64,000 nucleotides of DNA from Arenibacter latericius DSM 15913 (lineage in GTDB: Bacteria; Bacteroidota; Bacteroidia; Flavobacteriales; Flavobacteriaceae). The number at the start of each line of letters is the position of its first letter. The first letter of the stretch is position 1. The notes below the pieces were generated by a model, which was given only the letters and a program-made list of their open reading frames with translations, ran no database searches and was not told where the DNA came from. The translations under genes and the position numbers were made by a program. The DNA lies in NCBI RefSeq assembly GCF_000424985.1, contig NZ_AUKX01000003.1:62001-126000 (forward strand), read 5' to 3'. Of the stretch, positions 1-64,000 are shown piece after piece.

Positions 1-1
1 A

Positions 2-1327
2 TCTTCAGTTAATACCGCGTTTTATTTAGATTATGAGAACAGGTTAAATGATAAGGGGGCACATCTCTCTTTAAATACTCACTATACTTATTACAATTAC
101 GATAAAAATCAGGAGTTAGAAACTGATTATTACGATGAAACGAAAACAATTGTAAATGAAAATGCTTTTAGTACTATAAATCTACAACGTACAGATTTGT
201 ATAGTATACAGGCAGATTATAGTACCCCATTGGGAGAAAGCTTCAATTTGGAATCGGGCTTTAAATATGCGCTTACGAGTTCTAAAAGTGATATTTCACA
301 ACAAGGATTTAATCGGGAACAACCAGGAATTGACCCTACGGAATATGGGCAGTTTTTATATGATGAAAATATATATGCTGCCTATGCTAGTGTAGATACT
401 AAATGGGAGAATTGGTCTTTTAAATCGGGTTTAAGGGCAGAATTAACTAAAACTAAGGGCGATTTTAGCCTGGATAATAATGATATAGGGAAAGATTATT
501 TAGAACTGTTCCCTACTATTTACTTTCAATATACGCCTAATGAAAAGCATCAATTGGGGCTAAATTTTAAAAGAAGTATTATTAGGCCTAATTTTAGTTC
601 AATTAATCCTTTTCAGATTTTTCAGAGTAGTAATTCGGTTGTAGAAGGGAATGTGAACTTGCGACCGTCCTTTAAAAATTCGGCTATATTTAGTTATACC
701 TATAATAAGGATTACACCTTTGAGTTGTTTTATCGATATCATAAAAATGCAATCAGCCTATTTACTTTTCAGGATAATGAGAGCAAATTATTACGCTTTG
801 TAACGGACAATTTAGATCGTGAAATGGCTTATGGTCTGGATTTCACCTACAGAAAGGAGATACTTAAATCGTGGGATACGTATTTGCTGTCTTCTTATTT
901 CTATGCTTCTGAGCGTTTTAACGATAGGAATACTGCTATAAGAATAGATAATAATTTATGGACGTTATTGGTACAGTTTAAAAACAACTTAACCTTTTTA
1001 GAAGATAAATCACTTTCGGCATCCTTAAACTTCACTTATGTTTCCCCTATTATTGTGGGGAATTCCAAGCAGAGGGAATATACCGATTGGGAAATTGCGC
1101 TAAAAAAGAATTTATGGGGTAAAAAAGCAACTATTAGCCTCACCCTAAGCGACGTATTTAATCAGTTTAAACTACATAATACCCGTAATTATGCAGATCA
1201 GTATAATATCTCATATTACAGACCAGACAGTCGTGCTTTTACCTTAGGCTTTAGGTATAATTTTGGAAATATGGGAATTAGGGACAATTACAAATACAAA
1301 GACATAGAAGAGAGGGATAGGTTATAA
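2..1327 (+). CDS. TonB-dependent receptor / outer-membrane beta-barrel protein, C-terminal part (5' truncated)
   Basis: The frame is open from the first bases of the window, so the start lies upstream; the TTG at 197 is an internal codon. The visible 441 residues are rich in alternating aromatic and polar residues, as in outer-membrane beta strands. They include a typical receptor stretch (NPF, then EGN, then LRPS) seen in the OMP_b-brl_3 / TonB receptor family. The chain ends in a strand with aromatic residues (FTLGFRYNFG) followed by a charged tail. Such proteins import ligands through the outer membrane using TonB energy; the plug and carboxypeptidase-like N-terminus would be outside the window. 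The substrate cannot be told. It is convergent with the MFS gene, with no clear terminator between them. Confidence 0.85.
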   Translation, partial: SSVNTAFYLDYENRLNDKGAHLSLNTHYTYYNYDKNQELETDYYDETKTIVNENAFSTINLQRTDLYSIQADYSTPLGESFNLESGFKYALTSSKSDISQQGFNREQPGIDPTEYGQFLYDENIYAAYASVDTKWENWSFKSGLRAELTKTKGDFSLDNNDIGKDYLELFPTIYFQYTPNEKHQLGLNFKRSIIRPNFSSINPFQIFQSSNSVVEGNVNLRPSFKNSAIFSYTYNKDYTFELFYRYHKNAISLFTFQDNESKLLRFVTDNLDREMAYGLDFTYRKEILKSWDTYLLSSYFYASERFNDRNTAIRIDNNLWTLLVQFKNNLTFLEDKSLSASLNFTYVSPIIVGNSKQREYTDWEIALKKNLWGKKATISLTLSDVFNQFKLHNTRNYADQYNISYYRPDSRAFTLGFRYNFGNMGIRDNYKYKDIEERDRL

Positions 1328-1381
1328 CATTTTATGGACTTAAAATAACGCTCCTAATTTCCCTTACTTTAATTACTTTCT

Positions 1382-2596
1382 TTATTGTGATATATAGCGA
1401 TTTTTTGCTGAGGTTAATCCTACTACTAATAATACTATAGCAGAGGTCACTAGTAAGGCCAATGGTACGTACCAATTACCTGAAAGACTAAAGAGCGCAC
1501 CAAATACAGGAGGGCCACATGCAGCAATAATATAGCCAACAGTTTGCGACATACCGGATAACTCTGCGGATTCTGTGGTGGTCTTGGTTCGTAATACCAT
1601 AAACATCATAGCGAGAGTAAAGGCTAAACCTAGGGAAATTCCAATACTGATTACTGAAGGGATAACAAAACAAGTTCCTCCAAAAATAATACCGGCTAAT
1701 CCTAAGACTAGTAAAATAAAGGTGACCCAAACCAATGTAATTTGGTCTTTCATTTTGGCTGCTAGGATAGGGCCAATAAGCATAATAGGTAGTTGGGCCA
1801 TTTGTATAAAAGAGAGCATCCACCCAGATCGATCTGCAGACATCCCCCAACTTTGTAAAATTGTGGGTAGCCATGCAGCTAAGCAATAGAATAATAGAGA
1901 CTGAAGTCCCATAAATATGGCAATATTCCATGCCAAGGTAGATTTCCAAATGCCTTTAGAGGAGGTCCGTTTACTTTGTGCAGTAACTACGGGAGATTTT
2001 TTAACCTGAGGATACCAAATAAATAAAGATATAATGGCTAATATTCCCCATATACCTATGGATCCTTGCCATCCCATACCACTTGCTTGCCCAATACGAA
2101 TACTAAAACCAGCAGCTAAGGCCGAGGTTAAATTCATAGATACCAAGTACATCCCAGTAACGATACCCACTTTGTTGGGAAACATTTTTTTAATGTAGGC
2201 AGGCATTAATACGTTTCCTACAGTAATGGCAGCACCAATAAGGGCGGCTCCAATAAAGAGTAAAGGAACATTACCAACCGAACGGGTAAATAATCCTAGG
2301 GCTAAAACTAATAAAGAATAAAGAAGTAATCTCTCTAATCCTGTTTTTCTAGCTACCCTAGGGGCAAAGGCCGATAATAGGGCAAAAGAAATTAAAGGTA
2401 TAGCAGTAAGAAGGCCTACAAAGGCAGGCGAAAGGCTTAAGGAATCTGATATTTCATTAATTACAGGACCAACCGAAGTGATAGGTGCCCGTAAATTGGC
2501 AGCGATAAATAGGATGCCTAGTAAAATTAAAACGAGTTCTAGATTTAATCTATCACCCCATTTATTAGCTGATCTAGCCTTGGTTTCCCCTTTCAT
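1382..2596 (-). CDS. CynX/NimT-family MFS transporter
   Basis: This 404-residue protein has about twelve hydrophobic segments. The first carries FIAANLRAPITSVGP, a hallmark of the CynX/NimT (cyanate/2-nitroimidazole transporter-like) branch of the major facilitator superfamily. A basic loop with RKTG follows TM2-3, as in MFS motif A. The length is usual for the family. Proteins of this branch move small organic anions or drugs; the substrate here is unknown. The ATG start is preceded by an AT-rich region. The gene stands alone, convergent with the receptor fragment and divergent from dusB across 271 nt. Confidence 0.85.
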   Translation of the reverse strand: MKGETKARSANKWGDRLNLELVLILLGILFIAANLRAPITSVGPVINEISDSLSLSPAFVGLLTAIPLISFALLSAFAPRVARKTGLERLLLYSLLVLALGLFTRSVGNVPLLFIGAALIGAAITVGNVLMPAYIKKMFPNKVGIVTGMYLVSMNLTSALAAGFSIRIGQASGMGWQGSIGIWGILAIISLFIWYPQVKKSPVVTAQSKRTSSKGIWKSTLAWNIAIFMGLQSLLFYCLAAWLPTILQSWGMSADRSGWMLSFIQMAQLPIMLIGPILAAKMKDQITLVWVTFILLVLGLAGIIFGGTCFVIPSVISIGISLGLAFTLAMMFMVLRTKTTTESAELSGMSQTVGYIIAACGPPVFGALFSLSGNWYVPLALLVTSAIVLLVVGLTSAKNRYISQ

Positions 2597-2832
2597 GGTC
2601 TAAATGATCATTATTTTTTAGATCCTGCAAAGGTACCCCTTATATATGCGCCTATAAGTTAATGCTTCCTTAAAGCAGTTTGTTATTTTACTATTTATTA
2701 GGACCAAGGCTAAAATATTTAATTGCTAACATCTTATCCCTCATCAGATCTGGCTACTATCCACAGTATCTGTTAATTGTCTCTGTTTGCTGATTTTCAG
2801 TCCCCTAGTGTTAGAGAAGCGTTTTTTTTCTG

Positions 2833-2840
2833 TAATTTTG
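2833..2840 (+). promoter_or_regulatory. Candidate -7 promoter box for dusB
   Basis: TAATTTTG matches the Bacteroidota -7 consensus TAnnTTTG and lies 27 nt before the TTG start of dusB. The -33 partner is weak: TTA at 2811-2813, 19 nt upstream, instead of TTG. Confidence 0.4.
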
Positions 2841-2867
2841 CAGTCCAAAATTTAATAGACAGTTATT

Positions 2868-3866
2868 TTGCCGAAAATAGGAGACATACAATTACCAGAT
2901 TTTCCTTTGTTGTTAGCACCAATGGAGGACGTTAGCGATCCCCCATTCCGTGCATTGTGCAAGGAACATGGTGCCGATGTGGTGTACACAGAATTCATCT
3001 CTTCGGAAGGACTTATTCGTGATGCTGCTAAAAGTGTGATGAAGTTAGATATCTATGAAAAGGAGCGTCCCGTTGGGATACAAATTTTTGGTGCTAACTT
3101 AGATTCCATGCTACAATCGGTAGAAATTGTAGAAAAGTCGGGTCCAGATATTATAGATATCAATTTTGGATGTCCTGTTAAAAAAGTGGTAAGTAAAGGC
3201 GCTGGAGCTGGTATTTTAAAGGATATAGATTTAATGGTTTCCTTAACCAAGGCCATGGTAGAGCATACCAAACTACCAATAACCGTAAAAACGCGTTTGG
3301 GTTGGGATCACGATTCAATAAAGATTGTTGAGGTTGCGGAAAGGTTACAAGATGTAGGCTGTAAAGCTATTTCCATTCACGGGCGAACTAGAGTCCAGAT
3401 GTATAAAGGAGAAGCCGATTGGGGCCCCATTGCGGAGGTAAAGAACAACCAAAGAATGCATATACCTGTTTTTGGTAATGGTGATGTGAATACCCCAGAA
3501 ATGGCCATGAAAATGAGGGACCAATATGGATTGGATGGTGCTATGATAGGTAGAGCTAGTATTGGATATCCTTGGTTTTTTAATGAAGTAAAACACTATT
3601 TTAAAACGGGAACGCACGCTGCACCTCCAACTATGGCAGAGCGTGTAGATGCTGCTAGGCGTCATTTACAAATGGCTATTGATTGGAAAGGTGAGCAGTT
3701 AGGAGTATTTGAAACCCGTAGGCATTACACCAATTATTTTAAGGGGATACCTAATTTTAAGGAATATCGAATGAAAATGGTGACCAGTGATCACTCAGAA
3801 GATGTTTTTGCTGCTTTTGATGAGGTTCTGGAAGTTTTCGGGGATTATGAATTTGCTACTCCATAG
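2868..3866 (+). CDS. dusB: tRNA-dihydrouridine synthase DusB
   Basis: This is an FMN-dependent enzyme that reduces uridines in the tRNA D-loop. The 332 residues form a TIM barrel opening with LLLAPMEDVSDPPFR. The catalytic cysteine is C102 in NFGCPVKKV. K140 lies in TVKTRLGW, SIHGRTR follows, and the phosphate-binding GNGDV and MIGRAS motifs come late, all in family order. Length is normal. The start is TTG: no in-frame ATG precedes the conserved region, and the product MPKIGDIQLPDF begins where family members usually begin. It ends 16 nt before the convergent permease gene. Confidence 0.95.
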   Translation: MPKIGDIQLPDFPLLLAPMEDVSDPPFRALCKEHGADVVYTEFISSEGLIRDAAKSVMKLDIYEKERPVGIQIFGANLDSMLQSVEIVEKSGPDIIDINFGCPVKKVVSKGAGAGILKDIDLMVSLTKAMVEHTKLPITVKTRLGWDHDSIKIVEVAERLQDVGCKAISIHGRTRVQMYKGEADWGPIAEVKNNQRMHIPVFGNGDVNTPEMAMKMRDQYGLDGAMIGRASIGYPWFFNEVKHYFKTGTHAAPPTMAERVDAARRHLQMAIDWKGEQLGVFETRRHYTNYFKGIPNFKEYRMKMVTSDHSEDVFAAFDEVLEVFGDYEFATP

Positions 3867-3882
3867 CCCTATTTAGCGGTTA

Positions 3883-5091
3883 TTATTGTGCTATTAGTTT
3901 CTTATTGATTCTGCTACTGGCGATCAATGAGGCAATGATTCCCAATACAAAGATAGTTCCAAGCACTACCAGTACATTCATAAAGTCGTACTCAACAGGA
4001 TAGGCAAGGGTTGGTGTAATTTTTAACCATCCCCACAGCAATTGAGAGGCAATTAATAAAGAACCTAGGAATACTCCAATTAGTCCGCCCATACCCGTTA
4101 CCAATAAGCCCTGAAAGAAGTATACTTGCCTTAATGATTTTATGGTAGCCCCCAAATTATATAGGGTTCTAGAGTTTTGTTGCTTGTCTAAAATCATCAT
4201 AATAATTGCTCCTACTACATTAAAAAGGGCAATTATAAGTACTAAAGTAAATATGAGATAGGTAGCCAAATTCTCCGTATTCAGCATTCGGTGCAAGGTA
4301 CTATTAAGTTCTATTCGGTCTTTTACAACTACTTTATTAGAGAATATAGCAGTGATTTTATTACGCAGCGCGGAAATATTGGCACTTTCTTGTAGCTTAA
4401 AATTGATGCCTGATAGTTGAGTACTATCTTTCTCTAGTAATGCTTGCACCATGGGAAGTTCGGCAAAAATATATTTCCTATCTAGTTCCTCTTCTATTTG
4501 ATAGATCCCACTAATCACCAAAGAGGCTTCGTTATAGGAATCCCTTAGCTGACGTTGACCTAATAATCCAGCGCCAGGTTTTGGTACACGAATTAGTAAA
4601 GGGTTTCTAAAATTGTTAATACTTAGCCCTAGAAGATTTGCAATCCCCTGTCCGGCAACGCCCTGGAGCGAATTAACTTCCCAATCTCCATAAAAGTAGG
4701 CACTACTGTCTATAGGAGTGGTTTTTAGGTAGGTAGCGTCTATTCCTTTAATATAGGCAATATGCGATTTATGATCATGGGTAAGATATACTTTCTCCTC
4801 TAATTCTTTGGAATAGGCAATTACTCCAGGAAGATCTTGTAAGGCCTTATTCTGTTCTTCTGAGATGTTGAAAAACTTTCCGGTTGCTGGTAAGGCTTTT
4901 AAGTCCGGATCTACCATATTGGTATAGGAAAGACTAAAAGTTTTTAGTCCAGCAAATCCCGATAAAACAATGAATAGGGCTGCCGAACCAATAACGATAA
5001 CCAAAAAGGTTATAAAATTGATAATATTCACCGCATTTTGGCTACTCTTAGAACGCAGATACCGCTTTGCGATGTATAAAGGGAAATTCAA
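3883..5091 (-). CDS. FtsX/LolC-E-like ABC transporter permease
   Basis: The 402-residue protein has one N-terminal TM segment (residues about 22-46), a large periplasmic domain and three C-terminal TM segments, the MacB_PCD-FtsX layout of LolC/LolE-type permeases. The N-terminus YIAKRYLRSK is typical of the lipoprotein-releasing family. These permeases work with a LolD-like ATPase, which is not present here, so the partner must lie elsewhere. The start reads TTG, two bases after the TAA of rbfA, which implies translational coupling. A role in lipoprotein transport is inferred from the family only. Confidence 0.85.
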   Translation of the reverse strand: MNFPLYIAKRYLRSKSSQNAVNIINFITFLVIVIGSAALFIVLSGFAGLKTFSLSYTNMVDPDLKALPATGKFFNISEEQNKALQDLPGVIAYSKELEEKVYLTHDHKSHIAYIKGIDATYLKTTPIDSSAYFYGDWEVNSLQGVAGQGIANLLGLSINNFRNPLLIRVPKPGAGLLGQRQLRDSYNEASLVISGIYQIEEELDRKYIFAELPMVQALLEKDSTQLSGINFKLQESANISALRNKITAIFSNKVVVKDRIELNSTLHRMLNTENLATYLIFTLVLIIALFNVVGAIIMMILDKQQNSRTLYNLGATIKSLRQVYFFQGLLVTGMGGLIGVFLGSLLIASQLLWGWLKITPTLAYPVEYDFMNVLVVLGTIFVLGIIASLIASSRINKKLIAQ

Positions 5092-5093
5092 TC

Positions 5094-5486
5094 TTAAGAC
5101 TTTTTCCTTTTCTCCAATAAATCGGGATTCTTAACCGGATTTTCTTCTCCTTTTAAGGACTTTTCAATACCATCTATATATTCTAGCGAATCGTCCAAAA
5201 AGAACAATAATTCTGGTACCCGTCTCAATTGATGTTTGGTACGCTGTGCTAGTTCATGCTTTATTATTGGTTGATTGGATTTCATTCCTTCCAACAATTC
5301 CTTGCCTTTATCGGCAGGAAAAATACTGACATATACTTTGGCAATAGAAAGGTCTGTGGTAACCGATACTTTGGATACTGAAATAAGGATGCCCTTTAAA
5401 CCTCCATCGGTAGCGGCACGCTGTAGAATATCAGCAATGTCCTTTTGAATAACGCCGGCTATTTTCTTTTGTCGTTGTGTTTCCAT
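5094..5486 (-). CDS. rbfA: Ribosome-binding factor A
   Basis: RbfA binds the 30S subunit during 16S rRNA 5'-end maturation. The 130-residue protein shows the family features: an N-terminal helix beginning METQRQKKIAG, a strand with ISVSKVSVTTDLS, AKVYVSIFP, and the conserved RRVPELLFFLDDSLEY near residues 88-103, followed by a short basic tail. Length is usual. It is the first gene of a two-gene minus-strand operon with the FtsX-like permease, and it diverges from mce across 289 nt. Confidence 0.93.
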   Translation of the reverse strand: METQRQKKIAGVIQKDIADILQRAATDGGLKGILISVSKVSVTTDLSIAKVYVSIFPADKGKELLEGMKSNQPIIKHELAQRTKHQLRRVPELLFFLDDSLEYIDGIEKSLKGEENPVKNPDLLEKRKKS

Positions 5487-5683
5487 ACTGCAAAAATACG
5501 ATATAAATAAATAGATTGGAATACTATATTTAGAATAGCTAGTGTTGTGGGGCTATGTTTTTATAATGCCAGATAGGTATGTTAAATAGTCTACAAAGCG
5601 TGGGACTGTATTATCTATTTAGATGCAGTTGTTTTAATAATACACGCGCTAAGGTAAGATCAGGATGTTAGAATGGAATATTG

Positions 5684-5691
5684 TATTTTTG
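5684..5691 (+). promoter_or_regulatory. Candidate -7 promoter box for mce
   Basis: TATTTTTG fits TAnnTTTG and lies 84 nt before the mce start. I see no good -33 TTG at the expected spacing, so support is weak. Confidence 0.3.
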
Positions 5692-5775
5692 TTAGAGGGA
5701 GAAAGAAACAACAGCTAAGTGCGATAAAGTACTTAGAGAGAGTGAACGGTATTAGTTAGCTAAATATAAAGAAAG

Positions 5776-6204
5776 ATGAAGAAAATTGAACATTTGGGAA
5801 TAGCTGTCCATAACTTGGAGGCTTCTAATATATTGTTCAAAAAGCTGTTGGGTGTTTCTCATTATAAGATAGAAGAAGTGGAATCTGAAGGGGTAAGAAC
5901 ATCATTCTTTAAATCGGGTCCCAATAAGATAGAATTACTTGAAGCGACGAATTCCGAGAGTCCCATTGCTAAGTTTTTGGAGAAAAAGGGGGAAGGAATC
6001 CACCATATAGCTTTTGCAGTAGATGATATAGAAGCAGAAATAACTCGATTAACAGAAGAGGGATTTACTGTGCTTAATAAAACGCCAAAAAAGGGAGCCG
6101 ATAACAAATTAGTAGCTTTTTTACATCCAAAAAGCACAAATGGAGTACTTATTGAGCTTTGTCAAGAAGCTCCCTCATCTCCCGAAGGGTGGGGGATGGA
6201 ATGA
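5776..6204 (+). CDS. mce: Methylmalonyl-CoA epimerase
   Basis: The enzyme interconverts (R)- and (S)-methylmalonyl-CoA in the propionate/succinate route. The 142-residue protein is a single VOC-fold unit with two beta-alpha-beta-beta-beta modules. Candidate metal ligands are H6 (KIEHLGIAV), E53 (KIELLE), H77 (GIHHIAF) and E126 (LIELC), as in known epimerases. Length and start match the family. It is transcribed away from rbfA and followed by the tRNA gene. A weak 6-bp stem (6213-6218 with 6229-6234) lies after the stop but lacks a strong T-run. Confidence 0.93.
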   Translation: MKKIEHLGIAVHNLEASNILFKKLLGVSHYKIEEVESEGVRTSFFKSGPNKIELLEATNSESPIAKFLEKKGEGIHHIAFAVDDIEAEITRLTEEGFTVLNKTPKKGADNKLVAFLHPKSTNGVLIELCQEAPSSPEGWGME

Positions 6205-6253
6205 TTTTAAGGATACTTTAATAAAAAAAAGTATTTAGTCTTTAAAGATTTTG

Positions 6254-6284
6254 TTGCAGTCTAGAAAAATAAATAGTAATATTG
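6254..6284 (+). promoter_or_regulatory. Promoter of the tRNA gene
   Basis: TTG at 6254-6256 (within TTTTGTTG), a 20-nt spacer, then TAATATTG at 6277-6284 fit the Bacteroidota -33/-7 pattern with one mismatch in the -7 box. It would start transcription about 65 nt before the tRNA, leaving a leader that contains small stems such as CCGC-AAATT-GCGG. Confidence 0.55.
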
Positions 6285-6356
6285 CATCCGCAAATTGCGG
6301 TTCCTTATCGGGCCATTAGGAGATCAGCATCCTAGTGGAGAAACAAGAAAGGAAAT

Positions 6357-6430
6357 GGTCCTATAACTCAGCTGGTTAGAGTATCTGACTCATAATCAGA
6401 AAGTCCCTGGTTCGAGCCCAGGTGGGACCA
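6357..6430 (+). tRNA. tRNA with CAU anticodon, probably tRNA-Ile2 (lysidine type)
   Basis: A 74-nt cloverleaf: a 7-bp acceptor stem (GGTCCTA with TGGGACC, one G-T pair), the D-arm AGCTGGTTAGA, the anticodon stem CTGA/TCAG around loop CTCATAA, and the T-arm CCTGG-TTCGAGC-CCAGG. Discriminator is A73 and CCA is not encoded. CAU can mean Met or, after C34 modification by TilS, Ile for AUA codons. The pairs C4-G69 and C5-G68 are TilS recognition elements in E. coli tRNA-Ile2 and are absent from E. coli elongator tRNA-Met, which favours Ile2. Presence of a tRNA is certain; the amino acid is inference. Confidence 0.93.
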
Positions 6431-6433
6431 CAG

Positions 6434-6461
6434 AAAACCCCCTAAATAAGGGGGTTTTTTT
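6434..6461 (+). terminator. Rho-independent terminator after the tRNA
   Basis: AAAACCCCCT and AGGGGGTTTT form a stem around a short AAAT loop, followed by a run of seven T, starting 4 nt after the tRNA. Confidence 0.9.
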
Positions 6462-6514
6462 GTTTATAGGAGTTACGTTTGGTTTGTAGTCTATTACCAA
6501 CCTTCAGATGAACA

Positions 6515-7297
6515 TTACTCAAAAGGAATAATTTTTACCCAATCGATATACATATAATCAATATCGAAATTACTCTTGCCTATCCACCACGGAAACCAGA
6601 TGCCTATAGAAAATTCGGCGGCATGTTCTGGGATATGTTCAAAGGATTGATGGATCAGCTTGTCGTCATAATACCATTCAATTCTAGGTTGTTCGGTTTC
6701 TGATTCGGCATACCAGTCAAATCGATAAAGGTGAAATTCACCATCAGTTTGGTCGCCTATATAAATGTCTTCAGTGTTTTGGTGTTCATCGGAAACTCCA
6801 CGCCAATTAGACAATAAGCCCCAATCTAAATTGGAATCCTCAGGTTTATAAGGATGTTGGTTACGACCAGGGAATTCAAAATCTATCTCGTGATTGTACT
6901 CCTCATTTTCATAATAATAGGTCCAGAAAGCAGATAAAGCTCCTGGTTGGGGACAGATCTTAGCCCTGACCTCATAGCTTCCGGAAGTAAATTTTTTCTT
7001 AGTACTAATGGCACCTCCTACTTTAGTATTTTGTCCATGGCCTTTAATATCCCCTTCGTAATAGTCTCCCAAAGCCCTAATTACAAGATTCCCATCCTGG
7101 ATAAACACATTTTCTGGTACAACCCCACCATGGGATCCTTTAGAGATATTTTCGCCCCATTTAAGATTAAGAATATTCCATTTGTCAGTATCTATTTCCG
7201 AGTCCTTAAAATCCTCAAAAAAAACTTGGGCACCTAAAGGCGAAGAAAGCTGACTTTGTAAAATGATCATACAAATGATGAAAAATGGTTTGGACAT
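6515..7297 (-). CDS. Glycoside hydrolase family 16, secreted
   Basis: The 260-residue protein has an N-terminal signal peptide (about residues 1-23, ending LGAQ) and a GH16 jelly-roll catalytic domain. The signature ExDxE is present as HEIDFE, with E137 as likely nucleophile, D139 and E141 as acid/base. Aromatic residues near the cleft (FWTYYYE, WYYDDK, GIWFPWW) fit sugar binding. GH16 enzymes cut beta-1,3/1,4-glucans or marine galactans such as agar, porphyran and carrageenan; the subfamily cannot be set by eye. It has no extra carbohydrate-binding or sorting domain. The divergent neighbour is a secreted esterase, so the two may act on one polysaccharide. Confidence 0.88.
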   Translation of the reverse strand: MSKPFFIICMIILQSQLSSPLGAQVFFEDFKDSEIDTDKWNILNLKWGENISKGSHGGVVPENVFIQDGNLVIRALGDYYEGDIKGHGQNTKVGGAISTKKKFTSGSYEVRAKICPQPGALSAFWTYYYENEEYNHEIDFEFPGRNQHPYKPEDSNLDWGLLSNWRGVSDEHQNTEDIYIGDQTDGEFHLYRFDWYAESETEQPRIEWYYDDKLIHQSFEHIPEHAAEFSIGIWFPWWIGKSNFDIDYMYIDWVKIIPFE

Positions 7298-7656
7298 TTA
7301 TTTAATTAATTGACTGTAAATATACCAAGTACTAAACGCTTTGGTGTTTCTTTTTTACCCCTTAAAAGTACATGCTTTTGTTGGAATGATAGTACAAAGC
7401 AGTATTTCCTCTCCGTTTATTTTATTAGAAGCGTTGTTTTAAAGTATCTGCAACCTACTTATAGCTAGTTATACGCTTTCCTTCCCTAAATTTTTACTTA
7501 TATTTATTGGTAATGAGATGGTTAGTAATTGTAATCTCGCTTCATAGGGATGCTTATGAGCAGTTTTGCATTATACCTATTTTTAAAGATTTCCCTTTAC
7601 AGTGAACTAGGAGGAGGTGATAAACAGATATCCAATTAACCAAAAACCACATTAAT
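7298..7656. other. Divergent intergenic region between GH16 and esterase genes
   Basis: This 359-nt AT-rich stretch must hold both promoters. I see no convincing -33/-7 pair, hairpin or small gene. A purine-rich GGAGGAGGTGA lies about 40 nt before the esterase start, too far to be a normal ribosome-binding site. Confidence 0.4.
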
Positions 7657-9726
7657 ATGGCGACTCTATCAATAAGGAATTTAAGGTTTAGCCTATTTTT
7701 TCTATACCTTTTATTTGTTGATGGTGTGTTAAACGCTCAAACTCCAGTAGAGTCGGTTTTTCATATAAATAGAGGGAAAACTGCAGATTGGATTTCATAT
7801 AAACCTAATGACGATGCCTTACAACGGATAATCAATAATGAGGCATTTCTACATTTAGAAAGGAGGCAAGAAAGAATTGACGGGTTAAAGTCAAAATCGG
7901 ATTGGATATCTTATCGGGATAGCATAAAAGAGATATTAATTGCACCTCTTTCCAAATTCGAAAAAACACCGCTTAATCCTCAAGTTACGGGAACTATAGA
8001 ACGTGACGATTTTAGGGTTGAGAACATTATCTTTGAGTCCCATCCAGGGTTTTTTGTAACAGCCTCCCTGTTTCTTCCTAACCATAGACAGGACCCTGCA
8101 CCTGCTATTATTTATACTTCCGGACATACTAGCCTTGGCTATAGAAGTGAAGGCTACCAACATGTTATTCTAAACTTGGTTTCTAAAGGTTTTATTGTTC
8201 TGGCCTATGATCCTATTGGGCAAGGGGAAAGGTTACAATACCTAGATGTAAAAACAGGTAAATCTAAGATAGGAGGCCCTACACAGGAGCATTCCTATGC
8301 GGGTGCACAAACGCTGTTATGGGGAGCCTCACTATCCGATTATTTTATATGGGATGGGATAAGAGTAGTGGATTACCTTTATACTAGACCTGAGGTTGAT
8401 ATTTCCCGGATCGGAATTACAGGAAGGTCCGGTGGAGGTACGCAAACAGCTATGATCGCCGCCTGTGACGAACGCATTTATGCAGCAGCACCCGAAGCTT
8501 TTATTACCAACTATAAGCGGCTGTTGCAGTCTATTGGAGTTCAAGATGCCGAGCAGAATTTGTATAATGGAATTTCTAAAGGAATTGACCACCCAGATTT
8601 CTTGCATGCTAGAATGCCTAAACCAAGCCTGATTATCACTACTATTAATGACTTTTTTAGTATTCACGGTGCACGTGAAACCTTTGCTGAAGTAAAAAAT
8701 TCATATTCAGCACTAGGAAAAGGAGATAATATTGAAATGGTGGAGGATATGGTGAGGCATGAATCTACCAAATTAAACAGGATGGCCATGTACAGTTTTT
8801 TTCAGAAGCACTTATCCCTGCCAGGAGATAATAGTGATATTGAAATAGAACCCTTCCTAGCTGAAGAGCTATGGTCAACAACAACTGGTCAAATTTCCTC
8901 ATCATTAAAGGGCAAAACAGTGTACACTCTAAACCAAGAGTATGTTAGCAGGAAAAGCATTTCAGAATCTTCAGAATCTGAGCATCTTTTAAAATTATCG
9001 GGAATTAACTTGGATCGCAATGTAACATCGGCAGTATTTACAGGGAAAATGGTTAAAGATGGGATAGAAGTAGAGAAGTATTTTTTGGAGAATTCAAAGG
9101 GGGATTATGTCTTGCCGGTGTATGTTGCTACAAAAGGTGATTCCGATGCTGATAAAGTGCTTTTGTGGCTGCATCCAAAAGGAAAGGAAGTAATATTTGA
9201 GAGTATAATTATAAAAGAATTTATGAGTCAGGGGTATAGGGTAGTTTCTGCAGATCTTCCGGGTATAGGAGAACTTAATAATCCCGACTTTGCAGGAGAT
9301 GGTATTATCCAAGAAGTTCCATTAAATTACCTTTTTGGTGCTAATTTAGTAGGTAAAAGCATAGCTGGAATTCAGGCAGAAGCTATAGATTTACTTGTGC
9401 AGTTTATCCATAGTGACCCCCGTATTAAAAACAGGAAATTACATGCTTTAATAGAAAATTCAACCAGTTCTAGCTTTCTTCATTATATAGCAATTAAGAA
9501 TCCTTTTAACAAGGCAGTAGTAGTAAATAAATACGTATCTGGTTCTAACAATGTAACGCAGGAATATTACAATCCTGAGGAAACTTTCTATAGTGTTCCT
9601 GGAAGCTTGCCCTATTACAACTTACACAGCCTTGTAGCACTACATCCTAAACGGGTATTGAAAGTGATTAATCACCCTTTAACTGAATCCAAAGTAAAAG
9701 AACTATTAGATTTTCTAACTTATTAA
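7657..9726 (+). CDS. Secreted alpha/beta-hydrolase, acetyl-xylan-esterase / S9-like, with a second degenerate hydrolase domain
   Basis: The 689-residue protein begins with a signal peptide (residues 1-28). Residues about 115-390 form an alpha/beta-hydrolase domain: AYDPIGQGER is the typical strand-loop, the nucleophile elbow is GRSGGG with S258, and D332 and H368 (VRHES) are plausible triad partners. This resembles AXE1/dienelactone-hydrolase-type esterases of polysaccharide loci. Residues about 495-689 repeat the fold (LLWLHPKGK, SADLPGIGE), but the elbow position reads ENSTSSS without the flanking glycines, so it is probably inactive. The substrate is unknown; a role in deacylating a polysaccharide with the neighbouring GH16 is inference. 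Confidence 0.75.
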   Translation: MATLSIRNLRFSLFFLYLLFVDGVLNAQTPVESVFHINRGKTADWISYKPNDDALQRIINNEAFLHLERRQERIDGLKSKSDWISYRDSIKEILIAPLSKFEKTPLNPQVTGTIERDDFRVENIIFESHPGFFVTASLFLPNHRQDPAPAIIYTSGHTSLGYRSEGYQHVILNLVSKGFIVLAYDPIGQGERLQYLDVKTGKSKIGGPTQEHSYAGAQTLLWGASLSDYFIWDGIRVVDYLYTRPEVDISRIGITGRSGGGTQTAMIAACDERIYAAAPEAFITNYKRLLQSIGVQDAEQNLYNGISKGIDHPDFLHARMPKPSLIITTINDFFSIHGARETFAEVKNSYSALGKGDNIEMVEDMVRHESTKLNRMAMYSFFQKHLSLPGDNSDIEIEPFLAEELWSTTTGQISSSLKGKTVYTLNQEYVSRKSISESSESEHLLKLSGINLDRNVTSAVFTGKMVKDGIEVEKYFLENSKGDYVLPVYVATKGDSDADKVLLWLHPKGKEVIFESIIIKEFMSQGYRVVSADLPGIGELNNPDFAGDGIIQEVPLNYLFGANLVGKSIAGIQAEAIDLLVQFIHSDPRIKNRKLHALIENSTSSSFLHYIAIKNPFNKAVVVNKYVSGSNNVTQEYYNPEETFYSVPGSLPYYNLHSLVALHPKRVLKVINHPLTESKVKELLDFLTY

Positions 9727-9835
9727 GAGCGATTTTAATGTTCTGCCCTTGAAGTGGAATTACAATCGGGTATATCCGTCCACTATCTCAAAGGCTTTTA
9801 TTTTGATAAATAAGGTTTTAAATATGTGGGATAAT

Positions 9836-9868
9836 AAAAAGCCGCCTCAGACTGTGAGACGGCTTATT
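9836..9868. terminator. Bidirectional terminator
   Basis: GCCGCCTCA (9841-9849) pairs with TGAGACGGC (9855-9863) with one mismatch around a 5-nt loop. An A-run lies upstream and a T-rich tract downstream. It sits between the convergent esterase and channel genes and could serve both. Confidence 0.75.
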
Positions 9869-9966
9869 TGTGAGAACTAATTTTTTGGAGGTTTAAATAG
9901 TACGCTTAGGCACTTTGTTAGACGATGAAATTATTATATGTTTTTCTATTTTTAAGTATAAGCTTA

Positions 9967-11196
9967 CTACACTGGGCGATCCCCCTCTTTATTATCTTTA
10001 GACTTATTTGCAGGTAATTGTGAGCTGGTTTTATCGCGCATTTTATCAATAATTTCCTTAAAATGTTCTCCAGCAGCAGCTCTTCCTCCAAGTCCATAAC
10101 TTAAGGCAACTGCCACCGCAATAGCTCCCAAAATAAGACCAAATGCCAACTCAACAATCTCATTGGCAATTCCCATTGTACGTAATGCAATGGCAATGAA
10201 TAAGGCCAATGATGCCGCACGTACAACACCGGCAATAAAATTATTGTTATTGGACTCCTTCATAGTGTTGTAAATGATCATCGAAATGTAATTACCGATG
10301 GCTATTATGACTAATCCAAATAGAATTTGTCCTGTAACTGCAAGAATTTCATTTAAAATGTAAGTTAATTGATCCAGGCCTAAAATGGCAACGGCAGTAA
10401 TTACACCGAAAAATACTATAAAGAAATAAATAAGATTTGCTAAAAGAGTAGATAAGGACTGATTTGCCCCTATCATATTCTGAATTTTAATTTTTTCAGC
10501 CGCTTTATCAAGTCCTAGGCTTTTGAAAAGATCGCTTAAAAAGGACGCTAAGTATTTTCCACCCCAAATAAAGATGATAAGGATAAGGGCTGCAATAATT
10601 ATTTCTCCAATTAAGTCAGTAAATTTATAGAGTATTTCATTTGCTGGTTCAGATATTGCATTCATTTGCAAAGCATTAAATGCTTGTATCAGAAATGGAA
10701 TAAATATAATTATGAAGACTACTTTTTGAAGGATGTTCACGAGCATGTCTGTATCCTTAAACCCCGTTTTATCTATCAATTTGTCAATAAAATTGCCACC
10801 CATAGAGATAAGGCTAGAAACAAATTTCGCCAATAAATACCCAATAAATCCTATTAATACGGCGCCAATTAAATTTGGAATGAAAGCCAAAAATTTATTC
10901 AACATATTTTTTAGGGGATCCAAAACGGCACTTACTTCCAATATTTCTAGCGTCATTAGTAGTACAATTACCATAATAAGGTAATACACTATTTTTCCAA
11001 AAAAATGGCTGGTGCTTTTGGAATGTTCTTCATCCATAACCTTATTACCTAATTTGGTACGGTCTAGTAATTTTGTAATTAGTTTCTGAAAAAATTTAGC
11101 AATTATCCAACCTATTAGTAAAACTAAAATAGCACCCAAAAGGTTTGGTAGATAGTCTGTAACAGTATCTGCAAATCGTTGTAGTTGTGTTTCCAT
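9967..11196 (-). CDS. Mechanosensitive-channel-like protein with TM-helix repeats
   Basis: The 409-residue membrane protein contains several copies of a conserved amphipathic TM helix. Two are nearly superposable: YLPNLLGAILVLLIGW (residues 15-30) and FIPNLIGAVLIGFIGY (105-120). Two weaker copies follow near IIIAALILIIFIWGGKYLA and TGQILFGLVIIAIGNYI. The last TM segment reads AFGLILGAIAVAVALSYGLGG, which resembles the small-residue pore helix of MscS. No MscS cytoplasmic beta domain follows, only a short charged tail. It belongs to the TM_helix (PF05552-like) group, presumed osmotic-stress channels. It is monocistronic. Confidence 0.78.
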   Translation of the reverse strand: METQLQRFADTVTDYLPNLLGAILVLLIGWIIAKFFQKLITKLLDRTKLGNKVMDEEHSKSTSHFFGKIVYYLIMVIVLLMTLEILEVSAVLDPLKNMLNKFLAFIPNLIGAVLIGFIGYLLAKFVSSLISMGGNFIDKLIDKTGFKDTDMLVNILQKVVFIIIFIPFLIQAFNALQMNAISEPANEILYKFTDLIGEIIIAALILIIFIWGGKYLASFLSDLFKSLGLDKAAEKIKIQNMIGANQSLSTLLANLIYFFIVFFGVITAVAILGLDQLTYILNEILAVTGQILFGLVIIAIGNYISMIIYNTMKESNNNNFIAGVVRAASLALFIAIALRTMGIANEIVELAFGLILGAIAVAVALSYGLGGRAAAGEHFKEIIDKMRDKTSSQLPANKSKDNKEGDRPV

Positions 11197-11562
11197 AAAA
11201 AGATATTATGAGTTAAAAATGTATATCCTTTAAGATACAAATAAAATGTTAAATATCTAGTTATGAGGGTTCTATTACTTCAGGAACCATAGGTGTAGTA
11301 AGGGTTGGGCCGAACCGTATTATAAAAGATAAACCTAAAAATAAGGTCATCATTTAGTATCGTCTATTGTATAAATTTTTAAAGGTTTTATAGTAAAAAA
11401 GTGAATTGTTAAACATAAAACAGCATGCGGTCGTTAACCAGTTTTACATTTTATGTCGCTGACGTATAGTATGTTAATATGCTTTTATAATTGCTTTAGA
11501 AACGGAAAAGGTGAATCTAAGACATTATAGCAAAAGGAAATTCAAGAAATAGAACCCTACAA
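11197..11562. other. Intergenic region, no gene seen
   Basis: This 366-nt AT-rich stretch lies upstream of the minus-strand channel gene and downstream of the minus-strand FRG gene. I see no small gene with a credible product, no terminator with a T-run and no repeat. Confidence 0.4.
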
Positions 11563-12387
11563 TTATCCTAAGGGATTTACATTATTCTTATCGCTATACC
11601 ATCTTTTCAGCCATCTTGAAATCCCTTCTAAACCAGGGTAAATAATTCGCTCAGTTATATTGGCTTGATCTAGTTTATCTCGTATTTCCCACTTCAATTC
11701 TGCAGGGATAATTACCTTTTTCAAATATTGGGGATGATTTTTAAGCCATTCTAGTGGACTGGAATCCGGATCTAACATAAACGAAAAAAGGGCAAATTGG
11801 TTAATGATGCGATCATCAAGGGAGGGCGGCTCAAAGAATATCATGGTATTCGTATTCCTACTAGAAAAATCATATAGTTCTTCTAGGGAATTGCCAATGT
11901 TTTGTTTCAATTCCATCGAGCTAAAATAAAACATATCCTTACTCAGAATAGGCGTTTTAAGCTCTTCTGGAAGATACTCTCTAAGAGCTACATAGTTTAC
12001 CATCCAGATGGCACCGTCCATATGATAGGTGCTCATATCCTCCGTTAAAAAATGAAGTGCAACGTTTGGGGAATGTGTCCAGTCTATAAGTCTTGTAGGA
12101 AGTCCGTGGTGTTGCCCTAAGGAGATCCAATTCCAGAGGTTGTTGTAGTCATCGATAAGGGTGTTTATTGGCGAGTACTTTTTGAAGTTTCTAATCATTG
12201 TACCTTCTACCTTAGAGGGTATTCTTCCCAATCTTTGCAGACTTGTCTCTAATCCAAAATGGGCATTATAGACGCCTCTGTAGGCATACGGAGATCGAAA
12301 CCTATCTATTTTTTCGTCTTTTTCTTTGAATAAATATGCTTGTAGTTCTAACCAGTTTTTAGGTTCAAATAACTCAAAATCTGCCAT
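11563..12387 (-). CDS. FRG-domain protein (orphan)
   Basis: The 274-residue protein carries the FRG domain: the name-giving motif is YAYRGV (residues 34-39), followed by the family signature QHHGLPTRLIDW (92-103) and SPNVALHFL. The C-terminal part includes RIINQFALFSF and a conserved strand before PAELKWEIRDKL. It has no signal peptide or TM segment, so it is cytoplasmic. The biochemical role of FRG proteins is not settled; many occur in mobile or defence contexts. Here it stands alone between a channel gene and the Mla operon, with no toxin, nuclease or ATPase beside it. Composition looks like its neighbours. Confidence 0.85.
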   Translation of the reverse strand: MADFELFEPKNWLELQAYLFKEKDEKIDRFRSPYAYRGVYNAHFGLETSLQRLGRIPSKVEGTMIRNFKKYSPINTLIDDYNNLWNWISLGQHHGLPTRLIDWTHSPNVALHFLTEDMSTYHMDGAIWMVNYVALREYLPEELKTPILSKDMFYFSSMELKQNIGNSLEELYDFSSRNTNTMIFFEPPSLDDRIINQFALFSFMLDPDSSPLEWLKNHPQYLKKVIIPAELKWEIRDKLDQANITERIIYPGLEGISRWLKRWYSDKNNVNPLG

Positions 12388-12702
12388 TTATATGAATAAT
12401 TTTTATGTGGACTAATGCTCTGTCCTATTTAAGTCAACAATTCTGAAAACCATTTAATTTGTACGGGGTTATTAATAGAGCTAGTGCATATTAGGTCTTC
12501 CGATGAATCCCGTATGTCTTCTGTTGTTGATTCCCGTTACTAAGATACAACGGAAATAAGAAAGTTTATTAGACCCTATTAGAATTAAGTCCATATTCTA
12601 GCTGCAAACCCTTATGATTTTGGTCATTATAAGCCCATTTACTTTCCTGTATCTTTGAGAGAACAGCTAAGAACAGATCTAGAAATGAATACCATGTAAT
12701 GC
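12388..12702. other. Divergent intergenic region between FRG and mlaE genes
   Basis: A 315-nt stretch holding the promoters of both genes. The only element I recognise is the -7 box at 12650-12657. No small gene was found. Confidence 0.4.
12650..12657 (+). promoter_or_regulatory. Candidate -7 promoter box of the Mla operon
   Basis: TATCTTTG is a perfect TAnnTTTG match 46 nt before mlaE. The nearest TTTTG ends at 12622, 27 nt away, which is too far for a standard -33, so the promoter is only partly supported. Confidence 0.45.
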
Positions 12703-13467
12703 ATGATTAACCGCATAAAACAATTCTTCATAGAGACTGGCGATCTCTCCTATTTTGCAGCTCGATTTTTAAGGGAGGCCTTAAAACCCCCTTTTGAATT
12801 TAAAGAGCTGTTACGACAATGTTATCAGATGGGGAACCGATCCTTGTTCTTGGTAGGCATAACTGGATTTATAATTGGCTTGGTTCTCACCTTGCAGTCT
12901 AGGCCTACTTTAATTCAATTTGGTGCTGTGTCATGGATGCCCAATATGGTAGGAATCTCTATAGTAAGGGAAGTAGGACCTGTGATTACGGCTTTGATCT
13001 GTGCAGGGAGAATTTCATCGGGGATAGGGGCAGAGTTGGGATCTATGCGGGTAACAGAACAGATAGATGCTATGGAAGTCTCTGGCACCAATCCCTTTAA
13101 ATATTTGGTAGTGACACGGATATTAGCCACTACCCTAATGTTACCCCTCTTAGTTGTTTTTGGAGATTTGTTGGCATTATTCGGTTCTGCCCTGTTAGAA
13201 AATTTAAAAGGAGGAGTTTCTTTTCAGCTCTATTTTAATACTGTCTTTAATGCATTAAGCTTTTCAGACTTAGTACCCGCAACCATTAAATCCTTCTTTT
13301 TTGGCTTTATAATCGGATTGGTAGGCTGTTATAAGGGATATTATTGTAAAAAGGGAACTGCAGGTGTTGGAGTAGCGGCCAATACAGCTGTGGTTATGGC
13401 ATCCTTGCTGTTGTTTCTGGTCGATTTTATCGCGGTGATTATTGCCGATATTTTTTATGAATTATAA
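12703..13467 (+). CDS. mlaE: MlaE-family ABC transporter permease (phospholipid transport)
   Basis: MlaE is the inner-membrane permease of the MCE lipid transporter that moves phospholipids between the inner and outer membranes. The 254-residue protein has five or six TM segments and the family core SIVREVGPVITALICAGR, then GAELGSMRVTEQIDAMEVSG (about residues 106-130), the loop that contacts the ATPase. Length is standard. It is the first gene of a three-gene operon: mlaF starts 9 nt after its stop. Confidence 0.92.
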   Translation: MINRIKQFFIETGDLSYFAARFLREALKPPFEFKELLRQCYQMGNRSLFLVGITGFIIGLVLTLQSRPTLIQFGAVSWMPNMVGISIVREVGPVITALICAGRISSGIGAELGSMRVTEQIDAMEVSGTNPFKYLVVTRILATTLMLPLLVVFGDLLALFGSALLENLKGGVSFQLYFNTVFNALSFSDLVPATIKSFFFGFIIGLVGCYKGYYCKKGTAGVGVAANTAVVMASLLLFLVDFIAVIIADIFYEL

Positions 13468-13476
13468 CATATATAT

Positions 13477-14259
13477 ATGGAAAATCAGGATCAGATGAGA
13501 CCCTTAATAGAGGAATTGGATGCTAGAAAATTGGTTATAGAAATTAGAGACTTACGGAAAAGTTTTGGAGATAACCATGTGTTAAATGGATTTAACCTGA
13601 CTTTAGAAGAAGGTGGTAATTTGGTGATCATGGGGAAATCTGGTTCCGGTAAATCCGTAATGATTAAATGTATTGTTGGCTTGATAGCACCCGATAGCGG
13701 CTCGGTAAAAATATTAGGGCAGGAAATAAATAATTTGGACCGTAAGGCAATGGATGAATTACGGTTAGATATCGGATTTCTTTTTCAAGGCAGTGCACTA
13801 TACGATTCTATGACGGTACGGGAAAATCTAGAATTTCCTATGCGTAGGCATAAAAAGAAGTTAGGCGTAAACAAGGATACAGACCCCTTAGTATTAGAAG
13901 CCTTAGAAAATGTTGGGTTGGCCCATACTATTGATTTAATGCCGTCTGAACTGTCTGGAGGTATGAAAAGAAGGGTGGCCTTGGCACGTACCCTAATCTT
14001 AAAACCTAAGGTAATCCTCTATGATGAGCCTACTAGTGGTTTAGATCCTATAACATCTAAAGAGATTATAGAATTAATGCATAGCATACAGCAAAAATAT
14101 GGTACTTCTTCCCTAATTATTACTCATGATGTGGATTGTGCAAGGGTTATTTCGGATAGAATGATTCTACTTGTCGATGGCATTAATTATGCTGAGGGGA
14201 CCTATTCCGAATTATCTAAATCCACTGATCCTAAAGTGGAAGCATTTTTTAAAAAATAA
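13477..14259 (+). CDS. mlaF: MlaF-family ABC transporter ATPase
   Basis: This is the ATPase that drives the MCE lipid transporter. In 260 residues it shows Walker A GKSGSGKS (53-60), the Q-loop FLFQGSALYDSM (Q104), signature LSGGMKRR (159-166), Walker B VILYDEPTSGLD (179-190) and switch histidine ITHD. The Q-loop wording and the LSGGMKRRVALAR signature are characteristic of MlaF/Ttg2A rather than other ABC ATPases. It sits between mlaE and mlaD and is probably translated with them. Confidence 0.93.
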   Translation: MENQDQMRPLIEELDARKLVIEIRDLRKSFGDNHVLNGFNLTLEEGGNLVIMGKSGSGKSVMIKCIVGLIAPDSGSVKILGQEINNLDRKAMDELRLDIGFLFQGSALYDSMTVRENLEFPMRRHKKKLGVNKDTDPLVLEALENVGLAHTIDLMPSELSGGMKRRVALARTLILKPKVILYDEPTSGLDPITSKEIIELMHSIQQKYGTSSLIITHDVDCARVISDRMILLVDGINYAEGTYSELSKSTDPKVEAFFKK

Positions 14260-14263
14260 GATT

Positions 14264-15253
14264 ATGGCAAAAACAAAATTGGAGAATTTAAAACTTGGAA
14301 TATTTGTGGTCTTTGGGACCGTATTGTTGGTTGTTGCCGCTTACTTAATTGGGAATAAGCAGAATATGTTTGGAAAAACTATTCCTATTAGCGCCATTTT
14401 TAAAAATGCTAATGGAGTTCAAACTGGTAACAATGTCCGTTTTTCGGGTATTAACGTGGGTACCGTTAAAAGAATAGAAATGATAAATGATACGGTCATT
14501 AGAATCCACATGATTATAGAGGAAAAAATGCAGAATCATATTAAGAAAGATGCGGTTGCAACCATTGGTTCTGATGGATTGGTGGGGAGTATGCTTATTA
14601 ACATTGTGCCTGGGGAAGGAACGGCGACGCATATTGGTCCTGGTGATGAGTTACAGTCCTTGAGTAAAGTGGCTACCCAGGATATGCTTAATACGCTAAG
14701 CCTCACCAACGAAAATGCCGCTTTGTTAACGGAAGACCTGCTAAAAGTATCCCGATCCTTAACCCAAGGAAAAGGTACGTTTGGGAGGTTGCTTAATGAC
14801 ACCCTAATGGCCGAGGACCTACATCAAACTATTAGTAATCTAAAAAATACCAGTAGGCAGGCTAATATTATGATAATGGAAATGAACCAGCTTATAAAAC
14901 AAGTGGACCTGGAGAAAAGTACTGCTGGGGTACTCTTAAAAGATTCTATTTCTGGCGAAAAGATGCGAAATATAATAGTCCACCTAGAAAATTCGAGCCA
15001 TGAGATTCAAAAAATGTCCGAAAACCTTAATTCAGTAATAGGGGAGTTGAAAGAGGGGAAGGGCGCAATTAATTATTTGGCTTCAGATACAACTTTGGTT
15101 GATCAATTAGAAAACACCATGGAGAATGTTACTAAAGGAGTTCAAAATTTTAATGAGGTAACCGAGGCGCTAAAACACAATTTCCTAACCAGAAGGTATT
15201 TTAGAAAATTAGAAAGAGAACAGCGAAAAGAGGCTAAGAAAGCGGAGAACTAA
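14264..15253 (+). CDS. mlaD: MlaD-like MCE-domain substrate-binding protein
   Basis: The product has an N-terminal TM anchor (residues 10-30) and an MCE domain at about 38-118 (GVQTGNNVRFSGINVGTV is its core), followed by a long mostly helical region. That region carries three copies of a short motif: GKGTFGRLLNDTL (169-181), STAGVLLKDSI (219-229) and GKGAINYLASDTTL (265-278). The basic tail is RKLEREQRKEAKKAEN. I take ATG 14264, 4 nt after the mlaF stop; an upstream in-frame ATG at 14171 lies inside mlaF and adds 31 residues that would precede the TM anchor. MlaB and MlaC homologues are not nearby, as is usual in this phylum. Confidence 0.9.
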   Translation: MAKTKLENLKLGIFVVFGTVLLVVAAYLIGNKQNMFGKTIPISAIFKNANGVQTGNNVRFSGINVGTVKRIEMINDTVIRIHMIIEEKMQNHIKKDAVATIGSDGLVGSMLINIVPGEGTATHIGPGDELQSLSKVATQDMLNTLSLTNENAALLTEDLLKVSRSLTQGKGTFGRLLNDTLMAEDLHQTISNLKNTSRQANIMIMEMNQLIKQVDLEKSTAGVLLKDSISGEKMRNIIVHLENSSHEIQKMSENLNSVIGELKEGKGAINYLASDTTLVDQLENTMENVTKGVQNFNEVTEALKHNFLTRRYFRKLEREQRKEAKKAEN

Positions 15254-15741
15254 AAAGGGATTTACATTATTGGTGGTCTACTCCAACAAAATGAATAAAT
15301 GGTCAATCCTAGTCGTTAGCCCAATGATAATAACTATAATAAATGGAATATTGCGATAATTGTATGCCATTTTATTCCAGCATCCTCTTTAAGTAGAACA
15401 GTCCAATTAATCATCTTAAACATATAAATAAGGGAGAATTTAAATTCTCCTTCAAACCTAGGTTGAATAAGAATTAATTATCGAATTTAGTAACATCCTA
15501 ATTAAAAAGAGAAGCCTTCATTATTTCAAGAAAGATATTTTTTACTGATTTAAATATTCAAAATTATATGGGAATCAAAGAGGAATTCTTAACTTTTAAA
15601 CGTCATAGTCGATTCTATAAAAATTCGCACTATGTTTTTTTTTAATAAGGAAGGATAATTTTAGTCTATAAAAAAACATAATAACGTGTATGAATGAAAA
15701 ACTATTGAATAAGTAAAAACTAATAACTAAACCTTGAATTT
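15254..15741. other. Long intergenic region before SusC/SusD pair 1
   Basis: This 488-nt stretch of very high A+T is the leader and promoter region of the SusC gene. It contains one strong palindrome (listed separately) and several A/T runs. I find no small gene, regulator or sigma/anti-sigma pair. Confidence 0.5.
15431..15452. repeat. 22-nt near-perfect palindrome
   Basis: GGAGAATTTAAATTCTCC (15433-15450) is a perfect 18-bp palindrome, extended by one G-T and one A-T pair on each side. No T-run follows, so it is a poor terminator. It may be an operator or an mRNA-end hairpin downstream of mlaD; function unknown. Confidence 0.6.
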
Positions 15742-18700
15742 ATGAAAATACCATCCTTTAAAAGGCCTAGAGTCAGTTACCTGACTATAGCGTCTATTAT
15801 CTTTTTCTTGCTTTTTTTTACAAATGTTAATGCCTTTAATACACATGATGAAAATGAACCTCTAAATAAGGTTTTAATAAAAGAACAGAACACACTTAGT
15901 GGAACTGTTTTGGACGAATCCGGAATGCCTTTACCTGGTGCCAGTGTACAAGCCAAAGGGACTACGGTAGGTGTTGTCTCTGATTTTGATGGTAATTTCG
16001 AAATTGAACTTCCTTCTGCTGTTAATGAGGTAGTTGTTTCTTATATAGGGTATAAAACGCAACAAATTAATATTGAAGGTAAGACAACCATAACTGTTAA
16101 CATGGTGCCAGATGCCGCAGCGTTAGACGAGATTATTGTTGTTGGTTATGGTACACTATCTAAGAAAAGAGTTACAGGTGCTGTTGCATCCATCTCTCCA
16201 GAAACAATCGCAGATATACCTGTAATAAGTGCAGAAAATGCAATAGTAGGTCAGGTTGCAGGGGTACAGGTTCAAGAAACTTCTGGGGAGCCAGGGTCTA
16301 GTCCAAACATAAGAGTACGTGGTTCTGGTTCCATATCTGCAGGTAATGACCCCTTGTTTGTTGTAGACGGTATTCCTATCTCAAAAAACCTAACTACTTT
16401 GGGGATACAAGGCGACTTAGAAAGAAGAGGTGGATCCTTTCAAGCTCCTCCAGTAAACCCATTAGCAACTATAAATCCAAATGATATAGCTTCTATTGAA
16501 ATTTTAAAAGACGCTTCTGCAGCTGCAATTTATGGCTCTAGAGGAGGTAATGGTGTTGTTTTAATTACTACCAAAAGAGGGGTGACTTCCGATGAAGGTG
16601 TTTTCTCATTTGATTCTTTTTACAGTCTGCAAGATGTTGCTAATAGAGTGGACTTAATGAATGCTAGTGAATTAATAGATTATACTAGAGATGCTAGGAA
16701 TAATGCTTATTTGCAGGATGTTCCAGGAGCTTCAATAAATGATCCTATTGGATTGGGCGACAGGGGAAATACGAGTTATGAAATGCCTAATTCTTTTATT
16801 AATTGGGACGGAACTGACACAGATTGGCAAGATTTAATTTTTAAAACAGGATATACACAGAGCTATAATCTTTCCTACAGCTCTCCTTTAAAGAATAAGA
16901 CTAGTTACCATGCATCTGGAGGGTATTTTAAGCAAGAAGGAGTAATCCCTCAATCAAGTTTTGAAAGGTATAATTTAATGTTGAATTTAAATTCTCAAGT
17001 AAGCGAAAAGCTTAATTTGGATTTAAAGATTGCTCCAACTATAACAGAAAATCAAAGGCAGCCAGCTTCTGCCCCCTATTTTGCAAGACCCCCAGGGATA
17101 GTTTATTCTGCCTTGGTTCATTCACCAACCGTAAAACCATATAATGTGGATGGTACCTATAACCAAACAGATAATCAATCTCATTTAGGAGGAAATACTA
17201 CTTCTGCAAGTAACCCATTAGCAATAATAGATGCTGTAGATGACAAATTATTTCAGTTTCAGACAAGAGCATCTTTAGGATTATCTTACGAAATACATCC
17301 GGATTTTACTTTTAAAACTTTTGGAGGCACCTATATAAACCTCTACAATAGAGATTTTTATAGAGCCAATACGCTTCTTTTTAGAGAAGCTACAGAAGGG
17401 GAGTCTTACGCACAGGCCTCTTCATCTACAGAAATAAATTGGCTTTGGGAAAACACGCTAAATTGGGAAAAAGAGCTTGGAGTACATTATTTTAATGCTA
17501 TTGCAGGTTATACCGCTCAAAAAGATAATATCAGTATTAAGCAGGTACAAGCAGATAATTTTCCAGACGATTTGGTAACGACTATTAGTGGAGGACAAGT
17601 ATTTGCTGGAAATTCGGTGAGAGAGCAATGGTCCTTGGTTTCTGCCTTGTTTAGGTTGAATTATAGTTATGATGATAAGTATTTGTTTACAGGAACCTTA
17701 CGTTCAGATAAGTCGTCCCGTTTTGGGAAGAATAATCAAACGGGGTATTTTCCATCATTCTCTTTAGGATGGAGAGTAAACGAGGAAGAGTTTTTAAAAT
17801 CTGTTGATGCTATTTCAGAATTGAAATTGAGGTTTAGTTGGGGAGAAACAGGGAATTTCGAAATCCCTAATTATGGTGCAATTGGTCTGCTTTCACCAAA
17901 TAACTACAACTATAGTGGAAATGAAGCAAATGGGTTAATACAATCAACTATTCCAAACCCAGAATTAACTTGGGAGAAATCTGTACAAACAAACGTAGGG
18001 TTAGAACTTGGTTTTATTGATAATAGAATATTCCTTTTGGCTGATTATTATAGAACAATTACTTCAGATTTACTTTTAAATGTAGGAATTTCTTCAGTTT
18101 CTGGTTTCGAAACTACGCTACAGAATATTGGGGAAGTGAAAAACGAAGGATTTGAATTAGCGCTGAAAAGTAGAAATCTTGTAGGTGATTTTACCTGGGA
18201 AACTGATGTTAATTTCTCTACTAATAAAAACGAGGTGCTATCTCTAAACCAAAAAGGGGAGCCTATATTCTCCTCGGGTAGTGCAGGAATTAGACATATC
18301 ACTAGGATAGGTGACCCAATTGGAAGTTATTACGGGTATGTTGTTGATGGAATTTATCAAAACGAACAAGATATTGCTAGTGCTCCAGAGGATACACAGG
18401 CACCTAATCCTGCGCCAGGAGATTTTAAGTTTAAAGACATAGATGGTGATGGAAAAATTACCCCTAATGATAGAACGGTAACGGGAAGTTACTTCCCTGA
18501 TTTCACTTGGGGTATCACCAATAGGTTTGGATATAAAGGATTCGATTTTAGTTTTTTAATACAAGGAGTAGAAGGTAACGAAATCTTAAACCTTACCTCA
18601 AGACACTTAAAAAACGGAGAAGCGAATTTTAATTCGTATGCTGTTTTTAATAACAGATGGAGATCGGAGGCCGAACCTGGTAATGGAAGTGTTCCACGGG

Positions 18701-19008
18701 CAGATAGACTTTCTGGAAACCATGGTAACAATAATAGGCCCTCATCTTTTCAGGTAGAAGATGGTTCGTTTATTAGGTTGCGAAACATGACCCTTGGTTA
18801 CACCTTCCCAGCTAAAGAGGCTTTTGGCTCTTCTATTAAAAAATTAAGATTTTATATTACGGGAACTAATCTATTTACTAATACGGATTATCTAGGGTTT
18901 AACCCCGAGGTAAGTAATAGGCCAAATAGTAGTTTAACTCCTGGCGAAGATTATGGAGCTTATCCTTTGACAACGTCATATACATTAGGTGTAAATCTTT
19001 CTTTCTAA
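15742..19008 (+). CDS. SusC/RagA-family TonB-linked outer-membrane transporter (pair 1)
   Basis: This 1088-residue SusC-type channel imports oligomers bound by its SusD partner. Order of parts: signal segment (residues 13-31), carboxypeptidase-regulatory-like domain (51-122, LSGTVLDESGMPLPGASV), TonB-box-like EIIVVGYG (130-137), plug domain (about 142-275, with PLFVVDGIPI and SAAAIYGSRGGNGVVLITTK), then the 22-strand barrel ending TSYTLGVNLSF. Length is normal. It is followed 17 nt later by its susD. No sugar-degrading enzyme, sigma/anti-sigma pair or hybrid sensor is adjacent, so the substrate is unknown. Confidence 0.93.
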   Translation: MKIPSFKRPRVSYLTIASIIFFLLFFTNVNAFNTHDENEPLNKVLIKEQNTLSGTVLDESGMPLPGASVQAKGTTVGVVSDFDGNFEIELPSAVNEVVVSYIGYKTQQINIEGKTTITVNMVPDAAALDEIIVVGYGTLSKKRVTGAVASISPETIADIPVISAENAIVGQVAGVQVQETSGEPGSSPNIRVRGSGSISAGNDPLFVVDGIPISKNLTTLGIQGDLERRGGSFQAPPVNPLATINPNDIASIEILKDASAAAIYGSRGGNGVVLITTKRGVTSDEGVFSFDSFYSLQDVANRVDLMNASELIDYTRDARNNAYLQDVPGASINDPIGLGDRGNTSYEMPNSFINWDGTDTDWQDLIFKTGYTQSYNLSYSSPLKNKTSYHASGGYFKQEGVIPQSSFERYNLMLNLNSQVSEKLNLDLKIAPTITENQRQPASAPYFARPPGIVYSALVHSPTVKPYNVDGTYNQTDNQSHLGGNTTSASNPLAIIDAVDDKLFQFQTRASLGLSYEIHPDFTFKTFGGTYINLYNRDFYRANTLLFREATEGESYAQASSSTEINWLWENTLNWEKELGVHYFNAIAGYTAQKDNISIKQVQADNFPDDLVTTISGGQVFAGNSVREQWSLVSALFRLNYSYDDKYLFTGTLRSDKSSRFGKNNQTGYFPSFSLGWRVNEEEFLKSVDAISELKLRFSWGETGNFEIPNYGAIGLLSPNNYNYSGNEANGLIQSTIPNPELTWEKSVQTNVGLELGFIDNRIFLLADYYRTITSDLLLNVGISSVSGFETTLQNIGEVKNEGFELALKSRNLVGDFTWETDVNFSTNKNEVLSLNQKGEPIFSSGSAGIRHITRIGDPIGSYYGYVVDGIYQNEQDIASAPEDTQAPNPAPGDFKFKDIDGDGKITPNDRTVTGSYFPDFTWGITNRFGYKGFDFSFLIQGVEGNEILNLTSRHLKNGEANFNSYAVFNNRWRSEAEPGNGSVPRADRLSGNHGNNNRPSSFQVEDGSFIRLRNMTLGYTFPAKEAFGSSIKKLRFYITGTNLFTNTDYLGFNPEVSNRPNSSLTPGEDYGAYPLTTSYTLGVNLSF

Positions 19009-19025
19009 TTTAAAAACAAATCAAA

Positions 19026-20420
19026 ATGAAAAATATATTTATACTGTTAATAACAATTGTCGTATTAAGCTCTTGTAGTGATGATTTTACCGATTTAGCA
19101 CCTATTTCTAATAGAAACGAAGCTGATTTTTATACTACAGAAAATGACTTTGTTTCGGCGATAAACGCAAGTTATGCGGGCTTACAAAAAAATGGTGTAT
19201 ATGGTCGCGGCTATTGGACCATGTTTGAAATGAGAGGCGACAACACGGATCAAGGACCAGATGCAACTGGTTTAGCAAGACAATTTGCCGAGATTAATGC
19301 GTTTACAGAAGATCCTCTAAACGAGCAGATAACTTCTGCATGGACAGACTCCTACGCTGTGATTGCTAATTGCAATGTCATTTTAGAAAGAATAGAGGGA
19401 GTAGAAATGAATGCCGATATTAAAAACAGGATTATTGGTGAAGCGCTATTTTTAAGGTCATTAATGTATTACCACCTAGCTGTGGCTTTTGGGAACATTC
19501 CATTACAAGTAACTCCATTTACACCAGGAGAAGAATTAACCCAAGTAGATGCCAATGTGGTTTTTACACAGTTAGTCTCAGATTTGGAAATGGCGGAAAG
19601 TAATTTAGCCGTCTCTTATGCTGCTGGGGATAAAGGTAGAGCTACTAAAGGTGCAGCGGCAACTTTACTAGCAAAGGTTTTATTGACTATGGATAAAAAA
19701 CCTGATGCAGAAACTGTACTGCGAAGAATTATAGGCAGTTATGGATATGAATTACTTGATAATTATTCAGCACTATGGGGTGCCGCAAATGAAAATAATA
19801 AAGAATCTATTTTTGAAGTAGAATTTATAAGCGGTGGTATTGGCCAAGGAAGTGCCTTTACTAATGATTTTTCTCCTAGTGCATTTCTACAGACAGGACA
19901 GGGTTTTGGTAGAAATAGGCCCACTGCAGAAATGGAAAATTCTTATGTGGATGGGGATTTAAGGTTTGCTCCTTCTATGGGAACAAGTTGGGTGAATTCT
20001 GTTGGGGAAACAATTATTCAAAATTATATTACAAAATTTGAAAGTGATCCTCCAACCGAAAATGATTCCGATATAAACTTTGTTGTTTTTAGATATGCTG
20101 ATGTTCTTTTAATGCTAGCAGAAGCTATAGGCGAGTCTAGTGAAGCCTATGATTTAATAAACGAAGTAAGAGATAGAGCGGGTTTAGACGGTATTGACGC
20201 AACTACACCTGGCACTTTCGAAGAGAAATTACTAGAAGAGAGACAGGTGGAATTAGCTTTCGAAAACCATAGGTGGGCAGACCTAAGAAGATTTGGAGTT
20301 GCTGCCCAAAAGGTGAACGAAGCAGAACCATTTATTTCAGCAGCATCGGTAAGAGAATTATTTTATATACCACAGAGAGAAATGGATATCAATAAGAACT
20401 TTGTTCAAAACTCAAATTAA
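19026..20420 (+). CDS. RagB/SusD-family outer-membrane lipoprotein (pair 1)
   Basis: This is the surface lid protein that binds substrate over the SusC channel. The 464-residue protein begins with a lipoprotein signal whose lipobox is LSSC (C17), followed by acidic SDDFTDLAP. It shows SusD features: a TPR-rich helical core with AEALFLRSLMYYHLAVAFGNIPL, and the C-terminal LEERQVELAFENHRWADLRRFG typical of RagB/SusD. Length is usual. It is co-transcribed with the SusC gene and followed by a strong terminator, so the operon has just two genes. Confidence 0.93.
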   Translation: MKNIFILLITIVVLSSCSDDFTDLAPISNRNEADFYTTENDFVSAINASYAGLQKNGVYGRGYWTMFEMRGDNTDQGPDATGLARQFAEINAFTEDPLNEQITSAWTDSYAVIANCNVILERIEGVEMNADIKNRIIGEALFLRSLMYYHLAVAFGNIPLQVTPFTPGEELTQVDANVVFTQLVSDLEMAESNLAVSYAAGDKGRATKGAAATLLAKVLLTMDKKPDAETVLRRIIGSYGYELLDNYSALWGAANENNKESIFEVEFISGGIGQGSAFTNDFSPSAFLQTGQGFGRNRPTAEMENSYVDGDLRFAPSMGTSWVNSVGETIIQNYITKFESDPPTENDSDINFVVFRYADVLLMLAEAIGESSEAYDLINEVRDRAGLDGIDATTPGTFEEKLLEERQVELAFENHRWADLRRFGVAAQKVNEAEPFISAASVRELFYIPQREMDINKNFVQNSN

Positions 20421-20429
20421 TATCAACTT

Positions 20430-20470
20430 AATTGGTCGCCACTAGTAATATGTGGCGACCAATTTTATTT
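20430..20470 (+). terminator. Terminator of SusC/SusD operon 1
   Basis: AATTGGTCGCCAC (20430-20442) pairs perfectly with GTGGCGACCAATT (20452-20464) around a 9-nt loop, followed by TTATTTTT. It is 10 nt after the susD stop. Confidence 0.92.
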
Positions 20471-20744
20471 TTCTCCGATCACAATCACATTTATCATACC
20501 AGTTTATGAAAAATTAAGCGGTGATGGAATGGTATAATGTTAAATGATAACAGTGCGCACCAAGAATTGTTAACACTTATAAATTGAACGGTTTTGCTGG
20601 GAGATGTGCCTATATTTCTTATAGATTGTAGGGTCTAGAATCGAGAAAAATAATTAAAAAACTACATATAATTAGAATAAAACGGATTGGTCATGTCCTA
20701 TATCATGACAGGATTATAACTGAGAGTCCGTACTTTTATTCTTT

Positions 20745-20833
20745 TCTCGATAATCGAGATTTAAATGCTCCGAGGCTTGCCTCGAAATCAATATGTTTTT
20801 TTTCTTTTAATGCCTTGTGGGCTTGCCCCGAGG
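20745..20833. repeat. Cluster of three small hairpins (REP-like)
   Basis: Three inverted repeats follow each other: TCTCGA-TAA-TCGAGA (20745-20759, taking the inner 3-nt loop), CGAGGC-TT-GCCTCG (20771-20784), and CCTTG-T-GGGC-TT-GCCC-CGAGG (20813-20833). The last two share the apex GGC-TT-GCC. They lie in the 448-nt gap before the DASS gene, the last one ending 35 nt before its start codon. They may be a dispersed palindromic repeat or a structured leader. Confidence 0.6.
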
Positions 20834-20868
20834 TAGTTTACTTTTAAATTGCTTACAAGATAGATAAA

Positions 20869-22299
20869 ATGACCAATCCCAAAAAAACCTTGGCCTTGAT
20901 CTTAGGCCCCTTATCTTTTTTTGCCTTAACCTTTTTAGATACCCCAAAAGGAATGTCCGAAAGTGCATTTTTAATGATGGGAGTAACTATATGGATGGCT
21001 ATATGGTGGGTTACAGAAGCCGTTCCTATTGCGGTAACAGCACTATTACCCTTAGTTCTATTTCCCATTTCTGGCATAATGAAGGTAGAAGATACTACGG
21101 CTGTTTATGGTGATAAATATGTGTTTCTATATCTGGGAGGATTTTTTATAGCGATCGCTATAGAGAAGTGGAACCTCCATAGACGTATGGCGTTACATAT
21201 AATTAAAATGATTGGCACCAATATATATCGGGTAATCCTCGGTTTTATGATCGCTACTGCCTTTTTATCTATGTGGATATCCAATACCGCTACATCGGTT
21301 ATGATGTTGCCTATAGGGATGTCTATTGTGTCTCAATTAAAGGATAACCCTACGACTGTTGAAAATGAGAATGCTATTTTCGGAAAAGCGTTAATGCTAG
21401 GAATAGCCTATTCGGCATCTATTGGCGGAATTGCAACTTTAATTGGTACTCCCCCTAACTTAGTGATGGCGGGATTTGTTGAGAAAACATACGGCGTTGA
21501 AATTACTTTTTTCCAATGGTTTAAGTTTGGATTGCCTGTTTCGATACTATTATTGGTTATTGCATGGCTCTATTTAACTCGCGTAGCCTTTAAGTTTAAA
21601 CAAAAGGAATTTCCTGGGGGTAAACAAGAAATTAACCGACTTATAAAGGAGTTGGGACCAATGCAATTTGAAGAGAAGATTGTACTAGTGGTATTTGTAC
21701 TTACTGCCTTTTGCTGGATTACCCGCTCTTTTATTTTACAAGCATTAATTCCAGGAATAGATGATACAATCATTGCTATGAGTGCAGCAATCATTTTATT
21801 TATCTTACCTACAAAAAACAAACGAAATAGAATAATCACTTGGGAAGATGCTGTTAAAATACCATGGGGAATTATATTGTTGTTTGGTGGAGGACTAGCT
21901 TTGGCGGCAGGTTTTCAAATAACGGGATTAGCAGTATGGCTTGGTAGTCAAATAGATTTGTTAATAGGAGTTTCTCTTTTCTTACTGGTCTTTATAATAA
22001 TAATATCCGTTAACTTTTTAACTGAAGTAACTTCTAACCTCGCTACAACAGCTATGTTATTACCTATTTTAGCTCCAATAGCATTAACCTTAAATGTAGA
22101 TCCATTTATATTGATCATAGCGACCACAACTGCTGCATCCTGTGCTTTTATGCTCCCTGTTGCAACGCCACCAAATGCAGTTGTTTTTGGTTCTGGCTAT
22201 TTACGAATAATTGATATGATAAGGGCTGGGTTTTGGATGAATGTAATCTCCATAATAATTCTAAGTTTTATGGTTTACTATATACTCCCTTTAGTTTAG
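20869..22299 (+). CDS. DASS/SLC13-family sodium:anion symporter
   Basis: The 476-residue membrane protein belongs to the divalent anion:sodium symporter family, importing dicarboxylates, citrate or sulfate. Two Ser-Asn-Thr-like motifs mark the substrate and sodium sites of the inverted repeat: MWISNTATSVMMLP (about residues 138-151) and LTEVTSNLATTAMLLP (about 384-399), each near the family's LIGTPPNLV and VATPPNAVVFG loops. ALLPLVLFPISGIM near the start is also typical. The anion cannot be told from the sequence. The gene is alone, preceded by the hairpin cluster. Confidence 0.92.
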   Translation: MTNPKKTLALILGPLSFFALTFLDTPKGMSESAFLMMGVTIWMAIWWVTEAVPIAVTALLPLVLFPISGIMKVEDTTAVYGDKYVFLYLGGFFIAIAIEKWNLHRRMALHIIKMIGTNIYRVILGFMIATAFLSMWISNTATSVMMLPIGMSIVSQLKDNPTTVENENAIFGKALMLGIAYSASIGGIATLIGTPPNLVMAGFVEKTYGVEITFFQWFKFGLPVSILLLVIAWLYLTRVAFKFKQKEFPGGKQEINRLIKELGPMQFEEKIVLVVFVLTAFCWITRSFILQALIPGIDDTIIAMSAAIILFILPTKNKRNRIITWEDAVKIPWGIILLFGGGLALAAGFQITGLAVWLGSQIDLLIGVSLFLLVFIIIISVNFLTEVTSNLATTAMLLPILAPIALTLNVDPFILIIATTTAASCAFMLPVATPPNAVVFGSGYLRIIDMIRAGFWMNVISIIILSFMVYYILPLV

Positions 22300-22478
22300 A
22301 AAGTAGCAATCCCATAATTAATTATAGCAGACAAAACCACCTAGGATAATATAATATATAGGGCATTTCCTATGCTATAAGGCTGATACTTGTGATAGCC
22401 TCTATAAAAAGAGAAATGGACCAATTCTAATTAAACCTAATTTTCACTGCTAGGTTAAATCAGTAATTGGCCCTTATC

Positions 22479-23639
22479 TTATCCTTGTTTTTTTAATTTC
22501 AATTTAATTTTGATCTGTAACGCAATTAGAATCGCTATAAAACAGACTAAGGCGATCATAAAAAGCCATTTTATTTCTGGCATAATCGCATCTATACCGC
22601 CGCCATAAACAGCTGCTTTTCTAAATCCGCTTAAGAATTGAGTTAAAGGAATGTATTGCGCTATATGGGCAATTGCGTCTGGCATCGCCATGGTAGGCCA
22701 TGTAAATCCACTCAATACAAAAGCCGGGGTAGAAATTACCATTAATAGCTCCGTAGCTTTTAATTGATTGGGGATCATCACTGAAAATAACATCCCAATC
22801 ATCATAGAAGCGATACTTAGTAGTGCTACCAATATAAACATTGCAGGGTTGTATATATCCGCATCTATATTAAAGAATGGGATAAACCGACTAACAATAA
22901 GCCACATCACGGGTATAAATAATAGAAATGGGGTCGATTTTACGGCTACATGGTAAATGGATAACCGATTTACATCTATAAGCTTAGAGAAATATCCGTC
23001 TTCAAAATCCCTAGCAAAGACTAGGGCCATAGCTAAGAAAATAACCTGCTGCATGATACCGCCCAAAAGGCCTGGAAGCATAAAACTCACATAGTTTCCT
23101 GTAGAGTTATAAAGCTTATTAAAATTGATCTTAAATGGCTCATAGGATTTGGCTGCAACTTCTGGTGCTAGTCCTTGCTTTTGTAGGCCAGATATTTCAA
23201 TACCCGCATTTAAGGTCAATAGTACGGATTGGATATTTACACTAGCCGTATTTGCGTTCAATATATTCCCCATATTTAGGTCTACCCTAATTTCTGGATA
23301 TCGTTTTTGAAGTAGATCCGCTTCAAAATTAGAAGGGATAGTAATAACGGCCGCATAACCCATATGAGGCATCTCCTGGGCAATATTCCCAGCAAGGGGT
23401 CTAATATCGCTGACCAATAACACTTCATTATCGTCAAAGGCATCTATCACCATGTCCGAAGCAGGACTGTTGTCCTGATCGATGATTACAATAGGAAGGT
23501 CCAACACTTTTGCCTGCTGATAAACAAACCCAAACATAAGTCCGTATAAAATAGGCGCACCAAAGAATATGGCCATAACCACATCATTAGAAAATATGCG
23601 TCGGAACTCCTCTTTTACCAAATGGATAAATTGCTTCAT
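22479..23639 (-). CDS. ABC-2 type permease of an efflux system (YhhJ/YbhR-like)
   Basis: The 386-residue protein has one N-terminal TM segment (about 20-40), a large extracytoplasmic domain with VIIDQDNSPAS, and five C-terminal TM segments including the ABC-2 loop LLMVISTPAFVLSGFTWP. It belongs to the YbhS/YbhR/YhhJ export permease group. It ends a three-gene operon after TolC and HlyD genes. Related operons usually encode an ABC ATPase and often two permeases; here there is one permease and no ATPase, so the motor must be encoded elsewhere or the set is reduced. Confidence 0.88.
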   Translation of the reverse strand: MKQFIHLVKEEFRRIFSNDVVMAIFFGAPILYGLMFGFVYQQAKVLDLPIVIIDQDNSPASDMVIDAFDDNEVLLVSDIRPLAGNIAQEMPHMGYAAVITIPSNFEADLLQKRYPEIRVDLNMGNILNANTASVNIQSVLLTLNAGIEISGLQKQGLAPEVAAKSYEPFKINFNKLYNSTGNYVSFMLPGLLGGIMQQVIFLAMALVFARDFEDGYFSKLIDVNRLSIYHVAVKSTPFLLFIPVMWLIVSRFIPFFNIDADIYNPAMFILVALLSIASMMIGMLFSVMIPNQLKATELLMVISTPAFVLSGFTWPTMAMPDAIAHIAQYIPLTQFLSGFRKAAVYGGGIDAIMPEIKWLFMIALVCFIAILIALQIKIKLKLKKQG

Positions 23640-23648
23640 GGGTAGGGT

Positions 23649-24602
23649 TTATTTAAGAAGTACAGTTGCATTAATAAAGAACTGCTGTTCCTGTGATGTG
23701 TTTTCGGGAACCAATTTTAGTTCGTATATGGCCTCATCTAATTTATATAAGGGAGAGGTGCTGGTAATATCTGCATACCTAGGCAACTGCTTAATGGCTG
23801 TAATTTTAGAAGGACTCTCTTCATTGGTATATGGATTCACTACGGTAAGGGTTTGCCCAACTTTATAATCATATATCTTAGATTCGCTAACGGTAAACCT
23901 GTAATAAACCGTATTAGTCTGGTAGCCATTAAAAAGGGTATACCCAGGGCTTGCCAGCTCACCTGGATTTAAAGTAATGGTCTCTATAGACATATCTGTA
24001 GGTGCAATGATATATTTCTCATCGGCAGCTATCAGTACTTCTTTTTTAGCACCTTCTGCTCTATCTAACTGCCCCTTGGCTTGTGCCAAAAGCTCTTGGC
24101 GCGTCCCTACAGTAACTTCTTGTTGCTTAGCTTCTACAGCCTTTAATTGTGCCCTGGCCATGTCTACCTTCATCTGTGTTTCTTCAAACGCTTGGGCGGT
24201 AACCAAAGAATCTTTATACATAGCAGTTATTCGTTTTAAAGATTCCTCTGCAAACTTCAATTGAGCCTTACTAGCTTCAACCTGACTCTTTATCTGCTCC
24301 AATTGTTCTGTAGTAGCTCCGTTATTGGCCATGTTCAATTGTCCTTGAGCGGCGAGGACGGCTCCATCTGCCTGAAACAGCTTTGCACCTATTTCGGGTA
24401 CGTCTATGAGCGCTAAGGTGTCCCCTTTCTTTACTTTTTGTCCTTCGGAAACATATACTTCAGCTATACGCCCCGCCAACTTACTACTTATGGAGAGCGT
24501 CTCAAACTTTACTTTTCCCCTTAGGTCGGTAATTTCTTTGTTACTGTTGCAACCGATTAAAAGTAAAGCGGCAAAACATCCTATGAATATTGATTTATGC
24601 AT
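23649..24602 (-). CDS. HlyD-family membrane-fusion lipoprotein
   Basis: This periplasmic adaptor links the inner-membrane permease to the TolC channel. The 317-residue protein has a lipobox LLIGC (C18), a biotinyl-lipoyl-like hairpin half (SKLAGRIAEVYVSEGQKVKKGDTLALID, about 38-65 in pieces), a long coiled-coil rich in Q, A and E (about 75-200), the second lipoyl half (IIAPTDMSIETITLNPGE) and a C-terminal beta domain. It lies 9 nt upstream of the permease gene and 32 nt after the TolC gene, so the three are surely one operon. Confidence 0.9.
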   Translation of the reverse strand: MHKSIFIGCFAALLLIGCNSNKEITDLRGKVKFETLSISSKLAGRIAEVYVSEGQKVKKGDTLALIDVPEIGAKLFQADGAVLAAQGQLNMANNGATTEQLEQIKSQVEASKAQLKFAEESLKRITAMYKDSLVTAQAFEETQMKVDMARAQLKAVEAKQQEVTVGTRQELLAQAKGQLDRAEGAKKEVLIAADEKYIIAPTDMSIETITLNPGELASPGYTLFNGYQTNTVYYRFTVSESKIYDYKVGQTLTVVNPYTNEESPSKITAIKQLPRYADITSTSPLYKLDEAIYELKLVPENTSQEQQFFINATVLLK

Positions 24603-24634
24603 AATTTTTTTATTTGATATTGTTGTCAGTAATA

Positions 24635-26005
24635 TTAAAAAGTTAGTTGTCCCTTGGCGTATAATAACTCAATGGCTGCCTTTCGCTCATTATAATACGA
24701 CTTTTGTAGATTGAACTTTGCTTTTTCTACCTCTGTAAGGGCATCCAATACTTCATTAACCGTGGTAAGTCCGTTTTTGTACTGCTTATTGGTAAGCTCG
24801 TAATTGGCTTCGGCTAAATCTACTTCCTGTTGGGACATAAGGCTGGTTTCCTTGGCGGATTGTAAGGATAGTTGAGCTATGGTAATGCTTAACTGAATCA
24901 ACTCCTCGGCCTCATTAATCTGTTCCCTATATTTTAGTCCTTCTATCTTGGTTTGGTCACTTTTCAGTTTAGAAACAAATCCATCAAAAACATTCCATTT
25001 AGCTCCAACACCAACATACCATTTTGGCTCTAAAAGGGAGAGGTCGTCCTCTATAAATTCGTAATGTCCTTTTAAGGCAATCTTGGGAATAAAATTATTC
25101 CTTTCCATTTTAGATTTATAGGAAGTGGCCAGTTCTGCCTCCTCTAAGGCATTAATTTCCTTACGTTTTTTACTTTCCATTGTTTCGTTGATAGGAAATG
25201 GCAGTAAATCTGGCTGTAGATTGCTTAAAAACTCTTGAGACGCACCCGTGTATTGTTGTAATACCGCGATAACCAATTTTTGTTGGTTTTGGGCATCCAA
25301 TTTCTTTGTCGCTAATTTTTGCTTGGCAAGATTTAGTTTTTGTCGGTCAATAGGGGTTGCCAGACCATTTTTTATGGCTGTGGACACAAACTTATCCTGC
25401 TTTTCTAAATACTGGTCCATGCTTTTTAAAACCTCTTCCGATCTTATGGCCAACCCCAATTTATCATATAGGTCTATAGTCTTAAGAACTATTTTATCTT
25501 CCTCTATTTTATTGGTGATTTCCAAAGATTTATATTTGTGCTTACTTGCCTTTACAGCGTTGCTAACCTGAAACCCACTAAAAAGAATCCAATCTACGTC
25601 TACAGAAGATTTTAAGATATTCTTCTTCTGAAGTGGAGGAATGTCGGTCAGGGGAATTCCCTCAGGAAAGGGAGCATTAAACGGAACTCCAATAGCTTCT
25701 TTAATAAGCAGTTTTTGAGTACCCACTAGTAGCGATTCCATATCCTCATTAAACGTAATATCATCGTTTAAACGGGTATAGCTACCGTTGAGGTAGATTT
25801 TTGGGAGCAACGTATTTCTAGCCGTTTTAGTTTCTAAACGAGCTTGCTCCATATTTAGGTTATTTACCTTAATGGTACTGTTCTTGGCTTTCGCCTCAGT
25901 AATCAAAAGCTGTAATTCTTCACTAAGATTTTGAGCGTAAAGACTGCCTCCTAGGGTAAATGTAAATACAAATAGCAGGGTAAGTAAACGTATTGCCTTA
26001 TTCAT
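24635..26005 (-). CDS. TolC-family outer-membrane efflux channel
   Basis: The 456-residue protein has a signal peptide (residues 1-24, ending LYAQ) and two tandem OEP repeats of long helices with short beta strands. Conserved marks include TARNTLLPKIYLNGSY and the late ANYELTNKQYKNGLTTVNEVLDA, the classic TolC second-repeat wording. It forms the outer-membrane exit of a tripartite pump with the adjoining HlyD and ABC-2 proteins. It is the first structural gene of the operon, 115 nt downstream of a Crp/Fnr-type regulator on the same strand. Confidence 0.92.
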   Translation of the reverse strand: MNKAIRLLTLLFVFTFTLGGSLYAQNLSEELQLLITEAKAKNSTIKVNNLNMEQARLETKTARNTLLPKIYLNGSYTRLNDDITFNEDMESLLVGTQKLLIKEAIGVPFNAPFPEGIPLTDIPPLQKKNILKSSVDVDWILFSGFQVSNAVKASKHKYKSLEITNKIEEDKIVLKTIDLYDKLGLAIRSEEVLKSMDQYLEKQDKFVSTAIKNGLATPIDRQKLNLAKQKLATKKLDAQNQQKLVIAVLQQYTGASQEFLSNLQPDLLPFPINETMESKKRKEINALEEAELATSYKSKMERNNFIPKIALKGHYEFIEDDLSLLEPKWYVGVGAKWNVFDGFVSKLKSDQTKIEGLKYREQINEAEELIQLSITIAQLSLQSAKETSLMSQQEVDLAEANYELTNKQYKNGLTTVNEVLDALTEVEKAKFNLQKSYYNERKAAIELLYAKGQLTF

Positions 26006-26120
26006 AAAAGTGAGTGGTTTATAAATTACCTTACAAAATTAACACGTTTAACTAGTACTTCCTTTGATATAGGTCAAAAAACGGGGTTAAACAACTTATC
26101 TAAAGCTCTCTGAACCTTAT

Positions 26121-26684
26121 TTAGTTTTTTGCCCTTATCCTACTTAGGGTTTCTTGGGTTATGCCAAGATAGGAGGCAATATGTCCCAAGGGTACACGAT
26201 AGTAGAGGTCCGGATATTCGTTAATCATAAAAAGATAACGTTCCTTGGCGGTTTGAAACTGGATGGCATTTAGCTTGCCCATCATATCTCCTAATAGTTT
26301 TATCACCAATTTTCTGCCGAAACGTTCCATTAGCGGGAAATTTAGAAACAATTGATCCAAATCATCTTTAGAAATAGCGTATAAGAGGCTATCCTCTAGA
26401 AGTTCTAGATGGTATGCGCTGTTCTTTTTATGGAAAAAACTTTCCATACTGGTCATAAAATTTCCTTCATTAAAGAACCAGGCAGTGATATCCTTACCCT
26501 CCGCATTGTTGTAATAACTGCGTGCCAACCCTTTTTCCATATAGTAAAGCGTATTGCAAACTAATCCGGCTTTGGCAACAATGGTGTTTTTTTTTAGGAC
26601 TTGCTGCTTAAAACTAGATAAGATTTGGTCTAGTTCCTCCTCGGGAAAATCTTCTACAGAAAGCAAATAGTCTTTTAATTTCAT
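26121..26684 (-). CDS. Crp/Fnr-family transcriptional regulator
   Basis: The 187-residue protein has an N-terminal cyclic-nucleotide-binding-like beta roll (about 20-120; TIVAKAGLVCNTLYYMEKG) and a C-terminal winged-helix that ends with VPLGHIASYLGITQETLSRIR (last 21 or so residues). The second recognition helix is at the very C-terminus, as in many Bacteroidota Crp-like proteins. It lacks FNR-type cysteine clusters. Its position just upstream of the TolC-HlyD-permease operon, same strand, suggests it controls that pump; this is inferred from context only. No effector can be named. Confidence 0.85.
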   Translation of the reverse strand: MKLKDYLLSVEDFPEEELDQILSSFKQQVLKKNTIVAKAGLVCNTLYYMEKGLARSYYNNAEGKDITAWFFNEGNFMTSMESFFHKKNSAYHLELLEDSLLYAISKDDLDQLFLNFPLMERFGRKLVIKLLGDMMGKLNAIQFQTAKERYLFMINEYPDLYYRVPLGHIASYLGITQETLSRIRAKN

Positions 26685-26818
26685 TTGGTGGTATTAAAAG
26701 AGAAATGTAGCAATAAATTTTTTAAAAAGCATTGAAATAAAGGCTACATATACCCGGTTTTAGTCAAATTATAGGATGTTAGCTGATATATCTCATATTT
26801 CTAAAATAGGGTGAATCT

Positions 26819-26826
26819 TATTTTTG
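26819..26826 (+). promoter_or_regulatory. Candidate -7 promoter box of pta-ackA
   Basis: TATTTTTG fits TAnnTTTG about 95 nt before pta; the -33 region has only TTTC at the right distance. It lies in the 236-nt divergent gap with the Crp/Fnr gene. Confidence 0.4.
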
Positions 26827-26920
26827 CAGTCGATTAAGGATACCTAAGAATTATTAAACAATTAATATTTTGGAATGCCCTTCAATCTTGTAACTTTATT
26901 GAATTTTAAAAGAGGAATAC

Positions 26921-29014
26921 ATGAGCAAAGCCGTTTACATCGCTACTACTGGTCCTGATAGTGGCAAATCTATCATTTCCTTAGGACTAATGCAGATGTT
27001 ATTGGGGAAGACCGCGAAGGTGGGATATTTTAGACCAATTATAGACGATTTTAAACCGGGAGGAATAGACAATCATATCAATACTATGATAAGTCATTTC
27101 GACTTAAATTTAAGCTTCAATGAATCCTACGCCTATACCCGAAGTGAAGTAATTTTAAAGAAAAATCAGGATAAGGACGACGAAATTATTACTACGATCA
27201 TCACTAAATTCAAAGCGTTAGAAGAGCGATTCGATTTTGTGTTGGTAGAAGGTACTAGCTATACTAGGGAAGAAGCGATAATAGAGTGGGATATAAATGT
27301 CCTTATCGCTAAAAACCTTGGCATTCCGGCCATTATCATTAGTAGTGGAGTAGGAAAAACTTTGGAAGACTTTGTGGGCACCATGCATATGGCCTACGAT
27401 TCTTTTAAAGAAAAGGGTGTAGAGGTACTGTCCATTATAGCAAACAAGGTACAGGAAAAGAATATTGACTTAGCTATTAACGGTTTAAAAAGAGACCTAC
27501 CTTCACATGTTCTTATCCATGCTATTCCTTTAAACCCAGTATTGGCAAACCCTTCCATAAAAGAAATAGTAGAGACCTTGGATGGTAAAGTGTTATTTGG
27601 AAAGGATTTCATCAATAATCAGGCAGGAGCTTTTAGTGTTGGGGCCATGCAATTGCGTAACTACCTTACTTTTTTAAAGGAAGATAGTTTGGTGATTACC
27701 CCAGGAGATAGAGCAGATATTATTTTAGGGGCTTTACAAGCTAATTTATCGGCCAATTACCCCAGCATTTCTGGGATTGTACTTACTGGAGGCGTAATTC
27801 CTGAAGATTCTATAATTAAACTAATTGAAGGACTTTCAGAGGTGGTACCTATTATTTCCGTGAAAGGCGGAACATTTGCCATTACCAATGAGATTGGAGC
27901 CATAAAATCGCAGATTTATGCCGAAAACAAGCAGAAAATAACAACCTCTATTCAGGATTTTGAAAAATATGTGGATGTAGAGACCTTGGGTGAAAGATTG
28001 ATTACTTTCAGAGCTGATGGGATTACTCCTAGAATGTTTCAACATCAGTTGTTGAAAAAGGCGCAGTTAAATAAAAAACATATTGTGTTGCCAGAAGGGA
28101 CTGATGAGCGCATTCTTAGAGCTGCAAGTAAGATATTGGCTTCCAATGCGGCTTATATTACCCTATTGGGGAATCCAGAGCAGATTCAAGAGATAATTGT
28201 AAAATCGGATATCGAATTAGATTTAGGAAAATTGGCTGTTATAGATCCAAAATCCTCTCCGATGTTCGAGGATTATGCAACTACCTTGTACGAATTGCGA
28301 AAACATAAGAATGTAAATCTTGCCATGGCAAAAGACCTTATGGAAGATGTGTCTTATTTTGGCACTATGATGGTTCATAAGGGACATGCAGACGGGATGG
28401 TTTCTGGAGCAGTAAATACTACGCAACATACAATATTACCCGCATTACAGTTTATTAAGACCGCCCCTGGGGTTTCTGTAGTTTCGTCTATATTTTTTAT
28501 GTGCTTGGATGATAGAGTGACCATTTTTGGTGATTGTGCTATTAATCCAAATCCTACCGCAGAGCAGTTGGCAGAAATTGCTATTTCTTCCGCAACTAGT
28601 AGTCATTCTTTTGGGATAGAACCAAGGGTAGCTATGCTCTCTTATTCCTCTGGAAGTTCTGGGCAAGGTGAGGACGTGGAAAGAGTAAGGAAGGCTACTA
28701 ATATTGTAAAAGAGCTTAGACCAGATCTTAAGGTAGAAGGACCTATTCAATATGATGCCGCGGTAGATCTAGAAGTGGCAAAAAGTAAACTTCCCGACTC
28801 TAAGGTGGCAGGGAAGGCTACTGTCTTTATATTCCCAGATTTAAATACAGGAAATAATACCTATAAGGCGGTACAAAGAGAAACTGGTGCTTTGGCCATA
28901 GGCCCTATGTTACAAGGCCTTAATAAACCGGTAAACGACCTTAGTAGGGGCTGTACCGTAAACGATATTTTTAATACTGTTATTATTACCGCTATACAGG
29001 CACAAGGGTTATAA
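26921..29014 (+). CDS. pta: Phosphate acetyltransferase (long form)
   Basis: Pta converts acetyl-CoA and phosphate to acetyl phosphate. The 697-residue long form has three parts: an N-terminal BioD-like P-loop domain (residues 1-220; IATTGPDSGKSIISLGLM), a DRTGG domain (about 220-350) and the catalytic PTA_PTB domain (about 365-690) with LPEGTDERILRAA, MVSGAVNTT, and SYSSGSSGQGEDVERV. This is the E. coli-like architecture and length. It is followed 60 nt later by ackA, and together they make ATP and acetate from acetyl-CoA, or run in reverse. Confidence 0.96.
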   Translation: MSKAVYIATTGPDSGKSIISLGLMQMLLGKTAKVGYFRPIIDDFKPGGIDNHINTMISHFDLNLSFNESYAYTRSEVILKKNQDKDDEIITTIITKFKALEERFDFVLVEGTSYTREEAIIEWDINVLIAKNLGIPAIIISSGVGKTLEDFVGTMHMAYDSFKEKGVEVLSIIANKVQEKNIDLAINGLKRDLPSHVLIHAIPLNPVLANPSIKEIVETLDGKVLFGKDFINNQAGAFSVGAMQLRNYLTFLKEDSLVITPGDRADIILGALQANLSANYPSISGIVLTGGVIPEDSIIKLIEGLSEVVPIISVKGGTFAITNEIGAIKSQIYAENKQKITTSIQDFEKYVDVETLGERLITFRADGITPRMFQHQLLKKAQLNKKHIVLPEGTDERILRAASKILASNAAYITLLGNPEQIQEIIVKSDIELDLGKLAVIDPKSSPMFEDYATTLYELRKHKNVNLAMAKDLMEDVSYFGTMMVHKGHADGMVSGAVNTTQHTILPALQFIKTAPGVSVVSSIFFMCLDDRVTIFGDCAINPNPTAEQLAEIAISSATSSHSFGIEPRVAMLSYSSGSSGQGEDVERVRKATNIVKELRPDLKVEGPIQYDAAVDLEVAKSKLPDSKVAGKATVFIFPDLNTGNNTYKAVQRETGALAIGPMLQGLNKPVNDLSRGCTVNDIFNTVIITAIQAQGL

Positions 29015-29074
29015 GAGTTTTTAACTGAGTAAATAACCGAACAACTGCATAGATTTTGAAGCAATTATTACAAT

Positions 29075-30277
29075 ATGAAAGTACTGATCATTAATTCCGG
29101 AAGTTCTTCAATAAAATATCAATTAATGTTGATGCCTGCTGAACAAATTGTCTGTCAGGGTATTGTTGAGCGGATTGGATCCCAAGAGGCCATTTTTACT
29201 TATAAAACAGATAAAGATGAAGTAAATAATACCCTACCGGTGATGAACCATAAGGCTGGTTTGAAGCTTATAACTAATTTGCTGGTAGATCCTAAAATAG
29301 GAGTTATAAAAAATGCATCGGAAATTGATGCAGTTGGGCATAGGGTGGTCCACGGAGGGAATACCCTATATAAAGCTACCATTGTTGATAAGCAGGTAAA
29401 AGACAAGATTAATGAACTTTCGGCCTTAGCACCCCTTCATAATCCGCATAATCTAGAAGGTATTGTTTTGGCTGAGAAATTTTTTGGTAATGCCAAGCAG
29501 ATTACGGTATTCGACACTGCTTTTCACCATACCATTCCAGAAAAGGCTAGCAAATATGCTATGCCCAATGAATTTTTTGATGAGCACGGAATTCAGGTGT
29601 ATGGATTTCATGGGATAAGTCATAAATACGTAACTGCTAAGGCGATTGACTACCTCAATAAACAAGAGTCAAAAATAGTCAGTATCCACTTGGGAAATGG
29701 TTGTAGTATGACTGCCGTCCATAATGGAATAAGTGTAGACCATAGTTTAGGCTTTACACCTTCTAACGGACTCATTATGGGTACCCGTAGTGGTGATATA
29801 GACCATGCCGTTATTTTTTACCTAGTAGATACCCTAGGTTATAATCTAGATGAGGTGAAAACCTTACTTACAAGAAAAAGTGGGATGTTGGGGCTAACAG
29901 GATTTACAGACCTTAGGGACATCCAAGCAGAAGCAGAGAAAGGGAATAAAAACTGTTTGTTGGCTTTAGAAATGAATGCCTATCGTATTAAAAAATATAT
30001 TGGAGCCTATGCCGCAGCAATGAACGGTCTAGATGCTGTTCTGTTTACTGCAGGGATTGGAGAAAATTCTAGCCTGTTAAGAGAAATGGTATGTCGCAAT
30101 ATGGACTTTCTAGGAATGCAACTAGATTCTGGGCTAAATGTAATTCGGAACTCGGATATTAGGGAAATTAGCACTACTACTTCTAAAGTAAAGATTTTGG
30201 TGGTACCCACTAATGAAGAGCTGGAGATAGCTAAGGAAGCTTATAGTAAGGTCGCTCTATCACAAAAGGTAAAGTAA
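29075..30277 (+). CDS. ackA: Acetate kinase
   Basis: AckA transfers phosphate between acetyl phosphate and ADP. The 400-residue protein starts with the ASKHA phosphate loop LIINSGSSSIKYQL (about 3-16). It keeps GHRVVHGG, TVFDTAFHHTIP (catalytic Asp/His region), YGFHGISHKYV, HLGNGCSMTAV and GENSSLLRE, all in standard order. Length is normal. It is the second gene of the pta-ackA operon. No terminator with a good T-run is visible downstream. Confidence 0.96.
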   Translation: MKVLIINSGSSSIKYQLMLMPAEQIVCQGIVERIGSQEAIFTYKTDKDEVNNTLPVMNHKAGLKLITNLLVDPKIGVIKNASEIDAVGHRVVHGGNTLYKATIVDKQVKDKINELSALAPLHNPHNLEGIVLAEKFFGNAKQITVFDTAFHHTIPEKASKYAMPNEFFDEHGIQVYGFHGISHKYVTAKAIDYLNKQESKIVSIHLGNGCSMTAVHNGISVDHSLGFTPSNGLIMGTRSGDIDHAVIFYLVDTLGYNLDEVKTLLTRKSGMLGLTGFTDLRDIQAEAEKGNKNCLLALEMNAYRIKKYIGAYAAAMNGLDAVLFTAGIGENSSLLREMVCRNMDFLGMQLDSGLNVIRNSDIREISTTTSKVKILVVPTNEELEIAKEAYSKVALSQKVK

Positions 30278-30608
30278 ACTGACTTAAGGCTAGAGGTGCT
30301 TACTAAATATTACAAAGCATACTCAAAATTTATAAACGGGGTTTTTATATTAGTTTAAACTTTAGATAATCTAATATCTGGTTTAGATGCTATAAAAGAC
30401 TAGAGATTTACTTCATGTTTAATATTGTTGTTTGGGATGATTTGTGATTAAAAAGTGAATTTTGAGCTTTATCAATATTACGTTAATTAGCTATTATCCA
30501 AATCCTCATTTTTGTGTAATTGAACAATAAATTTAGTTAGTATTAGTTTAAAATACTACTAAGCATAGATGATGGCATTTATCCGTCTGTGTTGGAAAAT
30601 TCAAAAAC
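30278..30608. other. Intergenic region, no gene seen
   Basis: A 331-nt AT-rich gap after ackA. I see no terminator, RNA gene or small gene that I can support. Confidence 0.4.
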
Positions 30609-31520
30609 ATGAAAAATATATCACACGAGGTATCCCACCTAACCTATAAAAGATACAATATTACTAGAATAGCACAAGCGCTTTTAAAGAAAGGATATAC
30701 ACCTGATGAGATACAAAAAGCATTAGAAAATAGTAATATAAATAATAATAACAAAAACAGAATTATTGCGGTTTTACTGTTAGTTGTAGGAATCTTGGCT
30801 AACCTCTATACCAAATCTACCTATATAAACAATTTCTTTCGATTTGATTTTTTTTCTCAAGCAGACTTTATGCTTTTTAATGAAAGAATTTTAAAACCAA
30901 CTATAACCCTATCAATGATATATTTAGGAATTAATCTTCTAATAAATAGAAATAATATCAGCAAGGTTTTAAAGGTGTTTTTATTAGTTTTTTTAACTGT
31001 GTTCCTATTTACTATAACGTCGTATTATTCCTTATTGGCCTTTATATTTAGCGCCGTAGCACTGCTTTTAATAGCTTTTATTGAATTGCCCCAAAAGATT
31101 GAAAATCCTGAAATGGTTCAAATTTTTCCCCACTTGAACAAAGAATGGAAAGGTACATCGGGTTTTGTATTTCTACTGCTAGGAATTGTCTTGGTGTATT
31201 CATCACATATTAGAATTGAATATGTGAGCACGGAAGAAGGTGCGTCTACAGGTATATTAAGTTTCTTAGACTATTTTTTAATATACTTAAAACCGGTTTA
31301 CTGTTTTATTGGGGTTATAGCAAGTTTATTAGTCAGTATTAATTTTAATAAGTTTAAGATTTCTTTTTACATTCTAGGGGCATTCTCCACTATATTCTTG
31401 GTAGTAGGTTTAATTCATCCCGTTTTTCAAAACATTATCTATGGCTCTTCCATAATCTTAATTTCTTGGATCTTTATTTTTTTAAATAACGACAAGAAAT
31501 ATGGACTTGTTAAAAAGTAG
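30609..31520 (+). CDS. Polytopic membrane protein of unknown function
   Basis: I do not recognise this 303-residue protein. Residues 1-50 are soluble and helical (ITRIAQALLKKGYTPDEIQKALENS resembles a small UBA-like or helix-turn-helix packing unit), followed by an asparagine-rich linker (NINNNNKN). The rest is about nine predicted TM segments with few charged residues and short loops. It has no enzyme motif. It stands alone after ackA and is convergent with the tamL-like gene. The reading frame is intact and its composition matches the region, so it is probably a real lineage-specific membrane protein. Confidence 0.7.
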   Translation: MKNISHEVSHLTYKRYNITRIAQALLKKGYTPDEIQKALENSNINNNNKNRIIAVLLLVVGILANLYTKSTYINNFFRFDFFSQADFMLFNERILKPTITLSMIYLGINLLINRNNISKVLKVFLLVFLTVFLFTITSYYSLLAFIFSAVALLLIAFIELPQKIENPEMVQIFPHLNKEWKGTSGFVFLLLGIVLVYSSHIRIEYVSTEEGASTGILSFLDYFLIYLKPVYCFIGVIASLLVSINFNKFKISFYILGAFSTIFLVVGLIHPVFQNIIYGSSIILISWIFIFLNNDKKYGLVKK

Positions 31521-31621
31521 GACACGTTATCCCATGCGCTACAATTCCTGTTTAATTATTTTCACAGTTTATCTCATAATTAATGCATTGCAAACTTATC
31601 TCGTTCTTTAGTCCAATTAAA

Positions 31622-33898
31622 TTAGAAAGGATACCCGATGGCAAAATTCAAAATTGGCTGCGAGAATTCTAATTCAAAACGCTTTCCTTTTGGTAGGTAG
31701 GGTTTCTGTAGTGGTGTAGCAAGATCAAACCGTAGTACAAAGCTTTGTATGTCTATACGGAGACCTGCGCCCACGCCAATCCCCAATTCATCCATAAAAT
31801 TGGAAGTAAATTTCCCTCCTGGTAGCGCGTCATTTTCATTGATTAACCAGACATTTCCAGCATCGGCAAATACAGCTCCTTTTAAGAAAGAATAGATGGG
31901 AAATCTATACTCTAGATTGGCTTCTAGCCTTATATCCCCAGATTGATCAAAAAAAGCTCCAGAATCATCTGATTCAGGATTATAAGTTCCAGGTCCTAAG
32001 GATCGTATTCTAAACGCTCGCACACTGTATGGCCCACCAGAAAAGAACTGTTTGGAAAAAGGTAAGGTGTTAGAATTTCCATAAGGAACGCCTATTCCCC
32101 CAAAAATTCTTCCAATCAGTTTTTGGGAACTGCCAACACTTAAATGATACCTTAGGTCTATATCCGTTTTGGCATACTGTGCGTAGGCTAACCCTAAAAA
32201 AGTTTTATCCTCACCTGGGTTGGCTCTCTTACCAAACAAGTTTAAGGTATTTCCTGCAAGATCTATATTGGCATTAAAGAAAAGGGTATTCCGCTTTCTG
32301 CTAACCGCCACTTCATTATAGGTAAAGGAATAGGTGAGTCCAGCTATAAATTGCTGTTCAAAACTACTTCTCAAAAATGGATTGTTGTCCAAGATGGTCT
32401 CAAATTCTTCTGTAGTCTTAGAAAGGTTAACATAGTTGATGCTAAGAGGATTCAGCTCGTGATAAACATACTTATTTTCATTCCAGCCATATCCAAATAT
32501 AGAGCTGAACGAGGTTAAACTATACAATTTACTCCTATTTAAATGTTCCATTCCCAAGCTTATTTTGGTTTTGGGAACCGCATATTTAAAGCGCTCGGAG
32601 ATATTAAAAAACGAAAGTAACCTAGGAAATATCAGATCGGTTTTAAATCCAAGTTGAGTACTACTTAATCCGGTACTTTTATTTCCATCTAATTGGGTTT
32701 CATATCCTACATTTCCTGTGATATTGAGGGTTTCTCCGCCCTTAAAAAAGTTTCTATTGCTATAGGTAAGCGATAGTGTTGGCCCTGCAAAGTTGTTAGA
32801 TTTTGTAACAGCCTGCAATTCTGCTCGGAGAGAGCGTTTGTTCAATGGAGATAAATAGATAAAGGCATCCAATTTAGAAAAACCATCGGTTTCCATATCC
32901 GTATTGTCCTCCTTATACTGGATGTTGATATATTTATACGTCCCAATAGATGCTAGTCTATTACTAGTGAGCTTGGATTTAAGGGGGTCATAGGTTTCCC
33001 CTTCATCTAGTAAAATATACGGTGCCAATCTTTTGGGCTTAAAAAAGTCGTTGTGCTGAATATAATCTACCCCAGCTATCTGTACGGTATCCATCTTTAA
33101 ACTATCGGTAGCTACAGAATAATTTGGAAATACCTTGATATTGTTAATACGATAGGGGACTAATGATTTTTTAGGTACATCCTTTTTTAACCTTAAAAAC
33201 AAGTCGAATCGCTTATTTTTATACTGATTGGTATCAGCTTCAAAAATCAGGAAATCGGCGTTAAAATTATAATACCCTTTAGCTTTCAGATTTTGATCTA
33301 TACGTTCTCTTTCCATTTTAAAACGCTGAAGGTCGTATCGTATTCCAGGAGCAAGAGTCGTCTTTCCTAGATTTTCTTTAATATCTGCTAAAATAGGTAG
33401 TGAATCGCCCTCTAATTGATAGGACGCTAACGTATAGGGTTTTTTTACCCCAACTTGATAATCAATGGAGGCGGTTTTCGCCTTCTTATTAACGGTAGAA
33501 GTGATATTGTTTCTAAAGAACCCCCTGTTTTCTAGTCGATTATTGATTAGATCTTCGGTTTTTTCTAAATCGATATTAGAGAGGTACACGGGTTCTTCCC
33601 CAATTTTCTTATTCAAAAACCTATTTATAAATCCAGGTTTTTCTTTTTGAGCTTTATAGTGGGCCCATAACCTAATGTATGCTCCCAAAAATTTGGTATT
33701 GGGCTCTGGTTTCAACAAGTTTTGCAACTCTTGATTTATTTTTCCTAGATCCCTAATAGTAGTATCTGCTTCTAATTGAATATTACCATCGGTATAAAGC
33801 AATTCGTCCTGGGGAATATATTTCTTCACACTACAAGACTGCAAGGCCCATAGGAATATGAGCGTATAAAGACATCTTATTTTTGTTTTGGTTTTCAA
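31622..33898 (-). CDS. tamL: Omp85 (BamA/TamA) family outer-membrane lipoprotein, TamL-like
   Basis: A 758-residue Omp85 protein: lipoprotein signal with cysteine in ALQSC, POTRA-like repeats (about 60-350) and a C-terminal 16-strand barrel (about 380-758) holding the loop-6 motif VRAFRIRSLGPG, and ending in an aromatic strand (ILNFAIGYPF). In Bacteroidota, TamB is paired with such a lipidated TamA-like protein (TamL). I choose TTG at 33898, seven bases after the tamB stop: it gives a clean lipoprotein signal. The in-frame ATG at 33994 would overlap tamB by 89 bases and add 32 very basic residues before the signal. Confidence 0.85.
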   Translation of the reverse strand: MKTKTKIRCLYTLIFLWALQSCSVKKYIPQDELLYTDGNIQLEADTTIRDLGKINQELQNLLKPEPNTKFLGAYIRLWAHYKAQKEKPGFINRFLNKKIGEEPVYLSNIDLEKTEDLINNRLENRGFFRNNITSTVNKKAKTASIDYQVGVKKPYTLASYQLEGDSLPILADIKENLGKTTLAPGIRYDLQRFKMERERIDQNLKAKGYYNFNADFLIFEADTNQYKNKRFDLFLRLKKDVPKKSLVPYRINNIKVFPNYSVATDSLKMDTVQIAGVDYIQHNDFFKPKRLAPYILLDEGETYDPLKSKLTSNRLASIGTYKYINIQYKEDNTDMETDGFSKLDAFIYLSPLNKRSLRAELQAVTKSNNFAGPTLSLTYSNRNFFKGGETLNITGNVGYETQLDGNKSTGLSSTQLGFKTDLIFPRLLSFFNISERFKYAVPKTKISLGMEHLNRSKLYSLTSFSSIFGYGWNENKYVYHELNPLSINYVNLSKTTEEFETILDNNPFLRSSFEQQFIAGLTYSFTYNEVAVSRKRNTLFFNANIDLAGNTLNLFGKRANPGEDKTFLGLAYAQYAKTDIDLRYHLSVGSSQKLIGRIFGGIGVPYGNSNTLPFSKQFFSGGPYSVRAFRIRSLGPGTYNPESDDSGAFFDQSGDIRLEANLEYRFPIYSFLKGAVFADAGNVWLINENDALPGGKFTSNFMDELGIGVGAGLRIDIQSFVLRFDLATPLQKPYLPKGKRFELEFSQPILNFAIGYPF

Positions 33899-33905
33899 AG
33901 AGATC

Positions 33906-36900
33906 TTATTTTTTTTCTTTTTCCACTTCCTCTTTAACCGCTTTGGCAAAAAGTTCTTTAAATTGGTTAAATTCCCTATTAAAAATAAGGCCAATACCGG
34001 TAACGATTAGCTGTCCGTCTATAACACTTTCAAATTCGTTTCTTCGGAATCCTTTAATCCTAAACCTACCATTTTCGGTCAATAAATATTCTATGCTTAC
34101 ATTTCCAATAACGGGAGTACTTTCTGCCCCCTGGTTACTACCTTCAATATCCACTTCGCTTCCCACCTGAACAATTAATCTGTTGTTAAAGAGTCGCTTA
34201 CTAGCACTTACGTCTAATTGGGTTCTTTCTTGGGGAGTATCGCCTTGGTAGTCGGTAAAGCTATCCAGACCAAAATCGAGCTCCACTCCGGTGCTCCCAA
34301 TCAGCTTATCTGAAAACTGATTCAATTGCCCAGAAAGCACCTTGTTTACATTATCCCGGGCAATGGATGCCGCACCTCCAGAACTCCCGTCACTAGTAGA
34401 GCCTGGGAAGAATCGGTTAAGAACCAAAAGAGAGAACACCTGTTTATTTAGCTCTTCTTCACGCTCATTTAGTTGTTGTACTCGCCCATAAACTTCACCC
34501 CCTAAAGCCCCTTGTTCCTCTTCAGGAATATCTAGATTAAAAGATATTTCTGGTTTTAATAAAACGCCATCCACATTAAGATATACTAAAAACGGTAATT
34601 TTTGTCGGTATTTATTGGCAATTCCTGCACTGGCCGCTGAGGTTTGGGTGGCCATAATAGGGGCCGCTGAGGTTTCTAGTTTATAAATAGCCCTTAGCTT
34701 TACTTGGGCATTAAAAGGATCGCCGCTCCATATAAGTGTACTGCCAGGGGAAATATCAAATCTTCGCTTTACAAGATTGTAGAGACTAGCCTCATAATGT
34801 CCACTGCTTACCTCATATCTTCCCGCCAAACTAGTAAGTCCGGTTGGCGTAATACCAAAATTAAACTCACCTTCTCCCGTGACCTGAAAATTATCGCCAG
34901 AACGTTCGTCTATCACTATAGTAAAGGTAGAGTTGTCATCTACTTTTAGGATTGCTGCAACATCCAAACCTTTCAGAATTGCAGATTGAGCCTTATTATC
35001 ATTGTTTTTGGTAATAATGGCATCTGGATTTTCTTTGTTTACAAAGAGCACTACCCCTTCGCGCTCCATTACTTCTAGTTGGGATTCGGGAACTACAAAA
35101 GTTAAATTAGACCCTTCTATAATTTTCAAGGTTCCAGATATTTTTGGAACTGCCAAGTTTCCCTTCACTTCCATATCGGCGTCCAATTTCATCATTCCAT
35201 AATAAAGGTCATTATCTTCCTTAGTGGCGTTGAGGGCTTGGAATTCCTTGGCTTTAATTTTCAGATCGAATGAGGGATTGCTAAACTCTTCTGTAAAAAT
35301 GCTACCATCTAGGTGAAAAAGGTTGTTATTGGCATCTGCAATATCAAATTTATTAAAATAGACCCCTTTGTTATCTATTTTAATTTCCTCGTCTGCTAAA
35401 GTGAATTTTGTATTTAGCGTATTTACTAAGAACCCTGTCTCATTAAATTGGAGAGTTCCTTGATATTCGGGTTCAGCTAGGGTACCGGTCACTTTAAATT
35501 CTCCTGATAGAGTACCAGTAGGGTCAGAAATATTTTCGGGCACCAACTCTTGTATAGCCTTCATTTTTATTTCGTTGATGAGCAGGTTTAGGTTAAGTTG
35601 CGCACCACTTTCGGCAGCTAAATAGTCCCCATTAATAGCTAAATCTACATCTCCGCCAGATAGAGCGAGATCAAAATCGTAGGTGTTGCTACTTTTAGAA
35701 TTGGCATTTAAGTTTAAACTACCTAGAGCCATTTGCATGGCCGTAAGATTGTCGATTTCCATCTTTGCTACCAATCCAGTATCTCCATAGGGATCCTTAA
35801 AAGTAAGGTCGCCATTTAAAACTCCGGTTAATAAAGATTCATCTGGATTTAAGAAACTGGTAAAAGTGCCCAATCTAAAATTATTGAAATTCAAGGACAG
35901 GTCTTGTTCAGATTCGGAGTAGTGTTTACTACTAACCGTCATCTTTTGTTGATTCCTTTGAAAGAAAACATCCTTAATCTCTATATACTTCTCCGCAATA
36001 GCTATGTTGTTGGTTTTAGGAATTTCCCAGTTTTGTTTACTAATGAGTAGCCCGGAAGGCTGTATATGAATATTCAGGGTGTCTTGGCGTGCCGTTAATT
36101 TGGAACCTAAATGAGTCAGTAATTCGTCCCCGTCATAAGCATCAAAATTAAGCTGTAGTTCTTTGTTTTCTAGTGTCCCATTTATAGAAGTTCTAGGAAT
36201 GGCGATAGGGTCAGAATTTATTGCCTTCCATCCAAATTCAAAATCTAGCGTTTTCCCTGTTCCTTTTAAGTCTAAACGTAGGCTATCTAAAGTACTACCA
36301 TCATAATCAATAAATGGAGCCCTTAAATTTGCTGTTAAGTTTTGTTCTGCCTCGTTAAAATCCATCTGTAGGTATACAGAATCTATTTTCTTTAATCCGC
36401 CTACGAAAACATCTTCTAACAAGGGGTCTTGTTTCATAGTCAATTTCATCTTCATGGTGACAGGCACCCGACCCTGACCTATGGCAGTAGAATCTAAAAA
36501 ATAATTTTTAAAGTGGCCTATCAAGGCTTTGTTAAGGGAGCCTATATCAGTATTAGAAAGAAACTCACCTTGTATTAACTTACTATGAATATCCGCAGTT
36601 GTGCCCTTTTCATTTATAGCGGCATTAAACATTAGGTCCTCTACTGGGTAAGGTGTGTTTTCATAAACTACCAAAGCATCTTTCAGCTGGGAAGCTAAGG
36701 AGAAATCCTGCGCATTCCCCTTAAATTTACTTTCTAATAGAAATTTTACTTTAATATCGTTTTGTGTAATTCCTAAGGAAGATAGGTCTGCTCCAATTAC
36801 ATTAAGGGCCATATCTATCTGTGGGGAAATGGAGTCTAATACGAGATGAGCATGCATTTGCATGTTTAAATTATCATCTTTAAATTTTAGATTGATATCC

Positions 36901-38900
36901 CCTTCGCCATTTTTAATTTCACCATTTAAGTCGAGTTTGGAAAAATCATACCCTTGATATTTCAAATCGGTAAAATCGGAATCTAGCTTGGCATTTATCG
37001 TATTTAAGGAATTGCCACTACCCGAGGTTTTTAGTGTGAATGAAACGGGGGATAACTGTTCGTTATTAAGGAGTTTTTGTAGTTGTAATTGTACTACTTC
37101 TACCTCAGCATCAAATTGAATTTTGTCCTTATTGACGAAGTTTCCGGCCAACATAATGTCTCCGTCGGGACTACCTACTTTGGCTTCTCCTTTTAAATCC
37201 GATAAAGTTCCCAATAAGGATGCGTTTATTAGAATGGAATCTGGTAGAGAGATTCCTAATTCTTCTTCATTTATAAACTGAGCAACATCTGTTTTAACTG
37301 TGGTGAAATTTAAATTTGGGAGATCTACATGCAGCGAATCGGGTTGCATTAGATTTGCCAAGGACCCCTCTAGCTGTATCCTAGTGGATTTCCCCCATTG
37401 TAGGGCCGAGTTTTTTACTTGTAGTTTTTCCAATGTGCCTTCAGCAAATAGCTTTCCCGAAACCTCTTTTTTTGTCAAGTTTTGGAACTGTATGTTTTCT
37501 TTTAAGGAAGGTTGTAAAGCATATAGCTCCTCCAAGGAAAGATTAAAGGAGGGCATGGCCATGGAAATTATAGATGTTTCTGGGTGATTTAAAAATGAAT
37601 TAATGGATCCATATTCAATTTTCACTTCTCCGTTGAGATTGCTTTTTTGGGTTGCAGCATTTAAATCGGTCAGAGAAATACCCTCGTCGTTTGCTTTAAT
37701 GTTAAACCCTAAATTGTTTAGGAGGAAACCATTCTTTTCGAAAAAGGATAAGTGAGTGAGGGATATTTCTGCAGCGTCATTTGCTAATAGGGCCTTCGGC
37801 AATGCTAACTCTAACTTATTTAGTTCTAAGCTTGAGGTGCTGAAGGTTGCATTAGTAGGATTGTATTCTTTGGAAATATAGGTGATGGTATTGTTTTCTA
37901 AAGTGATAGAACCCGACTCAATATCCCAACCTGGCCATTCAAAATTTATGGGTTCTTTAATTGATGTAGAATCTATTGGGAGGCTTTTCTCTTCTTTTAG
38001 GTCGCTGTAAAAAATTTCGGAATTAGCGAGTTGTAACTGTTCTAATCTAATTTTTTCCTTAGCTATATCAGCCTCGGGTAGGGCTAGTAAAAAAGAGCCT
38101 ATTTTAAATTTGCCTACTACTTTGTCGGGAATGGATCTATAATTAGCCTCCGTATTTTCTATAGTAAGTCGCTCTACAATAAGTATGGGCATTGCGGATT
38201 CTTCCGAAGACTCCGGATCTGATGTGATCGCTTTATTCTGGGTATAGAAAATTTGAGTGTTGATGATAGAGGCATCTGCTATATGAAACTTCATTAGGTC
38301 TAGATCCAGCTCATTCATTTTTAGATGAAGTTCACCTAATTCAAGGGAGGCATCTAGGCCATCTACTTCATCTAGATAGGCAATTTTAAAATCTTTGAAT
38401 GCAATAGGGCCTAATTCTAATTTAGGTATACTGGATGAAGTAGAATCCGAAGGAGTAGAATCCGCAGCAAAAGCATCGATTAAGAAATCAAAATTATAAG
38501 CTCCGCTCTTCTCCGTGCGATTAATATTGGCCACCACTCCGTTCCAATCTATGGAATTTACTTTTATTTTATCACCCTTAATTAAAGGAGCCACGGCTAC
38601 AGAAGCTTCTAAAGAGTGGGAATAGAGGAGAGTGTCTCCCTTTTTATCTTCCAAATAAAGCCCTTCTATATAGGCATTTCCAGAAAAGGTAATAAATAGA
38701 CGTTGGATCTCTACTTTTGTATTGGTTTTCTCCGATACATAGGCTATAGCCTTATTAATAATGATATTTTGTCCCCATGGACTTCGGATAAAAAGGAGGA
38801 GCAAAAAAACGAGTAAGACCAAAGCAAGCAATAACCAGCCAAATATCTTTAGCGGCCTTCTTTTCTTTTTAGGGTCTTTCTTTTCAATCGGAGAACTCAT
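33906..38900 (-). CDS. tamB: Translocation and assembly module protein TamB
   Basis: The 1664-residue protein has a basic N-terminus, one signal-anchor TM (about residues 17-40), a very long repetitive beta-rich region (AsmA/TamB-type bridge) and a C-terminal DUF490/TamB domain (about 1230-1640) with NFGITPTGLTSLAGRYEVSSGHYEA-type wording split over that span and LDFGLDSFTDYQGD. Such proteins form a hydrophobic groove from inner to outer membrane and take part in phospholipid transport or outer-membrane protein assembly. It is directly followed by the Omp85 partner. Length is typical for Bacteroidota TamB. Confidence 0.92.
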   Translation of the reverse strand: MSSPIEKKDPKKKRRPLKIFGWLLLALVLLVFLLLLFIRSPWGQNIIINKAIAYVSEKTNTKVEIQRLFITFSGNAYIEGLYLEDKKGDTLLYSHSLEASVAVAPLIKGDKIKVNSIDWNGVVANINRTEKSGAYNFDFLIDAFAADSTPSDSTSSSIPKLELGPIAFKDFKIAYLDEVDGLDASLELGELHLKMNELDLDLMKFHIADASIINTQIFYTQNKAITSDPESSEESAMPILIVERLTIENTEANYRSIPDKVVGKFKIGSFLLALPEADIAKEKIRLEQLQLANSEIFYSDLKEEKSLPIDSTSIKEPINFEWPGWDIESGSITLENNTITYISKEYNPTNATFSTSSLELNKLELALPKALLANDAAEISLTHLSFFEKNGFLLNNLGFNIKANDEGISLTDLNAATQKSNLNGEVKIEYGSINSFLNHPETSIISMAMPSFNLSLEELYALQPSLKENIQFQNLTKKEVSGKLFAEGTLEKLQVKNSALQWGKSTRIQLEGSLANLMQPDSLHVDLPNLNFTTVKTDVAQFINEEELGISLPDSILINASLLGTLSDLKGEAKVGSPDGDIMLAGNFVNKDKIQFDAEVEVVQLQLQKLLNNEQLSPVSFTLKTSGSGNSLNTINAKLDSDFTDLKYQGYDFSKLDLNGEIKNGEGDINLKFKDDNLNMQMHAHLVLDSISPQIDMALNVIGADLSSLGITQNDIKVKFLLESKFKGNAQDFSLASQLKDALVVYENTPYPVEDLMFNAAINEKGTTADIHSKLIQGEFLSNTDIGSLNKALIGHFKNYFLDSTAIGQGRVPVTMKMKLTMKQDPLLEDVFVGGLKKIDSVYLQMDFNEAEQNLTANLRAPFIDYDGSTLDSLRLDLKGTGKTLDFEFGWKAINSDPIAIPRTSINGTLENKELQLNFDAYDGDELLTHLGSKLTARQDTLNIHIQPSGLLISKQNWEIPKTNNIAIAEKYIEIKDVFFQRNQQKMTVSSKHYSESEQDLSLNFNNFRLGTFTSFLNPDESLLTGVLNGDLTFKDPYGDTGLVAKMEIDNLTAMQMALGSLNLNANSKSSNTYDFDLALSGGDVDLAINGDYLAAESGAQLNLNLLINEIKMKAIQELVPENISDPTGTLSGEFKVTGTLAEPEYQGTLQFNETGFLVNTLNTKFTLADEEIKIDNKGVYFNKFDIADANNNLFHLDGSIFTEEFSNPSFDLKIKAKEFQALNATKEDNDLYYGMMKLDADMEVKGNLAVPKISGTLKIIEGSNLTFVVPESQLEVMEREGVVLFVNKENPDAIITKNNDNKAQSAILKGLDVAAILKVDDNSTFTIVIDERSGDNFQVTGEGEFNFGITPTGLTSLAGRYEVSSGHYEASLYNLVKRRFDISPGSTLIWSGDPFNAQVKLRAIYKLETSAAPIMATQTSAASAGIANKYRQKLPFLVYLNVDGVLLKPEISFNLDIPEEEQGALGGEVYGRVQQLNEREEELNKQVFSLLVLNRFFPGSTSDGSSGGAASIARDNVNKVLSGQLNQFSDKLIGSTGVELDFGLDSFTDYQGDTPQERTQLDVSASKRLFNNRLIVQVGSEVDIEGSNQGAESTPVIGNVSIEYLLTENGRFRIKGFRRNEFESVIDGQLIVTGIGLIFNREFNQFKELFAKAVKEEVEKEKK

Positions 38901-39040
38901 GTCCTATTTAACTACGCATTTTTAGCAAAGCTAAGGGCAAAATGGCAGTTTATTGAACAATATTGATCAAAATTAAAGTTAAATGCCATTTATAAATCAT
39001 TGAAGAGGATTCTTGGGCAAAACGGCTATGTTTGATATCC

Positions 39041-39154
39041 CTAAGTTTTGTAATTTAAAACAAAGGCCGAAATAATAATTATGGCCAGAATAATCAACAT
39101 CATAAGGTTATAAAACCTTCTCTTTTTTCTTTTTCTTTTAGCTAATTCGGTCAT
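39041..39154 (-). CDS. Candidate 37-residue single-pass membrane microprotein
   Basis: A small frame starts at ATG 39154 and ends at TAG 39041. The product has a strongly basic N-terminal part (MTELAKRKRKKRRFYN) followed by one hydrophobic helix (about residues 17-34, MMLIILAIIIISAFVLN) and a short NYKT tail, the charge pattern of an inner-membrane protein with its N-terminus in the cytoplasm. It lies on the same strand as tamB, 140 nt upstream, and could be its first operon gene. Homology cannot be checked here, and the frame is short, so chance remains possible. Confidence 0.5.
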   Translation of the reverse strand: MTELAKRKRKKRRFYNLMMLIILAIIIISAFVLNYKT

Positions 39155-39362
39155 AGGTTGTGGTGAATATAAGAATTTTGGATTAAATAAGACTTCCGTA
39201 ATCGCTATTGAAATTGACTTAAATGAAAAAAGGAAGTTGAGGTGGTATTATATTACCTGGGGTAGAAATTGCTTAACCTTTAATCTTAACGATGATTATT
39301 GTTTGGAAGCCATGATTAGAATTTGTAATTTAGGGGATTGATCGTTTAATATAATTTATTTT

Positions 39363-39402
39363 AAAACTGCCGGGAACTTTGTGTAAATTCTTGGCAGTTT
39401 TT
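39363..39402 (+). promoter_or_regulatory. Terminator-like hairpin just upstream of the LLM oxidoreductase start
   Basis: AAAACTGCC (39363-39371) pairs with GGCAGTTTT (39393-39401), with inner GAA/TTC pairs, and is followed by T-rich sequence; the start codon lies 7 to 15 nt further. It is either a terminator for an unseen upstream transcript or a leader hairpin affecting this gene. Confidence 0.5.
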
Positions 39403-39409
39403 AATTTTG

Positions 39410-40432
39410 ATGTGTATGGAGCAGGATACTAAAAGTAGTTTAGAGGGAATAAATTTTTCGGTCTTAGACCTAGTGCCGGTCGCAGAAGGTGCAACCCACC
39501 AACAATCGATGGCAAGAAGCCTGGAGCTTGCACAACATGTAGAGCGATTGGGATTTGGTAGATTTTGGATTTCCGAACATCATAATATGGATACCTTGGT
39601 AAGTTCTGCCACACCAATTTTAATTGGATATATTGCTCAGGGAACAAAAACTATTAGGGTAGGATCTGGAGGTGTAATGCTTCCTAACCATGCCCCTTTA
39701 ATTGTTGCAGAACAGTTTGGAACCTTGGAGACCTTGTATCCTGGTAGGATAGACCTTGGATTAGGGCGAGCTCCGGGGACCGATCAGCTGACAGCAAAAG
39801 CGTTGAGGAGAGATAGACCCGAAACAGTGCACGATTTTCCTCGTGATATTGGAGAACTTCAGACCTTTTTTTCTGCAGACAATAAAAATGCTGCGGTAAG
39901 AGCCATTCCTGGAGAAGGTTTAGATATTCCCATTTATCTCTTAGGGTCTAGTACATTTAGTGCTCAATTAGCAGGAATAAAAGGGCTTCCCTATGCATTT
40001 GCCAGTCATTTTGCACCAACCCATCTTCACGATGCATTGAGTTTATACCATCAGAATTTTCAGCCTTCCAAACAATCTGCTAAACCATACACAATAGCTT
40101 GTGTAAACGTAATTGCAGCAGAAACGGACGAAAAAGCCAAGTTTTTGGAGACTAGTCTGCAACAATTGGCTTTGGGAATAATTAGGAATACAAGAAAGCC
40201 GTTGCCGCCCCCAGTGAAAAGTATGGACGGATTGTGGCACGAGTTAGAACAGGCGCAAATTCAGAAAATGATGTACTATAGCTTTGTAGGAGCAAAAGAA
40301 ACTGTCCAAAAACAGCTAGAAGGGTTTGTAGAAGCAACCAGAGTAGATGAGGTTATGGTGGTTTCGCACATTTATAATCATGAAGACCGACTAAGGTCTT
40401 ATGAGATTTTAAGTGAGATTTTTAAGGGGTAG
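39410..40432 (+). CDS. LLM-class flavin-dependent oxidoreductase (luciferase-like)
   Basis: The 340-residue protein is a bacterial-luciferase-like TIM barrel. Signature stretches: FSVLDLVPVAEG near the start, RFWISEHHNMDTL, VGSGGVMLPNHAPLIVAEQFGTLETLYPGR (split across residues 82-111), and DLGLGRAPGTD. This matches the MsnO8-type group of LLM enzymes, which use reduced FMN; the substrate is unknown. The start is uncertain between ATG 39410, ATG 39416 and a TTG at 39407. It is monocistronic and precedes the copper locus on the same strand. Confidence 0.88.
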   Translation: MCMEQDTKSSLEGINFSVLDLVPVAEGATHQQSMARSLELAQHVERLGFGRFWISEHHNMDTLVSSATPILIGYIAQGTKTIRVGSGGVMLPNHAPLIVAEQFGTLETLYPGRIDLGLGRAPGTDQLTAKALRRDRPETVHDFPRDIGELQTFFSADNKNAAVRAIPGEGLDIPIYLLGSSTFSAQLAGIKGLPYAFASHFAPTHLHDALSLYHQNFQPSKQSAKPYTIACVNVIAAETDEKAKFLETSLQQLALGIIRNTRKPLPPPVKSMDGLWHELEQAQIQKMMYYSFVGAKETVQKQLEGFVEATRVDEVMVVSHIYNHEDRLRSYEILSEIFKG

Positions 40433-40499
40433 TACTTTTAGCGCTATTAGAGTGGAACTTAATTGTTTGTTAATAAAGTGACAGGATTTTAAATTTCAG

Positions 40500-40507
40500 T
40501 ATTTTTG
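40500..40507 (+). promoter_or_regulatory. Candidate -7 box just before the HYC_CC_PP gene
   Basis: TATTTTTG fits TAnnTTTG and ends only 8 nt before the ATG. If used, the mRNA would be almost leaderless. No -33 TTG sits at 19-21 nt (TTTG at 40466-40469 is 30 nt away), so this is tentative. Confidence 0.35.
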
Positions 40508-40515
40508 TACCATTC

Positions 40516-40932
40516 ATGAAGAATATTTTTCAAAATATAGCATCTTTAACCCTAGCGCTTTTAGTGCTTTTCTCTACCATGTCTTTTACATTGGATATGC
40601 ATTATTGTGGGAAAACACTAATAGATTATTCCGTCTTTAACAAGGTAGATACCTGTGGGATGGAGACAATGCAGCCAACTGAAAATGACAGTTGTTCTAT
40701 AGTGGTAGACAATTGCTGTAATGAAGAGAATATTACCATAGAAGGACAAGATATCCTTAAAAATTCATTTGATAAGTTTTCGTTTCATCAACTAGTGTTT
40801 GTGGCTACTTATGCCTACAGCCTAAACTATTTGTATGAAGGGGAAATTGAGAATATTGTTCCGTTTGTGGACTATTCTCCTCCTTTTCTCATACGGGACA
40901 TCCATGTTTTGTATGAAACTTTCCTAATTTGA
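40516..40932 (+). CDS. HYC_CC_PP family protein (heavy-metal-associated, exported)
   Basis: The 138-residue protein has an N-terminal hydrophobic export segment (residues 6-25) and the three marks of this flavobacterial family: HYC at 29-31 (DMHYCG), CC at 67-68 (DNCCNE) and PP at 122-123 (DYSPPFL). Five cysteines in the first 70 residues suggest disulfides or metal binding in the periplasm. The family's function is not known in detail; members are often found near metal transporters. Here it precedes a DUF3347 lipoprotein, an HMA-AraC regulator and a CopA ATPase, which supports a role in copper or heavy-metal handling. Confidence 0.82.
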   Translation: MKNIFQNIASLTLALLVLFSTMSFTLDMHYCGKTLIDYSVFNKVDTCGMETMQPTENDSCSIVVDNCCNEENITIEGQDILKNSFDKFSFHQLVFVATYAYSLNYLYEGEIENIVPFVDYSPPFLIRDIHVLYETFLI

Positions 40933-41218
40933 TTTTTTCACTTAGAAAATAAAGTCCTACCAGGTTAACGGTATTTGGACCAACTATGCCGTTCGTTCAA
41001 TTAGAAGAATCTAATGGGCGGTAAATCCATATTTTTATTGCTATTGGTGGCCAAACCCTTAGTGTGCGGCACTATTTTATGGGGCAATAAAAGTCATTGA
41101 GCTTTATAAAAAGCAGAAGTTTAGGAGTTTAAATTTATACCATAAATAAAACCGTAGGAAGTAAGCGGATAATTTACTTTAATATTATTATCAATAATTA
41201 CTTATAAATTAAATTAAA

Positions 41219-41788
41219 ATGAAAGTAGCAAAATTTAAAATCGGAGTTTTAGCATTAGCAGTTTTTAGCTTAGGAATGATGTCTTGTAAAGATGCCAAAA
41301 AAGAATCCGCTAAAGAAGAGGTGAGTGGAGTTTCCCAAGAAATATCTACCGGACAGGATTCTAATGGAGTGGAAATAATTATCGATAATTACATGGAGCT
41401 CAAAGACGCTTTGGTAGGTGACAATCAGGAATTGGCAGCTAAAGCAGGTGATAAATTGGCAAGTACTTTATCAAATTTTGATATAAAAACCTTAGAGGTG
41501 TCTAATGATTCCGAGGTGAAGTCAATTTTAGCTGCTGCCAAAGAAAGTGCAGATCAGATAGGCAAGAGTAAAATCACCCAACAAAGAGAACACTTCGAAG
41601 GCTTAAGTGATAACCTAGTTAGTTTAGTAGCGATTACCGGAGCTCCTATGCCATTGTACCAGCAGTTTTGTCCTATGTATAAGGATGATAAAGGTGGTAT
41701 GTGGGTGAGTACAGTAAAGGCAGTAAAGAACCCATACTTTGGTAGTCAGATGTTGAACTGTGGTTTTGTTCAAAAGGAATTAAACTAA
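41219..41788 (+). CDS. DUF3347-domain lipoprotein (copper/heavy-metal associated)
   Basis: The 189-residue protein has a lipobox in GMMSC (C23) and a helical DUF3347 domain ending with a conserved cysteine/methionine region: QFCPMYKDDKGGMW and NPYFGSQMLNCG (about residues 150-182). The same wording occurs in CusB-like efflux adaptors of Bacteroidota, where the Cys and Met residues are thought to bind Cu(I). Here the domain stands alone as an outer- or inner-membrane-anchored periplasmic protein. It lies between the HYC_CC_PP gene and the metal regulator/ATPase genes on the same strand. Confidence 0.85.
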   Translation: MKVAKFKIGVLALAVFSLGMMSCKDAKKESAKEEVSGVSQEISTGQDSNGVEIIIDNYMELKDALVGDNQELAAKAGDKLASTLSNFDIKTLEVSNDSEVKSILAAAKESADQIGKSKITQQREHFEGLSDNLVSLVAITGAPMPLYQQFCPMYKDDKGGMWVSTVKAVKNPYFGSQMLNCGFVQKELN

Positions 41789-41798
41789 TCAGAGATAA

Positions 41799-41806
41799 TA
41801 ACTTTG
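41799..41806 (+). promoter_or_regulatory. Candidate -7 box before the HMA-AraC gene
   Basis: TAACTTTG matches TAnnTTTG, 67 nt before the regulator start. No -33 TTG at normal spacing. Confidence 0.3.
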
Positions 41807-41873
41807 GACAGGGACGATAGGATTTGTGTAATATTCTTATCTTCAAGGAAGTTTGGCTATTTTATAAGGAAGC

Positions 41874-42440
41874 ATGAAGAAAAAAATCCTCGTTAAAAAT
41901 ATGGTTTGCAATAGGTGTATAACCCTTTTGGAACAAGAGTTCAAAAAGGTTGGCATTGTTGTGGAATCTATTGTCTTGGGCGAGATCGTTTATGTGGAAA
42001 AAGAAGGAGTAGATCAGTATTTTTTTGAAAATATGCTTCGGGAAAACGGTTTTGAACTGGTAAAAGATGCTGGGGAAATGCTTACTGAACATATAAAGAT
42101 AGCACTGATTGAAGCCGTAGACCAAATTGAAGCTTCTTCGGAAGAAAACCTATCGTCCTACTTGTCCAAAAAACTGAATAGGGATTATTCAGTAATGAGC
42201 AAAATGTTCAGTAAACAAGAGGGAGTAACTATTGAGCGGTATTATATCCATCTAAAAATAGAAAAGGTTAAGGAATTGATCCAACTACAACATCTTAATT
42301 TTTCTGAAATAGCCTATAGCCTTAACTACAAAAGCAGTAGCCATTTGGCATCACAGTTTAAAACAATAACTGGAATGTCTATGAGCGATTATAAGAATTT
42401 ACAGCAGTGGGGAAGGAAGCCACTAGACCAAATAGTATAA
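41874..42440 (+). CDS. AraC-type HTH regulator with N-terminal HMA-like metal-binding module
   Basis: The 188-residue protein joins two parts. Residues 1-70 look like a heavy-metal-associated fold with the CxxC site in KNMVCNRCI (C12, C15) and a beta strand ILGEIV-type segment. Residues about 95-180 are an AraC/XylS double helix-turn-helix: SSYLSKKLNRDYSVMSKMFSK, then FSEIAYSLNYKSSSHLASQFK and GMSMSDYK. This makes it a likely one-component Cu(I) or soft-metal sensor. It sits directly upstream of copA (74 nt) and probably controls it. The CxxC spacing, not a cysteine-rich MerR or CsoR fold, is the point of interest. Metal and DNA binding are inferred. Confidence 0.82.
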   Translation: MKKKILVKNMVCNRCITLLEQEFKKVGIVVESIVLGEIVYVEKEGVDQYFFENMLRENGFELVKDAGEMLTEHIKIALIEAVDQIEASSEENLSSYLSKKLNRDYSVMSKMFSKQEGVTIERYYIHLKIEKVKELIQLQHLNFSEIAYSLNYKSSSHLASQFKTITGMSMSDYKNLQQWGRKPLDQIV

Positions 42441-42466
42441 ACATCCTCCATAATTGTGAAAATGAA

Positions 42467-42490
42467 ATCCCTAGGGATAGGCTAATTTTA
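42467..42490 (+). promoter_or_regulatory. Candidate operator and promoter of copA
   Basis: ATCCCTAGGGAT (42467-42478) is a perfect 12-bp palindrome 36 nt before the copA start. It is followed by TAATTTTA (42483-42490), one mismatch from the -7 box; a TTG lies at 42454-42456, 26 nt upstream of it. A palindrome inside a long spacer suggests a regulator-dependent promoter. Confidence 0.45.
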
Positions 42491-42514
42491 GGTAAATATT
42501 TAAAGACGTAAACA

Positions 42515-45016
42515 ATGACACATACCTATAAAATTTTTGGGATGACCTGTAATGGTTGCAGGAGCCATGTAGAAGAAACTCTAAAAAAGGTAGAGGGTGT
42601 TTCCAATGCTTCTGTAGACTTGGCAAAAGCGGAGGCTACAATAGAAATGAAGGAGCATATTGCGATAGATACTTTTAAAAAAGCCTTGGAGCAAGATGGT
42701 GGGAGTTATACTATTGCCATGCCTGGGGAAGAAGAACCAGAACACTTTAAAGCTCCTAAAAAAGCTCCTCAAGGATCGGGAACAGGGACGTTTTACTGTC
42801 CTATGCATTGCGAGGGAGATAAGACTTATGACAAACCAGGAGATTGCCCAGTTTGTGGAATGGACTTGGTAGAAGAAGTGAAAATGGATGCCTTTGGCGC
42901 TACCCAATACACCTGTCCAATGCATCCAGAGATAATAAAGGATGAACCTGGGGATTGTCCTATTTGCGGAATGGATCTAGTACCTGTAAAAGCTGATATC
43001 TCTGCCGAAGAAAAGAATTATAAGAAGCTATTGAAAAAGTTTTGGATAGCAGGGATCTTTACCCTGCCAATTTTTATAATTGCCATGTCCGAAATGATTC
43101 CTAATAATCCATTGTATGACCTGCTTCCAATGAAATATTGGAACTGGATACAATTTGCACTTTCTATTCCCGTAGTATTCTACGCTACATGGATGTTTTT
43201 TGAACGTGCCTATCGTTCCATAAAAACCTGGAACCTAAATATGTTTACCCTCATCGGTATCGGTGCAGGTGTTGCGTGGTTGTTCAGTGTTTTTGGATTG
43301 CTATTTCCAGATTTTTTCCCAGAACAGTTTAAGACGCATCACGGAACTGTGCATGTGTATTTTGAAGCGGCTACCGTTATCCTAACCTTAGTATTAATGG
43401 GGCAACTGTTAGAGGCCCGTGCCCATAGTAAAACTAATAACGCCGTAAAGGAATTATTGAAGTTGGCACCCAATAAAGCTGTCAGAATAGTTAATGGGAA
43501 GGAAGAAACTATTGCTATCGATAAAATAAAAATAGGCGACTTGCTTAGGGTTAAGCCAGGAGAAAAAATTCCAGTAGACGGAAAAATCCGTGAAGGAAAT
43601 ACTTCCATAGACGAATCTATGATTACTGGGGAGCCTATACCAGTGGATAAGGAAGAGGGCGATTCCGTTAATTCGGGTACCATTAATGGGAAACAAACCT
43701 TTGTTATGGAAGCCCAAAAAGTAGGGTCAGATACCTTATTGGCTCAAATAATAGACATGGTAAATAAAGCTAGTAGGAGTCAGGCTCCCATACAAAAACT
43801 AGCCGATAAGATATCTGCCTATTTTGTGCCAGTGGTGGTATTAATTTCGGTCATTACCTTTATTGTATGGGCTGTTGTGGGGCCAGAACCCGCCTATGTG
43901 TACGCTTTGGTAAATGCCATTGCAGTGCTGATTATCGCCTGTCCCTGTGCCCTTGGTTTGGCTACCCCTATGTCTGTTATGGTAGGTGTTGGTAAAGGGG
44001 CGCAATCTGGAGTGCTTATCAAAAATGCAGAAGCATTAGAGCGGATGGATAAAATAGATACGCTTATTATTGATAAGACAGGAACTATTACGGAGGGGAA
44101 ACCATCCGTGGAAAGTATTAATAGTGTTTCTCCCGATTATAGTGAAGAGGAAATTCTCCAATTTATCTACTCTCTTAATAATCTTAGTGAGCATCCTTTG
44201 GCGGAAGCTACGGTGAATTTTGCAAAAGAAAAGAAGGTTTCTCTTTTAACCGCTACCAATTTTATGTCTGTAACCGGTAAGGGAGTTACAGGAACGGTAG
44301 ACGGTAAGAAAGTGGCTTTGGGAAATAAAAAAATGATGGAAGAAGCCCAGGTTAAACTGTCTGATAAATTACAGAATGAGGTTCTAGAAGAGCAGAAAAT
44401 GGGCAAGACAGTACCTTTATTAGCAGTTGATAATGTAGGTATTGGCTATGTGGTGATTAGTGATATGATAAAGAAAAATAGTAAGGCTGCTATTACGGAA
44501 TTGCAAAAGAGTGGTATAGAGGTAATTATGCTAACCGGAGATAACCACGATACTGCAAAGGCCGTTGCAGAAACATTGGGTCTAGCTAATTTTAAAGCCG
44601 AAATGTTACCTCAAGATAAATTAAATGTGGTAGAGCAGTTGCAGAAAGAAGGTAAAAAGGTGGCCATGGCCGGAGACGGTATTAACGACGCTCCAGCTTT
44701 AGCAAAGTCCGATGTAGGTATTGCTATGGGTACCGGTACCGATGTTGCCATAGAAAGCGCGGGTATTACTTTGGTAAAAGGTGATTTACAAGGCATAGTA
44801 AAAGCGAGGCACCTTAGTGAAAAAGTGATGGGGAACATAAAACAGAATTTATTCTTCGCCCTTATTTATAATACACTTGGTGTGCCTATTGCGGCAGGAG
44901 TGCTCTTCCCTGTGTTTGGATTACTGTTGTCTCCTATGATTGCTGCTTTAGCTATGAGCTTCAGCTCGGTATCAGTAATCGCGAATGCGTTGAGGTTGCG
45001 AGCCACAAAAATATAA
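42515..45016 (+). CDS. copA: Copper-translocating P1B-type ATPase
   Basis: This exporter of Cu(I) from the cytoplasm has 833 residues: an HMA domain with GMTCNGC (9-15), two HMBD modules with CPMH...CPVCGMDL (93-120) and CPMH...CPICGMDL (132-157), eight TM segments, the membrane metal site CPC (C476-P477-C478), phosphorylation motif DKTGT (D520), TGDN and the hinge [14 protein letters not shown] modules are typical for Bacteroidota and some marine bacteria. The CPC motif points to Cu(I)/Ag(I). The gene follows the HMA-AraC regulator and is closed by a strong terminator. Confidence 0.95.
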
Positions 45017-45097
45017 GCTTGGTCCAGAAACTAGGAATAGTTTAAAAAAGACCTTACTCATTAAATGATTTAAGATTTTGTAGAAGATATTCACTAT

Positions 45098-45138
45098 AAA
45101 ACGAGTTTTGATCGTAAAAAATCAAAGCTCGTTTTTTT
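45098..45138 (+). terminator. Terminator downstream of copA
   Basis: AAAACGAG-T-TTTGAT (45098-45112) pairs with ATCAAA-G-CTCGTTTT (45121-45135), giving a 14-pair stem with one mismatch, followed by a T-run. It ends the copper locus 80 nt after copA. Confidence 0.88.
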
Positions 45139-45451
45139 ATGTCTTATTTAGAAAATTTACGATTGTGCTTTAGACCTCTTTCCTTTCCTATTGAGCACTA
45201 AATTTTATTTACCACTATATTTCTCTTCACAATCTAAAATGCTCAAGTCCAGAATTATTAATCTTATGGACAAAGCCTCCTGAGAATCTTAACCTAAGTG
45301 ATAATAAGTATCACTAAATTCTAGCATAACCTTTAGCTAACAAACCGAGCGATATCATTACAATCACTTAATATAAAAGGTAGGCGTGGTTAACGTGGCA
45401 CAAGCATCTTTGCGGCACATTAATAAACCACTAAAAGAATCTTTAAAAAAC
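45139..45451. other. Leader region of SusC/SusD operon 2
   Basis: About 310 nt of AT-rich sequence between the copA terminator and the SusC start. I see no regulator gene, no clear -33/-7 pair and no hairpin with a T-run. An in-frame GTG at 45386 was considered as a start and rejected. Confidence 0.4.
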
Positions 45452-48400
45452 ATGATTAAATTGAAACTAATTATAACAATTGCTTTGTTGGCATTTGTTT
45501 CTGGCCACTCCCAAACAATACTTGAGGGGACGGTTTTGGATGAAAATAATCTTCCTTTGCCGGGAGCTTCTATCGTTATAAAGGGAAGTGTAACTGGGGT
45601 AGCTACAGATTTTGATGGGTTTTTTCAAATAGAACTACCAACGGGAAATGAAACCTTAGTAATATCTTATATAGGATATATCACATCTGAATTTGAGGCA
45701 GCTAATAAGGATAGGGCCTTAATTCAATTATTACCAGATTCACAAAAACTTGATGAGGTAGTAGTAACCGCCTTAGGAATTAGCCGTGCGGAAAAGAAAA
45801 TAGGCTATGCCACCCAAAACATCGATACTGAAATAATTGAGGAGGTAAGTGCACCTAATGTGGGGAGTTTGTTTTCTGGACAGGTAGCCGGACTTACAGT
45901 CAGTAACCCTACGGGGCTATTTCAAAAGCCGTCTTTTTCTCTTAGGGGAAAAACACCTTTGATTGTTATTGATGGAATTGCGGTAGAAACAGATTTTTAC
46001 GACGTTTCCGCTAATGATATTGCGAATATTAATGTGTTAAAAGGAACTACGGCATCGGCACTATACGGGTCTAGAGGTAGAGATGGTGCAATATTGATTA
46101 CTACAAAAAATGCTAAAACGGATGGTTTAGAAATAACTGTATCTCATAATACGATGGTTTCGGCTGGATTTACGGTATTTCCTGAAACTCAGAACGAATA
46201 CGGTAACGGTTCTAATGGAAAATATGAGTTTTGGGATGGGAAAGATGGTGGCGTATCCGATGGAGACATGATATGGGGGCCTAAATTTGAGCCTGGAGTT
46301 TTGGTATCACAATGGAATAGCCCTATTTATGATAATGTAACGAAGGAAACTATTCCATGGTGGGGCGATGTTTCTGGAACACAGTATAACGATAAGTCGC
46401 GCTACTCTAGAGTTCCTACCCCTTGGAAATACCACAATAACCTAAAAGACTTTTTGGAGCCAGGGTATATTAGTTCAACAGATTTTGCGATAGCTAACAA
46501 AACGGAAAAAGGAGCCTTTAGGCTATCAGGAAATTTTTCTAGTCAAAAAGATAGGGTCCCCAATGCAAGCCTTAAAACCGGAGGGTTAAGTTTTAAGTCG
46601 ACCAATAACCTATCCGAAGGGCTTACATTAGATAGTAAATTATCTTATAATAAAGTCTACTCGCCCAACTATCCTAGACACGGATATGGTCCTAAAAACC
46701 ATATGTATACTATTCTCATTTGGATGGGGGATGATGTTAATGGAAAAGAATTGAACGAACATCGTTATATTCCAGGGCAAGAGGGGTATAGGCAAGCAAA
46801 CTATAATTATGCTTGGTATAACAATGTGTATTTTGCTGCTCATGAGCTAAATCAAAAGTACGATGCCGACCTTATTAATGCACAATTGGCATTGACCTAT
46901 GAAATAACCGACAACCTTAAAGTACAGGCAAAAGGGTCTGCCGTAATCCAAGATATTTTTGAAGATCGCCAAAGCCCTAAAAGCTATTTAAATTATGGCG
47001 ATGCTAGGGAAGGAGATTATAAAACCTGGAACAGTAATAAGCTCACTGTAGATTACGATATCCTAGCGTCTTACAACAAAGATATGAGCGATAACGTTTC
47101 TTTTGATATTAATGCCGGTGCAGCTTCTTTTTATAGAAAATACCAACAAGAGTATAATTCTACTGATGGATTGGTGGTTCCTTTTATATATAGTTTAAAT
47201 AATACCAAGGGTGCTGTGGCAGCTAAAACCCATTTAGAGGAAAAGGCCACCAATAGTGTGTATGCTACTTTTGGATTAGATCTTTATAATTCGGTGTTCC
47301 TAAACTTGGCAGCTAGAAACGATTGGTCTTCTACTTTACCAAAAGAAAACAGGTCCTATTTTTATCCTTCCGCTTCTTTAAGTACCGTTATTTCAAATTA
47401 TGTAAACTTACCTGTAGGGATAGACTATTTAAAAGCATTTGGTTCTTGGGCAAAGGTTTCTAGTGATCTTGGTCCTTACAGTACCGAATCTTTTTATACT
47501 AATAATGGCGTATTTGGAGGGAATGTTAAATTGGAATACCCTAATGGTTTGGTCAATGCTAATATTCAGCCAGAAAGCTCTACTTCTTTTGAATTAGGAC
47601 TAAGTTCTGCGTTTTTACAAAATAAATTGCGTTTAGACCTTACCTACTACAATGTGGTAGATACCAATCAGATTATAGATTTGCCAATTTCTAATACTAG
47701 CGGATTTCAAAGTAGAAAGGTAAATGGCAATGAGTATACTACTAAAGGCGTTGAACTTGTCTTAGGTACAACGCCAATTCGTACCGATAACTTTAGATGG
47801 GATGCAACGGCTAATTGGAGTAGAAAGGTAAGGCGTATCACAGAAATTTATGGGGGGAATTCCACTTATAACAATTTAAGACTTAATGACCGTGCCGATA
47901 GTTATTACGCTACTGTTTGGCAAAAATCTGATGCCGGGGATTTAATATTAAACGATTCGGGAATGCCTATAAGAGATAATTTCCAACAACGATTGGGACA
48001 TACAGATCCTAGTTGGACTTTGGGACTTCAAAACACCTTAAAATTCAATAAACTTTCCGTAAATATCGGTATTGATGGGGTTTGGGGCGGATTAATGAGG
48101 TCGCTAACCGTAGAGAAAATGTGGTGGGGTGGTAAGCATCCTAACTCTACAGAATATAGAGATGCGGAATATGCAGCTGGGAAGCCCGTTTATGTTCCCC
48201 AAGGTGTTGTGGTTACCGGAGGAGAATTGGTCCAAGATGTAGAAGGTACCGTAATTTCTGATACTAGAACCTATCAAGAAAATACTACTGCGGTAAGCTG
48301 GCAGTCTTGGTCGCAGAATTACCCATATCGGGCCGCTGTAACTCAAAACGAAAATAAAAAATTCGCTAATATTTTTGACCGTAGCTTTTTTAAACTGCGT

Positions 48401-48595
48401 ACCCTTTCCTTTAAATATGATCTTACGGAATTGGCCAATTTAAAGGGGGTAAAGAGCCTAGAGGCTAGCTTAAGTGGTTACAACCTTTTTGTTTGGAAGA
48501 AGGCAGATCTTATTGATCCAGATTTTGGTGATGACAACAACCTTCAAGACCCCTCTTCAAGATATATTGGTATGGGTGTTAATGTTAAATTTTAG
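45452..48595 (+). CDS. SusC/RagA-family TonB-linked outer-membrane transporter (pair 2)
   Basis: The 1047-residue protein begins with a signal peptide at ATG 45452 (MIKLKLIITIALLAFVSGHSQ); an in-frame GTG at 45386 would add 22 residues before the signal and is less likely. Next come the carboxypeptidase-regulatory-like domain (LEGTVLDENNLPLPGAS), a TonB-box-like LDEVVVTALG, the plug (GQVAGLTV, IVIDGIAVETDF, SALYGSRGRDGAILITTK) and a barrel ending in YIGMGVNVKF. It is followed 14 nt later by a SusD-like gene and then by a secreted phosphatase-superfamily enzyme. The ligand is unknown; the context hints at a phosphate ester. Confidence 0.92.
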   Translation: MIKLKLIITIALLAFVSGHSQTILEGTVLDENNLPLPGASIVIKGSVTGVATDFDGFFQIELPTGNETLVISYIGYITSEFEAANKDRALIQLLPDSQKLDEVVVTALGISRAEKKIGYATQNIDTEIIEEVSAPNVGSLFSGQVAGLTVSNPTGLFQKPSFSLRGKTPLIVIDGIAVETDFYDVSANDIANINVLKGTTASALYGSRGRDGAILITTKNAKTDGLEITVSHNTMVSAGFTVFPETQNEYGNGSNGKYEFWDGKDGGVSDGDMIWGPKFEPGVLVSQWNSPIYDNVTKETIPWWGDVSGTQYNDKSRYSRVPTPWKYHNNLKDFLEPGYISSTDFAIANKTEKGAFRLSGNFSSQKDRVPNASLKTGGLSFKSTNNLSEGLTLDSKLSYNKVYSPNYPRHGYGPKNHMYTILIWMGDDVNGKELNEHRYIPGQEGYRQANYNYAWYNNVYFAAHELNQKYDADLINAQLALTYEITDNLKVQAKGSAVIQDIFEDRQSPKSYLNYGDAREGDYKTWNSNKLTVDYDILASYNKDMSDNVSFDINAGAASFYRKYQQEYNSTDGLVVPFIYSLNNTKGAVAAKTHLEEKATNSVYATFGLDLYNSVFLNLAARNDWSSTLPKENRSYFYPSASLSTVISNYVNLPVGIDYLKAFGSWAKVSSDLGPYSTESFYTNNGVFGGNVKLEYPNGLVNANIQPESSTSFELGLSSAFLQNKLRLDLTYYNVVDTNQIIDLPISNTSGFQSRKVNGNEYTTKGVELVLGTTPIRTDNFRWDATANWSRKVRRITEIYGGNSTYNNLRLNDRADSYYATVWQKSDAGDLILNDSGMPIRDNFQQRLGHTDPSWTLGLQNTLKFNKLSVNIGIDGVWGGLMRSLTVEKMWWGGKHPNSTEYRDAEYAAGKPVYVPQGVVVTGGELVQDVEGTVISDTRTYQENTTAVSWQSWSQNYPYRAAVTQNENKKFANIFDRSFFKLRTLSFKYDLTELANLKGVKSLEASLSGYNLFVWKKADLIDPDFGDDNNLQDPSSRYIGMGVNVKF

Positions 48596-48609
48596 TAATA
48601 AAAAGTACA

Positions 48610-50091
48610 ATGAAAAAAATAAAAATTTTATACCATTTAATTATCCTGCTGACCTTAACAGCATGCCACGATTTATCAGATATTAACGAGAATCCTAATA
48701 ATGTAAGTCAGACTCATCCGCAATTATTATTAACCAATATTGCTAGCAATGCGTTTACGGTGCAAGGAACTTCTGCCTTATATGCCTCTAGAATGCTAGT
48801 GCAAACAGATGGAGAAAGTAATAACCAATATTATAATTGGAGTCGTGCTAGTTTTGAGGACTATAATATGTTGGGGGAAGTAACTAAGATGATGCAAGAA
48901 GCAGAACGTATCAATAGTGACGCCTATGTTGCCCTGTCCAAGTTCTTTAGAGCCTATTATTTTTATAATTTAACCTTAACTTTTGGGGATGTTCCTTATG
49001 GTGAGGCCCTGAAAGGTGAAACAGGGGAAAATTATGCCCCTAAATACGATTCTCAAAAAGAGGTGTTTATAGGGATTTTAAAAGAACTAGAAGAGGCAAA
49101 TCTACTTTTAAAAGACAATACCGAAGTAATTGCAGGTGATATTATCTTTGGCGGTAATGCCTTAAAATGGAGAAAGTTGGTAAATTCTTTTAGGCTAAAG
49201 GTATTAATGACCCTTTCTAAAAAAGAAAGTGACTCCCATTTAGGGGTTAAAGATGCATTTGCTTCTATTTATGCCAATGAGCCAATTATGGTCTCTAATG
49301 AAGACAATGGTCAATTGGTGTACTCCGATGAAGAAGGCAGTAGATATGGAGAGTTTAACTCTAGTAGCTATGGATCTGGTATGTATATGTCTGCCACTTT
49401 TGTAGATAGGTTAAAGGATAGGCAAGATCCTAGGTTGTTTATCTTTTGTGGAAGGACAAAAAACGCCAAGGAGGCAGGATTAGCAATAGATGATTTTAAT
49501 GCCTATGAAGGTGGTGACCCTTTAGCTCCTTATGCCGAAATAAATGATAAAGCCGCTGCAGGTGACGTTTCTAAAGTGAATCTGAGATATACTACAGACC
49601 CAACTACAGAGCCGCATAATTTAATGGGGTATTGGGAATTAGAATTTATTTTGGCGGAAGCGTCCGTAAGGGGTTGGATAGGCACCTCTGCCAAAACTCA
49701 TTACGAAAACGGAGTAAAAGCATCTTTTAGCTTTTATAACGATTATGCTAAAAATTTTGAAACTTATGTAGATGCTTTGGATGCCGAAACTTATTTAAAC
49801 GGTCCTTTAGTAGCATTTGAAGAGATGATGCCATCCGAAACAAAATTAGAGCTAATACTTACCCAAAAATATTTCACCTCCTTTTTACAATCAGATTGGA
49901 GGATGTATTTTGATCACTTAAGAACCGGATACCCTAATTTTTCGCAACTACCTGGGAAAACACCTCCAACTAGATGGATGTATCCACAGTCTGAATACAA
50001 TAACAATACCGAGAATGTTTCCAAGGCAATTGAAGTCCAGTTTGGAGCAGGAAATGATAAAATAAGAGAAATTAGCTGGTGGTTACAATAG
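48610..50091 (+). CDS. SusD-like outer-membrane lipoprotein, SusD_2 type (pair 2)
   Basis: The 493-residue lipoprotein has C19 after LTLTA in its lipobox, followed by HDLSDINENPNNVSQTHPQLLLTN-type N-terminus that is characteristic of the SusD/RagB-like SusD_2 group. The helical TPR core contains ALSKFFRAYYFYNLTLTFGDVPYGEAL, and the late KLELILTQKYFTSFLQSDWRMYFDHLRTGYP region (in pieces) is also family-typical. It would cap the SusC channel and bind substrate at the cell surface. It is the second gene of the operon. Confidence 0.92.
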   Translation: MKKIKILYHLIILLTLTACHDLSDINENPNNVSQTHPQLLLTNIASNAFTVQGTSALYASRMLVQTDGESNNQYYNWSRASFEDYNMLGEVTKMMQEAERINSDAYVALSKFFRAYYFYNLTLTFGDVPYGEALKGETGENYAPKYDSQKEVFIGILKELEEANLLLKDNTEVIAGDIIFGGNALKWRKLVNSFRLKVLMTLSKKESDSHLGVKDAFASIYANEPIMVSNEDNGQLVYSDEEGSRYGEFNSSSYGSGMYMSATFVDRLKDRQDPRLFIFCGRTKNAKEAGLAIDDFNAYEGGDPLAPYAEINDKAAAGDVSKVNLRYTTDPTTEPHNLMGYWELEFILAEASVRGWIGTSAKTHYENGVKASFSFYNDYAKNFETYVDALDAETYLNGPLVAFEEMMPSETKLELILTQKYFTSFLQSDWRMYFDHLRTGYPNFSQLPGKTPPTRWMYPQSEYNNNTENVSKAIEVQFGAGNDKIREISWWLQ

Positions 50092-50474
50092 CTGAATAAG
50101 GGTCAATTATAACTCAAATTAGCCCAGAACTCTTTTTGTTGGAATTAGTTTAACTAAAAAATGGTTGTAATTTTAATTGGGATTATGACATCTATAACCA
50201 AGAAAGAATGATTATTTTGGTGTATTAATCTAGTGGTATAGTAGCTATTAGGCCTAACTAATTCTTGAACCTTTAACATCCCTGTTTTCTAAAACGGAAA
50301 ACTGGGTTAAATTTAAAGTCATACTGAAAAGTGAATGATCTTACTTGTGAATAAAAATAATGCTAATAGCTTAATTCTTCCTATTTCTTGTGGAACTGTT
50401 TTTACATAGGGAAACTTAAAATGAAGCTATTGGCGTAATACTTTAACTTTAAACACTATAAATTAAATAATAAG
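50092..50474. other. Intergenic region between susD 2 and the phosphatase gene
   Basis: This 383-nt gap holds one clear hairpin (50280-50306: CCC-T-GTTTTC paired with GAAAAC-T-GGG around a 7-nt loop) without a T-run. It could be an attenuator or 3' mRNA end. No small gene seen. Confidence 0.5.
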
Positions 50475-51572
50475 ATGAAAAGAAATGTAGTAATTTTAAT
50501 GATGGTTCTTTTGGCGGGAATTTCCTCCAAAACCATCGCACAAACAGAAAAGCAACCCAATGTAATTCTTATCACCTTGGATGGGCTCCGTTGGCAAGAG
50601 CTGTTTTCGGGAGCTGATCCTTTATTAGTGGCCAACAAGAAATATGTAGGTGATACTACCGGTCTTAAAGCTAAATTTTGGCGAGATACCCCTGAGGAAA
50701 GAAGGACTGTTTTAATGCCATTTTTTTGGAATAAGGTGCAAAAAATGGGGCAATTGCACGGAAATAGGAATGCAGGTAGTAAAGTGGACCTTACCAATAA
50801 GATGTGGTTTTCATACCCTGGATATAATGAGATTCTAACTGGAGAGGCAGATGATGAGAGAATCAATAGCAATAGAAAAGAAAACAATCCTAATAAGACT
50901 ATCTTAGAGCGAGTGAACAATTTACCAGCCTATAAAGGTAAAGTGGCTGCTTTTGGTAGTTGGGACGTATTCCCTTTTATTGTAAACGAAGCACGTTCTG
51001 GAGTCCCAGTTAATGCAGGGTTTAAAATTGCAGAAGGGAATGACTTAACAGAAAGGGAAATATTCTTAAACCAACTTCAATCGGAAATTCCTAGTCCATG
51101 GGGGTCTGTTCGTCTAGATGCATTTACCCAACATTATGCTTTGGAGTATATGAAAAGAAAGCATCCTAAATTAGTGTTTATCTCCTATGGAGAAACTGAT
51201 GATTTTGCTCACGATGGCGATTATGACTCCTATTTAAAGTCGGCCCAAAATACGGATGGTTTAATAGAGGAATTATGGAAATTTACCCAGCAAGATCCTT
51301 TTTATAAAGACAACACTACATTTATTATCACTACTGATCATGGGCGAGGAACAGACCCATTAGATACTTGGAGAGGTCATGGCAGTAGTATAAATGGTGC
51401 AGGAAGTGTATGGGTAGTCGCTTTTGGAAAAGGAGTAAGCGCTTTGGGAGAAATTACCAAGGAAGAGCAGTTATACACCAATCAAATTGCCCCTACAGTG
51501 ATAAAGAATTTAGGGGTGACTCTGGAAGGCCCTAGCTTTAAGGGAAAACCCTTGAGTTTAGATAAGAAATAA
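50475..51572 (+). CDS. Secreted alkaline-phosphatase-superfamily hydrolase (phosphodiesterase-like)
   Basis: The 365-residue protein has a signal peptide (residues 1-22, ending TIAQ) and an alkaline-phosphatase/NPP core. Metal and catalytic residues in order: D36 in LITLDGLRW, S113 in FSYPGYNEILTG, which aligns with the Thr nucleophile of NPP KTFPN, D242/D243 and H246 in GETDDFAHDGDY, D288-H289 in TTDHGRG, and H302 in GHGSS. It would cut a phosphate mono- or diester or a sulfate-like ester outside the cell. It follows the SusC/SusD pair on the same strand and ends before a bidirectional terminator. The substrate class is inference. Confidence 0.83.
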   Translation: MKRNVVILMMVLLAGISSKTIAQTEKQPNVILITLDGLRWQELFSGADPLLVANKKYVGDTTGLKAKFWRDTPEERRTVLMPFFWNKVQKMGQLHGNRNAGSKVDLTNKMWFSYPGYNEILTGEADDERINSNRKENNPNKTILERVNNLPAYKGKVAAFGSWDVFPFIVNEARSGVPVNAGFKIAEGNDLTEREIFLNQLQSEIPSPWGSVRLDAFTQHYALEYMKRKHPKLVFISYGETDDFAHDGDYDSYLKSAQNTDGLIEELWKFTQQDPFYKDNTTFIITTDHGRGTDPLDTWRGHGSSINGAGSVWVVAFGKGVSALGEITKEEQLYTNQIAPTVIKNLGVTLEGPSFKGKPLSLDKK

Positions 51573-51737
51573 CGTTTTGCAGGTTTTAAATCTGTGTTAT
51601 AGCTAACGCTAGATATTTAGCAAAATTAGTTCTACCCTGTTTAGATAACCTTATCATGAAGTTATGGTAACCTAAAGGTGGTTTGAATATGCGATTTTTG
51701 CTAAAAGAAGTTTAGTTTAGTTTGAGTTAGTTTAATT

Positions 51738-51769
51738 AAAAAAGCTGGTGCGTGGCACCAGCTTTTTTT
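51738..51769. terminator. Bidirectional terminator
   Basis: AAAGCTGGTG (51741-51750) pairs perfectly with CACCAGCTTT (51756-51765), with A- and T-runs on both sides. It lies between the convergent phosphatase and TauE/SafE genes. Confidence 0.92.
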
Positions 51770-51794
51770 GTGTGTACTTTAATGGGTTTGTGGG

Positions 51795-52550
51795 TTATCT
51801 AAAGAGGATAAGAAAAGCCCCAATTGCAGTTAAGATCAGAATCATTTTTCTGTAAAACTGATCTTTTATAATTTTCACCAAGCGCACTCCAATAAAAAGT
51901 CCCAAAATGATTCCAGGGACTAATTTTAGATTTATCAAAAGTGTATCAGGGGTTATAGTCTTCCAGATAAAGATATGGAAGGGGAGTTTAAAGATATTCA
52001 CAATAAAAAACAACCAAGCTGCAGTACCAATAAACTCGTTCTTAGGAAGCCTCATAGCTAAAAAGTATATGTTGGAAAAAGCTCCAGCTAGATTTCCTAT
52101 CATGGTCGTTATTCCTGCAATGGTTCCTATAAAGCCTGCAAAAGCCCAGTGAGTGGGAACATGCTTAGACTTTTTCCTATCCCACCAATACATTATTAAC
52201 ACAGTAACTAATATAATAACAGACATGCCAATTTTAAAGGTGTTTCCTGGTAAATCCTTTCCCACAGCTGTTCCTATAAGTATGCCTAATATCATCCAGG
52301 GTAGAAATGCGAGTACATATTTCCATTGGGCGTGTCTATTGTAATAGATTACCGCGAAGGTGTCGCCTACTACTAATAAGGGGACAAGTACACCTGTAGA
52401 CTCCTTTGCTCCAAAGGCAAGGGCCATTAAAGTAACAATGATTATAGCGATACCTTTAATACCGGCTTTAGAAATCCCTAGGATAAAAACTGCAGTAAAA
52501 GCAAGTACCCATGCCGTAAAAGTGATATCAATTGTTGTTGAGAGAATCAT
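51795..52550 (-). CDS. TauE/SafE-family permease
   Basis: The 251-residue protein has about seven to eight TM segments in two TauE/SafE repeats. Repeat cores: LGISKAGIKGIAIIIVTLMALAFG-type start (GISKAGIKG) and AGFIGTIAGITTMIGNLAGAFSNIYFLA in the second half (residues about 137-164, in pieces). The family exports or imports sulfite, sulfoacetate and related small anions; substrate unknown. It points against the phosphatase gene and divergently from the SSS symporter gene, 81 nt away, so the last two may share a promoter region. Confidence 0.88.
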   Translation of the reverse strand: MILSTTIDITFTAWVLAFTAVFILGISKAGIKGIAIIIVTLMALAFGAKESTGVLVPLLVVGDTFAVIYYNRHAQWKYVLAFLPWMILGILIGTAVGKDLPGNTFKIGMSVIILVTVLIMYWWDRKKSKHVPTHWAFAGFIGTIAGITTMIGNLAGAFSNIYFLAMRLPKNEFIGTAAWLFFIVNIFKLPFHIFIWKTITPDTLLINLKLVPGIILGLFIGVRLVKIIKDQFYRKMILILTAIGAFLILFR

Positions 52551-52631
52551 TTATAACATTTGACGAACATTAAGCAAAAGTATCCCAAAAAAATATATCT
52601 TTATCGTTTTTCAATTACCAAAATCAAATAA

Positions 52632-54443
52632 ATGGAATTAAGTACGCTTGATTATAGTTTTATAATTGTTTTCTTCTCGATCGTATTATTTATTGGGATT
52701 TATGTCTCTAAAAAGTCAGGGGCAAGTTCTTCAGAATATTTCCTTTCCGGTAGAACTATGCCATGGTGGTTATTAGGACTATCTATGGTAGCTACTACAT
52801 TCTCTACCGATACACCTAATTTGGTTACTGATATTGTTCGTACCAATGGTGTTTCAGGAAACTGGGTATGGTGGGCATTCTTATTAACGGGTTTACTAAC
52901 GGTATTCGTTTATGCTAAGCTGTGGAGGAAATCCAATGTGAATACGGATTTGGAATTCTATGAGCTTCGGTATGGAGGTAAGCCAGCTGAGTTTTTAAGA
53001 AAATTTAGAGCAGTTTATCTTGGAGTTATCTTTAACGTAATTACCATGTCTGCCGTTACTTTGGCAGCAATTAAGATTGGTGGTATAATGTTGGGCTTAG
53101 AGCCATGGGTGACAGTGGTAAGTGCAGGATTAATTACGGTGACGTTCAGTGCCTTAGGTGGATTTAAAGGGGTTGTATACACAGATTTCCTTTTATTCTT
53201 TGTCGCTATGGGAGGTGCTATTGGAGCAGCCTATTATTTGGTGAATATTCCAGAAGTTGGTGGTATTGAGGCGCTTATGGCGAATGAAAACGTTGCAGAC
53301 AAGCTTTCTATATTACCTGATTTTACAAATACACAGGCGGTGATTACCCTATTGGTGATTCCCTTGGCAGTACAATGGTGGAGTTCTTGGTATCCAGGAG
53401 CAGAACCTGGTGGTGGTGGCTACATCGCTCAAAGGATGTTGGCCGCAAAAAATGAAAACCACGCAATAGGAGCTACCTTCTTTTTTAATATTATGCACTA
53501 TGCTTTAAGACCATGGCCTTGGATTTTGGTGGCGTTGGCGTCTTTGGTGGTTTATCCAGATATTGCTAGTATTCACGAGGCATTCCCAAATGTAGCAGTA
53601 GATAAATTAGGACACGATTTAGCGTATTCTGCTATGTTGACCAAATTACCTAGTGGACTTTTAGGATTGGTATTGGCCTCTTTGATAGCAGCTTATATGA
53701 GTACCATTTCTACACAGTTGAACTGGGGATCATCATATATAGTGTATGACTTTTATAAACAACAGATTAATCCTAATGCCTCTGAAAAAAGATTGGTTGC
53801 TGTAGGTAGAATTTCTACTGTGATATTAATGGTTTGTAGTGCTGTATTGGCCTTATTGTTGCAAAATGCTTTACAATTGTTTGAGGTGTTATTAGTATTT
53901 GGTGCGGGAACAGGTCTTATTTTTATTTTAAGATGGTTCTGGTGGAGAATTAACGCATGGAGTGAAATTACTGCAATGTTTGCTTCTGGTATTATTTCTA
54001 TAGTGCTAAAATTAACGGCTATTGGTCCATTTTTATTTGCTGCAGAAACTGGTGTTTTTCCAGCCTGGTCCGAATATATATTTGTGGTAGTATCTACAAC
54101 TGCTATATGGTTAGCTGCTACCTTTATGACGCAACCAGAGTCTAAGCAGGTCTTACAGGATTTCTATAGAAAAATTCAGCCAGGAGGACCAGGATGGTCT
54201 AAAGTGGTAGACGAGGCAGAAGCGGAGAACGTAGAGATAGTTAACACTAAAGAGAAATGGAGTGTTCCAGCAGGGATTTCGGCTATGTTGCTAGGTTGTG
54301 TGCTAATATACTCTTGTATGTTCGCTACAGGATATTGGATCTACGGAAAGACTACCAGTGCAATGATTCTAACCGGTGTTGCACTTGTATCTGGAATATT
54401 ATTGGCAAGAGCTTGGAATAAGATGAAAGATCATATTCTATAA
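52632..54443 (+). CDS. Sodium:solute symporter (SSS family)
   Basis: The 603-residue protein has thirteen to fifteen TM segments and the SSS signatures: SSEYFLSGRTMPWWLLGLSM (about residues 33-52), ATTFSTDTPNLV, and GGFKGVVYTDFLLFFVAMGGA (about 178-198, in pieces). The long form with a late TM pair matches the Na+/glucose-type bacterial transporters. Substrate may be a sugar, a polyol or another small solute. A TATCTTTA stretch at 52596 is one base off a -7 box. The gene ends 28 nt before a terminator. Confidence 0.92.
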   Translation: MELSTLDYSFIIVFFSIVLFIGIYVSKKSGASSSEYFLSGRTMPWWLLGLSMVATTFSTDTPNLVTDIVRTNGVSGNWVWWAFLLTGLLTVFVYAKLWRKSNVNTDLEFYELRYGGKPAEFLRKFRAVYLGVIFNVITMSAVTLAAIKIGGIMLGLEPWVTVVSAGLITVTFSALGGFKGVVYTDFLLFFVAMGGAIGAAYYLVNIPEVGGIEALMANENVADKLSILPDFTNTQAVITLLVIPLAVQWWSSWYPGAEPGGGGYIAQRMLAAKNENHAIGATFFFNIMHYALRPWPWILVALASLVVYPDIASIHEAFPNVAVDKLGHDLAYSAMLTKLPSGLLGLVLASLIAAYMSTISTQLNWGSSYIVYDFYKQQINPNASEKRLVAVGRISTVILMVCSAVLALLLQNALQLFEVLLVFGAGTGLIFILRWFWWRINAWSEITAMFASGIISIVLKLTAIGPFLFAAETGVFPAWSEYIFVVVSTTAIWLAATFMTQPESKQVLQDFYRKIQPGGPGWSKVVDEAEAENVEIVNTKEKWSVPAGISAMLLGCVLIYSCMFATGYWIYGKTTSAMILTGVALVSGILLARAWNKMKDHIL

Positions 54444-54471
54444 ATTTTGCACTTAAAAACGATATAAATAT

Positions 54472-54500
54472 AAAGGCGCACCCATTGTGGTGCGCCTTTT
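54472..54500 (+). terminator. Terminator of the SSS symporter gene
   Basis: AAAGGCGCACC (54472-54482) pairs perfectly with GGTGCGCCTTT (54489-54499) around a 6-nt loop, followed by TATTTG. Confidence 0.9.
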
Positions 54501-54843
54501 ATTTGTAAGACTATCCTTAAGGTAATTTAAACAGCGGGTTGTTTAATTATATAGCGCAATAATATATAAATCTACCAAAGCAAGGTGCTCTTATTGGGCT
54601 GTATTATATATGCTTAGAATCCGAAGTATTTGTGATGGGGTGTCATTTAAAAAGATAAGATGGTGAAAGTTTAGGCATTTTTTTTGTAGATTACATGCCC
54701 TTTCTTTTGTAAAATAGGAGAGTGGGTTTCGAATTTGTGTAGAATGTAACAGCACTTTAAAACAATAATTTTAAAGAAATAGTGTTAATTAAGTAAAGTT
54801 AGTGTGTGCTCTTAGGAGTGCAACGATAAAAAAACCCCTGAAA
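54501..54843. other. Intergenic region before the acetyltransferase gene
   Basis: About 340 nt with AT-rich sequence and no gene or hairpin that I can support. Confidence 0.4.
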
Positions 54844-55554
54844 ATGAAAAAAGTCTTAATAGTAGGAGCTTCAGGTCATGGAGGGGTGGTGTTAGACTGT
54901 ATCTTAAAAAACAGGGAATATTCAGTTTTGGGGTTTTTGGATTCCTTTAAAGAGAAAGGATTAAAACACAATGGACATCAAATATTGGGATGCGAAAAGG
55001 AACTTCCTAATCTAATTAAAGCGCATAATATTTACGGGGTAGTTGTTGCAATTGGTAATAATTGGATCAGGAAAAATATGGTGAATAAGTTAATGAAACT
55101 TGTTCCAGGAATTAAATTTATATCAGTAATCCATCCGAATGCTGTTATTGGTAAAAGAGTGAAGATTGGTATGGGAGTGGTTATCATGCCTGGTGCTATA
55201 GTGAGTTCAAATTCTACAATTGGAGATTTTTGTATTCTAAACACAAATTCGTCCCTAGGGCATGAAGGTTTTATGGAAGATTATTCTAGTATCTCCTCTG
55301 GGGTCTGTGCTGGTTCTAATTTAAAGCTTGGTAAATTTTCGGCAATATCCTTAGGAGCAAATGTTATTGATAATATTACTATAGGTCACAATAGTATTGT
55401 GGGCGCCGGTTCTTTGGTGATGGATAATGTTATAAGGAATACTGTGGTATATGGGACGCCAGCTCGTTTTGTAAGGCTTAGGAACCCTGGAGATCCATAT
55501 TTATACGGAGATAAACCCTCAAAAAATTCGGATAGATTAATTTTTAAAAAATAG
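54844..55554 (+). CDS. NeuD-family sugar O-acyltransferase (hexapeptide repeat)
   Basis: The 236-residue enzyme has an N-terminal nucleotide-fold segment (VLIVGASGHGGVVLDCIL, residues 3-20) and a left-handed beta-helix of hexapeptide repeats (about 110-205; VIHPNAVIGKRVKIGMGVVI, IGAGSLVM-type turns). This is the layout of NeuD/PglD sialic-acid or bacillosamine acetyltransferases. The catalytic His is probably in NTNSSLGHEGF. A GTG at 54802 in frame was passed over in favour of ATG 54844. It is isolated; no polysaccharide cluster lies beside it. Confidence 0.85.
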   Translation: MKKVLIVGASGHGGVVLDCILKNREYSVLGFLDSFKEKGLKHNGHQILGCEKELPNLIKAHNIYGVVVAIGNNWIRKNMVNKLMKLVPGIKFISVIHPNAVIGKRVKIGMGVVIMPGAIVSSNSTIGDFCILNTNSSLGHEGFMEDYSSISSGVCAGSNLKLGKFSAISLGANVIDNITIGHNSIVGAGSLVMDNVIRNTVVYGTPARFVRLRNPGDPYLYGDKPSKNSDRLIFKK

Positions 55555-55669
55555 GGGTTCTAAGAACTCTACTGTGAGCAAAAAAAGCGGTGCTGTAGCG
55601 TTTTATTTTTCCATTCTATTTTAATACTTCGGAACACTGCCATCGCAGAGTTAAAATTCAACACTTTTT

Positions 55670-56260
55670 TTATTCTCTAAGTGCTAACAATCGAGAAACA
55701 TATTTACCAATTACATCAAATTCCAAATTAACTACTGTCCCTATTTTGTAAGAATTAAAAACGGTGTGTTCATAGGTGTATGGAATTATAGCGACGCTAA
55801 AACTATGCTTATCGGAGTTAAAAACAGTTAGGCTGGTGCCATCTATAGTTATGGAGCCTTTTTCAATGGTTACATTATTTAAACTGGCATCGTAGTTAAA
55901 GGTGAATATCCAGCTGCCATCCTGCTGTTGTATATTGCTGCAGACTCCAGTTTGGTCTACATGGCCCTGTACAATATGGCCGTCTAATCTTGCGCCTAAT
56001 ACCATAGCACGTTCTAAGTTTACATAATCGCCAACCTTCAGTTCTCCTAGATTGGTTTTTTGTAGTGTTTCGTCTATTGCGGTTACAGTATAAAAATCGT
56101 CTTCTATTTTTACAACTGTTAAGCATACCCCATTATGGGCAACGCTCTGATCTATCTTAAGTTCCTGGGTAATGGAAGATTTAATGGTGATATGAAGGTT
56201 GCTACCATTCTTTTCCAAATTTTTGATTTCTCCCAAAGTTTCAATTATCCCAGTAAACAT
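55670..56260 (-). CDS. ribE: Riboflavin synthase, alpha subunit
   Basis: It forms riboflavin from two 6,7-dimethyl-8-ribityllumazine molecules. The 196-residue protein has two lumazine-binding repeats. The first starts MFTGIIETLGEI, with SVAHNGVCLTV; the second has LDGHIVQGHVDQTG and GSITIDGTSLTVF. The GVCLTV and DGTSLTV pair is diagnostic. Length is standard. It diverges from pdxA across only 70 nt, too short for an FMN riboswitch. Confidence 0.96.
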   Translation of the reverse strand: MFTGIIETLGEIKNLEKNGSNLHITIKSSITQELKIDQSVAHNGVCLTVVKIEDDFYTVTAIDETLQKTNLGELKVGDYVNLERAMVLGARLDGHIVQGHVDQTGVCSNIQQQDGSWIFTFNYDASLNNVTIEKGSITIDGTSLTVFNSDKHSFSVAIIPYTYEHTVFNSYKIGTVVNLEFDVIGKYVSRLLALRE

Positions 56261-56330
56261 GTGTCGTTTTAATTAGTTAGTTTTGTGGTGTAAATTTAAT
56301 GGTTTATTTCATATTAAACGATAATACAGG

Positions 56331-57377
56331 ATGCAGGAAAAAGGAAAAATTAAATTGGGTATTTCCATAGGTGATTTAAATGGTATTGGGTGCGAGGTGG
56401 TACTTAAAACATTTGAGGATGTCCGTATGCTCGATTTTTGTACTCCTATAATATTCGCGTCCAACAAAACTATGGCCTTCCAGAAATCGGCGCTGAATAT
56501 AGATGTAAATTATAATGGGATTAAGGAACCCGGAATGGCTTTAGATGGAAAGGTGAATGTGGTTAATGTATGGCGAGAAACTCCTAAGGTACAATTTGGA
56601 ACTCCTACATCAGAGAGCGGTAAATATGCTATTCAGTCCTTAAGGGCAGCAGTAGAAGCCTTAAAAAACGATGAGATAGACGTTTTGGTTACGGCTCCTA
56701 TAAACAAGAATAATATACAGGCCGAGGATTTTAAATTTCCTGGTCATACCGATTTTTTAGCTCAGGAATTTGAAGGAGAGAGCCTTATGTTCATGGTTTC
56801 TGAAGGCTTAAGAATAGGCTTGCTTACAGATCATGTTGCGGTAAAGGATATAGCAGCAGCGATAACTCCCAAATTAATAAGGAGTAAGATTGCAACTATT
56901 GAAAACTCTCTAAAACAAGATTTTGGAATTAGGAAACCTAAAATTGCACTATTGGGAATTAATCCTCATAGCGGTGATAATGGGGTTATAGGGAAAGAAG
57001 ATGATGAGGTTCTTAAGCCTGTAATTGCAGAATTGTCCGAAAAGGGACAGCTAGTTTTTGGACCTTATTCTGCCGATAGCTTTTTTGGATCTGATAATTT
57101 TATGCAGTTTGATGCTATTTTGGCGGCCTACCACGATCAAGGTCTAATTCCTTTTAAGACTTTGTCTTTTGGAAAGGGTGTAAATTACACCGCAGGCCTA
57201 TCTAAAGTGAGAACATCTCCAGATCATGGTACTGCATATGAGATTGCAGGGAAGGGAGTTGCTGATAACAGTTCTTTTAAAGAAGCAGTTTTTGCAGCCC
57301 TAAGTATTTTTAAGAATAGACTGGAATATAAGGAGTTGACTAGCGATGTTTTGAAGAAGCAAAAGATTAAAAGGTAG
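56331..57377 (+). CDS. pdxA: 4-Hydroxythreonine-4-phosphate dehydrogenase
   Basis: PdxA oxidises 4-phosphohydroxy-threonine in pyridoxal phosphate synthesis. The 348-residue protein shows ISIGDLNGIGCEVV near the start, TAPINKNNI, the metal-binding FPGHTDFLA (first His) and AYHDQGLIPFK (later His), and SPDHGTAYEIAG (third His region). Length is normal. The start is ATG 56331. It diverges from ribE and precedes the DUF177 operon on the same strand, with its own downstream promoter separating the two. Confidence 0.95.
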   Translation: MQEKGKIKLGISIGDLNGIGCEVVLKTFEDVRMLDFCTPIIFASNKTMAFQKSALNIDVNYNGIKEPGMALDGKVNVVNVWRETPKVQFGTPTSESGKYAIQSLRAAVEALKNDEIDVLVTAPINKNNIQAEDFKFPGHTDFLAQEFEGESLMFMVSEGLRIGLLTDHVAVKDIAAAITPKLIRSKIATIENSLKQDFGIRKPKIALLGINPHSGDNGVIGKEDDEVLKPVIAELSEKGQLVFGPYSADSFFGSDNFMQFDAILAAYHDQGLIPFKTLSFGKGVNYTAGLSKVRTSPDHGTAYEIAGKGVADNSSFKEAVFAALSIFKNRLEYKELTSDVLKKQKIKR

Positions 57378-57465
57378 AAAAAAAGTTTCTTTTTGATGGG
57401 CTATAGAGCTTGGGGCCACCGCTTTAAGGGGTTTTACAGCACTTTTATTTATTTCTTTTGATTTG

Positions 57466-57495
57466 TTGGGATTTTATAAAATAATAGTATCTTTG
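57466..57495 (+). promoter_or_regulatory. Promoter of the DUF177-rpmF-fabH-accBC operon
   Basis: TTG (57466-57468, within TTTGTTG), a 19-nt spacer and TATCTTTG (57488-57495) match the Bacteroidota -33/-7 consensus well. Start of transcription is expected at about 57500, 40 nt before the DUF177 start. Confidence 0.8.
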
Positions 57496-57496
57496 C

Positions 57497-57518
57497 ACCC
57501 GCCTTTATTGTGGCGGGT
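57497..57518 (+). promoter_or_regulatory. 5'UTR hairpin of the DUF177-rpmF operon
   Basis: ACCCGCC (57497-57503) pairs perfectly with GGCGGGT (57512-57518) around an 8-nt loop. It sits at the predicted 5' end of the mRNA and ends 20 nt before the first start codon. The G+C content stands out against the AT-rich surroundings. Confidence 0.55.
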
Positions 57519-57538
57519 ACGTTAAAAACCAGTGTGAA

Positions 57539-58075
57539 ATGATGAAGCATAAGGAGTTTAGTATTCCTTTTTCAGGGTTGAAACAGGGGAAACACGAGTT
57601 TGAATATACCATTGAAAATAAGTTCTTTGAGTCTTTTGAGTACAATGAGTTTAATGGGGCAGATATAGCTATAGCTGCTACATTAAATAAAATGAGTACT
57701 GTTATGGAGTTAGAGTTACATGCACAGGGAACAGTAAATGTTAATTGTGATGTCTCTAATGAGCCTTATGACCAAAAAATAAATGCTAATATGGAATTGG
57801 CAATTAAATTTGGTGATGAGTATAATGATGATAACGACGAGATTTTGATACTTCCGCACTCGGAACACCAAATTAACATTGCGCAATATATTTATGAAAT
57901 GTTAGTTTTGGCCGTACCGATTAAAAAAATCCACCCAGGAGTTCTGGACGGTACTTTAGAATCGGAAGCATTAGAAAAGTTGGAGGAACTTCAGCCAAAA
58001 GAGTTAAAGATTGAAAAAGAAGAAGATATAGATCCCCGTTGGGACGCACTAAAAAAATTATTAACGGATAAATAA
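57539..58075 (+). CDS. YceD/DUF177-family protein
   Basis: The 178-residue protein belongs to the DUF177/YceD family, whose genes lie just before rpmF in many bacteria and plastid-bearing plants. Family marks are [16 protein letters not shown] (about 60-75) and the acidic region [34 protein letters not shown] (in pieces), ending with [11 protein letters not shown]. Proteins of this family take part in large-subunit rRNA/ribosome formation. Of the usual cysteines only one is present here. It is 8 nt upstream of rpmF. Confidence 0.9.
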
Positions 58076-58083
58076 GTTTCATA

Positions 58084-58281
58084 ATGGCACATCCTAAGAG
58101 AAAAATTTCCAAAACCAGAAGGGATAAGAGAAGAACGCATTACAAGGCCGTAGCTCCTACCGTTGCAAAAGACCCAACAACTGGGGAAATGCATCTATTT
58201 CATAGAGCCCACTGGCATGAAGGCAAATTATACTACCGTGGTGAGGTTTTAATTGACCAAACTGAAGAAGCTGTAGCATAA
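58084..58281 (+). CDS. rpmF: 50S ribosomal protein L32
   Basis: The 65-residue basic protein starts [22 protein letters not shown], in the family's typical way (positions 1-22, cited in part). [18 protein letters not shown] follows. The zinc-binding cysteines seen in some L32 proteins are absent, making it a C-minus form. It lies 8 nt after DUF177 and is followed by a strong terminator-like hairpin before fabH. Confidence 0.95.
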
Positions 58282-58304
58282 GTTGTATTCAAAGTTTACG
58301 ATAT

Positions 58305-58339
58305 AAACTCCCATTTTATATAAAGTGGGAGTTTTTTTT
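58305..58339 (+). terminator. Terminator or attenuator after rpmF
   Basis: AAACTCCCA (58305-58313) pairs with TGGGAGTTT (58326-58334) around a 12-nt loop, followed by a T-run. It separates rpmF from fabH, so fabH may have its own start of transcription or depend on read-through. Confidence 0.85.
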
Positions 58340-58455
58340 ATCAAAGATTAAAATTCTAAGAAACAATATACAATTGGACTAAAAGTCGTATAAAATCATT
58401 AATTTTCAGAAATTTTCAGTTGTTTTTGAAGATTTATTGAGAAAAACTAATTTGG

Positions 58456-59451
58456 ATGAGTAAAAAAACGGCGGCAATTACGGCTGTAGGGTCATATGTA
58501 CCAGATTATATATTGACCAATGAAATCCTTGAAACTTTAGTAGATACTAATGACGAATGGATTACAACCAGAACCGGCATTAAAGAAAGAAGGATTTTAA
58601 AAGAGGAGGGACTAGGAACTTCCTATCTCGCTATTAAAGCGGCAGAACAGCTTCTGTCTAAACAAAACCTAGATCCAAAGGAAATTGACTTAGTTATTGT
58701 GGCTACAGCTACCCCAGATATGATGGTAGCGGCTACTGCTGCTTACGTAGCTACCGAAATTGGAGCTGTAAATGCTTTTGCATATGACTTGCATGCCGCC
58801 TGCTCTAGTTTTCTATATGGGATGTCTACTGCATCTAGTTATATAGAGTCTGGGAGATATAAAAAAGTACTGCTTATAGGAGCAGATAAAATGTCTTCTA
58901 TAATAGACTATACTGATAGAACTACCTGTATTATTTTTGGTGACGGTGCCGGAGCGGTGTTGTTTGAACCTAATATGGAAGGACTTGGATTGCAAGACGA
59001 ATATTTGCGTTCTGACGGGCAAGGTAGAAATTTCCTCAAAATGGATGCCGGGGGCTCTTTGCTTCCAGCATCAGAAGAAACTGTTAAAAATCGTCAACAT
59101 TATATTTATCAGGACGGGAAATCAGTGTTTAAATTTGCGGTTACCAATATGGCAGATGCTGCAGCTAAGATAATGGAACGCAATGATTTATCACATACCG
59201 ATGTAAATTGGTTAGTGCCTCATCAGGCCAATAAAAGAATTATAGATGCCACTTCTAATAGAATGGGCGTAGATGATTCCAAGGTTATGATGAATATTCA
59301 AAAATACGGAAACACTACATCAGCAACTTTACCTCTTTTGCTAAGCGACTACGAAAACCAATTAAAAAAAGGAGATAATTTGGTGTTTGCTGCATTTGGA
59401 GGCGGTTTTACTTGGGGTTCTATTTATTTGAAATGGGCCTATAATTCTTAA
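58456..59451 (+). CDS. fabH: Beta-ketoacyl-ACP synthase III
   Basis: FabH starts fatty-acid chains by joining acyl-CoA and malonyl-ACP. The 331-residue thiolase-fold enzyme has catalytic C116 (LHAACSSF), H256 (LVPHQANKRI) and N286 (GNTTSA). TNDEWITTRTGIKERR and FGDGAGAVLF are further family marks. Length is normal. plsX, usually next to fabH in other phyla, is absent; accB and accC follow directly, as is common in flavobacteria. Confidence 0.96.
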   Translation: MSKKTAAITAVGSYVPDYILTNEILETLVDTNDEWITTRTGIKERRILKEEGLGTSYLAIKAAEQLLSKQNLDPKEIDLVIVATATPDMMVAATAAYVATEIGAVNAFAYDLHAACSSFLYGMSTASSYIESGRYKKVLLIGADKMSSIIDYTDRTTCIIFGDGAGAVLFEPNMEGLGLQDEYLRSDGQGRNFLKMDAGGSLLPASEETVKNRQHYIYQDGKSVFKFAVTNMADAAAKIMERNDLSHTDVNWLVPHQANKRIIDATSNRMGVDDSKVMMNIQKYGNTTSATLPLLLSDYENQLKKGDNLVFAAFGGGFTWGSIYLKWAYNS

Positions 59452-59483
59452 TTTAGACGTAACCTAAAAAATTATAACGAACT

Positions 59484-59975
59484 ATGGATATCAAAGAAAT
59501 TCAAAGCTTAATTAAATTTGTTGCCAAATCTGGGGCAAGTGAAGTGAAATTGGAGATGGAAGATATAAAAATCACCATCCGTACCGGAAAGGGAGAAAGT
59601 TCACAAGAGCCTACTTTTGTTCAGCATATCCCTATGAATGCTCCTATGCCTCAACAAGCTATACAACAACAAGCTCAAGGAGAGCAGCCTTCTGTAGAAA
59701 TTACTAAAAAGGCAGAAGCAGCAGAAGATGATAAGTATGTCACTATAAAGTCACCTATCATTGGAACCTTCTATAGAAAACCTGCGCCAGATAAGCCAGT
59801 GTTTGTAGAGGTTGGAAGTGTTATTAAGAAAGGGGATGTACTTTGTGTTATTGAGGCTATGAAGTTATTCAATGATATAGAATCAGAAGTTTCTGGAAAG
59901 ATCGTAAAAGTACTTGTGGACGATAGTTCACCAGTAGAATTTGATCAGCCATTATTTTTGGTAGACCCCTCATAA
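59484..59975 (+). CDS. accB: Biotin carboxyl carrier protein of acetyl-CoA carboxylase
   Basis: The 163-residue protein carries biotin for acetyl-CoA carboxylase. The C-terminal biotinyl domain has the modified lysine K127 in CVIEAMKLFND. Residues 36-80 are a linker rich in Gln, Pro and Ala, and the N-terminal MDIKEIQSLIKF is family-like. It is 32 nt after fabH and is followed by accC, so all are likely one unit. Confidence 0.95.
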   Translation: MDIKEIQSLIKFVAKSGASEVKLEMEDIKITIRTGKGESSQEPTFVQHIPMNAPMPQQAIQQQAQGEQPSVEITKKAEAAEDDKYVTIKSPIIGTFYRKPAPDKPVFVEVGSVIKKGDVLCVIEAMKLFNDIESEVSGKIVKVLVDDSSPVEFDQPLFLVDPS

Positions 59976-60065
59976 GAAATTTTTAAATACTAAATGTGGA
60001 TGAACTCGTTTAAATCGAGATCATACGTGTTTAAAAATTTGGAATACGAATTAAAATTTCAAGAG

Positions 60066-61418
60066 ATGTTTAAAAAAATACTTATTGCAAATAGGGGAGA
60101 AATAGCGCTGCGTATTATTCGTACCTGTAAGGAAATGGGAATAAAGACAGTAGCGGTCTACTCCAAAGCAGATGAGGAAAGTCTTCACGTTCGTTTTGCG
60201 GATGAAGCGGTATGTATAGGGCCAGCGGCAAGTAGTGAATCGTATTTAAAAATACCAAATATCATAGCAGCTGCAGAAATAACCAATGCAGATGCCATTC
60301 ATCCAGGATATGGTTTTCTTTCTGAAAATTCTAAGTTCTCAAAGATCTGTGCTGAGCACGATATTAAGTTTATTGGACCTTCTGGAGAGCACATCGATAG
60401 AATGGGTGATAAAGCTACCGCTAAAGAAACCATGAAAAAAGCGGGTGTCCCTACGATTCCAGGATCAGAAGGACTTTTAAAGGACTATGAAGATGCTAAA
60501 AAAGTAGCCAAGAAAATGGGCTACCCCGTAATGATAAAGGCTACCGCCGGTGGTGGTGGAAAGGGAATGCGAGCAGTCTTTAAAGAAGAAGACCTTCAGA
60601 AGCATTTTGAAGGAGCAGTACAAGAAGCTACTGCGGCTTTTGGTAATGGCGGTATGTATATGGAAAAGCTTATTGAGGAGCCACGACATATAGAAATCCA
60701 GGTTGTTGGAGACCAGTATGGAAAAGCATGTCACCTTTCTGAAAGAGATTGTTCTATACAACGTAGACACCAAAAGTTAACTGAAGAGACTCCTTCTCCT
60801 TTTATGACAGATAAGTTAAGGGATGCTATGGGGGAAGCAGCAGTAAAAGCGGCAGAATATATAAAATACGAAGGAGCTGGTACTATAGAATTTTTGGTAG
60901 ATAAGCATAGGAATTTCTATTTCATGGAAATGAATACCAGAATCCAAGTAGAGCACCCTATTACCGAGCAGGTAATAGACTACGACCTAATTAGGGAACA
61001 GATTCTAGTTGCAGCAGGTGTGCCAATTTCTGGTAGAAATTACTATCCTAAACTACACTCTATTGAATGTAGGATTAATGCTGAAGATCCCTATAATAAC
61101 TTTAGGCCTTCACCAGGAAAAATTACCACCCTACATACCCCAGGGGGTCACGGAATTAGATTAGATACCCATGTGTATAGTGGATATACTATTCCTTCTA
61201 ACTATGACTCCATGATTGCAAAGTTGATCACAACTGCACAAACTAGAGAGGAAGCCATTAATAAAATGAAACGTGCGTTGGACGAATTTGTAATAGAGGG
61301 AGTTAAGACCACTATTCCTTTCCACAGACAATTAATGGACCATCCAGATTACCTAGCAGGAAATTATACTACAAAGTTTATGGAAGACTTTGAGATGGAA
61401 CCAATGCCTGAAGAATAA
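60066..61418 (+). CDS. accC: Biotin carboxylase of acetyl-CoA carboxylase
   Basis: AccC carboxylates biotin on AccB using ATP and bicarbonate. The 450-residue ATP-grasp enzyme starts [17 protein letters not shown] at ATG 60066. An ATG at 59994 in frame would add 24 residues unlike the family and is rejected. Marks: [11 protein letters not shown], the glycine-rich loop [38 protein letters not shown] and the late ECRINAEDP. Length is standard. It ends 32 nt before a strong terminator. Confidence 0.95.
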
Positions 61419-61450
61419 CATAGGCAGACATAATATATTATCTTTTATAG

Positions 61451-61494
61451 GCGAAGTATTCAGTTTCTCGGAACAGAATATTTCGCTTTTTTTA
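61451..61494 (+). terminator. Terminator of the fabH-accB-accC unit
   Basis: GCGAA (61451-61455) through GTT (61463-61465) pairs with AAC (61472-61474) through TTCGC (61482-61486): a 14-pair stem with one A-A mismatch and one G-T pair, followed by eight T. Confidence 0.9.
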
Positions 61495-61607
61495 TTGGAA
61501 AACCTCTTGTTCTTAATTAAGGCAGATTATAAGATGTGCCTCTTAGAAATATAGTTTTTATTCCATTCTTTTTCTTACTTTACCTTCTCTTAAAGCAGTG
61601 AGAAGAT

Positions 61608-62720
61608 ATGAATTTTAGTTATTGGGAGTATAATACATGGCTTGCTAACATAGACTTTACCGTTGTTGGTAGTGGTATTGTTGGACTTAATTGTGCTCTT
61701 CACCTTAAAAATCGATTTCCTAAGGCTAAAATTCTGGTTGTAGAAAAAGGAATATTGCCACAGGGAGCTAGTACAAAGAATGCGGGTTTTTCCTGTTTTG
61801 GTAGTATTTCCGAGGTTTTGTCTGACCTGGAGACCCATACAGAGGACGAGGTGGTAAAGCTGGTTCAAAAGCGCTGGGATGGTGTGCAGTTGTTGAGAAA
61901 GACTTTGGGCGATGCGCAATTAGATTATAGGAATTATGGTGGCCATGAGGTTTTTCTTAAAGAGCATCAAGAATTATATGAGCGCTGCTTAGAAGGGGTG
62001 GGGAAGGCAAATACCCTATTAAAATCGGTGTTTAAATCTGATTGTTTTAGGTTGCAAGCCAATACTTATCATTTTAAAAAGATTCAAGGTAATTATATCA
62101 GTTCTTCTTTTGAAGGACAAATAGACACGGGGATGATGATGGATGCGCTGCTTAGAAAAGTGCAGAAAGCCGGAATTAATATCCTTAATGGAATCCAGGT
62201 AACATCTTTTGAGGAATTTGATAATCACCTTGAAGTGCATACAAGTGAATTTGATTTTAAAACGCAGCACTTATTTGTTGCTACAAACGGTTTTGCGGCC
62301 CAATTGATTAAAGAAGATGTAAGACCAGCTAGAGCTCAAGTGATGATTACCAAGCCTATTAAAAACCTTTCTATTAAAGGGACGTTTCATCTAGAGGAGG
62401 GGTATTATTATTTTAGGAATGTTGGAGACAGAATTCTTTTGGGAGGGGGGAGAAATCTCGATTTTAAAGCGGAAGAAACAACTGCTTTTGGAGAAACTCC
62501 TATAGTACAAAATCGCTTGGAAGAAATAATGCGGACCATTATTTTACCAAATAATCCATTTCAAATACATCAAAGATGGAGTGGTATAATGGGAGTTGGG
62601 AGGCAGAAAAAACCTATTGTAAGACAATTATCAAATCGTGTGTATTGCGGTGTAAGAATGGGAGGTATGGGAATTGCTATTGGGAGTAGTATTGGTAAGG
62701 AATTGGCAGATCTTGCTTAG
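61608..62720 (+). CDS. DAO-type FAD-dependent oxidoreductase
   Basis: The 370-residue protein has the FAD-binding Rossmann motif VVGSGIVGLNCALHL (residues 19-33, GxGxxG at 21-26) and an FAD-family finger KNAGFSCFGS. The C-terminal half has GGGRNLDF and HQRWSGIMGVG, typical of D-amino-acid oxidase/glycine oxidase-like enzymes. It has no signal peptide. Substrate is not known; an amine or amino acid is likely. It precedes a GreA-like gene on the same strand with 54 nt between them. Confidence 0.85.
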   Translation: MNFSYWEYNTWLANIDFTVVGSGIVGLNCALHLKNRFPKAKILVVEKGILPQGASTKNAGFSCFGSISEVLSDLETHTEDEVVKLVQKRWDGVQLLRKTLGDAQLDYRNYGGHEVFLKEHQELYERCLEGVGKANTLLKSVFKSDCFRLQANTYHFKKIQGNYISSSFEGQIDTGMMMDALLRKVQKAGINILNGIQVTSFEEFDNHLEVHTSEFDFKTQHLFVATNGFAAQLIKEDVRPARAQVMITKPIKNLSIKGTFHLEEGYYYFRNVGDRILLGGGRNLDFKAEETTAFGETPIVQNRLEEIMRTIILPNNPFQIHQRWSGIMGVGRQKKPIVRQLSNRVYCGVRMGGMGIAIGSSIGKELADLA

Positions 62721-62774
62721 TAGAAAGGTAATGCAAAAGACAAGGTTAGGGTCAATAATTAATAGCTATTAGAT

Positions 62775-63230
62775 ATGAATATTACACCAAAAGAACAGCT
62801 CTATAGTAGCTGTAAGACTTATATTGAAGAACGATTGCTTAGAATACAAGGTGGAATAACTTCCTTAGAAGAGGCCTTAACCTCCGAAACCAAAAGTAGC
62901 GCCGGTGATAAACACGAAACTGGTAGAGCTATGATCCAATTAGAACGTGAGAAGTTGGGAAAGCAATTGGCAGAGGTGCAATTATTACAAGAACGTTTTA
63001 AAAAAGTTCCGTTGCAACGCAAGTCCAATCAGGTGATATTGGGAAGTGTGGTTTACACTAGTAAGCATCATTATTATATAGGGATTAGTGCAGGTAAAAT
63101 TCTAGTAGACGGGGAAATCTATTATGCTATCGCTCCAGATACTCCTATGGGCAAAATATTGATGGGAAAATCTATTGGGGAAAAGATATTCTTTAATGGA
63201 TCAGAATTTAAGATCAAAGAAATTGAATAG
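62775..63230 (+). CDS. GreA/GreB-like protein (coiled-coil plus C-terminal domain)
   Basis: The 151-residue protein has a long N-terminal helical part (about 1-80; charged, likely coiled coil) and a C-terminal domain whose last strands read APDTPMGKILMGKSIGEKIFFNGSEFKIKEI (about 120-150, cited in pieces), like the end of GreA/GreB (TPLGKALLGKKVGDEV...). It lacks the acidic tip residues that I would expect at the coiled-coil end of a cleaving GreA, reading LTSETKSSAGDKHETGR there instead. It may act on RNA polymerase in another way. Automatic pipelines sometimes call such proteins 3-oxoacyl-ACP synthase, which the sequence does not support. Confidence 0.6.
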   Translation: MNITPKEQLYSSCKTYIEERLLRIQGGITSLEEALTSETKSSAGDKHETGRAMIQLEREKLGKQLAEVQLLQERFKKVPLQRKSNQVILGSVVYTSKHHYYIGISAGKILVDGEIYYAIAPDTPMGKILMGKSIGEKIFFNGSEFKIKEIE

Positions 63231-63232
63231 AT

Positions 63233-63637
63233 CTAATCTAATTTTGGCTTCCCCCTGTTAGCCTTTTTTAGGGCAGACCTTTTCTTTTGTTTTAACCTTT
63301 TTTCAATGGAAGATCGGGTGGGTTTGGTTTTTCTTCTGACTTTAGGTACCCTTAAGCCGAATGCTATCGTTTCCAGAAATTTCTTTATTACTAAATCTTT
63401 ATTCTTGTGCTGACTACGAGTTTCTTCGCTCCATAACAGTAAGACGTTATCTTTCGTTAGCTTATGAGATAATTTTTTTAGAATCCTACTTTTCTCGTTA
63501 TCACTAAGTGCGTTGGACTCTTGAACGTTAAAGTATAATTCTACTTTAGAGGAAACTTTATTAACATGTTGGCCACCTGCACCGCTACTGCGAACTGCCT
63601 TAAATTGTAACTCCTGTATAAGCTGTTCTTTGTCCAA
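63233..63637 (-). CDS. arfB: Alternative ribosome-rescue factor ArfB (peptidyl-tRNA hydrolase)
   Basis: ArfB frees stalled ribosomes by hydrolysing peptidyl-tRNA. The 134-residue protein has the catalytic GGQ at 21-23 in RSSGAGGQHVNKVSSKVEL and a basic C-terminal tail (TKPTRSSIEKRLKQKKRSALKK) that enters the mRNA channel. Length is normal. It is convergent with the GreA-like gene and lies downstream of the truncated unknown gene on the minus strand (11 nt apart). Confidence 0.95.
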   Translation of the reverse strand: MDKEQLIQELQFKAVRSSGAGGQHVNKVSSKVELYFNVQESNALSDNEKSRILKKLSHKLTKDNVLLLWSEETRSQHKNKDLVIKKFLETIAFGLRVPKVRRKTKPTRSSIEKRLKQKKRSALKKANRGKPKLD

Positions 63638-63648
63638 AATGAAGTTTA

Positions 63649-64000
63649 TTATTGTTTTAGTCGTTGATTTATGGTCTCTATGGCAATATTTAAATATACT
63701 TTCTTTTTTGGTTTTATGGCTTTAGAGGAATGAAATCGGATTTTTTCATCTCCAGAGTGCCCTACTATTAGATAGTAGCTGCCCATAAAATAGCTTTTCT
63801 CTACAATAACTGGGATGCCCGATTTTTTAGAGGCTTTAAGCTCATGTGCATACACAATTATTTTACGCTTTGTATTGGCATAGGATTTTACAATTTCTAT
63901 AGGAATGTGGTTAGCTTCACCAAATAGGCTGGCGGTGTAAATAGTTTTGGGGTTAAAATAAAGCGATTCCGTAGCTTCATCAGCTAATATTTCTTGATCT
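63649..64000 (-). CDS. Unknown protein, C-terminal part (5' truncated by the window edge)
   Basis: The frame is open to the end of the window, so at least 116 residues are seen and the start is outside. I do not recognise it. The visible part has alternating hydrophobic and charged stretches (KIIVYAHELKASKKSG, EKSYFMGSYYLIV) ending KKVYLNIAIETINQRLKQ. No signal, TM segment or metal motif is visible. It is the upstream neighbour of arfB on the same strand and may be co-transcribed with it. Confidence 0.6.
   Translation of the reverse strand, partial: DQEILADEATESLYFNPKTIYTASLFGEANHIPIEIVKSYANTKRKIIVYAHELKASKKSGIPVIVEKSYFMGSYYLIVGHSGDEKIRFHSSKAIKPKKKVYLNIAIETINQRLKQ

What the first reader, a model, noticed from the sequence alone, without database searches (positions are those of the whole stretch)
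40516..45016. Compact copper locus with an HMA-AraC fusion regulator
Seen: four same-strand genes, HYC_CC_PP protein, DUF3347 lipoprotein, an AraC-type HTH protein whose N-terminus holds a CxxC HMA-like site (C12, C15), and a CopA ATPase with HMA plus two HMBD modules, closed by one strong terminator. Family knowledge: CPC-type P1B ATPases export Cu(I), and DUF3347 cysteines are associated with Cu efflux adaptors. Inference: the regulator senses Cu(I) through its HMA module and turns on copA, a different solution from CueR, CsoR or CopY.
Basis: partly seen in the sequence, partly recalled or inferred. Interest (0 to 1): 0.62.

Follow-up and report, generated by a model that had tools for sequence, protein, structure and literature searches.

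The report
Fused copper sensor switching on copA
A bacterial gene switch that joins a copper-carrier-like fold to an AraC-type DNA reader sits directly in front of the copper pump gene it most likely turns on, and relatives of it are spread through its phylum, although nothing we could search describes it.

Summary
Observation confirmed: HYC_CC_PP, DUF3347 lipoprotein, a 188-aa HMA-like/AraC protein and CopA, then a terminator-like hairpin. Residues 1-64 of the regulator are predicted as a CopZ/ATP7B-type HMA fold, 65-180 as an AraC DNA-binding domain. The family, paralogs included, is found in 142 of 296 sampled genomes of the phylum. Copper genes lie near 53 of 63 members with both cysteines, but near 1 of 30 without.

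New here: the regulator-copA spacer holds a conserved site, CCATAATTnTgnAA, 21 nt before a TAnnTTTG box, with a second copy exactly 21 bp upstream: the layout expected of an AraC-type activator dimer. In the window the distal copy lies in the regulator's own last codons. The full pattern occurs once without mismatch in the 4.48-Mb genome.

Best explanation: Cu(I) binds C12/C15 and the protein activates copA. Metal binding, DNA binding and activation are inferred, not measured. Against it: the motif model misses 51 of 71 loci outside its training set, many from a branch with a different sequence at the same place. New variant of a known kind.

The parts
40500..40507 (+). TAnnTTTG promoter-like box (TATTTTTG) before the HYC gene
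   Evidence: Read directly; the box is kept in the five HYC upstreams aligned. That TAnnTTTG is the Bacteroidota -7 consensus is recalled, from no call.
40516..40932 (+). HYC_CC_PP family protein, 138 aa
   Evidence: NF047658 E 9.8e-32
41219..41788 (+). DUF3347 lipoprotein, 189 aa; homologous to the C-terminal part of the Bacteroidota CusB adaptor
   Evidence: PF11827 E 5e-22; 34% identity with residues 446-575 of a same-genus CusB, E 1e-17; another CusB carries HlyD + DUF3347 + HMBD. Lipoprotein nature is read from the N-terminus, not tested.
41874..42440 (+). HMA-like/AraC regulator, 188 aa; C12 and C15; HMA-like residues 1-64, AraC DNA-binding domain 65-180
42427..42440 (+). candidate distal operator half-site ACCAAATAGTATAA, inside the last codons of the regulator gene (DQIV-stop)
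   Evidence: 21-bp period in 56 non-redundant sites; coordinates checked
42448..42461 (+). candidate proximal operator half-site CCATAATTGTGAAA
   Evidence: motif found in 47 non-redundant spacers, log-likelihood 193.2 against 46.9 +- 4.4 in 12 shuffled sets; full pattern with the -7 box has one zero-mismatch place in the genome
42483..42490 (+). candidate copA -7 box TAATTTTA (5 of the 6 fixed letters of TAnnTTTG; its nearest relative L126 has TAATTTTG)
42515..45016 (+). CopA, Cu(I) P1B-type ATPase, 833 aa, N-terminal HMA plus two HMBD modules
45098..45135 (+). terminator-like hairpin after copA

Best explanation
The 188-aa protein is a one-component cytoplasmic copper regulator. Its N-terminal Atx1/CopZ-like HMA domain binds Cu(I) through C12 and C15 when cytosolic copper rises. 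Its C-terminal AraC domain then, as a pair of molecules, occupies two direct half-sites 21 bp apart (42427-42440 and 42448-42461) just upstream of the copA -7 box (42483-42490) and recruits RNA polymerase, so that copA is switched on and Cu(I) is pumped out. Shown by computation: domain make-up, HMA-type fold, family-wide cysteine pair, copper neighbourhood, conserved site with fixed spacing to the -7 box and 21-bp repeat. Inferred: Cu(I) as ligand, that this protein is what binds the site, activation rather than repression, and dimer binding.
For: (1) HMA-like fold and copper-type HMA relatives. (2) V11, C12, R14, C15 invariant in 100 aligned members and in the 23, which were not fetched by a motif. 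(3) Copper genes within 7 kb of 53 of 63 members with both cysteines and 1 of 30 without. (4) Of the first 109 family rows, 62 have a CopA within 5 kb, all 62 on the same strand, 58 with CopA downstream. (5) Spacer motif. (6) A -7-like box at exactly the same offset after the stop codon in 59 of 107 non-redundant CxxC members; mean 1.01 at other offsets, next highest 11; 1 of 22 non-redundant members without CxxC. (7) Second half-site at a shift of 21 bp: mean score 2.27 against -12.9 to -26.2 at the other shifts from 15 to 32, in 56 non-redundant sites. (8) Where the next gene is a multicopper oxidase, CopZ or permease instead of copA, a site that was not in the training set still precedes it in several loci, e.g. 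L038, L061, L073, L086, L088, L101, L106, L139, L161, L169. (9) Of 21 loci fetched later, 13 have the site against 1.3% of shuffles; two are training places, leaving 11 of 19.
Against: No experiment. The window protein itself scores no PF00403 match, and only 37 of 100 members do at E <= 1. Foldseek's best HMA row is a zinc ATPase domain (2ldi, E 0.045), so the fold does not fix the metal. The motif model, trained on copA spacers, finds a site in only 20 of 71 CxxC loci outside the training list; many misses belong to a second branch that has a different sequence (such as CGAAAGTTATGCAG) at the same offset with the -7-like box, others have nothing recognisable; two plasmid loci next to multicopper oxidases have none. 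Ten CxxC members have no recognised copper gene near. 77 of the 100 sequences of A3 came, whose search patterns included KNMVC[ND]R, so the invariance there is partly by selection. No site was found before the regulator's own gene.
Confidence: 0.75

Rival explanations
1. Same architecture, but the protein represses copA and copper relieves it.
For: The proximal half-site ends 21 nt before the -7 box, where a bound protein could also block polymerase.
Against: Direct repeats 21 bp apart ending next to the -33/-35 region are the classical activator layout of AraC proteins (recalled, from no call), and no good -33 TTG stands at the usual distance from the -7 box in the window (read).
Confidence: 0.1
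2. The HMA-like module senses another soft or thiophilic metal (Ag, Au, Zn, Cd, Hg), or oxidation of the two thiols, rather than Cu(I).
For: CxxC HMA folds bind several metals; Foldseek's best HMA row is a zinc ATPase domain; ten CxxC members lie away from recognised copper genes.
Against: In the profile search most HMA matches are copper proteins and the zinc one comes only at E 0.39; neighbours are CopA, Cus, multicopper oxidase and CopZ-like genes.
Confidence: 0.12
3. The conserved spacer site is a target of another regulator, or an RNA element, and the HMA-AraC protein acts elsewhere.
For: The motif was found by conservation only; some family members have no recognisable site next to them.
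Against: The site follows the regulator gene even when the next gene is not copA; of 30 paralogs without CxxC only one has it, and that one (L168) sits beside copA; the 21-bp direct repeat suits an AraC protein.
Confidence: 0.1

Closest known systems
CueR (MerR family) copA activator
   Same: One-component cytoplasmic Cu(I) regulator next to copA (role inferred here)
   Different: MerR-type DNA-binding domain; the window protein shows only AraC-type HTH and an HMA-like domain
CsoR (DUF156/PF02583) and CopY repressors
   Same: Copper-responsive control of copA
   Different: Different folds and repressors; PF02583 occurs in 85 of 296 sampled genomes and overlaps the HMA-AraC family in only 9. 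CopY was not searched.
AraC/XylS one-component activators (AraC, MarA, SoxS)
   Same: C-terminal double-HTH domain (Z about 14 to 6swi and MarA); candidate sites are direct repeats 21 bp apart, as at araI1-I2 (recalled)
   Different: N-terminus is HMA-like, not the AraC sugar-binding cupin; no cupin family among the Pfam matches
Atx1/CopZ metallochaperones and ATP7B/CopA HMA domains
   Same: Fold over residues 1-64, rmsd 1.5-1.9, and MxCxxC loop
   Different: Fused to a DNA-binding domain; loop is NMVCxRC instead of GMxCxxC; below the Pfam cut-off
Bizionia argentinensis copper homeostasis (PMC11213822, section 12 and search passages read)
   Same: Same species as locus L092, where a family member lies between CusC and a multicopper oxidase
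   Different: The paper found MerR and CopY-like proteins without copper sites and two ArsR candidates; the word AraC does not occur in its main text

Membership tests
AraC/XylS regulators | C-terminal double-HTH domain (HTH_18/HTH_AraC) | tested here: met
   HTH_18 47.4 bits over cut-off 33.6, HTH_AraC 30.8 over 26.6; Z 14.5 to 6swi
AraC/XylS regulators | binds direct repeats upstream of the target promoter | not testable with these tools
   A conserved direct repeat of 21-bp period is there, binding is not shown
HMA domain (PF00403) | scores over the curated cut-off | tested here: not met
   No match at E <= 1 for the window protein; 37 of 100 relatives match at E <= 1, best 9.5e-4. So: HMA-like by profile and fold, not filed as PF00403
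HMA fold | ferredoxin-like Atx1/CopZ fold with an MxCxxC loop | tested here: met
   VIA-align Z 8.3-9.3, rmsd 1.5-1.9, 59-64 residues against CsoZ, CopZ, ATP7B, Atx1 and other rows; M10-V-C-N-R-C15
CueR/MerR | MerR-type N-terminal HTH | tested here: not met
   No MerR model among Pfam or NCBIfam matches at E <= 1
CsoR (PF02583) | match to Trns_repr_metal | tested here: not met
   No PF02583 match for the protein and none in its genome
CopA, copper P1B ATPase | TIGR01511 over cut-off, CPC motif | tested here: met
   588.6 bits, cut-off 397; CPC read
Cu(I)-responsive transcription factor | Cu(I) binding that changes transcription | not testable with these tools
   Needs experiment

The most novel reading that the evidence does not exclude
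A phylum-wide class of copper sensors, made by joining an Atx1/CopZ-like carrier domain to an AraC DNA-binding domain, is the main cytoplasmic copper switch of much of Bacteroidota in place of CueR and CsoR. It acts through tandem 21-bp sites whose distal half is often written into the regulator's own last codons, may be loaded by ligand exchange with CopZ or CopA domains of the same fold, and has given rise to paralogs that lost the cysteines and serve non-copper loci.
Probability: 0.55. Interest if true: 0.85.

Novelty: new variant of a known kind. Interest (0 to 1): 0.72.

Why it matters
How Bacteroidota sense cytoplasmic copper is an open point: a 2024 study of the Bacteroidota member Bizionia argentinensis found no MerR or CopY-like protein with a copper site and named only two ArsR candidates. 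This family offers a candidate with a named gene, a named metal site and a named DNA site, so the question can be tested directly with one protein, one DNA fragment and one mutant. If right, the textbook set of cytosolic copper sensors gains a further architecture in which a chaperone-type fold is itself the sensor.

Tried and rejected
Operator before the regulator's own gene: motif search in 32 non-redundant upstream regions gave log-likelihoods only modestly above shuffles, and the shuffles had fewer starting seeds, so it is not a fair test; a box conserved in six close relatives (TTTGGACA...) has one exact place and two places with three mismatches in the genome, the control has as many (3 and 3). 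Remnant of CusA/CusC in the 286-bp gap between HYC and DUF3347: no convincing trace. Common operator with the Cus cluster at G000:C1: none seen. Beyond the one perfect site, the genome-wide pattern counts (191 and 185 at up to three mismatches; 33 at two, none at one) hardly exceed the reversed-pattern control (155 and 167), so no wider regulon is claimed; the pattern came from a consensus that includes the window, so its perfect match there is not independent. HMA fold of the CxxC-less paralog: its model matches AraC domains, no HMA row is among the 50 shown; inconclusive. PMC10434189 was looked into by passages for AraC, copper and P-type ATPase; nothing on this family. Papers: ten searches in the open-access library listed no paper that describes an HMA-AraC copper regulator; listings only, apart from PMC11213822 (section 12 and passages) and PMC10434189 (passages); subscription papers and preprints are not held.

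Rows dropped before counts: L041 had no regulator ORF in my gene caller and was left out, so 79 of 80 loci were used. L199, counted as a member without cysteines and without copper genes, shows the NMVCNRC motif in another frame just upstream, so it looks like a frameshifted CxxC member; without it the count is 1 of 29. The Fisher values ignore kinship.
Full report
1. What is there. HYC_CC_PP (NF047658, 110.2 bits), DUF3347 (PF11827, 79 bits) and CopA (TIGR01511, 588.6 bits; HMA; two HMBD stretches) all pass their curated cut-offs. The third gene has an AraC-type HTH (HTH_18 47.4 bits) and C12/C15 in M-V-C-N-R-C; its N-terminus gives no Pfam HMA match alone. A terminator-like hairpin follows at 45098-45135.

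2. The N-terminus is HMA-like. A profile of 100 relatives finds ATP7B (E 8.3e-6 and 5.2e-5), Bacillus CopA (2.7e-4) and CopZ (0.002) over residues 2-5 to about 62-71, a zinc ATPase domain only at 0.39. The AlphaFold2 model has mean pLDDT 84.0 and pTM 0.64. Residues 1-64 align to CsoZ (Z 9.3, rmsd 1.8, 63 residues), CopZ 2qif (Z 9.1, 1.7), ATP7B and Atx1 rows; residues 65-180 align to AraC domains (6swi Z 14.5, MarA Z 14.0). Foldseek alone ranks HMA rows low, the first being a zinc ATPase domain at E 0.045. Among 100 members 37 match PF00403 at E <= 1, best 9.5e-4: a diverged HMA-like domain.

3. A family with a cysteine pair. V11, C12, R14, C15 are invariant in 100 aligned members; 77 of these were fetched with patterns that included the motif, but the 23 came from a whole-protein search and are invariant too. 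In 296 sampled genomes of the phylum 142 have a match at E <= 1e-25; that model also matches CxxC-less paralogs (6.9e-41 for the one in this genome), so 142 counts the family as a whole. Outside the phylum one full-length locus came from an Ignavibacteria MAG (L114); other phyla were not sampled. Full-length members also lie on plasmids, one of them typed conjugative.

4. Copper company. In an independent set of 93 members from relatives of the window's genome, found by whole-protein search, copper genes lie within 7 kb of 53 of 63 members with both cysteines and of 1 of 30 without (one of the 30 looks like a frameshifted CxxC member). The exception, L168, has YxxC and sits beside copA. The genome itself has one full-length CxxC member (the window's) and one paralog with KFDFNKTC instead, in a neighbourhood without recognised copper genes. 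On a quick tree the three cysteine states need four changes, so the pair was lost more than once or regained; the root is arbitrary.

5. The operator. The spacer between regulator and copA is 74 bp in the window. Spacers of relatives share CCATAATTnTgnAA followed by a -7-like TAnnTTTG. In 47 non-redundant spacers an expectation-maximisation search gives log-likelihood 193.2 against 46.9 +- 4.4 (maximum 57.5) in 12 shuffled sets. The distance from site to box is 21, in other lineages 22. Counted from the stop codon, a box matching at least 5 of 6 letters stands at exactly the same offset in 59 of 107 non-redundant CxxC members, against a mean of 1.01 at other offsets (next highest 11), and in 1 of 22 members without CxxC. 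Scoring 14-mers at shifts of 15 to 32 bp upstream of 56 non-redundant sites gives a mean of 2.27 at 21 bp and -12.9 to -26.2 elsewhere: a direct repeat of two helical turns. In 36 of these 56 the proximal site starts within 12 nt of the stop, so the distal half lies in the end of the regulator gene (window: DQIV-stop); in the other 20 it lies at or after the stop, and the repeat is still there (mean 1.81 at 21 bp, otherwise -9.0 or lower), so protein coding does not explain it.

6. Tests outside the training set. With a threshold at the 99% quantile of shuffles, the site was found in 20 of 71 CxxC loci not in the training list and in 1 of 30 without CxxC. Hits include loci whose next gene is a multicopper oxidase, a CopZ or a permease. 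Many misses come from a branch with HYC directly before the regulator and a different gene set after it; they carry another sequence, such as CGAAAGTTATGCAG, at the same offset with the -7-like box, which may mean a changed recognition sequence. Others have nothing recognisable. Of 21 loci fetched later 13 hit (shuffles 1.3%); two are training places, leaving 11 of 19; both plasmid loci miss.

7. One target. The pattern of site plus box has one zero-mismatch place in the genome, the window's, none with one mismatch and 33 with two. The Cus cluster (HYC, CusA 81% identical, CusC, CusB) is intact elsewhere in this genome without a regulator beside it, while in a same-genus genome HYC-CusA-CusC-DUF3347-regulator-CopA-CusB form one run (L129). 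The window locus is thus the compact half of a larger arrangement; which state is older was not tested.

8. Other solutions in the phylum. CueR (TIGR02044) passes its cut-off in 0 of 296, but full-length CueR-like proteins reach 137.6 bits against the cut-off 147.4, and in five genomes of one family without an HMA-AraC match (G062, G067, G108, G116, G212) one lies about 0.5 kb upstream of a CopA. So the phylum probably uses several solutions; the claim that the HMA-AraC protein is the main one is limited to much of it.

9. Mechanism and limits. Cu(I) on C12/C15, a change in the protein, pairing on the direct repeat and activation of copA are inferred. That TAnnTTTG is the Bacteroidota -7 box and that AraC half-sites stand 21 bp apart next to the -35 region are recalled, from no call. 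A 2024 study of Bizionia argentinensis searched for copper regulators and named only ArsR candidates for the cytoplasm (section 12 read); locus L092 of that species has a family member between CusC and a multicopper oxidase. Ten paper searches found no description of the family.

Noticed in passing
L141:7639-8199 (-), G000:C13:79659-80192: Paralog of the regulator with KFDFNKTC in place of KNMVCNRC; similar CxxC-less proteins occur across the genus, often without copper genes near (21 aligned). What they sense is unknown.
   Followed up: partly
L081, L096, L140, L219: Members of the HYC-regulator branch in different genera share exact 60-mers around the regulator's 3' end, which points to recent transfer of a copper cluster.
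   Followed up: no
L272 (plasmid NC_015704.1): A family member followed by a multicopper oxidase and RND genes on a plasmid typed conjugative, near IS630 transposases and an integrase.
   Followed up: no
G062, G067, G108, G116, G212: A CueR-like gene about 0.5 kb upstream of CopA in five genomes of one family that have no HMA-AraC match.
   Followed up: no
window 42417-42440: The regulator's C-terminal tail (RKPLDQIV) is predicted disordered (pLDDT below 50 for 181-188) yet R181 and D185 are conserved; part of it overlaps the distal half-site, but the tail is also kept in some members whose site lies further downstream (e.g. L036).
   Followed up: partly
G000:C58:896-961 (-): A short match to residues 3-24 of the family profile (E 6e-4) in an open frame of 69 aa; fragment or unrelated HMA protein, not examined.
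   Followed up: no
L188, L189, L190, L185, L187, L176: A CxxC branch (KNMVCHRC or KNMVCNRC) without recognised copper genes near; L189 and L176 show two CCCAAAA-type repeats directly after the stop codon. Possible sensors for another target.
   Followed up: no
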